This document shows positions 1-59,711 of a stretch of DNA of 59,711 bases, in pieces (within the stretch, counting starts at the first letter, position 1; the number at the start of each line of letters is the position of its first letter). Origin of the DNA: Microcaldota archaeon (GTDB lineage: Archaea; Micrarchaeota; Micrarchaeia; Micrarchaeales; CABMGC01); assembly GCA_021817325.1 (NCBI GenBank), contig JAKAVK010000023.1, forward strand, positions 1 through 59,711, given 5' to 3'. The notes below the pieces were generated by a model. It saw nothing but the letters and a program-made list of their open reading frames with translations. It had not been told where the DNA came from and ran no database searches. The translations under genes and the position numbers were made by a program.

Positions 1-134
1 TCTGAACGCTGTTTCAATAAACCTCTTATACCTGGAGTCTCCTCTCTCTTTCATGGTTGTCGCCAAATAACAACCATGCCGAAGGGTTAAAATCCTTCGG
101 CTCCTAATGCGAATATAGGATTTCTACAAAGCCC
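1..134 (-). mobile_element. Edge of an IS element (5' part of a transposase gene on the minus strand, with terminal inverted repeat at 114-134)
   Basis: Minus strand reads GGGCTTTGTAGAAATCCTATA at 134-114, then an ORF starting MKERGDSRYKRFIETAFR that runs off the window. The same terminal sequence occurs inverted at 59571-59589. Hairpin CCGAAGG..CCTTCGG lies in between. Confidence 0.5.
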
Positions 135-323
135 TATTACCATGTTCTGAAATAAGAATTTATCTACATGATTTTGATTTACTCCCTGTTCTAAGCGTTC
201 CTTTAATATCCTAAGATGAGCTAATGATGAAACCTCATATACAAACACTTTTCTTAACCCTCTTTTGGCTTCACGATTGTCTCTGAATACCATCATATCA
301 TTTCATTATTTTGCTGGCTTGAC

Positions 324-527
324 TTAATAAGTCCTAACCATCTGTCGCCCAAGTCCTACCGCTATCCCTGCGCACTGCGCTGGCGTTAGTCCATTAAGCG
401 TTGTGTGAGGTCTTACGAAGTTGTAATAAGCCTGCCAGTTGTCTACGGATCTCTGCGCTGTCTTTTCACTCTTGAAGCCACGAATGGCCTTGCGAACAAG
501 GGCCAGAACATCTAAAATTGAAAGCAA
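324..527 (-). pseudogene. C-terminal remnant of a DDE/IS6-like transposase
   Basis: 67 aa ORF with RGFKSEKTAQRSVDNWQAYYNFVRPHTTLNGLTPAQCAGI, typical of the C-terminus of rve/DDE transposases; no N-terminal catalytic part. Confidence 0.7.
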
Positions 528-669
528 CTTATAGCTAATTGTAAGAGTTTGCAGTTGGACATTTCTCTACCATTTGCATAGCTGCGTCCAAAGCTGCAAG
601 CTTACTACGAGTGTCAGAGAGTTACTTCACAAATTGCCTTGCCAGGCAGGTTGCTCTGTCCATTGCACC

Positions 670-2079
670 TTAAAGGCCCATACCCCTACTGCCAGGAGGA
701 TATCTCTGCCCATATCCTCCATCATCGCCATAGGATATATGAGGTTCCCGCTGGCCACCGGATGAAGAAGAGCCCCCCGAGCCCTTTTTACTCCCAGGCC
801 CAGAGATTGATGGCCCAGAGCCAAAGAACATACTGATCCCAATACCAACCACAATAACTACAAGTCCCAACTTAACTAGATCTCCAGCTATAGTAAATAT
901 AGCGCTTGTTGCTTGCTGAATCTGACCTTTCCCGAAGTATTCAGTTCCGCTTTGATTTATAGTAGTGTAGAAGTCGCTCGACACTTCAGATACCTCATTG
1001 CTACTTAATTTATACCCCTTCCCATCTATTGTTTCGTAGGCTGGTATTAAAAACGGAATATCTACAGAGAGACCATATAAGCCCTGTTGCAGTTGATATG
1101 GGCCACTTAGATAGGGTGTGTTGCCATTCGCATTAGGCGCTATGAAAAACTGAACAATACTTCCAGGCTTATAATATCCGCTGCCTAGGCGGAGGCATGT
1201 GGAAGGTGGAAATACAGTAATCTCGCTTTTTGGCGCATTGTAGACTAGGTTAAGATGGTAACATAGGCCTTTTGGGGCTACTGGCATTGCTTTTGGAATG
1301 CTAAGATTAGGATACCAGACAGCCGCAAGGGCGTTGGTGGAAGCATCTGAATTGTATGCTTGGGGCATGGAGACATTCATAGCGTTTAGAGTCTCTATGG
1401 CATTCTGTGTTACCTTTACTTTATAAGTCGTTGTTGTTTCGCCTAGATTCTCTGAAAAACTAGCCAACTTTGCACCTATTGGCCCCCTGATCTTTAATTT
1501 TAAATAGCTCAGACTCATAAAGTTTATATCGATCTCAATGGATGTCCCTGGTTTATAAAAATTCCCGCTCCCTGCAACATATGAATTTCCTACAGGTGCC
1601 GTGCAGTTGGGCGGCGTTTCTACGGATATCTGGTTTGGGTCCTGATTAATTATATCTATCCTGTAACATCCATCGGCCTTTTTAAAGGCTTTATCTGAAT
1701 AACCAGGATATGGAGCAGGTGGTTTTGGCTTGTTTAGAATAGTCGGCGCTGGAGCATTTCCAATGTCGAATCCACTACTAGACAATCCGCCAGCCCATAT
1801 GGCACCTGCCAAGATACCAACCGCAGCTGCAGTACGCAAAGACGACTTCCAAACCGATCTTCGTCTTGCAGCGCTGTAACTCCCTATGCTAGTTTCATTG
1901 TAGCCGGTGGCTTTACGTTTAACTAGTTTGAATGGTATTGTGTCTCCATCATACTCACGCACCAAGGCAGTAAAATTCGCGGCACTGCCTGATTCCAAGT
2001 GCAGTAGTACGTTGCCTCCTCCGCACATGGATGCCACTCTAGCAGGGGCATTGCGCATTATCCTTCTTTGCAGTTCCAT
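670..2079 (-). CDS. Membrane-anchored hypothetical protein with Gly/Ser-rich C-terminus
   Basis: Long ORF (track 670..2175); internal Met (MELQRRIM...) chosen to avoid overlap; N-terminal and C-terminal hydrophobic segments; GSKKGSGGSSSSGG tail. Confidence 0.6.
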   Translation of the reverse strand: MELQRRIMRNAPARVASMCGGGNVLLHLESGSAANFTALVREYDGDTIPFKLVKRKATGYNETSIGSYSAARRRSVWKSSLRTAAAVGILAGAIWAGGLSSSGFDIGNAPAPTILNKPKPPAPYPGYSDKAFKKADGCYRIDIINQDPNQISVETPPNCTAPVGNSYVAGSGNFYKPGTSIEIDINFMSLSYLKLKIRGPIGAKLASFSENLGETTTTYKVKVTQNAIETLNAMNVSMPQAYNSDASTNALAAVWYPNLSIPKAMPVAPKGLCYHLNLVYNAPKSEITVFPPSTCLRLGSGYYKPGSIVQFFIAPNANGNTPYLSGPYQLQQGLYGLSVDIPFLIPAYETIDGKGYKLSSNEVSEVSSDFYTTINQSGTEYFGKGQIQQATSAIFTIAGDLVKLGLVVIVVGIGISMFFGSGPSISGPGSKKGSGGSSSSGGQREPHISYGDDGGYGQRYPPGSRGMGL

Positions 2080-2107
2080 TGCTTTTGCCACCGTATATGA
2101 AAGAAAT

Positions 2108-4546
2108 TTATCCCTCAGTTGGCCCACTGTACCCTGCTGGGTACACCACCTTACCTGAAGAGGTAAAGATAACATATGCTGTATTCTCGCTGCTATACTC
2201 TCCCTGCGCTGCCAGATTGTAGTTCAACACCGAATTGGCATCGGGAAGGTAGTATTCGCCATATCCTGGTGCCTGGTAGAAGCCAGATCCGTACCACGGT
2301 AGCAGCGCAGGTATGTCACCTTGGGGCACTGTGTATGGCTTGCTAATGCTGCCAGTGCCTTTCCCTTCGAGCTGCTGCTCGGTATTTAGTGCGGACTGGT
2401 ATGTAGCATCATTCGAGCTGTTTATTTGGTTTATCTGAGTCTGGGAAAGAGGCACTGCAGGGGTAACTAACTCAAGTATTGTTGTATATTTGCCGTCTGA
2501 GTAGCTGTAGGTTACACTCACAACCGTATCTGCAGTTGTGCTTGGCGGTGCTACAATTCCCTGCAGTGTCTCTGTTGTTGGGCTTGATGGAAGTGTTGTG
2601 GTAGTAGATGTCGTTGATGTTGTCTGAGGCAATGTAGGCGCAGTTGTAGTTGTAGTTGTAGTTGTTGGCAGGGATGTGCTGCCTGTGAAGGGATCTACTT
2701 TGGTGTACACTACTGCATCCGACGGCGTGACCACAACCCACCATCCTGTATCCGTCTCCTGCGCTAATGATCCTATGGGAGCAGCATTGCTTCCGTATAC
2801 CTTGCCAACATTCTGGGCAGTTACTGTCTGCGGGCTGCCTACGTAACTTCCGTGTCCATTGGTGTTGGCAGGCATGGAAAGTTCCACAGTTGTTGTGGTA
2901 GTAGATGTCGTTGATGTTGTCTGAGGCAATGTAGGCGCAGTTGTAGTTGTAGTTGTTGGCAGGGATGTGCTGCCTGTGAAGGGATCTACTTTGGTGTACA
3001 CTACTGCATCCGACGGTGTGACCACAACCCACCATCCTGTATCCGTCTCCTGCGCTAATGATCCTATGGGAGCAGCATTGCTTCCGTATACCTTGCCAAC
3101 ATTCTGGGCAGTTACTGTCTGCGGGCTGCCTACGTAACTTCCGTGTCCATTGGTGTTGGCAGGCATGGAAAGTTCCACAGTTGTTGTGGTAGTAGATGTC
3201 GTTGATGTTGTCTGAGGCAATGTAGGCGCAGTTGTAGTTGTAGTTGTTGGCAGGGATGTGCTGCCTGTGAAGGGGCTGGAGTTCCTGCGTATAAGGGTGC
3301 GCCAAGGTGTCATTATAAACCACTTATCACCAGTAGTATTCACTGCCAGTGAGCCTGGTGGAGCAGCATCCCTTCCATCTATCTTTGTGACATCGCCTGA
3401 GGTTACCTCATATGCGCTGCCAGAGGATGAGTGGGTTGACATGGCTTTCATAAACGGAATAGGCATTCCACATAGGGCAGCAGGAGCTACGATGCAGGAG
3501 AAATGGGCTGAAGGGACTGTGACTGTTCTGTCTATATTTATGCCATCGCCTTTTAGGATGGCCGTTACCTCTGTACCAGAAAGAGAGCTTTCTGTCCAGG
3601 TTTTGTTGAATATGTTATAATTAAAATAGGCATACTGAGAAGTTAGATTTAATATAGCCGTAGTATTGGAATCCGTATTGCTGTTCCAGTATGATACAGC
3701 AAAAGATCCAGACTTCCCGGCCAACCCTGCAGTGATAGTGCCATTGAGACTAGCTCCTGCATTTATCTCAAAAGCACTTCCCTCTACGTTTAACTGGCGG
3801 CCTGGCAATGCTATATCCAATCCTCCCCCAAGGCCCACATCGACTGCAACACCGGAGTCCTTTGGGTTATTAGTATCAAGCAATAAGTCAACTGAGGCGA
3901 TTAAATTAAACCCTATTACGATATTCCACGTGCCATTGGAGTACATAGCCCCTAGAGGAAGAAGGCTAGTTATAAGACCCTCTGTGGATGGCGGCGGGCA
4001 TGCCTTAGACATGAACGAAGGACTTAAGCTTGCATTGAAATTTTTTTGAAAGTCGTTGTCCAGCGTTTGCGCCTGGGCGCAGGTCATCCCTATCACATAA
4101 GCGGTTGAGTCTGTTCCTTGAGGGGACGTAAAATGGAGCTGGTTAGGCGACGTTGCCAGGTTATACAGACTAAGATTTACATCTACGCTTATTGGCGGCT
4201 TGCCGCTCTGGTTAAGCGTTGCAATGCTAGTGATGGTACTTGTCGGTTCACCACCGACCGTTGTTACTGCGCTTGAAACAGATTTGGGTACGTATACCTT
4301 GGTGTCTGTCACAATGACATCTGCAGTATCTGCTTCTTGCGCATGAAAACCTGTGGAAAACAGCGTATCGACATGCTGGGCTCCGGGTATCATCATTGCA
4401 GCTGCAACAGCCACGCTAGTAGCCCTGTGAAGCGCTCTGTCCGCAACTCTAGCTTCCCATGCCCAATGGCCTGCTGCGTGCTTATTGCTTTCGCCTCGCA
4501 GCAATTCTGCCATCCTGGCGGGATCCTTGAACCTCATGCTCCTCAT
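2108..4546 (-). CDS. Large secreted/surface protein with Thr-rich linkers and tandem repeats
   Basis: ORF with TTTTTTAPTLPQTTSTTSTTTTT linkers and two near-identical 97-aa repeats; start set at the Met near 4546, just downstream of a TATA-like sequence. Confidence 0.7.
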   Translation of the reverse strand: MRSMRFKDPARMAELLRGESNKHAAGHWAWEARVADRALHRATSVAVAAAMMIPGAQHVDTLFSTGFHAQEADTADVIVTDTKVYVPKSVSSAVTTVGGEPTSTITSIATLNQSGKPPISVDVNLSLYNLATSPNQLHFTSPQGTDSTAYVIGMTCAQAQTLDNDFQKNFNASLSPSFMSKACPPPSTEGLITSLLPLGAMYSNGTWNIVIGFNLIASVDLLLDTNNPKDSGVAVDVGLGGGLDIALPGRQLNVEGSAFEINAGASLNGTITAGLAGKSGSFAVSYWNSNTDSNTTAILNLTSQYAYFNYNIFNKTWTESSLSGTEVTAILKGDGINIDRTVTVPSAHFSCIVAPAALCGMPIPFMKAMSTHSSSGSAYEVTSGDVTKIDGRDAAPPGSLAVNTTGDKWFIMTPWRTLIRRNSSPFTGSTSLPTTTTTTAPTLPQTTSTTSTTTTTVELSMPANTNGHGSYVGSPQTVTAQNVGKVYGSNAAPIGSLAQETDTGWWVVVTPSDAVVYTKVDPFTGSTSLPTTTTTTAPTLPQTTSTTSTTTTTVELSMPANTNGHGSYVGSPQTVTAQNVGKVYGSNAAPIGSLAQETDTGWWVVVTPSDAVVYTKVDPFTGSTSLPTTTTTTTTAPTLPQTTSTTSTTTTLPSSPTTETLQGIVAPPSTTADTVVSVTYSYSDGKYTTILELVTPAVPLSQTQINQINSSNDATYQSALNTEQQLEGKGTGSISKPYTVPQGDIPALLPWYGSGFYQAPGYGEYYLPDANSVLNYNLAAQGEYSSENTAYVIFTSSGKVVYPAGYSGPTEG
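2667..3248 (-). repeat. Two tandem near-identical 291-bp repeats within the surface protein gene
   Basis: ggcagggatgtgctgcctgtgaag begins at 2667, 2958 and 3249 (spacing 291 and 291). Protein unit: VELSMPANTNGHGSYVGSPQTVTAQNVGKVYGSNAAPIGSLAQETDTGWWVVVTPSDAVVYTKVDPFTGSTSLP. Confidence 0.9.
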
Positions 4547-4627
4547 GCAACTATATAAGCATTTTGTATATTTAAGACCTTTTAGACATTTTTTGCCTAA
4601 AAATAGTAAGAATTTAAATATTTTTAG

Positions 4628-5716
4628 ATGGATTTGGATAACATGCGCAACTTGTATGGAAGCGGCAGAGGCCCGGCAGCAAAGCTCGATCTTAAAGACA
4701 GAAAGATACTTGCAGCACTTGGGGAGGATGCCAGGGCTCCACTCAGCCGCATAGCAAAGGAAGTCGGCCTTTCCAGGGATTCCGTAGAGTACAGGATAAA
4801 CAAGTATATGAAGGAAGGCATACTGGGTAATTGCATCACTGTTGTGCGCTCGCAGAGGATGGGATATGGAATGACCCTCCATCTCTATCTAAAGTTAAAC
4901 AACCCATCACCTGATACCGAGAGGTCATTGATAGACATGGTGTCCGAGATGCCCTTTACAGTGGCGGTGTGGAAGTTTTTCGGTGCCTTTGACATGGAGG
5001 TTACCTTTATAGCAAAGGATCCCTCACAGGCCAGTTCTATAATCTCGAATATTCTCTCGATGGCAGGCAAGTCGGTGCAGGATTATGAACTTGCAGTCTG
5101 GACCAAAAACTATCTGAGTGGCTCTTTCCCGCGAAGCTTCCTGAAGGGGTTGGACGATACATATTATATCTCACCGAGAGCACAGGGTTACTACTTTGGC
5201 GGTACTAGTGGAAATCCCCTTAATTTCAATCCTAAGTTATCGCAGGCAAATTATGTGCCCGATAGCAAGGACATGAAGATACTCAAGATAATCGGTGATG
5301 ATGCTCGCACCCCGCTCATAGATATTGCAAGGAAGGTTGGTATGTCCCAAGGCATGGTGAGATACAGACTAGAGGCCATGAAAGAGAATCTGATAGTGGC
5401 CTTCGTGCCTACACTTAACTACGAGGCACTAGGTTACACTATGTATGCACTGCTGCTGAACATCCATGTGTTAAAGGAAGAAGACGATAAACGCTTGCAG
5501 GAGTTCTTTTACAACAACGATTCTATCTTATGGGCCATAGGTGCCATAGGCAGATTCAATGTGCTTGTTAATGTATGCTGTAGGAAGGAATCAGAATTCC
5601 AGAAGATGCTCAACGATATCAGGCATGAGTTCCCTGACAGCATAAAGGAATATGAACTACTCCATGCGGTAGAGGAATACAAGTATACATATACCCCAGA
5701 ATGCATGTTCAGGTGA
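4628..5716 (+). CDS. Lrp/AsnC-type transcriptional regulator with two HTH-AsnC halves
   Basis: LDLKDRKILAALGEDARAPLSRIAKEVGLSRDSVEYRI and DSKDMKILKIIGDDARTPLIDIARKVGMSQGMVRYRLEAM, i.e. a duplicated Lrp module. Confidence 0.8.
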   Translation: MDLDNMRNLYGSGRGPAAKLDLKDRKILAALGEDARAPLSRIAKEVGLSRDSVEYRINKYMKEGILGNCITVVRSQRMGYGMTLHLYLKLNNPSPDTERSLIDMVSEMPFTVAVWKFFGAFDMEVTFIAKDPSQASSIISNILSMAGKSVQDYELAVWTKNYLSGSFPRSFLKGLDDTYYISPRAQGYYFGGTSGNPLNFNPKLSQANYVPDSKDMKILKIIGDDARTPLIDIARKVGMSQGMVRYRLEAMKENLIVAFVPTLNYEALGYTMYALLLNIHVLKEEDDKRLQEFFYNNDSILWAIGAIGRFNVLVNVCCRKESEFQKMLNDIRHEFPDSIKEYELLHAVEEYKYTYTPECMFR

Positions 5717-5868
5717 AGGATGCATCATAGGCATGTGTAATGCGTGATTTTATGCGCTTCTGCTTAACCGTTTACTATCTTGAATTAAGCACGTTAAGGT
5801 AATAAGGCACTTTTGTCACCGCGAAGCAGTTCTACTAGATTCGTGTTAACTGTTATACTGCCAGTCTT

Positions 5869-5889
5869 ATGATGTGGTAGCCGAACTGA
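5869..5889. repeat. 21-bp direct repeat, copy 1 (TATGATGTGGTAGCCGAACTG)
   Basis: Identical to 7661-7681 inside the 3' end of the parvulin gene; flanks the STT3-like gene. Confidence 0.85.
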
Positions 5890-6011
5890 GACCTGTCGTC
5901 AGAACAGTCCAAAAGGCCATATATAGTAGTTTGGCTTATGCAATGATAATTGGAAGTAACTCGGCTTATTACCTTCACATTTTTAAATCTTAATAATTAA
6001 TGATTTAGCAT

Positions 6012-7586
6012 ATGAAACCATTATTTTTAGTTGTTATTATAGGAATCTTGTTTATATTAGTAATCCTTTACTATTTTGGTGTACAGCCAACTAAAACAGA
6101 GACATTTTTTAGAAATACAAGTGTCGAGTTGTTGGCAAATTATAGCAGGCAACCACTTAGCATAGGCTATTATGCAATAGGGACCATTAAATTTTTATGT
6201 GTAGCAGGTAAAGTCCAATACTGTTATTTGCCGAATAGGAATAATTATACATATAACAATTTTACAGTAGATGTCAATAATAATTTTAGCGAACTCGTTT
6301 ATCAATATAACATAACTCTGAAGAAAGTACCATTAGTTGTAAATCCACCACAAAAATATATTTTTACAGTTCTGAATTATTCTTATGGTAACTTTAATAT
6401 CGGAATAATTCCTTTAGTCAACATATCAAACATATCATCCTTTGTACAAGATTATGGCGTGTCGAATAGCAAAGTAAATTTTAACTTTAAAAACCAGTTA
6501 CAAGCTGGTAATAGTTACATTGCAACTATACAAGTAAGTAAGAACTTTTTAGAAAACTATCCTGAAGTGTGCATCGACCAAGACTGCCAAATGCTTGGGT
6601 GTATAAGCACAGTTGCAAGCAGTACAAGCTCAGATTTGACCCCATTAAATATGACTATACAAGAAACAGTTACTCCAGAAAAAACGTATGGGGTCTATTG
6701 TTCCCTACCTGCCGATGTAGATTGGCTGAGTGCACTTTCTTGGATAAACCAGAATGTAGGACTAAATGCGCCAAAGGTGCTGGCATGGTGGGATTATGGT
6801 GATTGGATAAATTGGTTTGGAAACAGCAGCAGTGTAATTAGAGGAGAGAATCAAACTCCGCAGAAAGACTATCAAGTTGCAGCTGATCTGGTTTTGACAC
6901 AGGAAGACAATTTCACACCTACAACTTTAGTAAACTTCATGGATCAGAATAAGGCACAATATGTATTATTTGATGACCAACTTGTACAAAAATGGGGTGC
7001 ACTAGATTTCTTAGCATGCACATACATAAATCAAACAAGCGCACAGTATGCAGAACAGGCAGGCACATTAGATGGTAGAGCATATGCGCTAGGAACATCA
7101 AACTGCGAGCAGAGGCACGATCCTGCATATATTTTCGTAGGTACAAATCCCAATTCATATAACCATTGTGTTATTGGAGGAAATGTAACAGCTAACTATA
7201 TAACAGGACAAGTTGTAATAGGCGACGCAGTAAATGGCACGTATTACTGTGTGCCCATATCAGTTCTAACTAATAGGACAGAGGGATATTTACTTAATGA
7301 TAACGGAACAAAATCTAACATCATAATAAATCCATCTATCACTAGTGGCACTGTAGAAGTTCAGGGGCAGCAATATTTGATTTTCCTCTTGCTTTATATG
7401 CCAAATGGACCCAACGACACGATAACTAATGCGCCAACTCAGTTCTATAGCTCAGTATATTATAAGGGATTTTTCCTAGGGACTCTGCCAGGATTCAGAC
7501 AAGTTTACCCTAAAGTGAATGGGACTAATTTTGTTAATTCCACCCAGAAAATAAGGATATATAAACTTGTTAACTATAGCGGTTGA
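6012..7586 (+). CDS. STT3/AglB-like protein: soluble WWDYG domain with a single N-terminal TM
   Basis: DWLSALSWINQNVGLNAPKVLAWWDYGDWINWFGNSSSVIRGENQ carries the WWDYG motif of oligosaccharyltransferases; only one TM at the N-terminus. Confidence 0.75.
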   Translation: MKPLFLVVIIGILFILVILYYFGVQPTKTETFFRNTSVELLANYSRQPLSIGYYAIGTIKFLCVAGKVQYCYLPNRNNYTYNNFTVDVNNNFSELVYQYNITLKKVPLVVNPPQKYIFTVLNYSYGNFNIGIIPLVNISNISSFVQDYGVSNSKVNFNFKNQLQAGNSYIATIQVSKNFLENYPEVCIDQDCQMLGCISTVASSTSSDLTPLNMTIQETVTPEKTYGVYCSLPADVDWLSALSWINQNVGLNAPKVLAWWDYGDWINWFGNSSSVIRGENQTPQKDYQVAADLVLTQEDNFTPTTLVNFMDQNKAQYVLFDDQLVQKWGALDFLACTYINQTSAQYAEQAGTLDGRAYALGTSNCEQRHDPAYIFVGTNPNSYNHCVIGGNVTANYITGQVVIGDAVNGTYYCVPISVLTNRTEGYLLNDNGTKSNIIINPSITSGTVEVQGQQYLIFLLLYMPNGPNDTITNAPTQFYSSVYYKGFFLGTLPGFRQVYPKVNGTNFVNSTQKIRIYKLVNYSG

Positions 7587-7645
7587 CCATTTAATCTGTC
7601 ATTTTACGAAGCACTATCCAAATTTGTTATTCTCAGCTATAATCC

Positions 7646-7921
7646 TTACGAAGTCCTCTTTATGATGTGGTAGCCGAACTGTGTCTTTACTATCCCAGAA
7701 ACTTTGCCTTTTTCCAATGTGAATGCCGCGCTCTCGAACTCCCTGACCATCATGCCCCTGCCGAAGAAGCCAAGGTCCCCTCCCATCTTCCTGGATCCAT
7801 CAATAGAATACTGCTCAGCCAGCTTCGCAAAGCTCTCGCCTTTGTTGAGCTTATCCAGCACCTCTTTTGCAGTTGCCTCGTTGCTGACCAGTATATGCGC
7901 GCATCTTATCCTGCTTGCCAT
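7646..7921 (-). CDS. PpiC/parvulin-type peptidyl-prolyl isomerase
   Basis: [83 protein letters not shown]. Confidence 0.95.
7661..7681. repeat. 21-bp direct repeat, copy 2, inside the 3' end of the parvulin gene
   Basis: Identical to 5869-5889. Confidence 0.85.
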
Positions 7922-7929
7922 ATTATCCC

Positions 7930-8652
7930 TTATTTAGTACGCCACTGCGTAAGCGGCTTTGCTATGATGAAGTATACAATCGTCTCAATTATTAAGACCA
8001 GCGGTGCGTACCACAAAAACGGTGTGAGCTCTGCCATGTTCTGGATCATTATTGCTGCCGATGTCACCGGGGAAAGCATAAATATGTAGAGTAGTGGCGC
8101 GGGCAGCACCGTGTACTTGTAGAATAGCGGCGGCACGAAAGTGAATACAACAGTCAGTATTCCAAGGAAGCCCCAGACGTTGCGCAGATGCTTTGGTATG
8201 GATGCGAGTATGAGCGCCAGCGCAGATATAGAAACCGCGAGGAGTACCAGTATTGGCGCTATCGCGATCAGCCACACTGCAGGGAAGAGGTGCATAAAGA
8301 GTGCTATCGCTATGTAGACAAGTATGCCAGGCAGGGAGAAGATGATGTTGCTAAACGAGATAGCCAGCATGTAGTCAAGCACTGTCACGCTGCTTGCCAC
8401 GAAGAGGTCCTGCAGTTTCAGTTCTATCCTGTTCATTGCTACGTCAGACAGACCATACAGCGCGCCTGTGGCTGTAATTGAGACAAGGCCGCCTATCACC
8501 GCCAGTGGTATCAGCGCACCTCCTGATATTATGCCGAACAGAAATAGCAGGGCAAGCGGAGTTGCCATATATCCAAGCGTATAGGAGAAGCCCCTTTTTA
8601 TGGCTTCGACCCCTGTTGTCCATGCATATAATGCAATGAATCGAAAGTTCAT
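7930..8652 (-). CDS. ABC-2 type transporter permease
   Basis: Six hydrophobic segments; adjacent to and overlapping an ABC ATPase gene. Confidence 0.75.
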
Positions 8653-9482
8653 TTACCATCACCCTTCATTATGAATAAATCCTCCAGGTCGACCGGCTTT
8701 ACCACATATCCGCTTTGAGCATATCTGCTTGCCTCACGGGCCCTGACATAGGAGATCGAAGTGCCTCCTATGTTGTAGTCTCCTTTTTCCCCACCGGTTG
8801 ACTCCACCCTGACCATCCCTGCGCTCTTCCTGAGCAGCCTCTCCACAGTCCCATGGGCCTTCATCCTGCCTTCGTCTATCATCACTATGTCCTTTGTAAG
8901 CTCCTTGGCCTCCTCTATGTAATGGGTGGTGAGCACCATCTTACTTCCAAGTTTCCTAAGCGCGGACCAGACCTCGAGCCTCGATATCGGGTCGAGGCCT
9001 ACGGTGGGCTCGTCAAGGAAGATGATTTCTGCGTTGGATGCCATCGCCATGCCAACGAAGATCTTTCTCTTCATACCACCTGAGAGCTCGTCGGCTGTCT
9101 TATTCCTCGCCTCCCAGAGTCCTATCTCCTTCATCACTCGCATGGTCTCCTGCCGCGCAGTAGAAAAAGACATGCCCCTTGCTGTAAGGTATATCTTGAT
9201 GTGCTCCTCAGGCGTAAGGTAGCCCAATGGGCCTGCTTCCTGTGGTATGCTTACCATCTTCTTCCTAAGTTTGTCTGCCTCTCTTACTACGTCATAGCCG
9301 TCTATGGTTGCATGGCCGCTCGTAGGCAGAAGCTGTGTCGATAGTATCCTGAGCATGGTCGTCTTTCCAGCACCGTTCCTGCCAAGGACTGCGGTCGCCT
9401 TCTCCTCAAGAGCGAGGTCTATGCCCCTGAGCGCATATGTGCCTCCGGGGTACCTCTTCCTAAGGCCTCTTACCTCTATCAT
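8649..9482 (-). CDS. ABC transporter ATP-binding protein
   Basis: Walker A GRNGAGKTT, signature LSGGMKRK, Walker B IIFLDEP. Confidence 0.95.
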   Translation of the reverse strand: MIEVRGLRKRYPGGTYALRGIDLALEEKATAVLGRNGAGKTTMLRILSTQLLPTSGHATIDGYDVVREADKLRKKMVSIPQEAGPLGYLTPEEHIKIYLTARGMSFSTARQETMRVMKEIGLWEARNKTADELSGGMKRKIFVGMAMASNAEIIFLDEPTVGLDPISRLEVWSALRKLGSKMVLTTHYIEEAKELTKDIVMIDEGRMKAHGTVERLLRKSAGMVRVESTGGEKGDYNIGGTSISYVRAREASRYAQSGYVVKPVDLEDLFIMKGDGK

Positions 9483-9539
9483 CTTATCTAATACGGATAT
9501 CCCATAAATATTAATAAAGCGTTTTGATATCAGTATATC

Positions 9540-10292
9540 ATGGATCTAGTCGAAAGGCTCCGCACCATCATGGGTGTGAGGAAGAGAACCTTCAAAGATG
9601 GGGGGAATGTGATAGAGATAACAGAGAGCGAGTCGGAGAAGACAATGAGATTCAACAATATAGTCTATTCAAGGATAAACAGGAACGTCTATACGCATCA
9701 GTATTGGGATTTCTTCGTGCCGATAGCATCGTTGTATGAGAACCCCCGCATACTCATGATAGGCCTGGGCGCCGGCACGGTGCCGTACCAGTTGGTAAGG
9801 CTCATGGAAGGAGGATACAGCATAGACGTGGTGGAGATAAGCAAACCAATAATCGACGAGTATAACTCTTCAGAGCAGAGCAATGACGCGCATGTGCGCA
9901 TCTTCCAGGGAGATGGTGCAGACTACGTACACAACAACAGAGATGCATACGACGTCATAATACTCGATGCGTTTGTCGATGCAAACATACCTGCCCAGTT
10001 CTTCACGGAGGACTTTATCGCCAATGCGAATGCCTGTCTGAAGCAGGATGGCATACTGGCCATAAACTACCTCAATCCAGCAAACGGTGCCACCAACGTG
10101 GAAGAGTACAGAGCAAAACTCGGGAGGTTCTTCAAAATCTACGAGATACGCATTTCTGGAGTCGCGCTGAATCACATACTTCTCTGCTCAAAGAGGATGG
10201 GGAAGGAGGAGATGGTGTCACTTATAAGGGGAAAGATCAGCGAGACAAGAGAGAATGCATTCATACTCCGGGAGATAGAGCAGATGCAATAA
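9540..10292 (+). CDS. Spermidine synthase-like methyltransferase-fold protein
   Basis: MIGLGAGTVPYQL, VVEIS, DVIILDAFVDANIPAQFFTEDF. Confidence 0.8.
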   Translation: MDLVERLRTIMGVRKRTFKDGGNVIEITESESEKTMRFNNIVYSRINRNVYTHQYWDFFVPIASLYENPRILMIGLGAGTVPYQLVRLMEGGYSIDVVEISKPIIDEYNSSEQSNDAHVRIFQGDGADYVHNNRDAYDVIILDAFVDANIPAQFFTEDFIANANACLKQDGILAINYLNPANGATNVEEYRAKLGRFFKIYEIRISGVALNHILLCSKRMGKEEMVSLIRGKISETRENAFILREIEQMQ

Positions 10293-10410
10293 GTCGCATG
10301 GACAGGCGCAAGGCGCAGCTTAAGATGCATGCAAAGCTGCCGCAGAACTGCACCAGCGCCCTCCAATTGCACAGTTAAAAAGGCTTGCAGTGTTATATAT
10401 TCCGGTATAG

Positions 10411-11322
10411 ATGGCAAGACAGGGCACGGATTACTCGGACGTGAGCGTGATCATCCCCACAATAGAGGAGGAAGCAGTCTTCAAGCTCATAAACCAGATC
10501 CGCAGCATGCTTAAGGACGCAGAGATAATAGTTGTAGACAAGTCCAGCAACGCCTATTACGGGCGCCTGGAAGATACCGGAGTCAAGGTCATAAGGCAGA
10601 GGACCCGCGGTGTTGAGAATGCCATAATGCTCGGCCTCAGGGCAGCGAAGGGAAAGATACTTGCCAGCATTGATGCCGACGGCACCCACGACCCAGAAGG
10701 GCTTGTGCAGGGAGTGAAGCTCATAAGGGCCGGGGAAGCTGACCTGGTACTCGGCGACAGGCTCGCCCATCTGGAGAAGGGTTCGATGAGCGTATATTTG
10801 AGAATGGGAAACAGCATGCTGAGTGGACTGTTCAGCAGGATATATGGTACCAAGGTACGGGATGTCCTGACCGGCCTGTTTGTGATGGACAGGGTTGCGT
10901 TCGACGAGATAAGGAATAAGGAGCCGTACAGGGCCGGCATAGCCTTCTTTGCCATAGAGTTGGCGCGCAGGGGGTATGTGATCAAGGAGGTCGGTATAAA
11001 ATACTACAAGAGGCCCTACGGGGAATCGAAGCTGACTAGGTCCAAGACTGCATACGGCCTCAATGTTGCATCACACATCATAAGGCAGCTCAGAGACTAC
11101 AGCCCGCTGCTGGTCTTCGGAGGGTTTGGCTTCGTGGTCTTCCTTGTGGGGCTTGCTCTTGGCATAGTGGTCTTGGCTGACTTCGCTAAGACCGGCCTGT
11201 TCACGCTGTCCGGGCGTGCGCTGCTGGCCATAATGCTGATAATAGTGGGCTTCCTCATGGGAGTTGTTGGCCTAATAATAGACATGCTGCTTGAGTTGGA
11301 GAGGAAGCTGGACAGCAGGTAG
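10411..11322 (+). CDS. Family 2 glycosyltransferase (dolichol-phosphate mannosyltransferase-like) with C-terminal TM pair
   Basis: DVSVIIPTIEEE, ASIDADGTHDPEGL, and two C-terminal TM segments. Confidence 0.85.
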   Translation: MARQGTDYSDVSVIIPTIEEEAVFKLINQIRSMLKDAEIIVVDKSSNAYYGRLEDTGVKVIRQRTRGVENAIMLGLRAAKGKILASIDADGTHDPEGLVQGVKLIRAGEADLVLGDRLAHLEKGSMSVYLRMGNSMLSGLFSRIYGTKVRDVLTGLFVMDRVAFDEIRNKEPYRAGIAFFAIELARRGYVIKEVGIKYYKRPYGESKLTRSKTAYGLNVASHIIRQLRDYSPLLVFGGFGFVVFLVGLALGIVVLADFAKTGLFTLSGRALLAIMLIIVGFLMGVVGLIIDMLLELERKLDSR

Positions 11323-11398
11323 CTGCCTTGCGCCTGCTCCACATGGTCTTATGCGAATCATGCGCATATTGCTGTGACATAAAGATACAAATCCGCAT

Positions 11399-11797
11399 CT
11401 ATTCCTTGTTCAACAGATTCATGACCGAGAATGCGAAGAGCAGGATCACTAGGACATGGGTCAGTGTGCAGAAGATGCATATTGCGCCAAGCACATATTC
11501 TATGTACAGCAGGTATAGGACAAAGCCTATGCCTATTCCGTTGTAGAGCACCCTCAGATCCTTCTGCTTGAAGTATAGTAGCAGTACTATTTCCACCGCA
11601 AAGAAGACTGCCCCGAAGACCCCTAGCGGAACTCCAAATATTGTAGAATACTGGCTTGAGAGCACCTTCTGGCAGTTTATTATGCCCGTCTCGGGGCACG
11701 CCACCGGAACATTCAGATAATGGGTGACGGTAAGATAGACGCCATCGGCTACGCCGATGAGTGCAAGCAATATAAGGAACTTGTCGGCTATTCTCAT
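11399..11797 (-). CDS. Vitamin K epoxide reductase (VKOR) family protein
   Basis: GVYLTVTHY..., CQKVLSSQYSTIFGVPLGVFGAVFF, ICIFCTLTHV (CxxC). Confidence 0.9.
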   Translation of the reverse strand: MRIADKFLILLALIGVADGVYLTVTHYLNVPVACPETGIINCQKVLSSQYSTIFGVPLGVFGAVFFAVEIVLLLYFKQKDLRVLYNGIGIGFVLYLLYIEYVLGAICIFCTLTHVLVILLFAFSVMNLLNKE

Positions 11798-11805
11798 GAT
11801 CTGCC

Positions 11806-12681
11806 CTATGCGCTCTCCAGGTCCTGTATGTATGCCTGTCCACAGACATTCTGCGGCTGGTTATTGTCCATATTGCATATCTGTGCGGTGAAGAGGTTTG
11901 CCGAGCCTACTATGCCCTGCGCAACTGCGGAGGACGGGTTGTTAAGCTGATCAGCCACCTGCGTCCAGTTCATCCCCTGCAGCGTGGTCGGAAGGTACAT
12001 CGCCCCTATCTCAACAGTCTTGTTTCCGAAGTCAACGAAAGGTATGGATCCTCCTGAGTTATATGCCGCAAAGGTTACATTCTCGCTTGCATTAGGCATC
12101 TGTAGTGTGGGATAGGTTCCGTTGACGCGTGTATTCGTGGTCGTTTCAATCGGAACAAAAGCTATATATGGGCTAGAATAGGTCGTATTGTGGAATGTGA
12201 ACGTAGGTATGCTTGGCGGATAGTCTGTGGAGCTCGATGTCATATACCTAAGGTTGCTGAAGGTTCCAAACCGGCTGAGCGCTATGTACATGGCCCATCT
12301 CTGCGCCGCGCAGTACGGGCAATATTCTGCGCCTATATACAGCACTTCCGGCTTGCCGTTGGCCATAAGAGGCGATTGGTTATTGAGCTTCTCAAGGCTC
12401 TTCTCATCCGCTGCACCCAGCCCTATGCTCCTGCTGACATTGTTTGGCACGGCCAGCTTTGCCAGCAGCGACACAGGAACTTGCTTATTGTCGCTTGCTG
12501 CAATAGCAGTATTGCCGCTTCCCTGCTGGGTCGAGAACAATACCAGTACAGCAGCAACAGCCACTATAACGACCGCTATGGCAGCATAGAATACCTTCTT
12601 ATTCTTGAACAACATCGAATTCGAGCCGCCGGCCTGCCCGCTAGCGGTCTTGTTTGAGCTCTGATCCTCCATGTAATCCAA
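11806..12681 (-). CDS. DUF929-like secreted thioredoxin-fold protein
   Basis: N-terminal [41 protein letters not shown]. Confidence 0.8.
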
Positions 12682-12727
12682 CTAAATAGAATTTGCGATA
12701 CTAAAATATATAAATGACTTACACTGA

Positions 12728-12765
12728 CATCCTCACACGAATAAATTCGCGGGGTTCCTCTTGCA
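12728..12765 (-). mobile_element. IS200/IS605-like terminal palindrome (second RE-like end)
   Basis: Minus strand GCAAGAGGAACCCCGCGAATTTATTCGTGTGAGGATGTCAG, coding RGTPRIYSCEDVS, resembling TnpB-element right ends. Confidence 0.4.
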
Positions 12766-12844
12766 CTTTGCTTCTGTCTTTGTCCATCCTCACATGTTGC
12801 CATCGGAGCGGGGTTCGGAACCGTTTTATTGGGTTCAAGGGCGC

Positions 12845-13046
12845 AGAGCATCATGCGTTGCCTCTCTGGAGGTATCAGTGCTCTCCTTGCATACATCCCT
12901 GTCTGTATGCAATCTGGATATGCCGTTAGACCTGTTTCTTTGGATGGAAACAGACGCATTCCCTGCTGTGGATTTATGCCACAGCGCATCTCATTTTGGC
13001 ATATCGCACTTAATTCTGGATAGTCCCTTTCAGGACGTATTTCAGA
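12845..13046 (+). ncRNA. Array of strong hairpins; candidate structured RNA (strand uncertain)
   Basis: AGAGCA/TGCTCT (12845/12879), TTGCATACA/TGTATGCAA (12887/12904), CTGTTTCT/GGAAACAG (12932/12946), TGCTGTGG/CCACAGCG (12964/12979), TCTGGATAGTCC/GGACGTATTTCAGA (13015/13033). G-U pairs favour +. Confidence 0.45.
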
Positions 13047-13100
13047 TATATGCGAGACCAACATCATTATTTCACCAGCAAAACTTATATGCATCCGCAT

Positions 13101-13195
13101 TCATCCCGCGATTGAAAATCGCGGGCTTTCTGCTAGGCATTCTGTAAGTCCACCTGCAATGTTAGAGCCGCACTCTCCGAGTGCGTAAGGCCGCA
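13101..13195 (-). pseudogene. TnpB (IS605 OrfB) C-terminal relic with right-end palindrome
   Basis: Minus-strand reading ...RPYALGECGSNIAGGLTECLAESPRFSIAG*; perfect 9-bp palindrome CCCGCGATT-GAA-AATCGCGGG at 13105-13125 in an ATTCATCCC...GGGCTTTCTGC context. Confidence 0.45.
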
Positions 13196-13275
13196 AATAA
13201 TCAACACTATAAGCAAGTAGCCATGCAATCCATAAAGTTTATAATAGGCGAAAGCCATAGGTCATTTCGAATACA

Positions 13276-13884
13276 ATGAGCTTATTGGACAACCTTCTAG
13301 GGTCCAGCGTTTCCAGCATAGACAAACTGGCCGACGATGCAACCAGGTCGCTTGACAAGTTCTTCTCGGATGCGCAGAAGCTGGGCATAGACCAGTACAC
13401 TGCTAACAGCCCTGAGCTGGATAAATACCTATATGACATGATACTGAGAAATTACTATGCCGCAAAGAAAAAGGACATAGACGAATTCAACAGCGCGATA
13501 TACGAACAGGATCCGCACAGCATAAATGCAAGGGTGGAAGAGTCAGCCAACTGGGCGAAACGATACAGGCGGTCTGCAAATCAGTTGTTCAGTGACTTCA
13601 GGCAAGGTGGACTGTCGATTGAGAAGCTCGAAGCTGCGGGCGAGAAGCTGTATAAGAAAACGACGAGCCAGCCCGACATAAGAAAGCTGGGCGAGATTCT
13701 TGCAGGATTGAGGAATGCATCTACGTTATTCAGGAAGGTGGACAAGACGATAAGCTTGGTCATAGCAAAGGTTGAGCATGACATAACGATAGATGAGAAC
13801 AACGAGGCAGCGATCATGAGAAGCAGCATAACCAACATATCATATGGGGATACCTCCGGGGATGAGGCTGGCTACGATGACTAG
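13276..13884 (+). CDS. Hypothetical helical protein
   Basis: 202 aa ORF with typical composition; no recognised domain. Confidence 0.65.
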   Translation: MSLLDNLLGSSVSSIDKLADDATRSLDKFFSDAQKLGIDQYTANSPELDKYLYDMILRNYYAAKKKDIDEFNSAIYEQDPHSINARVEESANWAKRYRRSANQLFSDFRQGGLSIEKLEAAGEKLYKKTTSQPDIRKLGEILAGLRNASTLFRKVDKTISLVIAKVEHDITIDENNEAAIMRSSITNISYGDTSGDEAGYDD

Positions 13885-13894
13885 AGGCGGTCCG

Positions 13895-13990
13895 TGCCAT
13901 TGCAATGGCAGAATGGCCTAAGGAAGCGCAAAGGCGCCTCCCGGCCAGTTGCAAAAGCGCATTGTCGCAGCTAAAGCAGTCTGCTGTAGC
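13895..13990. repeat. Cluster of three palindromes between convergent genes
   Basis: Perfect palindrome TGCCATTGCAATGGCA (13895-13910); TGGCC..GGCCA stem (13914-13947); GCTAaaGCAgtcTGCtgTAGC (13970-13990). Confidence 0.7.
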
Positions 13991-14007
13991 AAGGTGCGCG
14001 CAGTCCA

Positions 14008-14280
14008 CTACTCCTGCGTGCTAAGTATCTCCAGCATTGTGATTACTCCTATCCTTTTTACTGCGTGCCTTGCCGCCCTTCCAGGTCCTGTGCCGCGGCA
14101 CCTGTACGCGTAATCGTTTAGCGCAGCGACGATCTCGTCCCTGCTCGCAGGCGACCTCACGGCCATCCTCTCCAACCCGGCTACATCCACTTTGGATGTA
14201 TTCCTAATCGCGGAGAGCACATCCTCTATGCTTTCAACAAAGTCCACTTGCATCTCAAACCCCCACAATATTCTGTCCAT
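14008..14280 (-). CDS. Hypothetical protein
   Basis: MDRILWGFEMQVDFVESIEDVLSAIRN...; start shortly downstream of TATA-like TATTTAAATA (minus strand). Confidence 0.55.
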   Translation of the reverse strand: MDRILWGFEMQVDFVESIEDVLSAIRNTSKVDVAGLERMAVRSPASRDEIVAALNDYAYRCRGTGPGRAARHAVKRIGVITMLEILSTQE

Positions 14281-14314
14281 TTCCTGATATTTAAATACGG
14301 CAGTTTTAGTGGAA

Positions 14315-14382
14315 GCACCGGTATATAAAACGCATGCCCTGTACTGATTTGAGATGCGATTTAAACCGGTGCCCCAGTACAG
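14315..14382. other. Pseudoknot-capable intergenic element
   Basis: GCACCGGT(14315)/ACCGGTGC(14365), CGCAT(14331)/ATGCG(14354), and crossing CTGTACTG(14339)/CAGTACAG(14375). Confidence 0.55.
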
Positions 14383-14425
14383 CATTCGGATCGTTGTATA
14401 CCTTATGCTGGAAGACGAAGTTCGG

Positions 14426-15985
14426 CTAAAGCCGCTGCTGTCCGTACGCAGTGCTGCTCCTTGCATCCAGCGCCCTGTTTATCGATCTTATCGCACTGAG
14501 CATCTTCGTCTCCCTCTGCCTGGAGATGAATAGGTAGACCTGGTCCTTTGTGCCGTTTGCTATCAGGATATAGACTTCTCCCTCGGCGAACCTGCCTGTC
14601 CTCCCTCTCCTCTGTATGTTCCTTATCTCGTTTGGTATGGCCTCGTAGAAGAGGACAAGGTCCACTCCAGGTATGTCTATGCCCTCCTCGCCTATCGAGC
14701 TTGCCACGAGCACTGAAAACAGGCCGTTCCTGAAATCCTCTATGGTCTTCTTCTGCTGCTCCTGCGTGACACCCTCCTTTTTTCCGACGAAGGCCCTGGC
14801 AGAGAATCCGTTATTGTTCAGGAACTCGACTATCATCTTTATCGTTGATCTGTACTGCGCGAAGACTATCATGTGCCTGTCTTTGTAGTTCTTTATAACA
14901 TCGAGCAGAGCGACTATCTTTGGATGTTCCTCGCCGTTCCTGACCGCAGTGCTTGCAGCCGCCCTTGCGGCTACCATCTTCGGACTCTTGAGCAGGCTCT
15001 CGAGGCTCCGTGACTTATCCTGCCTTGTATATAGAGACTCGATGTATGTGTGGAAAGGGTATATCCCTTCGACCACCAGCAGGTCGTATGCATGCGCCAG
15101 GTTCAGGAGCTTAGAGTAGTTGAACATCGCAGCGAACTTGTAGTTGCTGCTGGTCAACCTGCCTATTTGGTTCCCAAGCTCTATCAGCCTGCCTTTTGGT
15201 ATGTTGTCAAAATTCCTAAAATGGAACAGGCCGAGCCTGTGCAGCCCATCAAGGCAGGCATCTATCTCTGGCCTAAGGAGCCTGGCCATTTCATTTATCC
15301 TCTGACTGAGCTCCACAGAAACGATGTGTACATTGTTTGGCATAACGTACTTGACGACATCCGGATCTGTAGATACCCTCATCTCTATATGCCTTATATC
15401 GAGCGTGCGTGCTATGGCGTTGATCTTCTCTGCCTTGCTGCCTGGGGATGCGGTGAGCCCCGCCATAAGAATCCCGCGAACCGTGCACTCGTTTGCTATG
15501 TATGTGTACGCATACTTCCCAACAGCCCTATGGCACTCGTCGAATATCACCGCACCGTATCCGTCAAGGGAGAAGACCCCTCCCTTGAGGTCGTTTGCTA
15601 CCGTCTGCGGCGTTGCGACCACCACCTTCGAGACGGTATGCAGGTCCTTCCTCTTGGCCTTTCCAAGCGAGCCTGTGAGCAGCAACAGCTCCCCCTCGCC
15701 AAGATCGAGCAGCTTGTGCATGGTATTGTAATGCTGCTCGGCAAGCGGCTTTGTAGGCGCCAGGAAGAGCGCCTTGCGCCTGCCTGCAAGTGCTGTGGCT
15801 ATTATCCCTGCCCCTATTATGGTCTTGCCAAGGCCTGTGGGCAGTACTACCATGGTATTGCCATGCCTCCTTACGGCGTTTATTATGTTGAACTGGTACT
15901 CTCTATACTCTATGCCTTCGAGCTTCATGAAGCGCGCGGCATCCCCTAGGGCGTACCAGCGGCCATCGACTGCCATAGCCATCAA
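14426..15985 (-). CDS. SF2 helicase, Hef/FANCM-like helicase domain
   Basis: YREYQFNIINAVRRHGNTMVVLPTGLGKT, FDECHRAVGKYAYTYIA, LTASPGS, QRRGRTGR; no C-terminal nuclease. Confidence 0.85.
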   Translation of the reverse strand: MMAMAVDGRWYALGDAARFMKLEGIEYREYQFNIINAVRRHGNTMVVLPTGLGKTIIGAGIIATALAGRRKALFLAPTKPLAEQHYNTMHKLLDLGEGELLLLTGSLGKAKRKDLHTVSKVVVATPQTVANDLKGGVFSLDGYGAVIFDECHRAVGKYAYTYIANECTVRGILMAGLTASPGSKAEKINAIARTLDIRHIEMRVSTDPDVVKYVMPNNVHIVSVELSQRINEMARLLRPEIDACLDGLHRLGLFHFRNFDNIPKGRLIELGNQIGRLTSSNYKFAAMFNYSKLLNLAHAYDLLVVEGIYPFHTYIESLYTRQDKSRSLESLLKSPKMVAARAAASTAVRNGEEHPKIVALLDVIKNYKDRHMIVFAQYRSTIKMIVEFLNNNGFSARAFVGKKEGVTQEQQKKTIEDFRNGLFSVLVASSIGEEGIDIPGVDLVLFYEAIPNEIRNIQRRGRTGRFAEGEVYILIANGTKDQVYLFISRQRETKMLSAIRSINRALDARSSTAYGQQRL

Positions 15986-16019
15986 TACATATTGTGCTTA
16001 GCCCTTAAAAAGAAGTGGC

Positions 16020-17324
16020 CTACTGCCCGCTAATCTGCTGGCTCTGGACCGGCGCCGGATATGGCTGCTCCTTCCTGCCTCGGCCTTTTGTCAAATGCAG
16101 GATTAGGATTATTGCCCCGATCACTATAAGGAAGAGCGTCATATAAAAGAGGTACTGCACAAGCCCTGGGCCGCTGGACCGTGTGCCGCTGTTCGCATTA
16201 CCCCCGGAACCGATGCCTGTAGCACTGGAAGAGTTGGTAGACGGGGTCTGGTTCTGCTGCAGTTTCTTATACAGGTCAAGCGAGATCACAGTGCTATTTC
16301 CCACCTGGGTCGTGTTGAGCAGCTCCACATAGTATTCTTGATAACTTATGTTGAGTGGCACGCTGGTTCCGCTCCTTAGTTCATAGGGAGTGTCGTCAAT
16401 AAGCACGTTAGCGTATCCTGCATAGGCATTCAGATAGACCACCTCGAAACCGATGCCGCCTACCGTGGTCGAAATCGATCCGTTGCCGAATCCCAGTATA
16501 TCTACTCCTTCCTGCGCGGTGCTGTTTGCCGATACCACTGATGTAACATAGGCCGTGGTCGTAGTGTTGGATTCTGAAGTCGTATTCGCTGCATTGGTGC
16601 TGTTGCTTGGGTTGCTCTCTGTAGAGTTTGTAATGTTTACCGCAGGGGTGTTTGAAGGCGCACTTCCACGGCCCTTCAGGGCTATTACAGTGATTGTGGA
16701 AGTGCCAGTCGCACTCTCATTTGCCGAGTCCGTTACATTGCCTAGGAACGAATATACGCACCCGACTTCCGACGGGCTTGGCGTGAATACGGCAACCTGG
16801 ACGTTGCCTATCGAAGACGTCGAAGGGATAGGGCACGCAAATGTATTCGAGGTTACAGTCCACGTGTAATTGTAAGGCGATGCGCCATTCTGCGGTATCA
16901 GCTCGGCGTAGGTAGAGTTTCCAACGCTTACTGTGCTGCTGCTCGGCGTGACACTGGCCGTAAGCGTCGGATTGGCATACACCTCAATCGCCGCGCTTCC
17001 AGTGTCGCCCTGAGTGTCTGATACGTCAAACGATATGTCATAGGCGCCTACGGTAGTCGGGGTGAAAGTGCAGACTGATGAGTTGTCAAGGCAGCCAGGC
17101 ATGTAGAAGAGGCCCGATTGGCCAGGACCCTGCAGGTACCACGAGTACTTATAAGGCGGTGCCCCACCCCCCACAGTGAAATGCAGGGTTATGGCCCTGC
17201 CGACATCCGCCTGTATCGTATAATCCTGCTGCGGGGTAACGTATATGACCGCATTCTGCGCTATTGCCAGCATGGGCACGAGCAGTAAGGCCAGCAAAAT
17301 GGCAATCAGCGGGACTTTGTGCAT
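16020..17324 (-). CDS. Secreted PKD/Ig-like surface protein with C-terminal TM anchor
   Basis: Signal peptide, beta-rich PPYKYSWYLQGPG / SPYNYTWTVTS repeats, Asn/Ser/Thr-rich stalk, C-terminal TM. Confidence 0.75.
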   Translation of the reverse strand: MHKVPLIAILLALLLVPMLAIAQNAVIYVTPQQDYTIQADVGRAITLHFTVGGGAPPYKYSWYLQGPGQSGLFYMPGCLDNSSVCTFTPTTVGAYDISFDVSDTQGDTGSAAIEVYANPTLTASVTPSSSTVSVGNSTYAELIPQNGASPYNYTWTVTSNTFACPIPSTSSIGNVQVAVFTPSPSEVGCVYSFLGNVTDSANESATGTSTITVIALKGRGSAPSNTPAVNITNSTESNPSNSTNAANTTSESNTTTTAYVTSVVSANSTAQEGVDILGFGNGSISTTVGGIGFEVVYLNAYAGYANVLIDDTPYELRSGTSVPLNISYQEYYVELLNTTQVGNSTVISLDLYKKLQQNQTPSTNSSSATGIGSGGNANSGTRSSGPGLVQYLFYMTLFLIVIGAIILILHLTKGRGRKEQPYPAPVQSQQISGQ

Positions 17325-17425
17325 ATAGATTCACATCGCTACGCATGTTCATATACCTTACTTGCCACCCATTTGTGGTGGTCGATACCATTATAAAGTT
17401 TAGAAAGATATGTTTAAGCACAGGC

Positions 17426-17499
17426 GCCGCAATAACTCAGTCCGGGAGAGTGTCCCGCTGAAGACGGGAATGTCGTCGGTTCAAATCCGACTTGCGGCA
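17426..17499 (+). tRNA. tRNA-Phe (GAA)
   Basis: Acceptor GCCGCAA/TTGCGGC, anticodon arm TCCCG-CTGAAGA-CGGGA, T-loop TTCAAAT. Confidence 0.95.
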
Positions 17500-17581
17500 T
17501 GCCATACCTTTAAGCCAGATAGGAAGAAGGCAACAGGGTACAGATGGGATATCGTCAAGCCTCATTAGGCTGTGATCGCGC

Positions 17582-18586
17582 ATGGAAGACAAGAATGCTG
17601 TCGTTGTAAAGAATGTGACCAAGAAGTACGGCAGCTTCAAGGCAGTGGACGGCATCTCATTCAACGTTGGGGAGGGCGAGATATTCGGGCTGCTAGGACC
17701 CAACGGTGCCGGGAAGACAACAACCATCAAGATGCTTACAACAATATTGCCGCCGACATCAGGGGAGGCAAATGTGGCAGGCTATGACATACGCAGAAAC
17801 CAGAACGATGTAAGGAGGAGTGTGGGCATCATCTTCCAGGACCCATCGCTGGATGATGAGCTGACAGGGAGGGAGAACCTAGAGTTCCATGCAATACTCT
17901 ACAAGATAGGCAAGGAGCAGAGGGAGAGGAAGATAGCAGAGGTGCTCAAGCTTGTGGAGCTTGAGGACAAGGCAGATACCATTGTCAAGTTCTATTCAGG
18001 CGGCATGAAAAGAAGGCTTGAGATAGCAAGGGGCCTGGTCCACGAACCAAAGATACTCTTCCTTGACGAGCCTACAATCGGCCTTGACCCGCAGACAAGA
18101 AGGCACATCTGGGATTACATCAAAGGGCTGAACGAGCTGAGCAGGACTACAATAATACTCACCACCCATTACATAGAGGAGGCCGACTATCTTTGCAACA
18201 GGGTGGCAATAGTGGATCACGGAAAGATGGTGGTCCTCGACACCCCAAAGGCACTCAAGGACCGGCTTGGGGGAGACGTCATATCTGTCGAGGTCAAGGA
18301 AGCTGACTCGCTGAAGGCAAGGCTAGCTGGTCAGCGCTGGATAAAGCATGTCTCAAAGCGCGAAGGATTCCTCGAACTGACTGTCAAGGAGGGCGAGAAG
18401 CGCATACCTGCGATAGTAACCCTGGCCACAAAGAATGGAATAGGGATAGGATCGGTCAGCCTCCACAAGCCCAGCCTTGAGGATGTTTTCATACACTTTA
18501 CCGGCAAGACGATAAGGGAGGAGGAAGGGAGCGGGATCGATGCGATGAGGTTGCACAGGATGGCAAGAAGCAATGCAAGGCACTGA
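17582..18586 (+). CDS. ABC transporter ATP-binding protein (DrrA-like)
   Basis: GPNGAGKTTTIKML, YSGGMKRRLEIARGL, ILFLDEPTIGLDP. Confidence 0.95.
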   Translation: MEDKNAVVVKNVTKKYGSFKAVDGISFNVGEGEIFGLLGPNGAGKTTTIKMLTTILPPTSGEANVAGYDIRRNQNDVRRSVGIIFQDPSLDDELTGRENLEFHAILYKIGKEQRERKIAEVLKLVELEDKADTIVKFYSGGMKRRLEIARGLVHEPKILFLDEPTIGLDPQTRRHIWDYIKGLNELSRTTIILTTHYIEEADYLCNRVAIVDHGKMVVLDTPKALKDRLGGDVISVEVKEADSLKARLAGQRWIKHVSKREGFLELTVKEGEKRIPAIVTLATKNGIGIGSVSLHKPSLEDVFIHFTGKTIREEEGSGIDAMRLHRMARSNARH

Positions 18587-18602
18587 ATTGACGGGTTGTG
18601 GC

Positions 18603-19364
18603 ATGGATTCAAACGCTATATATGTTCTCTGGCTCAGGGATGTCATAAGGTTCATCAGGGCCAGGTCCAGGATAATAGGGGTACTCATGATGCCTGTCTT
18701 CTTCCTTGCCGGCCTTGGCCTTGGGCTGGGCAGCCTGATACACCTTCCAGGAGGCGGTGATTATCTCAACTTCATAGTTCCAGGGATAATAGGCATGTCC
18801 CTTCTGTTCACCTCGATCTTCACCGGAAGTGCGGTGATGTGGGACAGGCAGTTCGGCTTCCTTAAGGAGATACTTGTGACCCCAAATTCCAGGCTATCAA
18901 TAGTGCTTGGCAGGGTTGCCGGGGGAGCCACGACCGCAGTGCTTCAGAGCATACTGGTTCTGATAATAGCGCTGCTGATAGGCTTCAACATATCCTTCGG
19001 CGCGGCAAACCTGATGGCGCTTGTCTTCATGATACTGATCTCTACAACCTTCATAGGCCTGGGCCTGACGCTGGGGTCGGTGATAAACGACTTCCAGGGC
19101 TTCCAACTGGTGACAAGCTTCTTTACGATGCCGCTCTTCTTCCTCTCAAACAGCATCTTCCCGATAGCAGTGCTGCCTTCGTACATACAATTCATAATGT
19201 ACCTCAACCCGCTCACATACGGTGTCGACGGTCTAAGGAACGCGCTGCTTCCAGCTGGGTCAGCCGCTCTGCCCATGTGGATCGACCTCGTGGCGCTGCT
19301 CATATCGAGTGCAATCATGCTCTCAATTGCCGTGTATGCATTCAGCAAGACCGAGGCAGGCTGA
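18603..19364 (+). CDS. ABC-2 type permease
   Basis: Six TM segments, directly after the DrrA-like ATPase. Confidence 0.85.
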   Translation: MDSNAIYVLWLRDVIRFIRARSRIIGVLMMPVFFLAGLGLGLGSLIHLPGGGDYLNFIVPGIIGMSLLFTSIFTGSAVMWDRQFGFLKEILVTPNSRLSIVLGRVAGGATTAVLQSILVLIIALLIGFNISFGAANLMALVFMILISTTFIGLGLTLGSVINDFQGFQLVTSFFTMPLFFLSNSIFPIAVLPSYIQFIMYLNPLTYGVDGLRNALLPAGSAALPMWIDLVALLISSAIMLSIAVYAFSKTEAG

Positions 19365-19423
19365 GAGTTCATTGTGCCGGCTGCAAAGGCTTTTATTCCT
19401 AGACTAAGGATACCTCCAGTGGT

Positions 19424-20362
19424 GTGATGCAATCCAATTATGCCGACAGGCTCATAGAGGCGGTACTCAAGAAGGGCAATCCATGCATAGTAGGCCTGGA
19501 TCCTAGGATGGACCAGATGCCAGACTTCGCCGTCTCTTCGCCCAGAGGCGACCAGGAGTCCGCGGTGCGCAGCAGCATCGCCGCGTATCACCGCTGCGTG
19601 ATAGATGCGGTTGCCGACCTGATTCCCGGGGTGAAGCTCCAGAGCGCCTTCTACGAGCAATACGGGATGGGCGGCATGGCGGCGTTCCATGATACTGTGG
19701 AATATGCAAAGCGCATGGGGCTTGTAGTAATAGTAGATGCCAAGCGCAATGACATAGCCTCGACAGCAGAGGCGTATGCGAATACCTTCCTCGGAAGGAC
19801 CCGAATCTTCGGCGAACTGAAACCGATAGTCGATGCGGATTGTATCACCGTGTCCCCATATCTCGGGCGTGATAGCATAGAACCCTTCGTGAAGGCGTGT
19901 GCACAGTACGGCAAGGGGATATTTGTACTGGTAAAGACCTCAAATCCCGGATCGGCCGACCTGCAGGACATCAAGCTTGGGGACGGGATGGCGATGTACC
20001 GGAGGGTGATCGAGATGGTGAACAGTTGCGGCGCAGGCCTTATCGGTAGGCACGGTTATAGCTCCATAGGTGCGGTTGTCGGTGCGCCGTTTCCTGAAGA
20101 AGCCAGGGTAATTAGGAGGCTCATGCCCAGATCAATCTTCTTGGTCCCAGGCTATGGGGCTCAGGGCGCAACAGCCGCAGATGCCGCGGCATGCTTCAAC
20201 GCCGACGGGTTGGGTGCCGTAGTCAACGCCTCGCGCAGCCTAACATATGGTCTGGAATCAAGATCGGCACCTGAGGAGAAGGTAGGGGAGGAGATCAGGA
20301 AGAGGACAGAGACTATGGCAAGAGAGATAACAGAGGCAATAGCGTTGAGCGTTTCAAAATGA
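19424..20362 (+). CDS. pyrF: Orotidine 5'-phosphate decarboxylase (type 2)
   Basis: CIVGLDPRMDQ, DAKRNDIASTAEAYANTFLG, VPGYGAQGAT. Confidence 0.93.
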   Translation: MMQSNYADRLIEAVLKKGNPCIVGLDPRMDQMPDFAVSSPRGDQESAVRSSIAAYHRCVIDAVADLIPGVKLQSAFYEQYGMGGMAAFHDTVEYAKRMGLVVIVDAKRNDIASTAEAYANTFLGRTRIFGELKPIVDADCITVSPYLGRDSIEPFVKACAQYGKGIFVLVKTSNPGSADLQDIKLGDGMAMYRRVIEMVNSCGAGLIGRHGYSSIGAVVGAPFPEEARVIRRLMPRSIFLVPGYGAQGATAADAAACFNADGLGAVVNASRSLTYGLESRSAPEEKVGEEIRKRTETMAREITEAIALSVSK

Positions 20363-20400
20363 GGCACCGCAGGCGGCCTTGAAAAGCGTTGGTGTGAGAT

Positions 20401-21162
20401 ATGACTAACAGGAAAGAAGAACTGGGGAAGGAGATCCTGGCCGGGCTGTACGATACCCATATGATACTTACTTGGCACAGGGATAAGCCTGATGGGTGGG
20501 TCATGGCAAGCGGGCTGTGGACTCCGTTCTACATAAACCTGCGCCTGATATCCAGCGCCAGCCCGGACCTGTACAGGAAGGTTGCAGACGGCTTTTCCCT
20601 GCTTCTCGAGGAAGCTGACTTCAAGCCGGACGGCAGGACGAGGGTGGTGGGAATAGCGATGGCAGGCGTTCCACTGGCCAATGCCATAACCCTGCAGTAT
20701 GGCATCCCCTCCCTTTATACAAGGAAGCTGCCCGAGACGATCAGGACAAGAGAGGCAATAGCCGAGTACACCGAGTCCCATGGTCACCATGCGCTTGTGG
20801 AAGGAGACATGAGATCCTGGGATAAGCTTGGCATAATCGACGATCTGGTCACAAGATTCGATAGCAAGGTGCTTGCGCATACTCAGCTGGAGCTGGAGAT
20901 CGAGAGAAGGGGGCTCACAGGCATACGCGCGGAAGATTTCTTTGTGCTGCTCGACAGGGAACAGGGCGGCTCGCAGAGGGCTAAAGAGCTGGGATACAGG
21001 ATGCACTCCCTAATACCGTTTGCTTCAAAAGGGCTCGGGTGGCTCAGGGGTACGCTGAGCGATATCGAATACGAGACAATCAGCGACTATCTAAACAATC
21101 CGCAGAAATACCAGCCGCCCGGAATCCGTAAGGAACTGAAGGAAAGGGCAAAGCCACGATGA
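20401..21162 (+). CDS. pyrE: Orotate phosphoribosyltransferase-like protein
   Basis: ASGLWTPFYINLRLISS, GIAMAGVPLANAI, IIDDLVTRFDSK (modified PRPP motif); adjacent to pyrF. Confidence 0.75.
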   Translation: MTNRKEELGKEILAGLYDTHMILTWHRDKPDGWVMASGLWTPFYINLRLISSASPDLYRKVADGFSLLLEEADFKPDGRTRVVGIAMAGVPLANAITLQYGIPSLYTRKLPETIRTREAIAEYTESHGHHALVEGDMRSWDKLGIIDDLVTRFDSKVLAHTQLELEIERRGLTGIRAEDFFVLLDREQGGSQRAKELGYRMHSLIPFASKGLGWLRGTLSDIEYETISDYLNNPQKYQPPGIRKELKERAKPR

Positions 21163-21273
21163 GAATGTATTGTCCCGCGTAGGTGCCGCTTGCAATACGC
21201 ATGGCGCGTGTGCTACTACCTAAATACACGGGACTGCTCTCAACAAATAAATAGGCTTACCGATGTAAACGAT

Positions 21274-22056
21274 ATGATGGCAAGAATACGGACACGGCCA
21301 AGCAAGTTCGAGGAAGAATGCATAATCAGGGCTGCCAACGCCGTAGCAGGGATATCAAGGCTCGCTGGCACTGGGAGGGCCAAGGCTGCCGTTGAGCCTC
21401 TGGCGCAGGCGGCTGCGGCCGATATGGCATCCAGGATACTCAAGTGGTCCGCGATCTCAAAGCTGGAGCTGGTTGCGAACTCTACGAGGAACATCGATGC
21501 TGTTGAGGCAGTCGCCCAGGCAATGGCCTCAATGTTTAATGCCGGGGTAAGGGATGCAGACATCGCTCTGAGGTACATGCTCTCACTTTCCAAGCGCCCT
21601 GACGGAGGAGATACGCTCATACTGTTTGCGCAGTCAGCAAAGCTGCACCCCGAGATGGCGAGTTCGCTGAGCAATATATCCGGACTTAGCGGAGGCCCAG
21701 CATCTCTGTCCTTAGGCCTGCGTGTCGCAGAGAGCGGGAGATTCAGTGCAATGGTACAGAGGCTGGCGCACAAGCCGGACCAAGACGACGAAGTACGCCA
21801 GATATGGATTGCCATAGTGGGAATAGGCGCATCTACGCGATCAGAGCATGCTGCAAGCGCTGCACTCGCTGCGCTCGAGAAGCAGGCAGAGGCTGGGGCC
21901 AGCGCTGTCAAAGTCAAGGATGCCGCATGGGAAATATACAATACGGCATCAGAAACCGGGGATGTGGAGAAGACAATACGCAAAGCAAAAGCATTCAGGC
22001 CATCTTCCACTGAAGGCATAAGGCCACTGCTGCGCAAAAGTGGCAGCCGGATCTAG
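21274..22056 (+). CDS. Hypothetical helical-repeat protein
   Basis: MMARIRTRPSKFEEECIIRAANAVAGIS...; Ala-rich helices, no recognised domain. Confidence 0.6.
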   Translation: MMARIRTRPSKFEEECIIRAANAVAGISRLAGTGRAKAAVEPLAQAAAADMASRILKWSAISKLELVANSTRNIDAVEAVAQAMASMFNAGVRDADIALRYMLSLSKRPDGGDTLILFAQSAKLHPEMASSLSNISGLSGGPASLSLGLRVAESGRFSAMVQRLAHKPDQDDEVRQIWIAIVGIGASTRSEHAASAALAALEKQAEAGASAVKVKDAAWEIYNTASETGDVEKTIRKAKAFRPSSTEGIRPLLRKSGSRI

Positions 22057-22303
22057 GACTACTATTTATAAGTTGTTACCCGCCAGAGCAGCAAGCTATA
22101 AATATGAGCAGGTGAGGGAAAGAAATAAGAGGTTGGTGGGAACGATGGGGAGAGAACTTGCTAGATACGGACGACTGGACAGGTATATAGATGCCGCAGG
22201 GTCGTCATCCAAAGCCGCGTTTATGGAGGCGCCGGATGAGATAAGCAGTATAAATGCACAGGTTGAGAAGCACTTCCGCAAGGCATCTAAGGGTGCGCGA
22301 TAA
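22040..22303 (+). CDS. Small hypothetical protein
   Basis: 87 aa ORF in a co-directional cluster. Confidence 0.4.
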   Translation: MAAGSRTTIYKLLPARAASYKYEQVRERNKRLVGTMGRELARYGRLDRYIDAAGSSSKAAFMEAPDEISSINAQVEKHFRKASKGAR

Positions 22304-22354
22304 AGGCGCGCATCTGCATAGTGATAAAAATTCCGCGGTTTCATAGTCAGGCAT

Positions 22355-23251
22355 ATGCCAAATACCGATCCCGCGCAGATCCACAAGTTCATCGAGGCGG
22401 CGCACAACGGCGACGTCAAGGAGGTAAGGAAGCTCGCTGACAACGGGATGGATGTAAACGAGAGAGGCGCTAACGGGCTCACCGCACTCATGGTGGCTGC
22501 CGGAGAGGGCCACATGCTTGTGCTAGAGTACCTAATAAGCCGCAGCGCGAACCCGAATGCCAAGAGCGCTAACGGGCTCACCGCTCTGAACTTTGCGGTA
22601 AAGTGGGGCAGCAACGACGCCGTTGCATACCTTGTCGATCACGGTGCCGAGGTAAATTCATCCAACAACGATGGCATAACGGTGCTGATGGATGCCGCAA
22701 TAGACAGTAAGATAGACGCGGTCAGATATCTGCTCAAGGAAGGCGCGGATATTAATGCCAAGGACAAGTTCGGGAGGACTGCCCTGATGTATGCAGACAA
22801 CATCAGGATAATAGAACAGCTGGTCGATCACGGTGCAGATGTGAACGAGGCAGACAAGGACGGAAGGACAGCGCTGATGAGGGTTTCCAGCCTTGGCAGG
22901 TTGGATTCGATAGAATATCTTCTCAAGAACGGCGCGAGGCCAGGCGCAGAGGACAGAAACGGATGGAGTGCGGCGATGTTCGCGGCCTTCAAGGGACATC
23001 TCGAAGCGCTGCAACTCTTGGTCAAGGCCGGCGCCGAGATCAAATCCACCAGCGGAAACGGGATAACCGCCCTTGCAGTTGCGTCAGGGGAGGGCCGTCT
23101 TCACATAGTAAAGTGGCTGATAGACAACAACATGGTTGATCCAAAGACCGGGGCGAAGGATGCGATCACCGCCCTCATGTTCGCACTGGCCAATGAGCAC
23201 TACGAAACCGCACGGTACCTAGAAGAGAAGTTCGGAAAACCCCAATTCTAA
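22355..23251 (+). CDS. Ankyrin-repeat protein
   Basis: At least seven ANK units, e.g. NGLTALMVAAGEGHMLVLEYLISRSANPNAKSANGLTALNFAVKWGS. Confidence 0.95.
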   Translation: MPNTDPAQIHKFIEAAHNGDVKEVRKLADNGMDVNERGANGLTALMVAAGEGHMLVLEYLISRSANPNAKSANGLTALNFAVKWGSNDAVAYLVDHGAEVNSSNNDGITVLMDAAIDSKIDAVRYLLKEGADINAKDKFGRTALMYADNIRIIEQLVDHGADVNEADKDGRTALMRVSSLGRLDSIEYLLKNGARPGAEDRNGWSAAMFAAFKGHLEALQLLVKAGAEIKSTSGNGITALAVASGEGRLHIVKWLIDNNMVDPKTGAKDAITALMFALANEHYETARYLEEKFGKPQF

Positions 23252-23268
23252 AACGGCCTTCCGCACCT

Positions 23269-23439
23269 TCAGAGAGTAGCCATCTGCAATCGGATTGCGC
23301 AGTTTGGGCAGTCCCAGCTGTTCTCCCCTCCCTGCCCCTGTACCGCACAGGTAAGGTGATAGTACTGTGCGCAAGATTCGCAGTATCCACAAGGTCCGCT
23401 CAACTGCTCCCCGCAAGCACCACATTTATATGTAGCCAT
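23269..23439 (-). CDS. 56-aa zinc-finger (C4HC3-like) microprotein
   Basis: MATYKCGACGEQLSGPCGYCESCAQYYHLTCAVQGQGGENSWDCPNCAIRLQMATL*; not in the ORF track because it is under 60 aa. Confidence 0.65.
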   Translation of the reverse strand: MATYKCGACGEQLSGPCGYCESCAQYYHLTCAVQGQGGENSWDCPNCAIRLQMATL

Positions 23440-23499
23440 GCCTAAGCTATTATTGCAGCCTTATTATAAATCTTGGCGATATAATCCGTATTCATGCAT

Positions 23500-23572
23500 G
23501 CGAGTGTAGTCTAGCCTGGTAGGACTTTGCCTTGCCAAGGCAAGAACCCGGGTTCAAATCCCGGCACTCGCA
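23500..23572 (+). tRNA. tRNA-Gly (GCC)
   Basis: Acceptor GCGAGTG/CACTCGC, anticodon arm TTGCC-TTGCCAA-GGCAA, T-loop TTCAAAT. Confidence 0.95.
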
Positions 23573-23774
23573 CGTTGGCATATTGCGCTGTACTTAACAA
23601 TATTCAGGATGCTAGAACTGATATTGGATGGGAAGCACTATCAGACACCGGTTCATGGAAAGAGGGATTGCCAGGGCCGCGGCTGTTTACACACATTCCG
23701 CTGCCTTTTCGTAAGTCTAGATGCCGTGCAGCGGCAGGTCTTCTCCGTCACACTATGCGTTGATCTCCAGTGCC

Positions 23775-24470
23775 TCATTTACCTGTTGCCTGCTTCAACC
23801 CTTCGTTGTAGATGGTTGCGGCAAGCTTATAACGGGAGATGCTGTGCGTTATGACCCTGCCCTTTCCGCTGAACGTTGCGAGAAAGAGACCTGTTCCTCC
23901 CCAGAGGGCAGTCCTAATATTATCTACAAACCTAATCTTGTAGGAGATCCCATAATCGAAAGCCGCGATGTGGCCCGGCTCAAGCTCTATCGCCCTATCC
24001 CCGTCAAGGTTGTACACGATGTTGTCTCCCGCCGTGTGTATGAAGACGGTCCCCGGCCCGGTGAACTCCTGCAGCAGCAGCCCCGCGCCGCCGAAGAAAG
24101 CGGCACCTATGCTGACAGTTGTTATCGTGAACTTCATTCCGTCCGTGTGCATTAGGAAGGCGTCATGCTCCGCTATGAACTTCTCGCCTTCCTTGAGCGG
24201 TATTGACATTATCTTGCCTGGAAAGACGCCGGCGATCTCCATATGACCCCCCTTATCGTGTGCCCTGAATTCGGTAAGCAGCGCAGAGGCGCCTACAGCC
24301 TTCCTCTCAAGCATACCCACTATCCCTCCCATCACCCTGGGTGTCATTATGACGTTCTCATCCTTGCTTATGAGCTTTCCCGAATCCGCGTGTACTGCCT
24401 CCCCAGCATCCAGGATTATCTTCAGCGACTGAAAGTTGTCCCCTGCTATCTCGTAATCCATGTGTTTCAC
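23775..24470 (-). CDS. AIM24/TIGR00266 family protein
   Basis: GEAVHADSGKLISKDENVIMTPRVMGGIVGMLERKAVG, AGLLLQEFTGPGTVFIHTAGD. Confidence 0.85.
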   Translation of the reverse strand: MKHMDYEIAGDNFQSLKIILDAGEAVHADSGKLISKDENVIMTPRVMGGIVGMLERKAVGASALLTEFRAHDKGGHMEIAGVFPGKIMSIPLKEGEKFIAEHDAFLMHTDGMKFTITTVSIGAAFFGGAGLLLQEFTGPGTVFIHTAGDNIVYNLDGDRAIELEPGHIAAFDYGISYKIRFVDNIRTALWGGTGLFLATFSGKGRVITHSISRYKLAATIYNEGLKQATGK

Positions 24471-26350
24471 CTATTTGCAATATTATTCAGCTCCTCCCCA
24501 TCTATATTCAGTCTGTACTTCAGCATGACTTCGCGTACAAGCTCGCCACGCGTCTTGCCGTGGAATTCCCTCTCGATCAGCGAATGCAGCTCCTTCCCGC
24601 TTATCCTGCCAAGTCCTCGCCTCTTTATTATGCCGTCAACGCTTCCGCCGCCCTGCGCCAGCTCCTTGAGCACCTCCTCAACGCCGTTCTTTGTTATCTC
24701 GCCCTTTGCATACGCGCCGAATGCGGCAACAAGGCTGCCATCATCTATATCGTCCACCGCAAAGCCGTTCCTCTTGAGTTCTGTGAACTTCTGGAGAATC
24801 ACGTTTGCGATGAACTCCTTGTCCGCCTCGGTCTCCCTTGATATCATGATGTAGTCCTGCAGCCTTGGCGAGAGGATCAGCCGGTCAACCAGCTGCCCAT
24901 TCCCAAGTTCCGAGACCAGCTGCGACTGCAATTTATCAAGGCTCCGGGCCGAGCTCCGGGCCTTCTTGAGCATCGGACCTGTTATCGGCACTGGCACTGC
25001 ATCGGTCTCCGGATACATCCTAGAGCCGCCAGGCAGCGGCCTCATGAACCTCGTCACGAAGGAATCGTTATTGCTTATGGCAGCCCTGGTCTCAAGCGGC
25101 ACTCCGACAAGGGCGTATTTGGCTCTGTCTATTGCAAACGCTGCCGCCTTCATTGCGCTTGCCCGGTCCCCGGCGATCATAATGAATGCATCACCGTCAT
25201 TCGTCGCGCCTAGCGCCTTCTTCACCGCCCCGATCTCGTGCGCCGAGAAGCCATATCCATCGAGCTTCTCGTCGCTGTGGAATATACCGTTTACTCCGCC
25301 CATTTTTGCGTAATCGCTTATCTCGGTTCCCAGTCTCCTTCCTGGATTGATCTCCCTACCAAGGAACCCTGCGAATCCACGGAGTGCAAATCCGATTACT
25401 ACGCCCTTCCTCTCAAGCGCTCCCTTCACTATCTTGACTTCACATGATCCAAGTAGCCTTGTGATATCCCTAGCTTCCTCCACCTCCACGCCACTCCGCT
25501 TTCCCAGCTCCGCCTTTATTTTGAGTAGTTCCTGTTGCCTGGCTACCTCATTCTCAACATACCTGTCCAGCATCTCAAGATCCTGCAGGCCTTTTATCTC
25601 CACCCTGGCCCCTCCCCTTATGGATACGTTGACATCCTGCCTTATCGAGCCTATGCCTCTCTGCACCTTGCCTGATACCCTCAGCAGCGTGCCAAGCCTG
25701 AGCGCTATCTGCTTGGCCTGCTCAGGGGAGCTGATGTATGGGTCTGTGTCTATCTCTATGAGCGGTATGCCTATCCTCGCGGTGTTGTACACAATCTCCG
25801 ACTGCCCTGACTTCTCTATGCCTGCGGATTCCTCCTCGAGGAAGATTGAAGGTATGCTTATCCTGCGCTTGCCAACTTCCAGGTGGCCGTCCATGCCTAT
25901 CTTAATGGTCCTTTGAAACGCGCTGGGATTGGATCCATCAACAACCTCCTTCCTCATTGGCTGAAGCTCGTCAACAATCCGCATCTTCATCGAGCTTGCA
26001 ATCAAGAGGGCTATTTCAAGCGCTTCCATGTCCAGCAAATGGGGCGGCTCCTCATCGAGTTCTACCAGGCATGCCTGTCGTTCATCTATCCTGTACATGA
26101 ACTTCCTGTTCTTCAGTGCTTCGAACCTGGCAGATCTATCCACATCGCCAAGCTCACCAGCAACGGCTCTCTGGTATCTGACAAGGCGCTCCTCACGTGC
26201 CTCTCCATCTGCAAGCTTCGCAGGGCAGGCGCAGAAGAGCTTCTTCTCGGTTGCAAGGCGCTGGTGTATCTCAAGGCCGCACATGAATCCAAGTTTTTCA
26301 TAATAAGATTCGTCGTGCAAGCTCTCACCTAAGAAAATAATCGTACTCAA
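24467..26350 (-). CDS. gatE: Glutamyl-tRNA(Gln) amidotransferase subunit E
   Basis: CGLEIHQRLATEKKLFCACP, DVNVSIRGGARVEIKGLQDL, MYPETDAVPVPI. Confidence 0.95.
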   Translation of the reverse strand: MSTIIFLGESLHDESYYEKLGFMCGLEIHQRLATEKKLFCACPAKLADGEAREERLVRYQRAVAGELGDVDRSARFEALKNRKFMYRIDERQACLVELDEEPPHLLDMEALEIALLIASSMKMRIVDELQPMRKEVVDGSNPSAFQRTIKIGMDGHLEVGKRRISIPSIFLEEESAGIEKSGQSEIVYNTARIGIPLIEIDTDPYISSPEQAKQIALRLGTLLRVSGKVQRGIGSIRQDVNVSIRGGARVEIKGLQDLEMLDRYVENEVARQQELLKIKAELGKRSGVEVEEARDITRLLGSCEVKIVKGALERKGVVIGFALRGFAGFLGREINPGRRLGTEISDYAKMGGVNGIFHSDEKLDGYGFSAHEIGAVKKALGATNDGDAFIMIAGDRASAMKAAAFAIDRAKYALVGVPLETRAAISNNDSFVTRFMRPLPGGSRMYPETDAVPVPITGPMLKKARSSARSLDKLQSQLVSELGNGQLVDRLILSPRLQDYIMISRETEADKEFIANVILQKFTELKRNGFAVDDIDDGSLVAAFGAYAKGEITKNGVEEVLKELAQGGGSVDGIIKRRGLGRISGKELHSLIEREFHGKTRGELVREVMLKYRLNIDGEELNNIANR

Positions 26351-27659
26351 GCCTTTCCGTAATCTCTCCAGCTATGTCCTTGGCCAGCATCTCCCGCGCC
26401 TCCTTTTCGCTGTGGTTGCCAAGGAGCCAACCAAGCTTGACATAAGCCGTTTCCGGCAGCATATCCTCACAGTATATGGCGCCAGCCGCAGCCGCAAGTC
26501 TCAGATTGGCATAAACACGCGGATTCACCCGGCCATAGAGGCACTGCGAGGTCATCCCTATTATCATACCCTTGTCGCACGCCCTCTCAATGCTGCCAAG
26601 CCACGAGCCTTCCTTCTTTGCAGGCGAGCTCGGCACATGCCCAAGGCCGGTGCCTTCTATGATTATTCCGCGGTAGCCCTTACTTAAATAATAGTCGATA
26701 ATACCCGGGTCTGAATTCGGGTATGCCTTGACCAGAGCAACCTTCTCCTCGAATCCGGTAGCGGAATCCATCTTGCGCGCATGCGTACCTGCCTTCCTAT
26801 AAGCCGACCGGTATCTTATCTCACCATCCGTTCCGACATCTGCAATCTGCATATTGTTGATCGGCCTGAACGCATCGCGCCTGGAGGTATGCATCTTCCT
26901 TGCTTTTGTGCCCCTGATGAGCATGCAACCCTCGTCCGAAGAGTGCGAATGCATGCATATGCAGACTTCCGCAACGTCTGACTTCGCGGCTACGTTGGCC
27001 GCGCATACAAGGTTCACGAAGGCATCGCTGGAACCCCTGTCGCTGCTTCTTTGCGCTCCTGTTATGACCACAGGACCTTTCAGATTCCCGAGCATGAATG
27101 AGAGTGCGGCAGCAGTGTAGTGCATTGTGTCTGTACCCATCGTTATTACGACGCCACGCGCCCCATCCTCGAATGCCTTTAGCACGCCGGTGGCAATCCT
27201 CCTCCACTCTTCAGCTGTCATATCCTCGCTCATTATGCCCATAAGGTTCTGAAGCTCTATGTTTGCTATGTCTGAAAGCTCAGGAACCTCGTAGAGCAGC
27301 TCCTCAGGCTTTGTGAGTATGTAGACACCTCCTGTAGTGTAGTCTACTTTGCTGCCTATCGTGCCGCCGGTGTACAGCAGTGCAATCTTGGGCAATGACG
27401 GATTCCTTCTCACTGAGACTTTTGGGAACTCGAACTTCTGTCTAGACGAGTCCAGCTTCTCTATCTTCACCTCCCTGTCAAACAGCAATCCAACATTGTA
27501 GCCGTCCTTCTGCTTTATCACAATAATATCGCGGTTTCCTATCTCTGGCCTGGGCATCAGCACCCCCTCGAACGTGTCTGGGCCGGAGGATACCCTAACA
27601 GAATCGCCTGCCTTGATTCCCTTTCTATCAAATTCCTTTACAAGAGCGTCGCTGTACAC
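26325..27659 (-). CDS. gatD: Glutamyl-tRNA(Gln) amidotransferase subunit D
   Basis: ALLYTGGTIGSKVDYTTGGV, MGTDTMHYTAAALSFML; GTG start at about 27659 chosen from domain boundaries (track ORF starts at 27857). Confidence 0.93.
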   Translation of the reverse strand: MYSDALVKEFDRKGIKAGDSVRVSSGPDTFEGVLMPRPEIGNRDIIVIKQKDGYNVGLLFDREVKIEKLDSSRQKFEFPKVSVRRNPSLPKIALLYTGGTIGSKVDYTTGGVYILTKPEELLYEVPELSDIANIELQNLMGIMSEDMTAEEWRRIATGVLKAFEDGARGVVITMGTDTMHYTAAALSFMLGNLKGPVVITGAQRSSDRGSSDAFVNLVCAANVAAKSDVAEVCICMHSHSSDEGCMLIRGTKARKMHTSRRDAFRPINNMQIADVGTDGEIRYRSAYRKAGTHARKMDSATGFEEKVALVKAYPNSDPGIIDYYLSKGYRGIIIEGTGLGHVPSSPAKKEGSWLGSIERACDKGMIIGMTSQCLYGRVNPRVYANLRLAAAAGAIYCEDMLPETAYVKLGWLLGNHSEKEAREMLAKDIAGEITERLEYDYFLR

Positions 27660-28062
27660 GAAATGGCCAATGCAATAAGGATATGATATCGCATCATGTA
27701 TTAAAATGCATTCTGATTGGCACAACCCCCTCAGCCGCGCAAAGTTTAAATAATTTGCACGAGCCATGCACCATCTGTTGCTATCAAAATGGATACCATG
27801 CAGTTTGGCATCGGACGGTGGAACAATGCTAAGGACCCAATACCATACCGCAGTCAATGCGCATCATCTGTCATCAAACCTCAGGGGCGAGCAGGCGATG
27901 CACGCAGGTCTGCATGGCCCCGCCAAGGCCTGCCTGCCGGCCGATAGGCAGTCGAGTAGGAAGACCACAGAGGCAGCCTGGGAAAAGCAGGAGCGTGAGT
28001 GGGGCATGTTTGTGCAGGCTATCATTGGGCAGAGGGTCACCGCAACAAACGGGGAAGAAGTA

Positions 28063-28938
28063 ATGAAGATAGCCCTTGTCAGCTTCCCGTTGCCCCCCGG
28101 AGTGGAACAGAAGGGCATTGAGATAATAAAGAGTGCGATGAGAGGGCGTTTCTTAGAATCAGATCTACGGACATTCAACGATGAAGGCACCCTAATCGGC
28201 TACTTCTCAACGGCACACGGCGGGATTGGGGAATCACGTAAGATAATATCCGACCTGTACGGTGCTGCTGGCGTAAACGTGGCCAAGTTCCACCCGGATC
28301 TCTCGGCTTCTAACGTCAGGAACTTCTATCTCTTCCAGGAGTCCCGCAGGTCGCGCCTGGGCATTCTGGAAGCTGATATAGCGGCCGTGCTCTCATCGCC
28401 TGCACACATCGGTTCTTCGGCATGGGATACGCGCTTTGGGGGCGGCTTCAGGCAGGAGTGGATATACAAAGGCGGAAAGATTTATGCACCCAATGCAAAG
28501 GACGAACTGATAGAACTCACCGTGGGTCTTGCGAACAAGGATGCGGATTTCGGGCACAGTAAATGGCTCGCATGGCTGATACAATCGATAAGCAGCGCAT
28601 ATTCAAACGGCGCCAATTCGTTCGTAGGCTTCCATTCGGACAGTACTATAACGGTAAACATGTGCGCAGGCTCTGACGGCTGTGCAACCTTCTACAGGCA
28701 AACAATGGTGCTACCGTATGATGCTCCGTTCCAGTACACTACTGCTGTGGATCCTTACGCTGCGATTGCTAACCGGGAGGTGAATGGCAATAGTAAATCA
28801 AGTGCCAGTTCAGGAAGCGGAAATGCATCATCCGGCGGAGGACAGGACAGCGGCAACTCCTCAATCTGTCCCGGCTGCAAGAAGGACAAGGGGGTATGCT
28901 CGTGCAAATACCATTCCGCAGTAAGGGTCAGAAGGTAG
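28063..28938 (+). CDS. Hypothetical protein with C-terminal Cys cluster
   Basis: MKIALVSFPLPPGVEQKGIEII...; ATG preceded by GGGGAAG; tail CPGCKKDKGVCSCKYH. Confidence 0.6.
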   Translation: MKIALVSFPLPPGVEQKGIEIIKSAMRGRFLESDLRTFNDEGTLIGYFSTAHGGIGESRKIISDLYGAAGVNVAKFHPDLSASNVRNFYLFQESRRSRLGILEADIAAVLSSPAHIGSSAWDTRFGGGFRQEWIYKGGKIYAPNAKDELIELTVGLANKDADFGHSKWLAWLIQSISSAYSNGANSFVGFHSDSTITVNMCAGSDGCATFYRQTMVLPYDAPFQYTTAVDPYAAIANREVNGNSKSSASSGSGNASSGGGQDSGNSSICPGCKKDKGVCSCKYHSAVRVRR

Positions 28939-29051
28939 GTGGTTGACTGTCATCCGAAATCGTCCGCTTTAGGTCCGCAGCCTGCGAGCCGTTGGCAAAT
29001 GTTCTTAAACAAAGCCATAGGAGGGATACAGATGCGCCAAGCGGAAGCCAC

Positions 29052-30464
29052 ATGGCGCTGCCAACAGATTCAAGATTCACGTTCCTTGCAATATCAGTGC
29101 CTTCGACATTTCAGCAGGGAGTAATACCGGATGGAGAGGAGCCTCCATGGGGGATGCTGCGTGTCGTCGCGTCTGCAAGGGAACAGTATGGCATCGATGC
29201 GGGCATACTCGACGCACACAGGCTGAAGCTGGATCAGCGCGGACTCCGAGAGCAGTTAAAAACAATCACGCCTGGAGTGGTAGGACTAAACCCAACATCA
29301 GTCAACGTGCGCGAAGCACAGCATATAGCAGGAATATGCGACGATCTTGGCATCCCCTATTTACTGGGCGGGGTGCATGCCACAATAGACCCTGCAGTCG
29401 CGCGCTCGGATTTCCCGAACGCAGCCGCGATAATCAGAGGAAATGCCGAGGTTGCAATAGGGCCCTCGGTCAGGGCGATCATCGATGACGTAGGCGTCGA
29501 GATACAGGGTGTCTATTTTAGGGGGCATAGTGGTCCTATGCATGCATACGCGCAGAGGATGCCTGCCGATGAACTGCCATTTGTAAACCAGAAAAAGCTA
29601 GTGGTGCAACCGATATACACGCATACAGTGACCATCAATGGTAGGCAGTCAAGAATTGACGAAGCCACTCTATTCGTGACGCAAGGCTGTCCATACAAAT
29701 GCACGTTCTGTGCGTCGCCTGTTATGACAAACAGGACCGGAAGATCGGGCAGGCCTTATGACAGGCCTACAACAGACCGGATAGTTGCAGAAGTCGCCCA
29801 TGTCGTCGACGAACTCGGTGCCAATGCAGTCCACTTCCTTGACGATATGGCCTTTCCCCAAGCGCCGCACATAAAGGAATTCCACGACCAAATATCTCGA
29901 GCAGGACTACTCGGCAAATTCGTGTGGAGGGGGCTTGGCCGGGCAAGCCTGATCGAGAGATTCGACGACAGGACACTTGAGCTTATGAAGGAAAGTGGTG
30001 CGTGGAGAGTGACACTCGGAATAGAAAGCGGGAGTGAAGAGATCCTGCGGCAGATAGACAAGCGTGTAACTGCCCGGCAGGCAGCCGCCGCGGTAGACAG
30101 GCTATCAAGGCATGGGATACAAACAAAAGGATACTTCATAATGGGGTTTCCCACAGAGACCGAAAGGCAGATGTTGGAGACCCGCGATCTTATGATGAGA
30201 CTAAGGGACGCTGGGATGGCCGAGGCATCCGTCTTCCAGTTCCACCCATATCCTGGCACAGGCGAGTACAGCAGGCTCGCAGAATCGAAACCAGATATAA
30301 TCGCGCAGCTACCGTACCTTCGCGGCGGCGATCCAAAAAACCAGGCCGGACATAACACGTGGCTACCGCCTGACCTTGAGATAGCCGACGTACCAAGTAG
30401 CGTAGTCCAACGCCATGTGATTGCCGCAATGGCCGATTTTTACGGAGGAGAAAACACAAGTTGA
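29052..30464 (+). CDS. B12-binding radical SAM protein
   Basis: CDDLGIPYLLGGVHATIDP, TQGCPYKCTFCASP (CxxxCxxC), KGYFIMGFPTET. Confidence 0.92.
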   Translation: MALPTDSRFTFLAISVPSTFQQGVIPDGEEPPWGMLRVVASAREQYGIDAGILDAHRLKLDQRGLREQLKTITPGVVGLNPTSVNVREAQHIAGICDDLGIPYLLGGVHATIDPAVARSDFPNAAAIIRGNAEVAIGPSVRAIIDDVGVEIQGVYFRGHSGPMHAYAQRMPADELPFVNQKKLVVQPIYTHTVTINGRQSRIDEATLFVTQGCPYKCTFCASPVMTNRTGRSGRPYDRPTTDRIVAEVAHVVDELGANAVHFLDDMAFPQAPHIKEFHDQISRAGLLGKFVWRGLGRASLIERFDDRTLELMKESGAWRVTLGIESGSEEILRQIDKRVTARQAAAAVDRLSRHGIQTKGYFIMGFPTETERQMLETRDLMMRLRDAGMAEASVFQFHPYPGTGEYSRLAESKPDIIAQLPYLRGGDPKNQAGHNTWLPPDLEIADVPSSVVQRHVIAAMADFYGGENTS

Positions 30465-30537
30465 TATAACTGTTTTTAAATTCAGATACCTTTTAATATT
30501 CAGGCAACACATATTATGGTACTAACCTGCTGATGAG

Positions 30538-30996
30538 ATGGACAAGACCATAGTATATGTATCGGTTGCACTGGCGGCACTTGGCATAGTGGGGGTCCTT
30601 GCAGTATCATCCCTATCAGGTCACACTGCCCATCTTCCGGCAAGCAGCCAGCAGGCTGCATCATCAGGCGCAGCCGCACACAAAAATACCTCTGCTGTAT
30701 TATTCTCAAGCACACCGTATGCACAATATGCGTATCTCATATCCACAACGCCGCTCTCGCAGCAGGCATCAGCCGCGCTTGCGGGATTTGACATGAACAG
30801 CACTGTCCTGCCAAACAACACGCAGAAGATAACAGTGACGCTGCACGGGACAGGCCAGAGCCAGACGATCCTTCTAGCGCCAGGCAACAAGCTCTACATA
30901 GTCGAGGCCGCCTTCGGAGACGATGGCTACGGGTATGATGCCTCGCTTGGAGATGATGGTTTTGTCGTAGTGAACCAGAGCGGCTACATGGTCTGA
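30538..30996 (+). CDS. Membrane-anchored hypothetical protein
   Basis: 152 aa, N-terminal TM; precedes the RnfD-like gene. Confidence 0.6.
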   Translation: MDKTIVYVSVALAALGIVGVLAVSSLSGHTAHLPASSQQAASSGAAAHKNTSAVLFSSTPYAQYAYLISTTPLSQQASAALAGFDMNSTVLPNNTQKITVTLHGTGQSQTILLAPGNKLYIVEAAFGDDGYGYDASLGDDGFVVVNQSGYMV

Positions 30997-31015
30997 CCAA
31001 GGTGCCACTGATACG

Positions 31016-31837
31016 ATGAAGATCCTAAACCAGCACATTGCTGCAATGTACCTTTGGGCCATAGCATTGCTAGTGGCAGTTGCCGCGATCTCCAGCTATA
31101 CAATGCACACCATTCCCTTCCCGCTGCTGGTCGCCGTTGCAATAGCCGCAGCATCAGAACTATTTCTGACCACGTTTTACCTAAAGAGGCCGCTAAAGAT
31201 ACCGATCTCAGGGGTCATAACAGGGCTTATAGTCGGCTCCGTTGCGCAGATCAACGCACCCTTGGCTGCAGCCGCTGTTGCCGCTGCAGTTGCCATAGCA
31301 TCCAAGATCTTCATAAGGAGCAAGGGGGTGAACGTCTTCAACCCTGCGGCATTCGGTATTGTGGTGGCAATGCTAATATTCTCTATAAGCGATGAATGGT
31401 GGGCTGCGGGAACCTACAACATTGCCGGATTAACTCTCTCAATAGCACCAGTGCTACTCATACTGGCATATCTGGCCAAGCGCCTTACTGCCTCTGCCTC
31501 TTTCATAATCACATCTATGGTGATCAGTGTTATACTTGCGCCAGCAGCATACTCCCTCTCCATTTCCGGGATAGATGCACTTGTCTTCGGGATCAATTAT
31601 TACCTTGCCTTCGTGATGATCGCAGAGCCGAAGACCTCGCCATCAAAGAGGCTGCACCAGGTGGCGTTTGGGGTTGCCATAGCCGCACTCATAACCGCGC
31701 TTGCGTTACTCCGCCTGCCCTCATCGCCCATCCTTCTTGCGCTTCTGATCGGAAATGCTGCATACTCAGTATCGAGGCGCCTGTCCATACGCATGCATCG
31801 CCCTTCAGCACAGCAGGTATCATCCACTGCGGCCTAG
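31016..31837 (+). CDS. NqrB/RnfD family membrane protein
   Basis: Multiple TMs, GVNVFNPAAFGIV and MIAEPKTSPSKR. Confidence 0.8.
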   Translation: MKILNQHIAAMYLWAIALLVAVAAISSYTMHTIPFPLLVAVAIAAASELFLTTFYLKRPLKIPISGVITGLIVGSVAQINAPLAAAAVAAAVAIASKIFIRSKGVNVFNPAAFGIVVAMLIFSISDEWWAAGTYNIAGLTLSIAPVLLILAYLAKRLTASASFIITSMVISVILAPAAYSLSISGIDALVFGINYYLAFVMIAEPKTSPSKRLHQVAFGVAIAALITALALLRLPSSPILLALLIGNAAYSVSRRLSIRMHRPSAQQVSSTAA

Positions 31838-32761
31838 TCACTGCTCGTTATCGGTCTCCGCCTTCTTCTGCTTCTTGGCAGGCGCGGCCTGCGGCGCCCC
31901 CTGCCCGATCTTCTCGACCCCCAGGACTCCTATCGGAGTCGGAAGGCTGAAGCCCTTGCTTTCAGTCGGAATGAATACTATCTGGTTGCTGGCACTGTTC
32001 ATACTTATCTCATACATCATGTTGAGCGAACGCAGCTGCATTGCATAGGGATCACTCTCGTACTTCTTTGCGGCATCGAGCATCTTGTCCGCAGCTAGCG
32101 ACTCGCTCTCGGCCAGCGCAACCCTCGCCATCTTCTCCCTCTCTGCGGTCGCAACCTTTGCCATCGCATCCTGCAGGTCCTGCGGGATCTTGACATCCTT
32201 TATCTCCACGGATGTCGCCTTTATGCCCCAGTCACCAACCCTTTCCTGGATCACTGAGTCGATGTCATTGCCTATGGTGTTTCTGCCGGCCAGCATGTCG
32301 GAGAGCGTATTCCTCCCTATGATATCCCTGAGTGCAGTCTGCGCCGCAAGCTGCACCGAATTGTAGTATGATTGGACATTCAAAGTGGCCTTCTCAGGAT
32401 CCGCCACCTGCCAGAAGAGTATTGCCTCTACGTTCACGGGCACATTGTCCTTAGTGAGCGTCTGCTCGGCGCTGAACGAGGTATTGATAACCCTCAAATC
32501 GATCAGTATAGGCGTTTTCTCGATGAATGGTATTATCAGGACAAAGCCCGGCCCAATGATGCCCTTGTAAGACCCTAGTCTTAGCACAGGCATCCTGTTC
32601 CACTGGCTTATTATGCGCACAGACATTGCAATAAGTACGAGGAAGACTAGAACGCCGCCTATAAACCCAATGACGATACTTATGGTGCTGAAGATAAGGC
32701 CTGCCACAACGCCGCCCAGCACGTCCAACACTACGGCAGTAACGCCGCTATAGCTTCTCAT
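31838..32761 (-). CDS. SPFH/band 7 (stomatin-like) protein
   Basis: RPGPGFV-like GIIGPGFVLIIPFIEKTPILIDLRV, TKDNVPVNVEAILFWQVADPEKA. Confidence 0.93.
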   Translation of the reverse strand: MRSYSGVTAVVLDVLGGVVAGLIFSTISIVIGFIGGVLVFLVLIAMSVRIISQWNRMPVLRLGSYKGIIGPGFVLIIPFIEKTPILIDLRVINTSFSAEQTLTKDNVPVNVEAILFWQVADPEKATLNVQSYYNSVQLAAQTALRDIIGRNTLSDMLAGRNTIGNDIDSVIQERVGDWGIKATSVEIKDVKIPQDLQDAMAKVATAEREKMARVALAESESLAADKMLDAAKKYESDPYAMQLRSLNMMYEISMNSASNQIVFIPTESKGFSLPTPIGVLGVEKIGQGAPQAAPAKKQKKAETDNEQ

Positions 32762-32868
32762 GCGCTAGACACCTCCCGATTCTATAGATGGCTCGCCCGC
32801 TTAATAAACATTCGTCCCATCCCTGCGGCGTAGGCTGCCAAGAGAAACATTATATAGCTTTTTACCTC

Positions 32869-33309
32869 ATGGATAGTGAGGCAAAAGGCGATCTGATGGG
32901 AATATTCGACTTATTTGGAAAGAAGGATGTAAAGGAGAACCTGGGAATGAAAGGCCCTTATTCGATAAGTACCTCATTCACACCGTTCCATCTGCAGGCA
33001 AACGTAAGGAGCAGGTCAACGCTCACGATGCGCATAAAGAACATGACCAGTGAGGCGGTGATGGGCTCTGTTGTGGTAGAGGTGCCGGACAGGCTGAGTC
33101 TCGATGAGACTGGGTTCACCAAGCAGAAGGAGGTCAGGTTCGGCAATCTGTCAGCCAACGAGGAGAAGGAGGCAAACGTCGAAGTCTACAGCAGCACAAA
33201 TACCGATAAGGGGGAGTACACGCTAGGCGTGACGGCATTCGTGCACTACCGGGACTATGCGCACGTGCTCAATGCCGTGAAGAAGAGGGCGATCCTGCAG
33301 GTCGTCTGA
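32869..33309 (+). CDS. Hypothetical protein, beta-sandwich-like
   Basis: MDSEAKGDLMGIFDLFGKKDVKENLGMKGPYSISTSFTPFHLQANVRS... Confidence 0.6.
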   Translation: MDSEAKGDLMGIFDLFGKKDVKENLGMKGPYSISTSFTPFHLQANVRSRSTLTMRIKNMTSEAVMGSVVVEVPDRLSLDETGFTKQKEVRFGNLSANEEKEANVEVYSSTNTDKGEYTLGVTAFVHYRDYAHVLNAVKKRAILQVV

Positions 33310-33334
33310 ATATAATTAAAATCCGCAGTAAGAA

Positions 33335-33416
33335 ACCGGCAAGCAGGCACCGCTACCCATGGCCTAGTATGCGCTGCCAACATTGTGGCAAAGGGGCCGT
33401 AAGGTGCTTGCACGGT
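33335..33416 (+). ncRNA. Candidate compact structured RNA
   Basis: Nested stems ACCGGCAAGC-ACC/GGTGCTTGC-CGGT (bulged), ATGGCC/GGCCGT, TGCCA/TGGCA; TATA-like TATAATTAAAAT about 25 nt upstream. Confidence 0.5.
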
Positions 33417-33467
33417 CTTGCCAAAACGGTAAAAAGTCGGCCGCAAACCAGCGATTCAAATACCTAG

Positions 33468-33572
33468 CTAGACATCGGGGTGCCTTGCCTTGGCCACGGA
33501 TCCCGCAAGCTCATCCAGGCTGACAACCACGTCCTTAATTACCGCAACGCAAACCGGATCAGGGCAGCGCAT
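33468..33572 (-). CDS. 34-aa micro-ORF downstream of the wHTH gene
   Basis: MRCPDPVCVAVIKDVVVSLDELAGSVAKARHPDV*. Confidence 0.3.
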   Translation of the reverse strand: MRCPDPVCVAVIKDVVVSLDELAGSVAKARHPDV

Positions 33573-33590
33573 CTGTCTCGTGTCATGGCC

Positions 33591-33917
33591 TTACTTCTCC
33601 ACGGCCTCCTTGGTCTGCTGAGTAGCCGGCTTTGCCTGCGGTGTAGGAGCCTGCATCCTGCCAATCACATCGGCAAGGCCACGTGCTACATCTATGCCCT
33701 TTTCCGTAAGGAAGATCCTCTTCATCCTGCCGTGCTTCTCGCTGCGCACCATGCCGGCCTCTTCGCACCTCCCAAGGAACCTGCTGGTGTGTATGTAGGT
33801 CACGTTTGCGGCTTTTGCAAGGTCCGCAATGTACCACTCCCTGCCGGAGTCTGAGAGCATGAGCAGCAATCTGGCCTGCTTATCCTTGAAAAGGAGCATG
33901 CCAACGGAATCGGCCAT
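33591..33917 (-). CDS. Winged-helix transcriptional regulator (MarR-like)
   Basis: REWYIADLAKAANVTYIHTSRFLGRCEEAGMVRSEKHGRMKRIFLTEKG. Confidence 0.8.
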   Translation of the reverse strand: MADSVGMLLFKDKQARLLLMLSDSGREWYIADLAKAANVTYIHTSRFLGRCEEAGMVRSEKHGRMKRIFLTEKGIDVARGLADVIGRMQAPTPQAKPATQQTKEAVEK

Positions 33918-34017
33918 AAGGATCCTTTTTCATCTATGAGTAAGTTTAGACGAGGGCAACGTATATAAATGTAAAGTATTCAATAAGAATGGGAATTATA
34001 GAGGAAAAGGCGAGAAA

Positions 34018-34269
34018 ATGGTAAAATATGTGATTGCTGAGCAACTGGTAGGCAAGGAAGTCGTTACTGCGGACGGATTCGACCTGGGCAAGTTCGTCGA
34101 CGCCGAGATGAATGAGTCAAGCGGCAAGCTGAGCGCCCTTATCGTCGAGCCAAACGTGGACAGTGAGTATGTCAACAAGCTTAACGTGAAGGGAGGCAAG
34201 CTCAAGGTGCCCTACTCAAGCGTGCAGGCAGTCAATGATTTTATTGTTGTAGAGAAGAAGGGCCTGTGA
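34018..34269 (+). CDS. PRC-barrel domain protein
   Basis: LVGKEVVTADGFDLGKFVDAEMNESSGKLSALIVEP. Confidence 0.88.
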   Translation: MVKYVIAEQLVGKEVVTADGFDLGKFVDAEMNESSGKLSALIVEPNVDSEYVNKLNVKGGKLKVPYSSVQAVNDFIVVEKKGL

Positions 34270-34282
34270 CAAAGGTGATCTA

Positions 34283-34987
34283 ATCATAATTGCTGGCGGC
34301 GACGAAGCGGGCCGCGGCGCAGTCATAGGTCCACTTGTTGTCGGCATGGTAAGCGTGCAAAAGGGCCGCGAACAGAAGCTGGCAAGGATAGGGGTAAGGG
34401 ACTCGAAGATGCTGACCCGCAGAAGGCGCGAGTTCCTCTATGACGAAATATACGCCGTGGCTGACGATGTCAGGGTCTACAAGATAAGCGGTCTTGAGAT
34501 AAACAAGGCCATGGCTGCAGGAATATCGATAAACGAGCTGGAGGCGATGCACTTCGCAAAGCTTATAGACGGCTTGAAATCCAGCCCGTCGCGTGTCTTT
34601 GTTGATTCCCCAGATGTGATATCAACAAGGTTTGGGGCCAGGATAAGCATATTCTCAACAAGGCCGATGGTGGTGGCCGGTGTAAAGGGCAAGAGGCAGA
34701 GCGATGGCGTGGATAGGATCAGGATAGTATCAGAGCACAAGGCGGATTCAAGATATCCTGTCGTCTCAAGCGCAAGCATAATAGCCAAGGTTGTCAGGGA
34801 CAACGAGATGGACAGGATAGAAGAGGAGGTGGGCATGGAGATAGGATCCGGATATCCGTCTGACAGGCACACTGTCGATGCGATAAGGGCAAATCTGGAG
34901 AACGTGGAGTTGCATCAGTACATAAGGGAGCGCTGGAAGACGATGCTGCACATCCGCCAATCAAAGATAGCGGACTTTTTCGGCTGA
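34283..34987 (+). CDS. rnhB: Ribonuclease HII with apparent non-canonical start
   Basis: Frame reads (ATC/ATA)..IIIAGGDEAGRGAVIGPLVVGMVSV..; GDEAGRG lies upstream of the first ATG at 34346; VRDSKMLTRRRREFLY, SASIIAKVVRD. Confidence 0.85.
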   Translation: MIIAGGDEAGRGAVIGPLVVGMVSVQKGREQKLARIGVRDSKMLTRRRREFLYDEIYAVADDVRVYKISGLEINKAMAAGISINELEAMHFAKLIDGLKSSPSRVFVDSPDVISTRFGARISIFSTRPMVVAGVKGKRQSDGVDRIRIVSEHKADSRYPVVSSASIIAKVVRDNEMDRIEEEVGMEIGSGYPSDRHTVDAIRANLENVELHQYIRERWKTMLHIRQSKIADFFG

Positions 34988-34993
34988 AGGGAT

Positions 34994-35809
34994 ATGAGAG
35001 TCGCATTCTATGGGGAGAGGGGCGCATACAGCGAACAGGCCGCATACGAACTTTTCGGTGCAAGCGCGCATCTCATTCCCTGCAGATTCCTAACAGACGT
35101 ATTCAGCACAGCCTCAGGCAAGGCAGACTACGGGGTAGTTCCAATAGAGAACTCGATAGAGGGTGCTGTTACGCAGACTTATGACCTCCTCCTAAACTCC
35201 AAGCTGCAGATAACTGCTGAGCACGTGCTGCGCATATCCCACTGCCTGATCGCGGCCCCAGGAACGGACAGGTCATCGATAAAGAGAATATACTCGCACC
35301 CGCAGGCACTTGCCCAGTGTAGGGAATACATAGAGAAGCTTGGGGCTGATCCGGTGCCGTTCTACGATACAGCAGGCAGTGTCAAGATGCTCAGCAGCGA
35401 GAAGCCGGCAGACGCGGCTGCCATAGCCAGCGAGAGGGCAGCCAAGCTATACGGTATGGATGTGCTTGCGAAGGGAATAGAGACCGACAAGCACAATTAT
35501 ACCCGCTTCTTCGCGGTATCGTCGCGCGCCGCAAAGGCAGGTAATAAAACTTCAATAGTCTTCACTGTGAAGGATGCTCCGGCTTCCCTCTTCCATGCCC
35601 TAAACTGCTTTGCGCAGAACGGGGTCAACCTGGACTACATACAATCAAGGCCCGTTCTCGGCAAGCCATGGAGATACAACTTCTACATCGACTGCGAAGG
35701 AGAGAGCGCAAAGGGCAACCTGAAGGAGGCGATAGCCAGGTTGAAGGAGGAGACCGCATACGTAAAGGTGCTTGGCACGTACATGAAGGCCAGGCACGGG
35801 GTAGTGTGA
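34994..35809 (+). CDS. pheA: Prephenate dehydratase
   Basis: FYGERGAYSEQAA, VVPIENSIEGAV, ACT region SIVFTVKDAPASLFHALNCFAQNGVNLDYIQSRP. Confidence 0.93.
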   Translation: MRVAFYGERGAYSEQAAYELFGASAHLIPCRFLTDVFSTASGKADYGVVPIENSIEGAVTQTYDLLLNSKLQITAEHVLRISHCLIAAPGTDRSSIKRIYSHPQALAQCREYIEKLGADPVPFYDTAGSVKMLSSEKPADAAAIASERAAKLYGMDVLAKGIETDKHNYTRFFAVSSRAAKAGNKTSIVFTVKDAPASLFHALNCFAQNGVNLDYIQSRPVLGKPWRYNFYIDCEGESAKGNLKEAIARLKEETAYVKVLGTYMKARHGVV

Positions 35810-35850
35810 GGATATATGGCAAGAGCCGCGAAGGAATTGGTGAAGCGAAT

Positions 35851-36705
35851 ATGGCAAACAGATACGGCTTAGGCAGAAGGATAGCAATAATAGGGGGCTA
35901 CGGGCAGATGGGCGAGTGGTTCTCCGGGTTCTTCAAGGGCGAAGGCTACGAAGTTGTCATATCCGGCAGGGATTACAGGAGGACTGCCGCCATGTCAAGG
36001 AAACTGGGCGTAAAGGCTGCAAAAAGCAATCCAGAGGCCGTCAGGGGCGCGGACATAGTAATGATATCGGTACTGCCGTATTCATTTGAGCATGTGCTCC
36101 GCGAGATAGCACCGCATATCAGAAAGGGACAGAAGGTGATCGATGTTACCTCTGTCAAAGTGCTCCCCGTGAGACTGATGCACAAGTACATCAAGAATGC
36201 GCTCGTGCTGGGCACTCATCCAATGTTCGGCCCAAGCGCCGATAGGAGGGGCCAGAATTTCATCCTTACCCCAACCAATCCAAAAGAGAGGAGATACGCT
36301 AACGAGCTGGGCAAATTCCTGCGCAAGAGAGGGTTCAATATAAGCATAATGTCACCGCAGGAACACGACTCGATGATAGGTGCGGTGCTCTCCCTTACGC
36401 ATTTCATAGGCCTTGTAACCGCGGATTCATGGAGGAAGATGGGGGTCGAGAAGCACATGAGGACAAGCAGCACGAGCTTCAGGTTCCTCTCCGATTTTGT
36501 CAGGAGCGTTGTCGACTCCAATCCAGATCTCTATTCATACCTCCAGATGGATGTGCGCGATGCAAGCAAGGCCGAGAGGCTCTTCATAAGCACAGCAGAG
36601 TATTGGACGGCCATGATCGCGAAGAGAAGGAGGAGGGACTTCTCACGCAGGATGAAAGCACTGAGCAGGTACGTTGGTGACATACAAAGCAACTGGAAGC
36701 GGTAG
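35851..36705 (+). CDS. tyrA: Prephenate dehydrogenase
   Basis: RIAIIGGYGQMGEWFSGFFKGEGYEVVISGRD, GTHPMFGPSA, SLTHFIG. Confidence 0.88.
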   Translation: MANRYGLGRRIAIIGGYGQMGEWFSGFFKGEGYEVVISGRDYRRTAAMSRKLGVKAAKSNPEAVRGADIVMISVLPYSFEHVLREIAPHIRKGQKVIDVTSVKVLPVRLMHKYIKNALVLGTHPMFGPSADRRGQNFILTPTNPKERRYANELGKFLRKRGFNISIMSPQEHDSMIGAVLSLTHFIGLVTADSWRKMGVEKHMRTSSTSFRFLSDFVRSVVDSNPDLYSYLQMDVRDASKAERLFISTAEYWTAMIAKRRRRDFSRRMKALSRYVGDIQSNWKR

Positions 36706-36723
36706 GCCATGCAGACACCGCTT

Positions 36724-37371
36724 CTACAACAAACCGAACCAGGCCCGCGAAGAATGCCCTACGATGTAAACCAGGTAGACGATATTAGCAAGTATCGCAA
36801 ACCCAAACCATAAATAAAGCGCATTTGCAAGTATGAGTGCGTACCCTCCATGAGCTGCGAGGCCCAGGTTCAACGCCTGATCCCCTGCGAGGCTGCTGAC
36901 ACCGCTCTTGACGGTAGCTATCGATACGGCGTCGGCCAGTATGCCATAGCAGTAGAATGCGATGCCCAGGTACCAGCCCCATCTCTTGCCAGCCAGCAGT
37001 CCATAGGCGACCATGATGCCAGCGAGTACATCCAGCGCTATTGCAATGATCTCAGGAACCCCGCTTAAAACAAAGCCGAGTACCGGCATTGAGCTTCTCT
37101 GCAGATTCAGTATGGTTACAAATACACCAAGCCCAGCGAATTCGGCAAGGATGGTTATGCCCACTGGCCGCGTGCCAGGCGCAGCAGCATCCCGCCCCGC
37201 AGCTGCATCCTTGCCCTCCGCAGATGCGGCGTCCTTGTCCTTGCTTACGGTATATAGGGCGCCGTAGCTCTCTGTTGCCGACCCCCCATGCACTGCCTCT
37301 ATGTGCCTGTCGATATCCTCCAAGCTCTTCGACTGGTGGCCGCAGATCCTGCATGTGTATACATTGGCCAT
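36724..37371 (-). CDS. C2H2 zinc finger fused to a 4-TM domain
   Basis: YTCRICGHQSKSLEDIDRHIEAVHG followed by four hydrophobic segments. Confidence 0.75.
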   Translation of the reverse strand: MANVYTCRICGHQSKSLEDIDRHIEAVHGGSATESYGALYTVSKDKDAASAEGKDAAAGRDAAAPGTRPVGITILAEFAGLGVFVTILNLQRSSMPVLGFVLSGVPEIIAIALDVLAGIMVAYGLLAGKRWGWYLGIAFYCYGILADAVSIATVKSGVSSLAGDQALNLGLAAHGGYALILANALYLWFGFAILANIVYLVYIVGHSSRAWFGLL

Positions 37372-37533
37372 GATGACAATATCGCATTCCACCATTAAAT
37401 AATTTTTGCACCGCTTCCATCTTCTCGGCAAAAAAGCCTGAAAAGTCATATATTTAAATACGCCACGCATGCGAAAATGGTCTTTGCTTCCACTATTCCA
37501 CTACTAAGCGTTTAAATACTTTTGGTGGGCAGG

Positions 37534-37549
37534 TTACTATAAATAGTGG
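37534..37549. promoter_or_regulatory. Candidate NrdR box upstream of class II RNR
   Basis: ttACTATAAATAGTgg resembles the NrdR-box consensus (acaCTATATATAGtgt), just downstream of TATA-like GTTTAAATACT at about 37510. Confidence 0.4.
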
Positions 37550-37601
37550 TTGCAGACGTCGCGCTGCACTACATGTTGTATATAGACGACTGGGTGTTCT
37601 C

Positions 37602-40001
37602 ATGGTGGATATAGAGAAAAAGGCCGAAGTGATTGGGGAGACAAAGACTCTTTTTGAGGAAAAGCTTGTTGAATTGCCAAAGGAAACTCTTGATTTTTTC
37701 GGGGGGGATGAGATACGCGCACGCGTCTTCTACGAAAAGTATGCACTCAAGGATCAGAGCGGCAAGACTGTGGAGAAGACACCATATGAGCTCTGGGCCA
37801 GGGTTGCCAAGGAGATAGCAAGCGTCGAGATGACGGAGGCCAAGCGTAGCGAGTGGCTCGGGAAGTTCAAGTGGCTGCTTTCCGACTTCAAGTTCCTTCC
37901 CGGCGGGAGGATAATGTTCGGCGCAGGGCAGCAGAGAAAGAACACGCTGCTCAACTGTTACGTGATCCCGATCAGGGAGGACAGCATCGAGGCCATATTC
38001 GACTGGTGCAAGGAGGCTGCGAGGACATACAGCTACGGCGGCGGAGTCGGTACCGACATAAGCACGCTGCGGCCAAAAGGCGCGCCTGTGAACAACTCGG
38101 CAGTATACTCTACAGGCTCCACGTCATTCATGAACATATTCAGCGAGACCACCCATACGATAGGCCAGTCAGGCAGGCGCGGCGCGCTGATGATAACACT
38201 CAGCGTAGACCATCCTGATATCATGAACTTCATAAACATAAAGAAGGACATGAAGAATGTCAGGTATGCGAACATAAGTGTCAGGATGACTGACGAGTTC
38301 ATGAAGGCTGTCGAGGAGGACAAAGATTTCACGCTCAGATACGAGAACAGTGTGGTGGGCAGGTACGAGAGGACGGTCAGGGCCAGAGACGTATGGAAGG
38401 AGCTGGTCTCCTCAGCTAGGGACTGGGCTGAGCCAGGTCTCATCTTCTGGGATCAAGTGAAGAGGTACTCGCCTAGCGAGTACAATGGGATGGAGGTCAT
38501 AAGTACCAACCCGTGCAGCGAACAGCCCCTCCAGGGATACGGCGCATGCGACCTGGGCAACATCAACCTTTCAGCATTCGTGCTGGACGCATTCACTGAC
38601 AGGGCAAGGCTTGACTGGGTGAACCTGGAGAAGTCTGCCAGGTACGCGGTCAGATTCCTGGACGACGTGCTCGACTACAACGACAGCAAGCACCCGCTCA
38701 AGCAGCAGAGCGACGCCGCGCGCAACAGCAGGAGGATAGGGGTTGGAGTCACCGGACTGGGGGACATGTTCATCAAGCTGAAGATAAAGTACGACACCGA
38801 CAAAGCGCTGGCATTCGTTGACGACCTCTTCAACAAGATAAAGCACACAGCATACGACGAGAGCATAGAGATAGCCAAGGAGAAGGGGTCGTTCCCGCTT
38901 TTCGACAAGGAGAAGCACCTCTCCATGCCTTTCATAAAGACACTTTCTCCTGAGACCAGGCAGAAGATATACAACTTCGGCCTGAGGAACGTGGCAATAC
39001 TTACCATACCGCCTGTAGGCAGCGGATCGGTCCTGGCTGGCACATCCAGCGGGGTAGAGCCCGTCTTCGCATTCAGCTACACTCGCAGATCCGAGTCCCT
39101 CAGCAAATCGGTGTTCAAGGTCTATCATCCCCTGGTGATGGAGTACATGAGGATAGCGAATTTAAAGGACGATGAGCTGCCCGATTTCTTCGTTCCGGCC
39201 CACAAGATACAGCCGGAGTTCAGGGTCAAGATGCAGGGGGTGATCCAGAGGCACATCGACAGTGCGATCTCATCAACCGTCAACCTTCCCAGGGAGACTA
39301 CCGTACAGCAGGTCGAGCAGATATATATGCAGGCCTGGAAGGCCGGGTGCAAGGGCATAACGGTCTACAGGGAGGGCTCCAGGGAGGGCATACTGATAAC
39401 AGACGAGCAGGCCGATGCGGCAAATGGCGAGAGGAAGAAGGAGCTCCAGCTTCCTGCGCAGCAAACAGTCGAAGAATGGGAGAGGCCGCACATGATGTCC
39501 GGGCAGACGATAAAGATAAGGACCCAACAGGGCCCTCTATACGTCACCGCCAACTTTGACAACGACTCAATAAGAGAGGTATTTGTCAACCTGGGCAAGA
39601 CCGGGAGTGAGGAGAAGTCGTACTGCGAGGCCATAGGGAGGCTGGTCAGCAAATACCTTCAGCTCGGCGGCAACGTCAAGGAGGTAATAGACTGCATGAA
39701 GGGGATAAAGTCCAACTCTTCAATCTCCTGGGACAACGGCATGAAGATATACAGCATACCGGATTCGATAGCCAAGGCGCTGGAGATCGTATCCGGACTC
39801 ACAACACCGATGTATGCCGCAAGCCTTACACAGACGAGCACAGAGAGCCCAATACAGGTGGCAGGGCAGCAGCTTCCGATAACCGGTGCAAAGGACGGCT
39901 GGCTTAATGCCGAGGTCTGCGTCGCGTGCGGAGAGAAGGGAGTCGTGCACGAGAACGGGTGCTACACATGCAGGATCTGCGGATACACCAAATGCGATTG
40001 A
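37602..40001 (+). CDS. nrdJ: Adenosylcobalamin-dependent (class II) ribonucleotide reductase
   Basis: YSYGGGVGTDISTLRPKGAPVNN, NPCSEQPL, C-terminal zinc ribbon CVACGEKGVVHENGCYTCRICGYTKC. Confidence 0.94.
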   Translation: MVDIEKKAEVIGETKTLFEEKLVELPKETLDFFGGDEIRARVFYEKYALKDQSGKTVEKTPYELWARVAKEIASVEMTEAKRSEWLGKFKWLLSDFKFLPGGRIMFGAGQQRKNTLLNCYVIPIREDSIEAIFDWCKEAARTYSYGGGVGTDISTLRPKGAPVNNSAVYSTGSTSFMNIFSETTHTIGQSGRRGALMITLSVDHPDIMNFINIKKDMKNVRYANISVRMTDEFMKAVEEDKDFTLRYENSVVGRYERTVRARDVWKELVSSARDWAEPGLIFWDQVKRYSPSEYNGMEVISTNPCSEQPLQGYGACDLGNINLSAFVLDAFTDRARLDWVNLEKSARYAVRFLDDVLDYNDSKHPLKQQSDAARNSRRIGVGVTGLGDMFIKLKIKYDTDKALAFVDDLFNKIKHTAYDESIEIAKEKGSFPLFDKEKHLSMPFIKTLSPETRQKIYNFGLRNVAILTIPPVGSGSVLAGTSSGVEPVFAFSYTRRSESLSKSVFKVYHPLVMEYMRIANLKDDELPDFFVPAHKIQPEFRVKMQGVIQRHIDSAISSTVNLPRETTVQQVEQIYMQAWKAGCKGITVYREGSREGILITDEQADAANGERKKELQLPAQQTVEEWERPHMMSGQTIKIRTQQGPLYVTANFDNDSIREVFVNLGKTGSEEKSYCEAIGRLVSKYLQLGGNVKEVIDCMKGIKSNSSISWDNGMKIYSIPDSIAKALEIVSGLTTPMYAASLTQTSTESPIQVAGQQLPITGAKDGWLNAEVCVACGEKGVVHENGCYTCRICGYTKCD

Positions 40002-40010
40002 CGTATTAAC

Positions 40011-40520
40011 ATGAAATGCCCATACTGCGGATTCAATAATACTGACGTTCTTGATTCCAGGGAGACCGTAGGGGGGGACAGCATAAGGCGTAGAAGGGAG
40101 TGCGCTTCGTGCAAGAAGCGTTTCACCACCTACGAGCGCGTTGACCTGGCCGACATAACCGTGATAAAGAAGGACAACACTAGGGAGCCGTTCGACCGCA
40201 GCAAGATACTCACCGGGATGACGCGAGCCTGCGAGAAGAGGCAGATAAGCAGGGAGCGCATAGAGGCGGTAGTAGACAAGATGGAGATGAGGATAAGGGC
40301 GCGGGGGGTCAGGGAGATAAGATCCAGGGAGATAGGGGACATGGTGGTAAGGGAGCTATTCAAGCTAGACCCGGTCGCCTACATAAGATTCGCCAGCGTA
40401 TACAACAACTTCGACTCGCCTGAGGAGTTCAAGAAGGCAGTAACCCTGTTCAAGAACAGGACAAGAAAGATAAGGAGGAGCATAAAGGCGGATGGCAGGA
40501 TTATGCCCGGCAGCAAGTAG
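40011..40520 (+). CDS. nrdR: NrdR transcriptional repressor
   Basis: MKCPYCGFNNTDVLDSRETVGGDSIRRRRECASCKKRFTTYERVD plus ATP-cone. Confidence 0.95.
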   Translation: MKCPYCGFNNTDVLDSRETVGGDSIRRRRECASCKKRFTTYERVDLADITVIKKDNTREPFDRSKILTGMTRACEKRQISRERIEAVVDKMEMRIRARGVREIRSREIGDMVVRELFKLDPVAYIRFASVYNNFDSPEEFKKAVTLFKNRTRKIRRSIKADGRIMPGSK

Positions 40521-40528
40521 CCAAGTAG

Positions 40529-41008
40529 CTATGAGACCGGCACAACCACCGTGCCGTACAGCGAATGCTGAAAACCCGAATCCTGGTCGGTGTAGTTCAC
40601 GATGAGCGCGCCGCGGTACACTGCTCCTGGCACTGCATTGAACGGCGCACCGGAGTAATAGCACTGTATCGAAGGAAATGTATAGTTGCTGTCCATCTGG
40701 ATTGTCACTTGGTTTGAAGGCGGGTTGTCTGGTTGCTGCATGTACGCGCCGAGTATGGTGTCATTGGAGTTGCATTCTATGCCGGTCACGTTTATCGCCT
40801 GCGTTGTTGTCTGGAAGATATCCACAAGGAGCATTCCGTTCTGAGACATGTAGATGTTCTCGCACGTGAACCCCGCCGGCATCACGCACTCTGTCTGAGG
40901 CGCAGGGCTGAACACCCGCAGGGCGAAGAGCGCGGCCACCACTATGGCTATGATTATTATAGCCCACGAGTATGTTGTAAGGTACTCTATGGCATTCTGC
41001 AGCCTCAT
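40529..41008 (-). CDS. Type IV pilin/archaellin-like protein 1
   Basis: MRLQNAIEYLTTYSWAIIIIAIVVAALFALRVF class III signal-like N-terminus. Confidence 0.75.
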   Translation of the reverse strand: MRLQNAIEYLTTYSWAIIIIAIVVAALFALRVFSPAPQTECVMPAGFTCENIYMSQNGMLLVDIFQTTTQAINVTGIECNSNDTILGAYMQQPDNPPSNQVTIQMDSNYTFPSIQCYYSGAPFNAVPGAVYRGALIVNYTDQDSGFQHSLYGTVVVPVS

Positions 41009-41057
41009 CTCAGCACGCTATGATATGCACAGTAAGATATAAAGATGGCGTGTATGC

Positions 41058-41540
41058 TTACGTTATCTTTACGCTCACCCTGCCATATGCCAGTGAAATG
41101 GAGCTTGTGACGTCATCCTCATACTCAATCGAGACGTATCCTGAGAAGACGTCTCCGACCTGCCCTCCCTGGAATGCGGTTGTAGGGCTGACTAGGCACT
41201 GCATGCTTGTCGTTACGTTATCTCCCACGGGAAGATAGTATTGCTGCGGGAGTGAGTTTTTATATTGCAGCATTGCGTTGGACTGGTTGGTGCCGCAGCC
41301 AAAGCCTATAACGTTAACAGGGTCTGCCGTATTGTCCGTTATGGTGTACGTGATCAGACCGTTCGCCGCCATCGACACGTTGGTGCACGAAAAACCGCCG
41401 CCCATGGCGCACTCTGCGCTAGCCTGGTAGTTTGCCGTATTAAATACGCCTAGGAAGAAGAGGACTCCTATGACTATCATTATCAACAGCACTGCCCACC
41501 CATAGGTGGTCAGGTACTCCATCGCACTCTGCAGCTTCAT
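41058..41540 (-). CDS. Type IV pilin/archaellin-like protein 2
   Basis: MKLQSAMEYLTTYGWAVLLIMIVIGVLFFLGVFN; paralogue of the adjacent gene. Confidence 0.75.
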   Translation of the reverse strand: MKLQSAMEYLTTYGWAVLLIMIVIGVLFFLGVFNTANYQASAECAMGGGFSCTNVSMAANGLITYTITDNTADPVNVIGFGCGTNQSNAMLQYKNSLPQQYYLPVGDNVTTSMQCLVSPTTAFQGGQVGDVFSGYVSIEYEDDVTSSISLAYGRVSVKIT

Positions 41541-41647
41541 ACGGATCAGATGATGTTTGAACGGAAAAACTTAAATTGGATTCCCCGGCAGGTTAAACAC
41601 CAGTGGTCGGGTCCATACTTGGCGTTGCGCATGATGCTGAATGCGGC

Positions 41648-42553
41648 TCAGGCGGTTATCACAGAGCAGCCATCCTTCTCAACAATCATCTCCTTCTCAG
41701 CCTGTGCCACCATGCCGCCCCTCCTCTCAACCAGGACTGGGAACCGGTCAAGCGCATCAGCCGCTGAGAGGTCCGCTATAGCCCTGAGCACTGTGAATTC
41801 GGTCTGCCCTCCAATATCCCTAAAGAGCCATCTGAGCGCGAACGGATACGTTGAATACTTGGCGTCTATGAAATCGGCAATGACCCTTGTGCTTGCCAGC
41901 CTGGCAGCAGGCGATCCTACCTTCTGATATATCTGCAGCGAAGCGCCATCCTTCACCCGTCCCTCTCCGTCGGTCATAAACGGCTCTATAGCAATGACCT
42001 CTCCCTCTTCAAGCGCGGTCTCGTCTCCGTTATCATAATTGGGTATGAAGATGCGTGCGTGGAGGTCCTCCCTGCTGACTCCATGGCCCCCAAGGTTGCG
42101 TATCGGCCTAAATCCCTTCGCCCCCGCAACCTTCTCCACAGCAGCCCCTATCTCGCATACCTTCCTGCCCGCCTTTACCATGCTTATCGCCTCCTCCAGC
42201 GCCTCCTCCGAAGCCTCTATGAGCTTTGCCTGCCCGCCTGTCAGATCGATGGTCATCGCGCAGTCTCCAAGATATGCTCCCTTCCTTGCGCCTAAATCAA
42301 CCTTCACCACGTCGTTATCGGTGAACACCGCGGTGTCATCTATGGCAGGCGTGTAATGCGCGGCCTGGCTGTTGAGAGAGAGGTTCACCGGGAAGGCCAT
42401 CCCAAACCCTCTCTCCATTATGAATGCCTCTATCACCCGGGCTGCATCAAGCAGCTTGACACCTGGCTTGACCACGCTTCTTGCGTGTTGCAGCGCCTCA
42501 TAAGAGACCTTGCCCACCTCCTTCATCGCATCATAGTCATACTCGTCTTCCAT
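41648..42553 (-). CDS. map: Methionine aminopeptidase type II
   Basis: GMAFPVNLSLNSQAAHYTPAIDDTAVFTDNDVVKVDLGARKGAYLGDCAMTIDL; GHGVSREDLHA. Confidence 0.95.
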   Translation of the reverse strand: MEDEYDYDAMKEVGKVSYEALQHARSVVKPGVKLLDAARVIEAFIMERGFGMAFPVNLSLNSQAAHYTPAIDDTAVFTDNDVVKVDLGARKGAYLGDCAMTIDLTGGQAKLIEASEEALEEAISMVKAGRKVCEIGAAVEKVAGAKGFRPIRNLGGHGVSREDLHARIFIPNYDNGDETALEEGEVIAIEPFMTDGEGRVKDGASLQIYQKVGSPAARLASTRVIADFIDAKYSTYPFALRWLFRDIGGQTEFTVLRAIADLSAADALDRFPVLVERRGGMVAQAEKEMIVEKDGCSVITA

Positions 42554-42554
42554 A

Positions 42555-44969
42555 TCACAACCTCTTCTGGGAGCCTCCGGCCTTAAGCTCGTTCTCGCTA
42601 AAGCCCAGCTCCTTGAGTATCTTGAGTGTCGATGGCAGTATCTGGTGGTTTATGTAGTAGTCGGGATCATAGTCCCTTGCCATATCCTCAAGCTCAGCCT
42701 TCTCAGATATGGAGTCACCATGCCTGGTTATCACATAACCTATGGTTGCGCCCTCCACCTGGTCCCGCCTCCTGAATCCAGTCGCTATTGCCTTCCTAGC
42801 CGCGGCAAGTTCAGGCGACGTGGCATCGTAGCTCTCTATCCTCTTCCTCAGCTGTGTATATATGGTCAGCTCCTTTAGCGGCACCTTCCCCTCCTTGAGC
42901 CTCGCTACAACATCCTTGACTATCGCAACAGCCTTCTCCTTGCTGCCGTCCTTGAGTATGGCCTCTAGCACCCTCTTCTGCGTGTCCTTTGCTATGAAGG
43001 ACCAGTCCCTCCTGACCAGTTCAAAGCCGCGTATCTTTATGCGGCCGGATTCTGAGAGCAGTGCATACTTCTTCTTTGCGCCAGCCCCCTCGCCGCCCCT
43101 CTTGCCTACAAAGACGCCGCGGGTGTAGAAGTCCTCAAGCTCAAGCTCCATCGATTGCGGCAGCGTACCGTTCACCTTTTTTAGCAGTGCCAGGGCGTCG
43201 TCCTTGGTCTTGCTTCCCATCTGCAGGAACTGGCTGTCTGTGTCTCCGTAGATCACCCTGAAGCCGGCAGCTTCGGCCTCTGTCATGGTCTTGGTCAGGT
43301 AGGCCCTTCCGAATGCGGTCACTGCCGCGGCACAGTCTCTGGAGTACCATCTCGACCTGGCGTAGCCGAGGTATCCATAAAATGAGTTCGCAAGTATCTT
43401 GAGCGCACTGGACCTTGCCGCCAGCGTCTGGTTGTCAGGATCCTTCTTGTATGCCTTCTTCACCTCCGCCCTCTCGGCAATCAGCACCTTAAGCGCCTGC
43501 GGGATTATCCCAGCGGGGCTCTTCCTGAACCTGGTCCCGTCCGGTGCCTCGTAATAATCATCGCATCCCTTGCACAGCGCCGACGGGTCTATATTGTGCG
43601 CTATGATGATCGACGGGTACAGTCCACGGAAGTCGAAGACCACAATCCTGTCATATATGCCAGCCTCAGGAGTCTTGACATACGCCCCCTCTATCGGGTT
43701 AGCGAGCCGCAAGCCGATCTCGTTCTCTTCCGGCTTGTCCGGTATGAGTTCGTTGTTGCTGCACGCATACCTCATCAGGAAGTACTCAACCAATTGCCCT
43801 GCCGTTGAGATCGTGGCCTCTCCCAACGATGAGCCGCTTATCTTGGCTATCTCTATCTCAAGGGGCATGAAGAACTCGTAGAGCTTGGAGAGAGCTATTG
43901 AATCGCTTAGCGAGTAATCCGCAAACTCCTCAAGCTCCCTGCCTCCCCTGTCCCATATCTGCCATATATTGGGCTTCTCAACCATTATCTTGGTATCCCC
44001 TGTTATGGACCTGTAGACCTCGCTAAGGGTGAACCTGTTTATCTTGAGCAGCTTCTCAGAAGCGCCTACCACAGAAACGAACTTGGTTACGTTGTATATG
44101 TCCGCATTGGTCCTGCCGGGGATCCTGAATGCCTCTATCAGGCCGTGATGCTCTCCCTTGGGCTCCTCGCCGTACCTCGTTATGTCGAATGGAACCCTGT
44201 TCTTCTGAGCCCTTTTCTGCAGGTAAGGCAGGTCGAAGTTGGAGGAGTTGTAGCCTGCTATGACATCCGCATCCGTCTTCTTCACCACGTCTATGAATGC
44301 CTGTATCAACTCCCTCTCATCCTTTAGCTGCACCACAAAGTCCCTGTCTATCTTCTTCGTGGTGAGCACCTTGTGCTCGCCGCCGCTGGTCACGTAGCTT
44401 ATCATGATTACCGGATCGACCTCTGGCCTTGGCACGCCAAGCGGGTTGTAGGTCTCTATGTCAAAGCAGATGTAGCTGGGCTCCCCGCCGCTTACCTTGG
44501 CCGGCTTTATTTCGTCAACCACAAGCTTTCCGTCCTGGTCATGCGCCTGTACCTGCACGCCTGCCAGCGGGGAGATGCCCTTGTCTATAAGATAGCGCTT
44601 CCAGAAGACTATGTCATACTCATAGACCGCCCCAAACTCGCGCATCTTGTCACTAAGTTTTGGCACGTGTCTGGAGTTATATACTTCGATCCTGAACACG
44701 GTCTCATCCCTTCCCGCAAGGCTCATCGTCCTCCTGGAGACGCCATGAACCTCAATAACATCGTTGTTATCAAGTATGCGTATGCCCGCAACGGCAGACT
44801 CATCCAGCTTCTTGTTGCTGGGCAGGAGGTAGAAGTAGGGGTAGAATGAGTAGTCGTACAGGGTGTGGATCTCGCTGCCCTGCCTAAGCGTTATCCTGAT
44901 AACGCTCCTGCCCTCTGCAGTGACATAATTTATGTCGATTATAATTCCTTCTAGAGCTATGCCGGCCAC
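42555..44969 (-). CDS. polB: Family B DNA polymerase
   Basis: SYICFDIETYNP, DFRGLYPSIIIAHNIDPSALC, ANSFYGYLGYARSRWY, YGDTDSQFLQ. Confidence 0.97.
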   Translation of the reverse strand: MAGIALEGIIIDINYVTAEGRSVIRITLRQGSEIHTLYDYSFYPYFYLLPSNKKLDESAVAGIRILDNNDVIEVHGVSRRTMSLAGRDETVFRIEVYNSRHVPKLSDKMREFGAVYEYDIVFWKRYLIDKGISPLAGVQVQAHDQDGKLVVDEIKPAKVSGGEPSYICFDIETYNPLGVPRPEVDPVIMISYVTSGGEHKVLTTKKIDRDFVVQLKDERELIQAFIDVVKKTDADVIAGYNSSNFDLPYLQKRAQKNRVPFDITRYGEEPKGEHHGLIEAFRIPGRTNADIYNVTKFVSVVGASEKLLKINRFTLSEVYRSITGDTKIMVEKPNIWQIWDRGGRELEEFADYSLSDSIALSKLYEFFMPLEIEIAKISGSSLGEATISTAGQLVEYFLMRYACSNNELIPDKPEENEIGLRLANPIEGAYVKTPEAGIYDRIVVFDFRGLYPSIIIAHNIDPSALCKGCDDYYEAPDGTRFRKSPAGIIPQALKVLIAERAEVKKAYKKDPDNQTLAARSSALKILANSFYGYLGYARSRWYSRDCAAAVTAFGRAYLTKTMTEAEAAGFRVIYGDTDSQFLQMGSKTKDDALALLKKVNGTLPQSMELELEDFYTRGVFVGKRGGEGAGAKKKYALLSESGRIKIRGFELVRRDWSFIAKDTQKRVLEAILKDGSKEKAVAIVKDVVARLKEGKVPLKELTIYTQLRKRIESYDATSPELAAARKAIATGFRRRDQVEGATIGYVITRHGDSISEKAELEDMARDYDPDYYINHQILPSTLKILKELGFSENELKAGGSQKRL

Positions 44970-45008
44970 TGCCTTCCCCCGATGAATAGGTGAGATGGTC
45001 CTTGCCGC

Positions 45009-45431
45009 TCAGCCGCTGCTGACTGCCTTGCCGTCCGTTTCCTGCAGCCTGGCCCTCGATAGCGGTATCGGAGCAACGAATCCTATGGAATATGCAACGA
45101 GCGTGCCCCTTGCGCCGCACTCGAAATTGAGCAGGTTTATCACATCCTCTGCGAATCTGAGGGGCAGGGTCTTCTTCTCCTTCCAGGTTGTGCTTATCTC
45201 CTCAGCATCCTTCTTGTTCTCCCTCGAGGTTATCATGCCTATTATCTTCAGCTGTCCTACCTGCGTCGTGCTCTGCGTACCCTCGTACACCGCGGTGAAC
45301 GTGAATGCTACCTCGACGTTCTCTTTATCAACCTTAACGTTGTCAAAATTGATGTTGAACTTCATGTTGGCTATGGGGTCTTTTACGTCTCTGTTTGCCT
45401 CAATCTTATTTACCTCTAAGGCGGTTATCAT
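45009..45431 (-). CDS. Hypothetical protein
   Basis: 140 aa, MITALEVNKIEANRDVKDPIANMKFNINFDNVKVD... Confidence 0.55.
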   Translation of the reverse strand: MITALEVNKIEANRDVKDPIANMKFNINFDNVKVDKENVEVAFTFTAVYEGTQSTTQVGQLKIIGMITSRENKKDAEEISTTWKEKKTLPLRFAEDVINLLNFECGARGTLVAYSIGFVAPIPLSRARLQETDGKAVSSG

Positions 45432-45574
45432 ACAATCAACTATAACTTTATCAACATCAACATTTATAAAATACCTCGTTCCATATAACTAAATGTTGAG
45501 GGAAACGGGATAAGGCGATCTGGGAAATACAAGCGGTAGATTGCTTCATATTCTGTGACCGGGTGGATGATTAG

Positions 45575-45994
45575 TTGCCAAGCAGGACATCTCTGAACAG
45601 ATATGGGTTGTTCGTGTCTCAAGTGCACAAGTTGACCAAGGACAGGGAAATGTGCAAGTGCGATTCAGAGATCAGGAGGAAGGCTGCTCTGATAGCTGCC
45701 ATGTCATCTAACCATTCCTGGAGAACGTTCGAGTATCTTAGCGAAGGCCGGAACCTTGACAGGGGAGCCATCGCAGAGGAGACCAGGCTTGCGCTGGACA
45801 AGGGCTGGATGAATGTGACGGAGAGGGACGTCGAGGAGGTGATGACGTTGGACGTCGACGAGTACGCGTTCTCAATGTGGCTCTTTTATGCGGTGAGCAA
45901 AGACGACAGGCACAAATACAAATGCCTTTATGACGAACTCAAAAAAGAGTTCTCGATGGGCCTCGAACCTATCGAGAACAGATCCGATTACTAA
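45575..45994 (+). CDS. Hypothetical protein
   Basis: 139 aa ORF, plausible composition, no recognised domain. Confidence 0.5.
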   Translation: MPSRTSLNRYGLFVSQVHKLTKDREMCKCDSEIRRKAALIAAMSSNHSWRTFEYLSEGRNLDRGAIAEETRLALDKGWMNVTERDVEEVMTLDVDEYAFSMWLFYAVSKDDRHKYKCLYDELKKEFSMGLEPIENRSDY

Positions 45995-46054
45995 TCCTGA
46001 AAACAGCCGAATAATCAAAACAATCTTATAGGGGTTAGAGTCAAGTAGGTATGC

Positions 46055-46129
46055 GGGCGTGTGGCGTAACTTGGATAGCGCATCGGGCTTCGGACCCGGC
46101 GGTTGCGGGTTCAAATCCCGTCACGCCCG
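46055..46129 (+). tRNA. tRNA-Arg (TCG)
   Basis: Acceptor GGGCGTG/CACGCCC, anticodon loop CTTCGGA, T-loop TTCAAAT. Confidence 0.93.
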
Positions 46130-46521
46130 AATTAGCATTTTGGTAATTGGCCATGAAACCGGAGTTGGTGATCCGCGGGAACAGGCAGATCCTTGACAGG
46201 CTGCCGCTTGCCGTCGTCAAACTTCTTGCAGCGGGAGATGCGGCCGTGGACGGGATCGGCAAAGCCAAGAGGAGACCAGGGGGTCAGTGTAGTGGACAGG
46301 CACAGGGAGGGAGTCGTGCTGGAAGGTGTAGCACGCCTTGCGGCAAGATGCAAGGTTTGATAAAAAGGTCGTTTTGGGAATACTCAAGATACCGATCAGG
46401 CATGCAAGGGAAATACAGTAACCTGCCCTGACCTCGCAACAACCGGCCGGTGCGCGGCTGTGGCACTGCCAGGCCTAAATAAAAGCGAAAGTGTTAATAA
46501 AGTCTAGACAGTTACCAAAGT

Positions 46522-46929
46522 ATGGCAGGCAAGGAATTTGTATGGGATGATAGGGTAAGGATATACGACACTGATTCCCAGGGAATCGTGCACTACGCCG
46601 GTTACTATCGCTTCTTTACAAACGCATTTGAGCAGTTCTCAAGGGAGAGGCTGGGATCCGAGTTCCCACTTGTAAGCGAGAGGGTTTGGTTTGTGGTGGT
46701 TGAATCAAACGCAAAGTACTATAAGCCAGCACGGCTTGGAGACAAGCTGCGCACCCACGTGCATGCAAGCATCCTTGGAAAAAAGGCAATGCGCTTCGAT
46801 TTCCGGATACATAGGGGCAACGATGTGCTGTGCGATGGATACGTGGTGCAGGTTGCAATAGACAGAAGGAGATGGAAAGCGGTGGCGATACCGCAGGGCA
46901 TCACGCGCCGGCTGGAGAAGCTGCGATAG
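46522..46929 (+). CDS. Hot-dog acyl-CoA thioesterase (4HBT)
   Basis: RIYDTDSQGIVHYAGYYRFFTNAFEQFSRERLG. Confidence 0.88.
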   Translation: MAGKEFVWDDRVRIYDTDSQGIVHYAGYYRFFTNAFEQFSRERLGSEFPLVSERVWFVVVESNAKYYKPARLGDKLRTHVHASILGKKAMRFDFRIHRGNDVLCDGYVVQVAIDRRRWKAVAIPQGITRRLEKLR

Positions 46930-46938
46930 CAAATAGGG

Positions 46939-47268
46939 GTGGAAATCACGGAGTACAGGATAGTGACCGACTGCCCTGACAGGAAGGGGGTCATAGACAA
47001 GCTAATCGACGCGGCTGCCAGAGCAGGGGCCGGCGGATACGGAAATTACAGCAGGTGCGCGATAATAACAAGGGGCTACGGTACATGGAGGCCGCAGCGC
47101 GGAGCCAGGCCGAACATAGGCAGGGTCGGAAGGATCTCTAAAGTGCCATCGGTAAGGATCGAGATGTCATGCCCAAAGGGAAGGATAGATGCCGTATGCA
47201 AAGCAATTAGAAAAGCGCACCCTTATGAGGAACCTGTAATATACTCAATAATGGTCAAGTACGGTTAA
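46939..47268 (+). CDS. YqfO/NIF3-insert (CutA/PII-like fold) protein
   Basis: GVIDKLIDAAARAGAGGYGNYSRCA... KAIRKAHPYEEPVIYSIM. Confidence 0.75.
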   Translation: MEITEYRIVTDCPDRKGVIDKLIDAAARAGAGGYGNYSRCAIITRGYGTWRPQRGARPNIGRVGRISKVPSVRIEMSCPKGRIDAVCKAIRKAHPYEEPVIYSIMVKYG

Positions 47269-47272
47269 TGAA

Positions 47273-47347
47273 GGGCATGTAGTGTAACCTGGATAGCACG
47301 GCAGCTTCCGGAGCTGTTGGTTGCGGGTTCAAATCCCGTCATGCCCG
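47273..47347 (+). tRNA. tRNA-Arg (CCG)
   Basis: Acceptor GGGCATG/CATGCCC, anticodon loop TTCCGGA, T-loop TTCAAAT. Confidence 0.93.
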
Positions 47348-47350
47348 TTT

Positions 47351-47395
47351 TTGCTAATGCTGGGGATAGGAGTTCAACTCTCCTCGGGCCCACCA
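47351..47395 (+). pseudogene. tRNA 3'-half with encoded CCA (attachment-site-like remnant)
   Basis: TTGCTAA + TGCTG + GGGAT + AGGAG-TTCAACT-CTCCT + CGGGCCC + A + CCA; the order matches a canonical tRNA from the anticodon loop to the 3' end. Confidence 0.75.
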
Positions 47396-47439
47396 AAAAC
47401 AAGCCTCTAGGCCTGCGGGTTCGGTTCCGCAGGACGGGC

Positions 47440-48336
47440 ATGACTGGAAGCAACGGAAAGGCGGGTTCGGGGTGCGTTTCCGATATGCTTCCGAACGGTC
47501 GAAAGTCCGAAAAACAGGGTTCGGGGTTGGCTTTTCAGGACTTTCTAAAACAGGCAGAGCTGCTCAGCGGCAGCGTTTCAAAGCATCAGTTAGAGCAGGT
47601 GCGCGCGATAATATCGCAGGCGCACGAACGCCGCTTTAGAAGGCGAAGAGAGCCGAGGTACGGAACGATAAACAAAGGCTTCACTGAGCCTGAGCTGCAA
47701 CGCTTCTTTAGAGCGATTGCCAGCGAGAAGTTCGCTCTTCTTTTCAAATATCAGGCATACATGGGTCTCCGAGTGGGCGAAGTCAGCAAGTTGCACATAA
47801 GCAACATCGACTTCGACAAACGAGAGCTAACATTGAAGAGCGAAAAGTCGGCGCAGCTCGACGCGCTGATAATTCCGCTTGAATTGTTCAAAGAAACAGT
47901 GGAATTTATGAATAAACATTCTGCTGAGATTAAGTTGGCCGACGGCTACATTTTCTATAAGGAAAATGATTACGGCCATACTGGAAATCTCCACATAGAC
48001 GTGAATTATATAAGAAACGTCTTCCGTGAAATAATACAGAATGCGAGTCTGGATCAGACCTACGCCACAACAGAAGAGGCGTATTCAGACCATCAGCCTA
48101 GAAGCCTGCATAGGCTTACGACTCATAGCCTGCGCCACTATGCCATTACGCACTTTGCGAAATCAACTAATGGCAACATAGTCCTAGCTTCTAGGTTTGC
48201 TAGGCATTCCAGTCCGTCAACTACGATGCGCTACATAGCGAAAGACAAGGATGAGCTATACAAAAATATAGACTTCGCCTTTAGCGACAAGATAACGCCG
48301 TTAAAGCGTCTGTCCAAGTCTATTCAGCAAAAATAG
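47440..48336 (+). CDS. Tyrosine recombinase / integrase
   Basis: GLRVGEVSKL, HSLRHYAITHF, ARHSSPSTTMRYI; open frame extends upstream into tRNA-Arg(CCG) at 47317. Confidence 0.9.
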   Translation: MTGSNGKAGSGCVSDMLPNGRKSEKQGSGLAFQDFLKQAELLSGSVSKHQLEQVRAIISQAHERRFRRRREPRYGTINKGFTEPELQRFFRAIASEKFALLFKYQAYMGLRVGEVSKLHISNIDFDKRELTLKSEKSAQLDALIIPLELFKETVEFMNKHSAEIKLADGYIFYKENDYGHTGNLHIDVNYIRNVFREIIQNASLDQTYATTEEAYSDHQPRSLHRLTTHSLRHYAITHFAKSTNGNIVLASRFARHSSPSTTMRYIAKDKDELYKNIDFAFSDKITPLKRLSKSIQQK

Positions 48337-48338
48337 CT

Positions 48339-49565
48339 TTAATCAGAAAACATTTTCTTTTCTTCTGATTCGATGATGTCATCCTGCGACTGTTTTGTTG
48401 TTTCTTTTGTTTCTATAAACTTCTTTATAGCCTTTGCAAGATATTCTCTAATGGATTTGTTAGTTTCTTTTAATTTTTGCTCCGTTTGACTATTAGAGCC
48501 GTGCGCCAGTTTACTTCTTAAGTCGTACGCTTCTCTAACTTTCCCAAGAATTTCATATTTCTCGTTCTTCTCATTCCCAATAAACTGCGCCGTCCTCGCC
48601 GCCACTCCATACCCTGTAATCTTAAACAATGATTCCAGTGCTATTACATTATCAAGTAGTTTATCTTCTTCATTTTCTCGTTCATTTGCATAGTTGAATC
48701 TGCGCATAGCAATAGAAAATTCATTCCAATGGTTCTTTATAAGAGGCCAAAGTCTGACGATTTCATTAATATCCTCTTGATTAATAGCAACGACAGGTGC
48801 TTCAGGTCTCAAATTATGAGCAGGCCCTATAGACCAGTTCTGCCATTCGTCAGGCCATCCCTTTGTTTCCAATATTATTGAATTAAATCCTAAATTCCCA
48901 CTTTTAACCAGTCTAAAAGCCAAAGTAACCATATCAAATGTCTTCTTTACTTCAAGCCAGTTTATATCGGTTTTATTATCGTATAGTTTTTCTATTATAA
49001 AATTTATGCTTGATAGCTCTATGGTAGATATTGTTCTTGTGAAATTTTGTTCTGCCATTAGAAAAAGTTTGTTGAAGTCATTTTCAGAGACCCTCCTAAT
49101 TATCAATCCGTCCTCCAAATCTATTTTCTCCACTTTACAGTCAGCCTTCAGATTTAGTATGGGCACACTCGCCTTTGCCATATTGCTTGGCATGAAATAG
49201 AAATCGACTAGTCTGTAATATAGTTCATCAAATAGCTGCTCTTCAAACTCAAAATCTTCTTTCCTATCTAGGTAATTATATAGAAATGTAAATACAAAAT
49301 TTGCGCTAAACACTTCGGTAAACTGATGGTTTGCCTCTAGTTTAGGACTTTTCTTTTTTCTAATAAGTTCTATAAAGGTATTAAGGCATTCATCATGCTC
49401 TTTTAGAGGCCTAATCTGCAAATACTTTATTTGAGCGAATATAGTTATTTCAGGCAATAGTTGACTCCTTCCAAAAGAAGTTATATTTCCATATTGGTCT
49501 CTATTGGTAACCATTTTCTCCTTTTCATTTGGTATTCTCTCCTTAGATGCCGCCTCCTTAAGCAA
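48339..49565 (-). CDS. Apea-like HEPN domain protein
   Basis: C-terminal KLLDNVIALESLFKITGYGVAARTAQFIG...VREAYDLRSKLAHGSNS matches the Apea-like HEPN pattern (R-x4-H). Confidence 0.7.
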   Translation of the reverse strand: MLKEAASKERIPNEKEKMVTNRDQYGNITSFGRSQLLPEITIFAQIKYLQIRPLKEHDECLNTFIELIRKKKSPKLEANHQFTEVFSANFVFTFLYNYLDRKEDFEFEEQLFDELYYRLVDFYFMPSNMAKASVPILNLKADCKVEKIDLEDGLIIRRVSENDFNKLFLMAEQNFTRTISTIELSSINFIIEKLYDNKTDINWLEVKKTFDMVTLAFRLVKSGNLGFNSIILETKGWPDEWQNWSIGPAHNLRPEAPVVAINQEDINEIVRLWPLIKNHWNEFSIAMRRFNYANERENEEDKLLDNVIALESLFKITGYGVAARTAQFIGNEKNEKYEILGKVREAYDLRSKLAHGSNSQTEQKLKETNKSIREYLAKAIKKFIETKETTKQSQDDIIESEEKKMFSD

Positions 49566-49662
49566 ACTAAGCGACTTTTTGATAAAAGCTAGATACTTCT
49601 CTCTAAGCTCTAAGTAATCTTTATACCTCTCACTCCCATTTGCAGCCAGAAAATAACCTCTG

Positions 49663-50094
49663 CTATACTTGTATTGACACCTTCTTATAAGCTCTCTGCG
49701 TCAACGACATGACATATACTGGGCAACTCATAATCTCTCTAAACTTCCAAGCTCTCTTTACATTAGGCTCTAGCTCACCGCTCCCAGCTATGGCAATAGC
49801 CACATCTGGCTTTATCTGAATAATCTTCTGAAAGCTTTTCCACTTTACTAGCTTATGGTGGTCGTATTCTATGGCTACTCTGAACTTTCCTTTCCTAGCC
49901 ACGAGGTCTATCCTTCCAGTCCTCTCTGGCTTATCCTTCATCTTAAAAATAGGGTATTCCCTAGTTGTGTAATAGCCGTTCTTCCTGAATATCATCTCTA
50001 ATTGATTGATTGTATCATTATGCTTTATTTCAGGACTAACTACTTTTGTTATCTGTTCCACAATCCCTTCAATCTCGCTATATGTCATTGGCAT
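49663..50094 (-). CDS. PD-(D/E)XK-like nuclease-fold protein
   Basis: RTGRIDLVARKGKFRVAIEYDHHKLVKWKSFQKI (D..ExD arrangement). Confidence 0.6.
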   Translation of the reverse strand: MPMTYSEIEGIVEQITKVVSPEIKHNDTINQLEMIFRKNGYYTTREYPIFKMKDKPERTGRIDLVARKGKFRVAIEYDHHKLVKWKSFQKIIQIKPDVAIAIAGSGELEPNVKRAWKFREIMSCPVYVMSLTQRAYKKVSIQV

Positions 50095-50839
50095 TCCATC
50101 TATTTATCGGTTCAAAATATCCGCCAATATTCAAACTCCTTCCAACGAATGTCGAACTGTATTGAACAAGATAATAATACAAAAATCCAAGCGCAGCAGG
50201 CTTTCCGTTTGCAAGCGCAAAGACATCATCATTCTCCCAATTCAGCAGAAGTCCTTTCTTAATCAATATTCCTCTATTAAGAATTACAATGAGGTCAAAA
50301 ACATCAGCCCAACCACTGGTATTTATTTCGTTTTTAATAGTATCCCAAGTTGCGCCTTCATACGCAAAAACAATTCTCAATGGCCTGTTCAAAACTGGCC
50401 CAGAAGCAATAACCGCCCCTCCATTGATAGTCAAATCTTTCACTCTGGATAGAGTTCTCGCCGCCTTCCCTAATTCAGCAGAAGTCAGATTTGATTTTAC
50501 TTCAATCACGCTAAACACGCCTTCTGCTAAGTAAGTTTCTATCTCACCGTATGTAATAGCCGGTGCATCATCTCTTATTATCACAACATCCAGTTGCCCT
50601 GTCGAATTATTTCTCGTATCTATTATCTCTCCTTTCGTAACTTTTAGTTTTAATGGCAGCACCTTTGCCAAGAAATTTCTGCAAAAATGCTCTCTGTTTG
50701 TACCTATATCTGTAGAATTTTCCTGTCCTCGCGACCTTTCATACTCAGCCCACAGAACAGTTGCCGTATTCTTAAAATATTCTTTCAATATCGGCTCGCC
50801 TTGTGAACCATAAGTAATATTTACATCGGGCATTTTCAC
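50078..50839 (-). CDS. DUF6602-like protein, PD-(D/E)XK-like
   Basis: NREHFCRNFLAKVLPLKLKVTKGEIIDTRNNSTGQLDVVIIRDDAP...EGVFSVIEVKSNL (D..ExK). Confidence 0.7.
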   Translation of the reverse strand: MKMPDVNITYGSQGEPILKEYFKNTATVLWAEYERSRGQENSTDIGTNREHFCRNFLAKVLPLKLKVTKGEIIDTRNNSTGQLDVVIIRDDAPAITYGEIETYLAEGVFSVIEVKSNLTSAELGKAARTLSRVKDLTINGGAVIASGPVLNRPLRIVFAYEGATWDTIKNEINTSGWADVFDLIVILNRGILIKKGLLLNWENDDVFALANGKPAALGFLYYYLVQYSSTFVGRSLNIGGYFEPINRWNANDI

Positions 50840-51276
50840 ACCTTTACCAGCATATAGTCATCTTTATCCGTAGTTAATTCCTTTATACTTTCCATTATCT
50901 CTTTGTTATAAGTTACCCAAGTTACAGGCAAGCCATATTTCTCCTTCTTCTCTGAATTAGCTTCAATGGCATCTTTTCTAGCCGACGTTTGTATCTCATA
51001 AGCTCGGATAGCCTTGTCACCCCATAGATACTTCTTCCGCTTATCCACAGGGTAAGCTATCAAGTCGTGAGCCTCCCGCTCCCTAGGCGCGATAACAAGC
51101 ATGTTGCTTTCGTGCAATTTCTCTATGGCTTTCGTTAGAATCTGCTTGTGCAAGTCCGAGCCTGCGTTTAGCTCGTCCTTTAGGATGGCCGCAGGATCAA
51201 CCCAGCGTCGTCCCGCCTCGGTAAGAGCGTAGCTCTTCTTGGCCTTCCTCCCCGGCCTATAAATCCTAAAACCCAA
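50836..51276 (-). CDS. Winged-helix plus PD-(D/E)XK-like protein
   Basis: KKSYALTEAGRRW (wing) and EAHDLIAYPVDKRKKYLWGDKAIRAYEIQTSARKD (D..ExQ); overlaps the next gene by 4 nt; TTG start. Confidence 0.55.
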   Translation of the reverse strand: MGFRIYRPGRKAKKSYALTEAGRRWVDPAAILKDELNAGSDLHKQILTKAIEKLHESNMLVIAPREREAHDLIAYPVDKRKKYLWGDKAIRAYEIQTSARKDAIEANSEKKEKYGLPVTWVTYNKEIMESIKELTTDKDDYMLVKV

Positions 51277-51481
51277 AGGAATATCGTATCAAGCGTGAAG
51301 AAAACAACCTGGTGATAGCAAGTAGCGCTATTACTATCCTTATCTTATCGTTCCGATGTAGCTCAGGCATGATAAATCCCATATGCTTTAGCTGTCCGAT
51401 GAGAACGCTGATCTTCGGACTGGCAATAAAGGGATAGCCAGGGGCAAGTAACTGGCAAGCAGCCTCATAGAATTCCGGCAT
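51266..51481 (-). CDS. Small protein, possibly the frameshifted N-terminus of the downstream wHTH protein
   Basis: 71 aa ORF overlapping 50836..51276 by 11 nt. Confidence 0.35.
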   Translation of the reverse strand: MPEFYEAACQLLAPGYPFIASPKISVLIGQLKHMGFIMPELHRNDKIRIVIALLAITRLFSSRLIRYSFGF

Positions 51482-51607
51482 ACTGCAGGCAATTTCCTTT
51501 CAGTGCTGCGGTATCGAGCCTGCAGATTTGCAGCTCAACACAAATACAACTGCTATACCATTGGATTAAATAAAACTTTTATGTGTTGGGGAGACAAAAG
51601 CCTTAAC

Positions 51608-53812
51608 ATGGCCAAGGAAAAGAGTGCAAGGTACATAATTGCCTCAAACAGGCTGCCACTCTCATTTGCGAGAGACGAGGAGGGCATGATAAAGGGCAGC
51701 GAAAGCGCAGGCGGGCTGGTCTCTGGAATGATGTCATACCTGGAGGCCATAGGCAATGACAATTATATATGGATCGGATGGCCTGGTGGTATATTTGATG
51801 ACGAAAAGGATAAGGAGGAGGTAACCAAGCAGGCAGCACGGATGAAGTGCATACCTGTCTTCCTTGACGAAGCAACATACAACGGTTTCTACAATGGCTT
51901 CTGCAACAGCACCATCTATCCCCTCTTCCACTACTTCACCAACTATGTGAAGTATGATGCAGTGAACTGGGAGGCCTACAAGAGAGCCAACGAGATGTTC
52001 ACAAGCGCAATACTGAAGGTGGCGAGACCCGGTGACACCATCTGGATACATGACTACCAGTTGATGCTTGCACCGGCGATGCTCAGGGCCGCGAACCAGG
52101 AGATCAACATCGGATTCTTCCTCCACATACCATTCCCTTCTTACGAGGTCTTCCGTCTCCTGCCGACCGCATGGGGCAAGGAGCTGCTGAACGGGACGCT
52201 GGGTGCCGACCTGATAGGCTTCCATACATACGACTACATGCAGGATTTCCTTACGTGCGCATCCAGGATGTTGGGATACGAGAACAAGATTGGCTACATC
52301 GAGGGGCAGGACGGCAGGCTCAAACGCATCGACACCTTCCCTATGGGAATAGACTTCAAGAAATTCCAGGAGATGGCCACTGCTCCTGCAGTCAAAGAGG
52401 AGAAAAAGAAGCTCCTGGAGACATTCGGCGAACTCAGGATAATATTCTCAATCGACCGGCTGGATTATACCAAAGGCATACTTAAAAGGCTGGAAGGGTA
52501 CCAGCTTTTCCTCGAGCGCAATCCTGCCATGCGCGGCAAGGTCCTGCTAGTGCTTGTCGCTGTTCCTTCCCGCGGGGACATAAAGGAGTACCAGAAGATG
52601 AAGGTTGCAGTTGATGAGAAAGTAGGCTTCATAAACGGGAAATATGGTGCCATAGGCTGGACTCCGATACTATACCAGAACAGGTTCATAGCCGCAAACA
52701 TGCTTATCGCACTCTATGACATAGCCCAGGTTGCGCTAATCACCCCGCTGCGTGACGGGATGAACCTTGTGGCCAAGGAATACGTTGCCAGCAAGGTCAA
52801 TTCACCCGGCATACTTGTGCTGAGCGACATGGCAGGAGCTGCAAAGGAGCTTGGCGACGCGATTATAGTGAATCCAAACCATCCCGAAGAGATATGCGCT
52901 GCGCTCGAGAGGGCATTTGCGATGCCGCGGGAGGAGCAGATGCAACGCATAGCGGCCATGCAGGATAGGATAAGATCATACGATATAATAAGATGGGGCA
53001 ACGATTTCCTCAAGGAACTCTCCGGGCTAAAGGTGGCGCAGGAGATCTTCAATGCAAAGCTGCTAGGAAAGGCCGAGAATGCTCTTGTTTCCGATTTCAA
53101 GAAGTCCAAGAAGGCGCTGCTATTGCTGGACTATGACGGGGTGCTCTCGCCACTGATGAACGATCCATCCAAGGCTACCCCGACAAAACAGGTAATAGAG
53201 CTGCTGAAATCGCTCAGCGGCGACAAAAGGAACGAGGTTGTGGTAATAAGCGGCAGGAGCAAAGCAGTCCTTGACAAGTGGTTTGGCAGCCTGGGGATCT
53301 CCCTTGTTGCCGAACACGGCGCACTGGTGAAGGAGAGCGGATCCGATTGGAGATTCCTAAGGCCTTTGACTTCGGAATGGAAATCGAGGATACTGCCGAT
53401 ACTCAAGGACTATGCCGACAGGCTGCCAGGCTCGTACGTGGAGGAAAAGGAGTTCTCGCTTGCCTGGCATTACAGGCGGGCAGAGTCGGAATTCGCCTCG
53501 ATAAGGGCCGAGGAGCTGTTTGACAGCCTTAGCAAATTCACATCCAATGCGGATGTCCAGGTCTACAAGGGTAACAAGATCATAGAGATAAAAAACTCCG
53601 GCTCGGGCAAGGGAGTTGCGGCTACCCACTTCATAAACAAGTTCAGCCCCGATTTCATACTGGCGATAGGAGACGATTACACAGACGAGGACATGTTCAG
53701 GCTTCTACCCAAGGAAGCCTATACGATAAGGGTGGGCATGGTGCAGTCATACGCCAGATACAATCTGCGCGACAGCGCAGATGCGCTGCGTCTGCTGGAC
53801 AAGCTGGCATGA
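51608..53812 (+). CDS. Bifunctional trehalose-6-phosphate synthase/phosphatase
   Basis: SNRLPLSF...SAGGLVSGM, IWIHDYQLMLAPAMLR, plus C-terminal HAD phosphatase LLLDYDGVLSPL. Confidence 0.94.
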   Translation: MAKEKSARYIIASNRLPLSFARDEEGMIKGSESAGGLVSGMMSYLEAIGNDNYIWIGWPGGIFDDEKDKEEVTKQAARMKCIPVFLDEATYNGFYNGFCNSTIYPLFHYFTNYVKYDAVNWEAYKRANEMFTSAILKVARPGDTIWIHDYQLMLAPAMLRAANQEINIGFFLHIPFPSYEVFRLLPTAWGKELLNGTLGADLIGFHTYDYMQDFLTCASRMLGYENKIGYIEGQDGRLKRIDTFPMGIDFKKFQEMATAPAVKEEKKKLLETFGELRIIFSIDRLDYTKGILKRLEGYQLFLERNPAMRGKVLLVLVAVPSRGDIKEYQKMKVAVDEKVGFINGKYGAIGWTPILYQNRFIAANMLIALYDIAQVALITPLRDGMNLVAKEYVASKVNSPGILVLSDMAGAAKELGDAIIVNPNHPEEICAALERAFAMPREEQMQRIAAMQDRIRSYDIIRWGNDFLKELSGLKVAQEIFNAKLLGKAENALVSDFKKSKKALLLLDYDGVLSPLMNDPSKATPTKQVIELLKSLSGDKRNEVVVISGRSKAVLDKWFGSLGISLVAEHGALVKESGSDWRFLRPLTSEWKSRILPILKDYADRLPGSYVEEKEFSLAWHYRRAESEFASIRAEELFDSLSKFTSNADVQVYKGNKIIEIKNSGSGKGVAATHFINKFSPDFILAIGDDYTDEDMFRLLPKEAYTIRVGMVQSYARYNLRDSADALRLLDKLA

Positions 53813-53881
53813 TCCTTTTCTACCTGTCCAGAAGCCGAATAACTATTTATCCTTATCCATAGATAATCCATTGGCCAGAGC

Positions 53882-54994
53882 ATGGATCATGTACTCGTAT
53901 GCACCAGATGCGGGAGAGAGGCCGATGCAGCAGCATTCAGATGCGGCAGGTGCAAGTCTGTACTGGAAGTGAAATACGACTATTCTACCCTCAAGCTACC
54001 ACGGGGCTTTAAAAAGAAGCGCATAACGAGCGGCAAGTACGCGCCGTTCATGCCTTATAAGAGGCTGACGTGCAGCCTGGGGGAGGGCAACACAAGGCTT
54101 GCAAAGGCGCGCATACCAGATTTCGAAGATGTCAACCTATACCTCAAGATGGAGATGGGCAATCCCACCAAGACTTTCAAGGACAGGGGATCGGCGGTGG
54201 AGCTGACAAAAGCAAAGGAGCTGGGTTTCGACCACGTATGCTGCGCATCGACAGGAAACATGGGCCTATCCGTAGCGCACTACGCACGCAGGGCAGGGGT
54301 GAAAGCAACAATATTCGTGAGCCGTAATGCCAACGCAGCAAAGATCAGGAAGATCAGGGCCCAGGGTGCAAGGCTGGTCGAGATAGAGGGGGACTTCAAC
54401 AAGGCAATGGATGCGGCGGAGAGGTTTGCAAGGAGGTCTGGCGCATTCGTCTGCGGTGATTACCACTACCGCAAGGAGGGGCAGAAGACGGTCGCATTTG
54501 AAATAATGGAGCAGCTGCGCTACCGGCCACACGATGTAATCTTCTCCCCGGTAGGAAACGGCACGCTGCTCTCTGCCCTATATAAGGGAATATCAGAGTT
54601 CAGGCGCTCCGGGCTGATAAGTGCAGGAATGCCAAAACTCGTTGCAGTGCAGTCAGATGGATGCTCGCCTCTGGTCGATGCATACGAGAGAAACAGGGAG
54701 GTAAGGTATGTTACACCCCACACAGAGGCCGATGCCATCGCAGTCGGCTACCCGACATTCGGGTTCGAGTCTCTGAAGGCATTAAAGATGACCGGCGGCA
54801 GGGCAATAAGGGTGTCTGATCGGGAGATAGAGGATGCGGCAAGATTCCTGGAGAGGAAGAGGATCTATGTAGAATTGGGGGGCGCTAGCGCATTTGCGGG
54901 ATTCATAAAGAGTTATTACGGCGACCACAAGCTTGTATCAGGTAAGAATGTTGTAGTTATATTAACGGGCAACAACGAGGGTATATTCCATTAG
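53882..54994 (+). CDS. thrC: Threonine synthase
   Basis: GEGNTRL, KMEMGNPTKTFKDRGSAVE, ASTGNMGLSVAHYA, N-terminal zinc ribbon. Confidence 0.92.
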   Translation: MDHVLVCTRCGREADAAAFRCGRCKSVLEVKYDYSTLKLPRGFKKKRITSGKYAPFMPYKRLTCSLGEGNTRLAKARIPDFEDVNLYLKMEMGNPTKTFKDRGSAVELTKAKELGFDHVCCASTGNMGLSVAHYARRAGVKATIFVSRNANAAKIRKIRAQGARLVEIEGDFNKAMDAAERFARRSGAFVCGDYHYRKEGQKTVAFEIMEQLRYRPHDVIFSPVGNGTLLSALYKGISEFRRSGLISAGMPKLVAVQSDGCSPLVDAYERNREVRYVTPHTEADAIAVGYPTFGFESLKALKMTGGRAIRVSDREIEDAARFLERKRIYVELGGASAFAGFIKSYYGDHKLVSGKNVVVILTGNNEGIFH

Positions 54995-55002
54995 ATGATG
55001 CC

Positions 55003-55770
55003 GTGGTCGTTGCCAGCGCTGTAAAGCAGATGGAGCTAAGGGAGTTCGAGCCGGTGATAAGGAGATGCCCGGTGTGCATTGTTGACACCGAACAGAGGGC
55101 ATTCTACGCTTACAAGCCAGACTTCACTGTAAGGGTCGAATCGCCTACAAACCCTCCATTCCCAATAATACTAGAGCCCAGGCAGGCGCACCCGTTCAAT
55201 TGGTACGTGGTTGCGCTCTGCAAGAAGTGCAACTACCTCTACAGCGTCTTTGGCATAGAGCAGTATAGGATAAAGAACCTGCCTCAGCAGTCCAAGCAGT
55301 GGAATGTCAGGCTGGCTACGCTGTGCTGCGACATCTGCTACAATGAGGACTACAACTACAGGATTGCTGATATCTTCATAAACCTGAGCAGTGGAAGGCC
55401 GGTCTACCTATGCGAGGCCCATTCGAACGAGGTTGAGTCGAAAAAGAGGCCGGGCAATTACGAGGAGCTTAACAGGCGTATCGATTCGTGGCCAAGGCAG
55501 AGAGTGACGCCGAAAGGGATGCTTATAACAGGAGAGCTTATCGCGCTGGACGACGACAGGCAGGCTCTGCTCACTGCGGTATACGAGGAGGGGGCATCAT
55601 CCGCAGATTCGCTTACAGGCAATTCCGCAGCCAAGGCGAGAAGTCTTGCATATCTGTTGAAAAAGGGCCTGCTCCTCAAGCGGTCAGAAGGGCTCCTGCT
55701 GAAGAGATCAAGGCTTACCGTGACAGAGAAGGGCAAGGAGGTAATAGAGAACCTTCAGCGCATGTTCTGA
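55003..55770 (+). CDS. Cys-rich zinc-binding protein with C-terminal wHTH-like domain
   Basis: RRCPVC, LCKKCNYLY, LCCDICYNEDY, C-terminal LAYLLKKGLLLKR...LTVTEKGKEV. Confidence 0.65.
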   Translation: MVVASAVKQMELREFEPVIRRCPVCIVDTEQRAFYAYKPDFTVRVESPTNPPFPIILEPRQAHPFNWYVVALCKKCNYLYSVFGIEQYRIKNLPQQSKQWNVRLATLCCDICYNEDYNYRIADIFINLSSGRPVYLCEAHSNEVESKKRPGNYEELNRRIDSWPRQRVTPKGMLITGELIALDDDRQALLTAVYEEGASSADSLTGNSAAKARSLAYLLKKGLLLKRSEGLLLKRSRLTVTEKGKEVIENLQRMF

Positions 55771-55773
55771 GGT

Positions 55774-56550
55774 TCATCTGTTGTTCGTATTCTCAAAGGC
55801 CTTGTCAAGCTCGTTCCTAGATGCGTTTACCCATCCCCTAGCGGTTCCGGCGGCTATCTCGTACTGGTCATTTCCAAGCCCCTCCAATACGGCATCCGCC
55901 ATCTCCTTTGCCGAGATGCTCCAATCGCTCTTTGGCATAGGCTTTCCCTTGAGCTCGGTGTCGTAGACCCCAGGCGGTATGACCTCGAACACCTTGATGC
56001 GGGTATCCTTCAGCTGCTGCCTTAGGGACTTTGTGAACGAGTGTATGGCTGCCTTTGTCGCCGAGTATACTGGAAATGCCGCAATCGGAACGAAGCCAAG
56101 CCCTGAAGAGACATTGATTATCGCGGATTCATCCTTGTCAATAAGCATGGGGACGAACCTTGCGGCGAGATAAATCTGCGACCTCAGGTTTATCTCTATC
56201 TCATCCTCGTTACTAAGGAGCTCGTCAGCGCCCCTGCTCAGGTCTATCCTGCGCTGTATGCCGGCATTATTGACCAGCACATTTATTCCGCTGAAGTTGG
56301 CCGCTATCTGCTTGCACAGCTCCTGCCTCTCAGCGTCTTTTGAGATATCGCACTTAATTGTGTGCAGGGCCGGTATTCTCGCCTTGGCTTCCTCAAGCTT
56401 GTTCTCCCTTCTTCCGCAGATTATCACTTCGTTTCCAAGGCCGGCAAACTTCTCGGCAAGCGCGTACCCTATTCCAGTTCCCCCTCCAGTTACAAGTATC
56501 GTGTTGCCGCTGATCTTCATCTTGCCACCAATCCAAATATGCGCAGCCAA
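55774..56550 (-). CDS. Short-chain dehydrogenase/reductase
   Basis: LVTGGGTGIGYALA, NNAG, YSATKAA. Confidence 0.95.
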   Translation of the reverse strand: MAAHIWIGGKMKISGNTILVTGGGTGIGYALAEKFAGLGNEVIICGRRENKLEEAKARIPALHTIKCDISKDAERQELCKQIAANFSGINVLVNNAGIQRRIDLSRGADELLSNEDEIEINLRSQIYLAARFVPMLIDKDESAIINVSSGLGFVPIAAFPVYSATKAAIHSFTKSLRQQLKDTRIKVFEVIPPGVYDTELKGKPMPKSDWSISAKEMADAVLEGLGNDQYEIAAGTARGWVNASRNELDKAFENTNNR

Positions 56551-56582
56551 CGTATAAATATGTAGAGAGCATATTAAGAGAT

Positions 56583-57119
56583 ATGGCAGAGTTCCTTGGC
56601 CGCCTTTACATGCTGCTTTGGTCTATCTACAGGCCAGCATATATCACGCTTAACGTGGTTATCGCCATTGCGTACTACTACGTGTTCACATATATTGTGA
56701 GATTTCAGAACAATGGTATACTGCTGCTGAGCATACCACAGTGGATACTCTATCTTCTAGTAGCTACCTCATCTGTCCTCTTCACGATATCGATATATTC
56801 AATAAGGAATACGAGGAGGAACAATGCAAGGATCTCTGCAAGCGCCCTGGGCACCGCCACAACGCTCGCAGGTGGCATCATAGGCGGCTGCGGCTGCTCA
56901 GCGCCGCTAGTCTTCAGCCTTACCGCGTTGGGCATCAGCGCGGCATCCATCACTCCGCTCTACCTCTTCCTGGCAGACAACTCGACGCTGCTGTTCTCCA
57001 CGATGGTGCTCATAAACCTGGCAGTGATCCTATACTATCTTGCAAAGCTCTCCAGTCCTTCATGCAGGGTGGGCCACGCTGCGCGCAACAAGAAGGTCGC
57101 GGTCGGCAGAAAGAGATAA
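56583..57119 (+). CDS. Four-TM membrane protein with GGCGCSAP motif
   Basis: LAGGIIGGCGCSAPLVFSLTALGISAASITPLYLF. Confidence 0.65.
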   Translation: MAEFLGRLYMLLWSIYRPAYITLNVVIAIAYYYVFTYIVRFQNNGILLLSIPQWILYLLVATSSVLFTISIYSIRNTRRNNARISASALGTATTLAGGIIGGCGCSAPLVFSLTALGISAASITPLYLFLADNSTLLFSTMVLINLAVILYYLAKLSSPSCRVGHAARNKKVAVGRKR

Positions 57120-57174
57120 GCACATACTGCCCGGAAAGCTTTTATATGGCGTCATCATAGTATGAGAGATATCC

Positions 57175-58125
57175 ATGGAGTCTGGTTCAAAGGGACCCGG
57201 ATCGCTTTTTAACAGGAATCTTGTCTCAATAAAGCAGCTTGATAAGGGCGTGATAGAGGAGATACTAGCAGAATCGGAAAGGATGCTGGAAATCTACAAA
57301 AGCAACTCAAGGCCTAACCTTCTCGCCGGCAGGATAATGGCCTCGATGTTCTTCGAGCCGAGTACAAGGACCAGGCTCAGCTTCGAGAGCGCGATGCACA
57401 GGCTTGGCGGCAGCGTGATAGGCTTTGCGGATCCCCTTTCGACATCCAGCGCCAAAGGGGAGACGCTCTCTGATACGGTGCGCATCATGTCGGCGTATGC
57501 GGACATACTCGTGATAAGGCATCCAACAGAAGGTGCGATAACCGGCGCTCTTGACAGCGCGTCTGTGCCGCTGGTAAATGCGGGAGACGGGACTGGACAG
57601 CACCCGACCCAGGCGCTCTACGATCTGTTCGCCATAAAGAAGGAGAAGGGAAGGCTAACCAACCTAAACGTGGCGCTTGTCGGCGACCTGAAGCACGGGA
57701 GGGCGATACACTCCCTGGCATATGCACTGGCAATATTCGGCAACAGCCTTACCCTTATATCTCCCCAGTCGCTGAAGATGCCTGCAAGTATGGTGGCGGA
57801 TCTGGAAAGGAGCTATGGCATAAGGATAATACAGCATGACTCGCTGGACCAGGCACTCAATGCAGATGCGGTATACATACCGCGCATGCAGAAGGAGCGG
57901 TTCTCCGACCAGAAGGAATACGAGAGGGTCGCAGCATACTATGTGATAGACAAGAGATTCATGGCAATGGCAGGCAGCGATACTATAATCCTGAGCCCCC
58001 TGCCAAGGACCATGGAGATTAATCCAGAGGTGGACACGATGAAGAACGCAGCATACTTCAGACAGGCTGCATACGGTGTGCCTGTGCGCATGGCGGTGCT
58101 CAAGATGATACTAAAAGGGAGATGA
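57175..58125 (+). CDS. pyrB: Aspartate carbamoyltransferase catalytic subunit
   Basis: FFEPSTRTRLSFESAMHRLGG, VNAGDGTGQHPTQALYDLF. Confidence 0.96.
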   Translation: MESGSKGPGSLFNRNLVSIKQLDKGVIEEILAESERMLEIYKSNSRPNLLAGRIMASMFFEPSTRTRLSFESAMHRLGGSVIGFADPLSTSSAKGETLSDTVRIMSAYADILVIRHPTEGAITGALDSASVPLVNAGDGTGQHPTQALYDLFAIKKEKGRLTNLNVALVGDLKHGRAIHSLAYALAIFGNSLTLISPQSLKMPASMVADLERSYGIRIIQHDSLDQALNADAVYIPRMQKERFSDQKEYERVAAYYVIDKRFMAMAGSDTIILSPLPRTMEINPEVDTMKNAAYFRQAAYGVPVRMAVLKMILKGR

Positions 58126-58134
58126 GGCCTGCTT

Positions 58135-59322
58135 ATGGTCAATTATGCCCCTCCTGAAGATACTGACTCCAGCCCGCAGGATGAGCCTGCTATAGGTATG
58201 GCTGACAAGTTCCACATGGTCCGCGGGCTCTTTAGCTCCGCCTACTTCAGGAAGATCGTCAGGCCCAGGCTATACAGGAAGGCAGGAAACGATCCCGAGC
58301 GTATGCACGAGCTGACTACGAGACTGCTAAGCGAGAATCACTCCGTCCTCAGGATGATATCCGGCATATTCAGGCATCCAAGGGAGCTGTACGTTAGCGT
58401 TAAGGGAAAGCCTCTCGCGCCTTTTGGAACCGCGGCAGGATTGGACAAGAATGGGGATGCACTCAAGGCATTCTCGTACTTCTTCGGGTTCATGGAGCCT
58501 GGGACAGTGGTTGCAAGCCCAAGGAAGGGGAATGATAGGCCAAGGGTTGCTGTCGACGAGCAGGCGCTTGACGTGTACAACGCCCAGGGTTTCCCTAGCA
58601 AGGGGCTTGCGCATTTCAAGGAGCGCATGATTGATTACAGGAAGTCCGGGGGAAGGACGCCTGTGTACGTAAGCATATGCGGGCTGCCGATATCCGAGGA
58701 GAAGGCCATAGACGTGGCAATGGGGGAGATGGCGGTGCTGCTCAGGGAGCTGAACGAGTACGCCGACGGTTTCGTCTGGAACCCATTCTCTCCAAACACC
58801 GCAGCTCTCAAGCTGCTCATGGAGCCTGAGCTCTTCAAGCAGACGTCGGAGCTGATGAAGCGCCATGCTCCTGACAAGCTGAGGCTCGTCAAGATGGGTC
58901 CCTACGAAGAGCATGAGCGGCCAGTCTCGATGAAGCTGGCGGGCAGCTTCATAGATGGAGGCGGCGACGGGATTGTAACCACAAATACAAAGATGCATCC
59001 AAGGGAGCAGGTGCCCCACCCTGCCTGGGGCTACAAGTCGGCAGGGCGCAGCGGCAGTTTCCTGAGGCCATACCGCCTCAGGGCTGTCAGGCAGACAAGG
59101 GAGGAGTTCCCTGACAGCCTAATAATAGCCACAGGCGGCATATACGATGGCGACGATGCATACGAAACGTTCAAGTCGGGGGCAAACCTGCTGGAAGGCT
59201 ACACGCCCTATACCTTCTACGGGCTAGGCCTGCTCAGGGATATAGAGAAGAGGGTTGCAAGAAGGCTCAAGCAGGATGGATATGCAGGTATGGAGGAGAT
59301 GCAGGCATCGGCCAAGAGATGA
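58135..59322 (+). CDS. pyrD: Dihydroorotate dehydrogenase-like protein
   Basis: PFGTAAGLDKNGDALKAFSYFFGFMEPGTVVASPRKGNDRPRV, NPFSPNT, TGGIYDGDDAYETFKSGANL. Confidence 0.85.
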   Translation: MVNYAPPEDTDSSPQDEPAIGMADKFHMVRGLFSSAYFRKIVRPRLYRKAGNDPERMHELTTRLLSENHSVLRMISGIFRHPRELYVSVKGKPLAPFGTAAGLDKNGDALKAFSYFFGFMEPGTVVASPRKGNDRPRVAVDEQALDVYNAQGFPSKGLAHFKERMIDYRKSGGRTPVYVSICGLPISEEKAIDVAMGEMAVLLRELNEYADGFVWNPFSPNTAALKLLMEPELFKQTSELMKRHAPDKLRLVKMGPYEEHERPVSMKLAGSFIDGGGDGIVTTNTKMHPREQVPHPAWGYKSAGRSGSFLRPYRLRAVRQTREEFPDSLIIATGGIYDGDDAYETFKSGANLLEGYTPYTFYGLGLLRDIEKRVARRLKQDGYAGMEEMQASAKR

Positions 59323-59570
59323 GCAGCTCCTATCTACGCAGATCCCGGCCAAGCGACCGCGGCACCATCTTGTCTGCAAAGCTACCGACTGCGCCATTAT
59401 ATAGATGTCAGCGCCAAGTTTCTTCTCGTTTATAGCGCCAAGCAGGCGTCCGGAATGTGCCTGCCGTGCCAGCAATCCTCTAGTTGCCAGATGTACCCTC
59501 GCCAATGAAGCCTATCGACACCCTCATGCCTCTGCGGTTGAAACCCTTTGCCAAGCTTACGGCATCATCC

Positions 59571-59711
59571 GGCTCTGTAGAAATCCTATCATAACCGACA
59601 CAATATAATTGAGGTATCGGTGGATATTGTATACCACATCGATTACTTTCATTTCGCGTCTCTGCATCTTCAGGAGTTTGCTCCTCAACTCATCGCCAAA
59701 CTTCCTCTTCT
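59571..59711 (-). mobile_element. Edge of an IS element (3' end of a transposase gene, with terminal inverted repeat at 59571-59589)
   Basis: GGCTCTGTAGAAATCCTAT matches the inverted terminus at 114-133. Minus strand codes KRKFGDELRSKLLKMQRREMKVIDVVYNIHRYLNYIVSVMIGFLQSRMMP*, transposase C-terminus-like. Confidence 0.5.

Follow-up and report, generated by a model that had tools for sequence, protein, structure and literature searches.

A probable remnant of an integrative element in an archaeal tRNA-Arg(CCG), with a NucC-like nuclease and a candidate HEPN ribonuclease as separate cargo

Do neighbouring nuclease-like genes behind an integrase form one defence system, or are they a mobile element and its passengers? 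The question is raised by five minus-strand ORFs (here A to E) between positions 51481 and 48339 of the window, by which we mean the whole stretch of 59,711 nucleotides analysed, part of the 991-kb draft genome of a Microcaldota archaeon. An earlier note on this DNA had read four of the encoded proteins (B to E) as a single multi-nuclease defence module on an integrase-linked island. All five ORFs are present and the first four overlap within the described range of 4-17 nucleotides (A/B by 11, B/C by 4 and C/D by 17); the gap between D and E is 97 nucleotides. The tyrosine integrase at a tRNA is present too, on the plus strand. By reading, the flanks are host genes: the tRNA is preceded by PolB-like and PCNA-like genes, and the ORFs are followed by a trehalose-phosphate synthase-like gene. 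In the following feature list, frame stands for the genes shared with related elements and cargo for the genes between them:

tRNA-Arg(CCG), 47273..47347, plus strand: identified by ARAGORN and Rfam; the element's left attachment site.
Tyrosine integrase, 47317..48336, plus strand: PF00589 at 1.3e-13, archaeal XerA at 7.5e-14.
Gene E, 48339..49565, minus strand: cargo at the D/integrase junction; probable HEPN ribonuclease; phrog_28161 at 3e-4.
Gene D, 49663..50094, minus strand: small nuclease-like frame protein (GRIDLVARKGKFRVAIEYDHH); 80% identical relative in a sister element.
Gene C, 50078..50839, minus strand: cargo at the ATPase/D junction; DUF6602, NucC-like PD-(D/E)XK nuclease; PF20247 at 6.7e-25.
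Gene B, 50836..51276, minus strand: C-terminal remnant (wHTH and D...ExQT domain) of a HerA/FtsK-like ATPase of about 640 aa.
ORF A, 51266..51481, minus strand: probable deletion scar; weak match to L086 9603-9992.

The genes had been described as visibly AT-rich, and this is true for E (GC 0.35), C (0.39) and D (0.40) but not for B (0.47) and A (0.45), which are near the host level; the sequence around the ORFs has a GC content of mostly 0.49-0.55. Elsewhere in the window, a protein of 924 aa (2108-4882) has long tandem repeats rich in Thr, is probably surface-exposed and lies near a 524-aa AT-rich ORF (6012-7586, stretch GC about 0.34) that has neither tRNA nor integrase close by.

The reading frame of the integrase is open, and the catalytic R, HxxR, H and Y are all visible in its translation. 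Its annotated start falls within the tRNA and the true start is probably near 47484-47524. The integrase family is frequent, with members in 34 of the 59 genomes of the host's family, and it is linked to tRNAs, in support of the earlier term integrase-linked island: at 34 of 55 testable loci the integrase lies at most 700 nt behind a tRNA of the same strand, and 17 tRNA types are involved. Exact repeats of 25-40 nt of the tRNA were found at eight loci (L043, L046, L086, L102, L115, L175, L179 and L188), and the last 29-30 nt of tRNA-Arg(CCG) are repeated exactly at the right ends of the sister elements L086 and L038. Of the three features of a tRNA-integrating element, the window has the integrase and the tRNA, and the tRNA repeat is present in relatives; a search of the window for the right attachment repeat found none. 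The window element has probably lost its right tRNA-repeat end. Directly behind the tRNA-Arg, at 47357-47395, is a hairpin-like stretch (GGGGATAGGAGTTCAACTCTCCTCGGGCCCACCA) that resembles the T-arm and acceptor end of a tRNA and has similar counterparts in L038, L087, L088 and L112; it may belong to the attachment region or be left over from an older tRNA.

When the fetched loci were searched with ORFs A-E, the closest sister element found was L086 (in G190:C11), which lies behind a tRNA-Arg(TCG) and has an integrase 80% identical to that of the window. Its order is integrase, D, ATPase, without gaps. In a DNA alignment, three segments of the window (47264-48340, 49709-50055 and 50839-51216) are collinear with L086 (1775-2901, 2924-3270 and 3311-3687, respectively). 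What separates them differs: 1369 nt of the window, containing gene E, correspond in L086 to a gap of 23 nt, without E, between its integrase and D, and 784 nt containing gene C correspond to 41 nt. Gain of C and E in the window is a simpler reading than their loss from L086.

The same comparison defines gene B, which aligns at 75-76% identity with the C-terminal ~140 residues of the L086 ATPase. This protein of 637-665 aa directly adjoins the D relative and has hydrophobic N-terminal/transmembrane stretches, a P-loop (GTTGQGKS) and a HerA/FtsK-type domain (DUF87 at 2.8e-7, over the cut-off), as expected of an FtsK–HerA ATPase, while the P-loop ATPase domain is missing in the window. As only the tail B aligns, and as the window's genome has no other ATPase match at E<=1e-6, the ATPase gene here lacks roughly its front two thirds. 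The wHTH and the D...ExQ domain that had been noted for B are indeed present, but they are what is left of a large ATPase at its C-terminus, and B is not an independent gene; a single frameshifted wHTH gene made of A and B is also ruled out by L086. ORF A has a stretch, ELHRNDKI, that matches a small membrane ORF upstream of the ATPase in L086 (weakly, with a phmmer E of 0.002 and a blastn E of 0.023) and, as judged from these alignments, A-B is likely a deletion scar. An origin of ORF A as an integrase fragment was considered too, with chance-level matches only.

Gene D shares 80% identity with its L086 relative over 137 residues. The motif for which it had been called an ExD protein is strictly conserved as D-x12-E-x-D, with D63, E76, D78, K84 and K86 invariant in an alignment of seven relatives, but profile and structure-sequence searches found no match to a known family or PDB structure, and the single-sequence AlphaFold model is too poor to use (pLDDT 39). 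Relatives of D are present in 20 of 301 genomes of the phylum and relatives of the ATPase, some of them distant, in 50 of the 301; searches of viral contigs with D and with the ATPase tail found no relatives. By sequence comparison, B and D belong to the frame of a mobile element, and this frame is found elsewhere without C and E. In all elements D is AT-rich (0.33-0.40) despite its fixed position, with the surrounding ATPase and integrase mostly host-like.

Gene C, noted earlier as a DUF6602-like ExK protein, is confirmed as a DUF6602/NucC-like PD-(D/E)XK protein. It matches PF20247 (DUF6602) with 87 bits (cut-off 27; E-value 6.7e-25), the PADLOC models PD_DExK (5.6e-29) and NucC (2e-11) and the NucC of Serratia (PDB 7zgv, 1e-5), and the alignment has the catalytic residues D84, E113 and K115 in place. 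A profile built from C and eleven relatives, including a CBASS-linked member, spans nearly all of NucC (2.9e-51). C is thus like the NucC nucleases in its PD-(D/E)XK core with D, E and K and in its full-length profile match, but unlike them in two respects: a reading of the adjoining ORFs showed no cyclase, and the C-terminal GTVPA stretch of the NucC-type proteins in L009 and L015 reads VGRSL in C. PADLOC found no named system at the locus, as the earlier note had anticipated; C alone matched, to single-protein models, and A, B, D and E did not.

DUF6602 is rare in the phylum (2 of 296 genomes). It occurs on bacterial plasmids, in some cases alone, and has varied neighbours: in Polaromonas it adjoins a CBASS cyclase, in Rhodococcus it is found with ThiF and Mov34/MPN genes, and in Acinetobacter it has an Abi family gene on one side and a SEC-C gene on the other. 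The closest relatives of C that we found are from such Abi–DUF6602–SEC-C loci, which have no annotated cyclase. One such trio is on an Acinetobacter baumannii plasmid (L006:2214-4327) and a matching trio is on a contig of a Fusobacteriaceae MAG (L016:265-2378). Both encode what is apparently the same C relative (equal phmmer scores), suggesting that the Fusobacteriaceae contig is probably misbinned. The Abi family protein precedes the DUF6602 gene on the plasmid and, with Abi_2 presumably a HEPN family, this HEPN-type gene beside a NucC-like gene is a parallel to E and C.

Gene E has a TTG start (with an alternative ATG at 49514) and the motif RSKLAHG at 48518-48498. It had been called an Apea-like HEPN protein, and the Rx4H motif (R350-H355) is there, embedded in an ALESLF…YDLRSKLAHG layout in a helical C-terminal region, which to us looks like ApeA-type HEPN domains and is shared with HEPN ribonucleases of the ApeA-like and Abi_2 kinds. 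E does not, however, match HEPN_Apea (PF18739), for which the search gave nothing up to an E-value of 10, nor an Abi family, and its N-terminal 250 residues match nothing known. Its single significant match is phrog_28161 (3e-4, residues 294-391), of no annotated function. Searches of 301 phylum genomes and of plasmids, phages, viral contigs and GTDB contigs gave no relatives, and the single-sequence AlphaFold model (pLDDT 43) is too poor to use. Given the motif and one weak profile match, with no PF18739 match, no relatives and a poor model, E is probably, and not certainly, a HEPN ribonuclease. A match to E in G054 was spurious; of the three loci with PF18739 matches in the phylum, two were inspected and contain, by reading, an IS605-type transposase and an unrelated protein.

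What else is found at the positions of C and E was read from sister elements, a set chosen by presence of the integrase or of D. Where ATPase and D were both seen, the usual order is ATPase, D, opposite-strand integrase and tRNA; L175 differs, with its integrase at the other end. The junction between ATPase and D, occupied by C in the window, contains Schlafen AlbA_2 proteins in L178 (3.7e-18) and L179 (1e-20) and genes with no assigned family in L177, L180 and L184, and is empty in L086, L175, L176 and L181. The junction between D and integrase, occupied by E in the window, contains TdeIII and a methylase in L177, an Eco57I enzyme in L176, Vsr, Eco47II and an m5C methylase in L179, NgoPII and a methylase in L186 and NgoPII in L188 (where a second gene was not scanned). 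On the same side of D, in pieces where the integrase is outside the fetched sequence or a mere remnant, there are a D12 methylase and DpnII (L182), a methylase and BsaWI (L178) and a D12 methylase with a helicase and an SMC-like ATPase (L187). Further elements with the same integrase family carry OLD and Eco57I (L043) or GmrSD and MvaI/BcnI restriction-modification (L050), and some cargo near such integrases is not defence-related at all: porphyrin genes, a chlorite dismutase and a CBS protein. In a hand-picked and non-independent set, cargo is AT-rich, with a median GC of 0.37 against 0.48 for the ATPase and 0.46 for the integrase (p ~1e-5).

Three further proteins are worth recording on their own account. 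The 211-aa AT-rich cargo product of L180:5356-5988, between D and integrase, has no Pfam match and an H...C pattern (LLGHG, SISCSSA) that by eye resembles caspase-like peptidases. L175, an element with a tRNA repeat of 25 nt, encodes at 14410-17028 an 873-aa protein that combines Mrr_N, GmrSD_N and Schlafen AlbA_2 domains. A RelA/SpoT-domain protein (L112:2735-3889, 5.2e-19) immediately behind an integrase of the same family is possibly another kind of cargo.

We consider it likely, with a probability of roughly 0.7, that the locus is the decayed remnant of an integrative element in tRNA-Arg(CCG), with C and E as separate defence cargo. The last part is suggested by the relatives, as the same junctions there hold Schlafen and restriction-modification genes, by the likeness of C to NucC and by the Abi family gene next to DUF6602 in Acinetobacter. 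The earlier view of the island as defence-related is in line with this: among the cargo of related elements are restriction-modification, OLD, GmrSD and Schlafen genes. The idea of one functional multi-nuclease system made of B, C, D and E fared differently, and we now regard it as very improbable despite the shared strand and tight spacing of these genes: B is what a deletion left of an ATPase, the frame genes B and D are found elsewhere without C and E, these two occupy different junctions where relatives hold other genes, and the co-occurrence check proposed with the idea found C together with E at the window locus only.

ATPase, D and whatever lies between them could instead make up a HerA-type defence system of modular build in which the effector can be exchanged: NucC-like C in the window, and proteins of the Schlafen/AlbA kind in L178 and L179. 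The copy in the window would then be crippled by loss of the ATPase. The middle gene is co-directional with its neighbours and overlaps or nearly touches them in the window, L177, L178, L179 and L180, D is as AT-rich as cargo, and the only PDB match of the L086 ATPase is TdpA (9e-4), which we take to be a HerA-like protein and part of an anti-phage system. But the middle gene is missing in L086, L175, L176 and L181, the ATPase is also found without D (L189-L194), and ATPase and D travel with integrase and tRNA, as expected of mobility genes; moreover, ICETh1 transfers DNA with a HerA-like pump and a nuclease (PMC5365140). We find this reading, the chief rival of ours, doubtful. It is rather unlikely, too, that C and E serve the element and not the host, by addiction or by exclusion of rival elements: they are element-borne and within the frame, and restriction-modification genes, which can work as addiction modules, could have that role in the relatives, but no antitoxin-like partner is visible beside C or E, and such a function overlaps host defence and does not exclude it. 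That C is a true NucC, activated by cA3 from a CBASS cyclase or a Cas10 encoded elsewhere in the genome, is very improbable. Type III CRISPR with NucC is known (PMC8682760), and the homology of C and the cyclase next to a DUF6602 gene in Polaromonas would fit; that no cyclase was noticed in the ORFs adjoining C or is annotated in the loci of its closest relatives found, and that the GTVPA stretch is replaced, speaks against it.

With the remnant reading retained, the nearest described relative in layout is ICETh1 of Thermus thermophilus (the TdtA element), in which tRNA repeats of 47 bp enclose genes for a HerA-like ATPase, a NurA-like nuclease and a type IIG enzyme (PMC5365140). Compared with L086, both have a tyrosine-type recombinase and direct repeats of a tRNA 3' end, a HerA-like membrane-located ATPase with a small nuclease gene nearby, and a neighbourhood that includes a type IIG enzyme and an N4/N6 methylase. 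In contrast, ICETh1 is bacterial, its nuclease is NurA-like whereas D could not be assigned to NurA by the searches made, its transfer is described whereas the window family is compared by gene layout alone, and the window copy has no ATPase front. HerA-like ATPases have been reported from archaeal islands (PMC4158269), and the cryptic integrated elements of Thaumarchaeota (PMC6563490) are likewise small, with a tRNA-linked integrase, restriction-modification cargo and no viral hallmark noticed; unlike the window family, with its fixed frame of ATPase, D and integrase across genera, they have no signature genes. A brief search of the open literature found no description of this frame. We tentatively raise the possibility that these elements are an undescribed archaeal family that integrates into tRNAs, with a fixed frame and two dedicated junctions for defence cargo, and with a modular unit of ATPase, middle gene and D in which the effector (NucC-like DNase, Schlafen-type) is exchangeable.

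The history and function of the locus could then have been as follows. Of this, the comparisons establish the frame, the truncation, the protein family to which C belongs, the presence of two genes that L086 lacks and the defence genes carried by relatives. A small element would have entered tRNA-Arg(CCG) of this small-genome archaeon via its tyrosine integrase, its frame made of integrase, D and a membrane HerA/FtsK-like DNA-pumping ATPase whose C-terminal end carries a wHTH and a nuclease-like ExQ domain. In the intact element, the HerA-like pump and D would move or maintain the element's DNA, as in ICETh1. AT-rich cargo would have been placed at the two junctions of the frame: C, a NucC-like DNase, between ATPase and D, and E, the probable HEPN ribonuclease, between D and integrase. 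A deletion would then have taken most of the ATPase together with the right attachment site. On sensing of a virus or of a rival element, DNA would be the target of C and RNA that of E, in an abortive-infection type of response; the neighbourhood shows no sensor gene for C or for E. The two would act independently and protect both element and host, a defence role that we infer by analogy with the cargo of the relatives. The element has probably lost its own mobility while C and E were kept open, which fits selection for the cargo, but recent decay is also possible.

The locus carries a warning: what appears to be an operon of several genes on an island may consist of a frame and unrelated cargo, and only comparison with sister elements reveals this. 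Archaea with genomes of about 1 Mb may gain antiviral genes via small elements that insert into tRNAs and have defined places for cargo, and its position at such a place makes an orphan gene like E a testable defence candidate.
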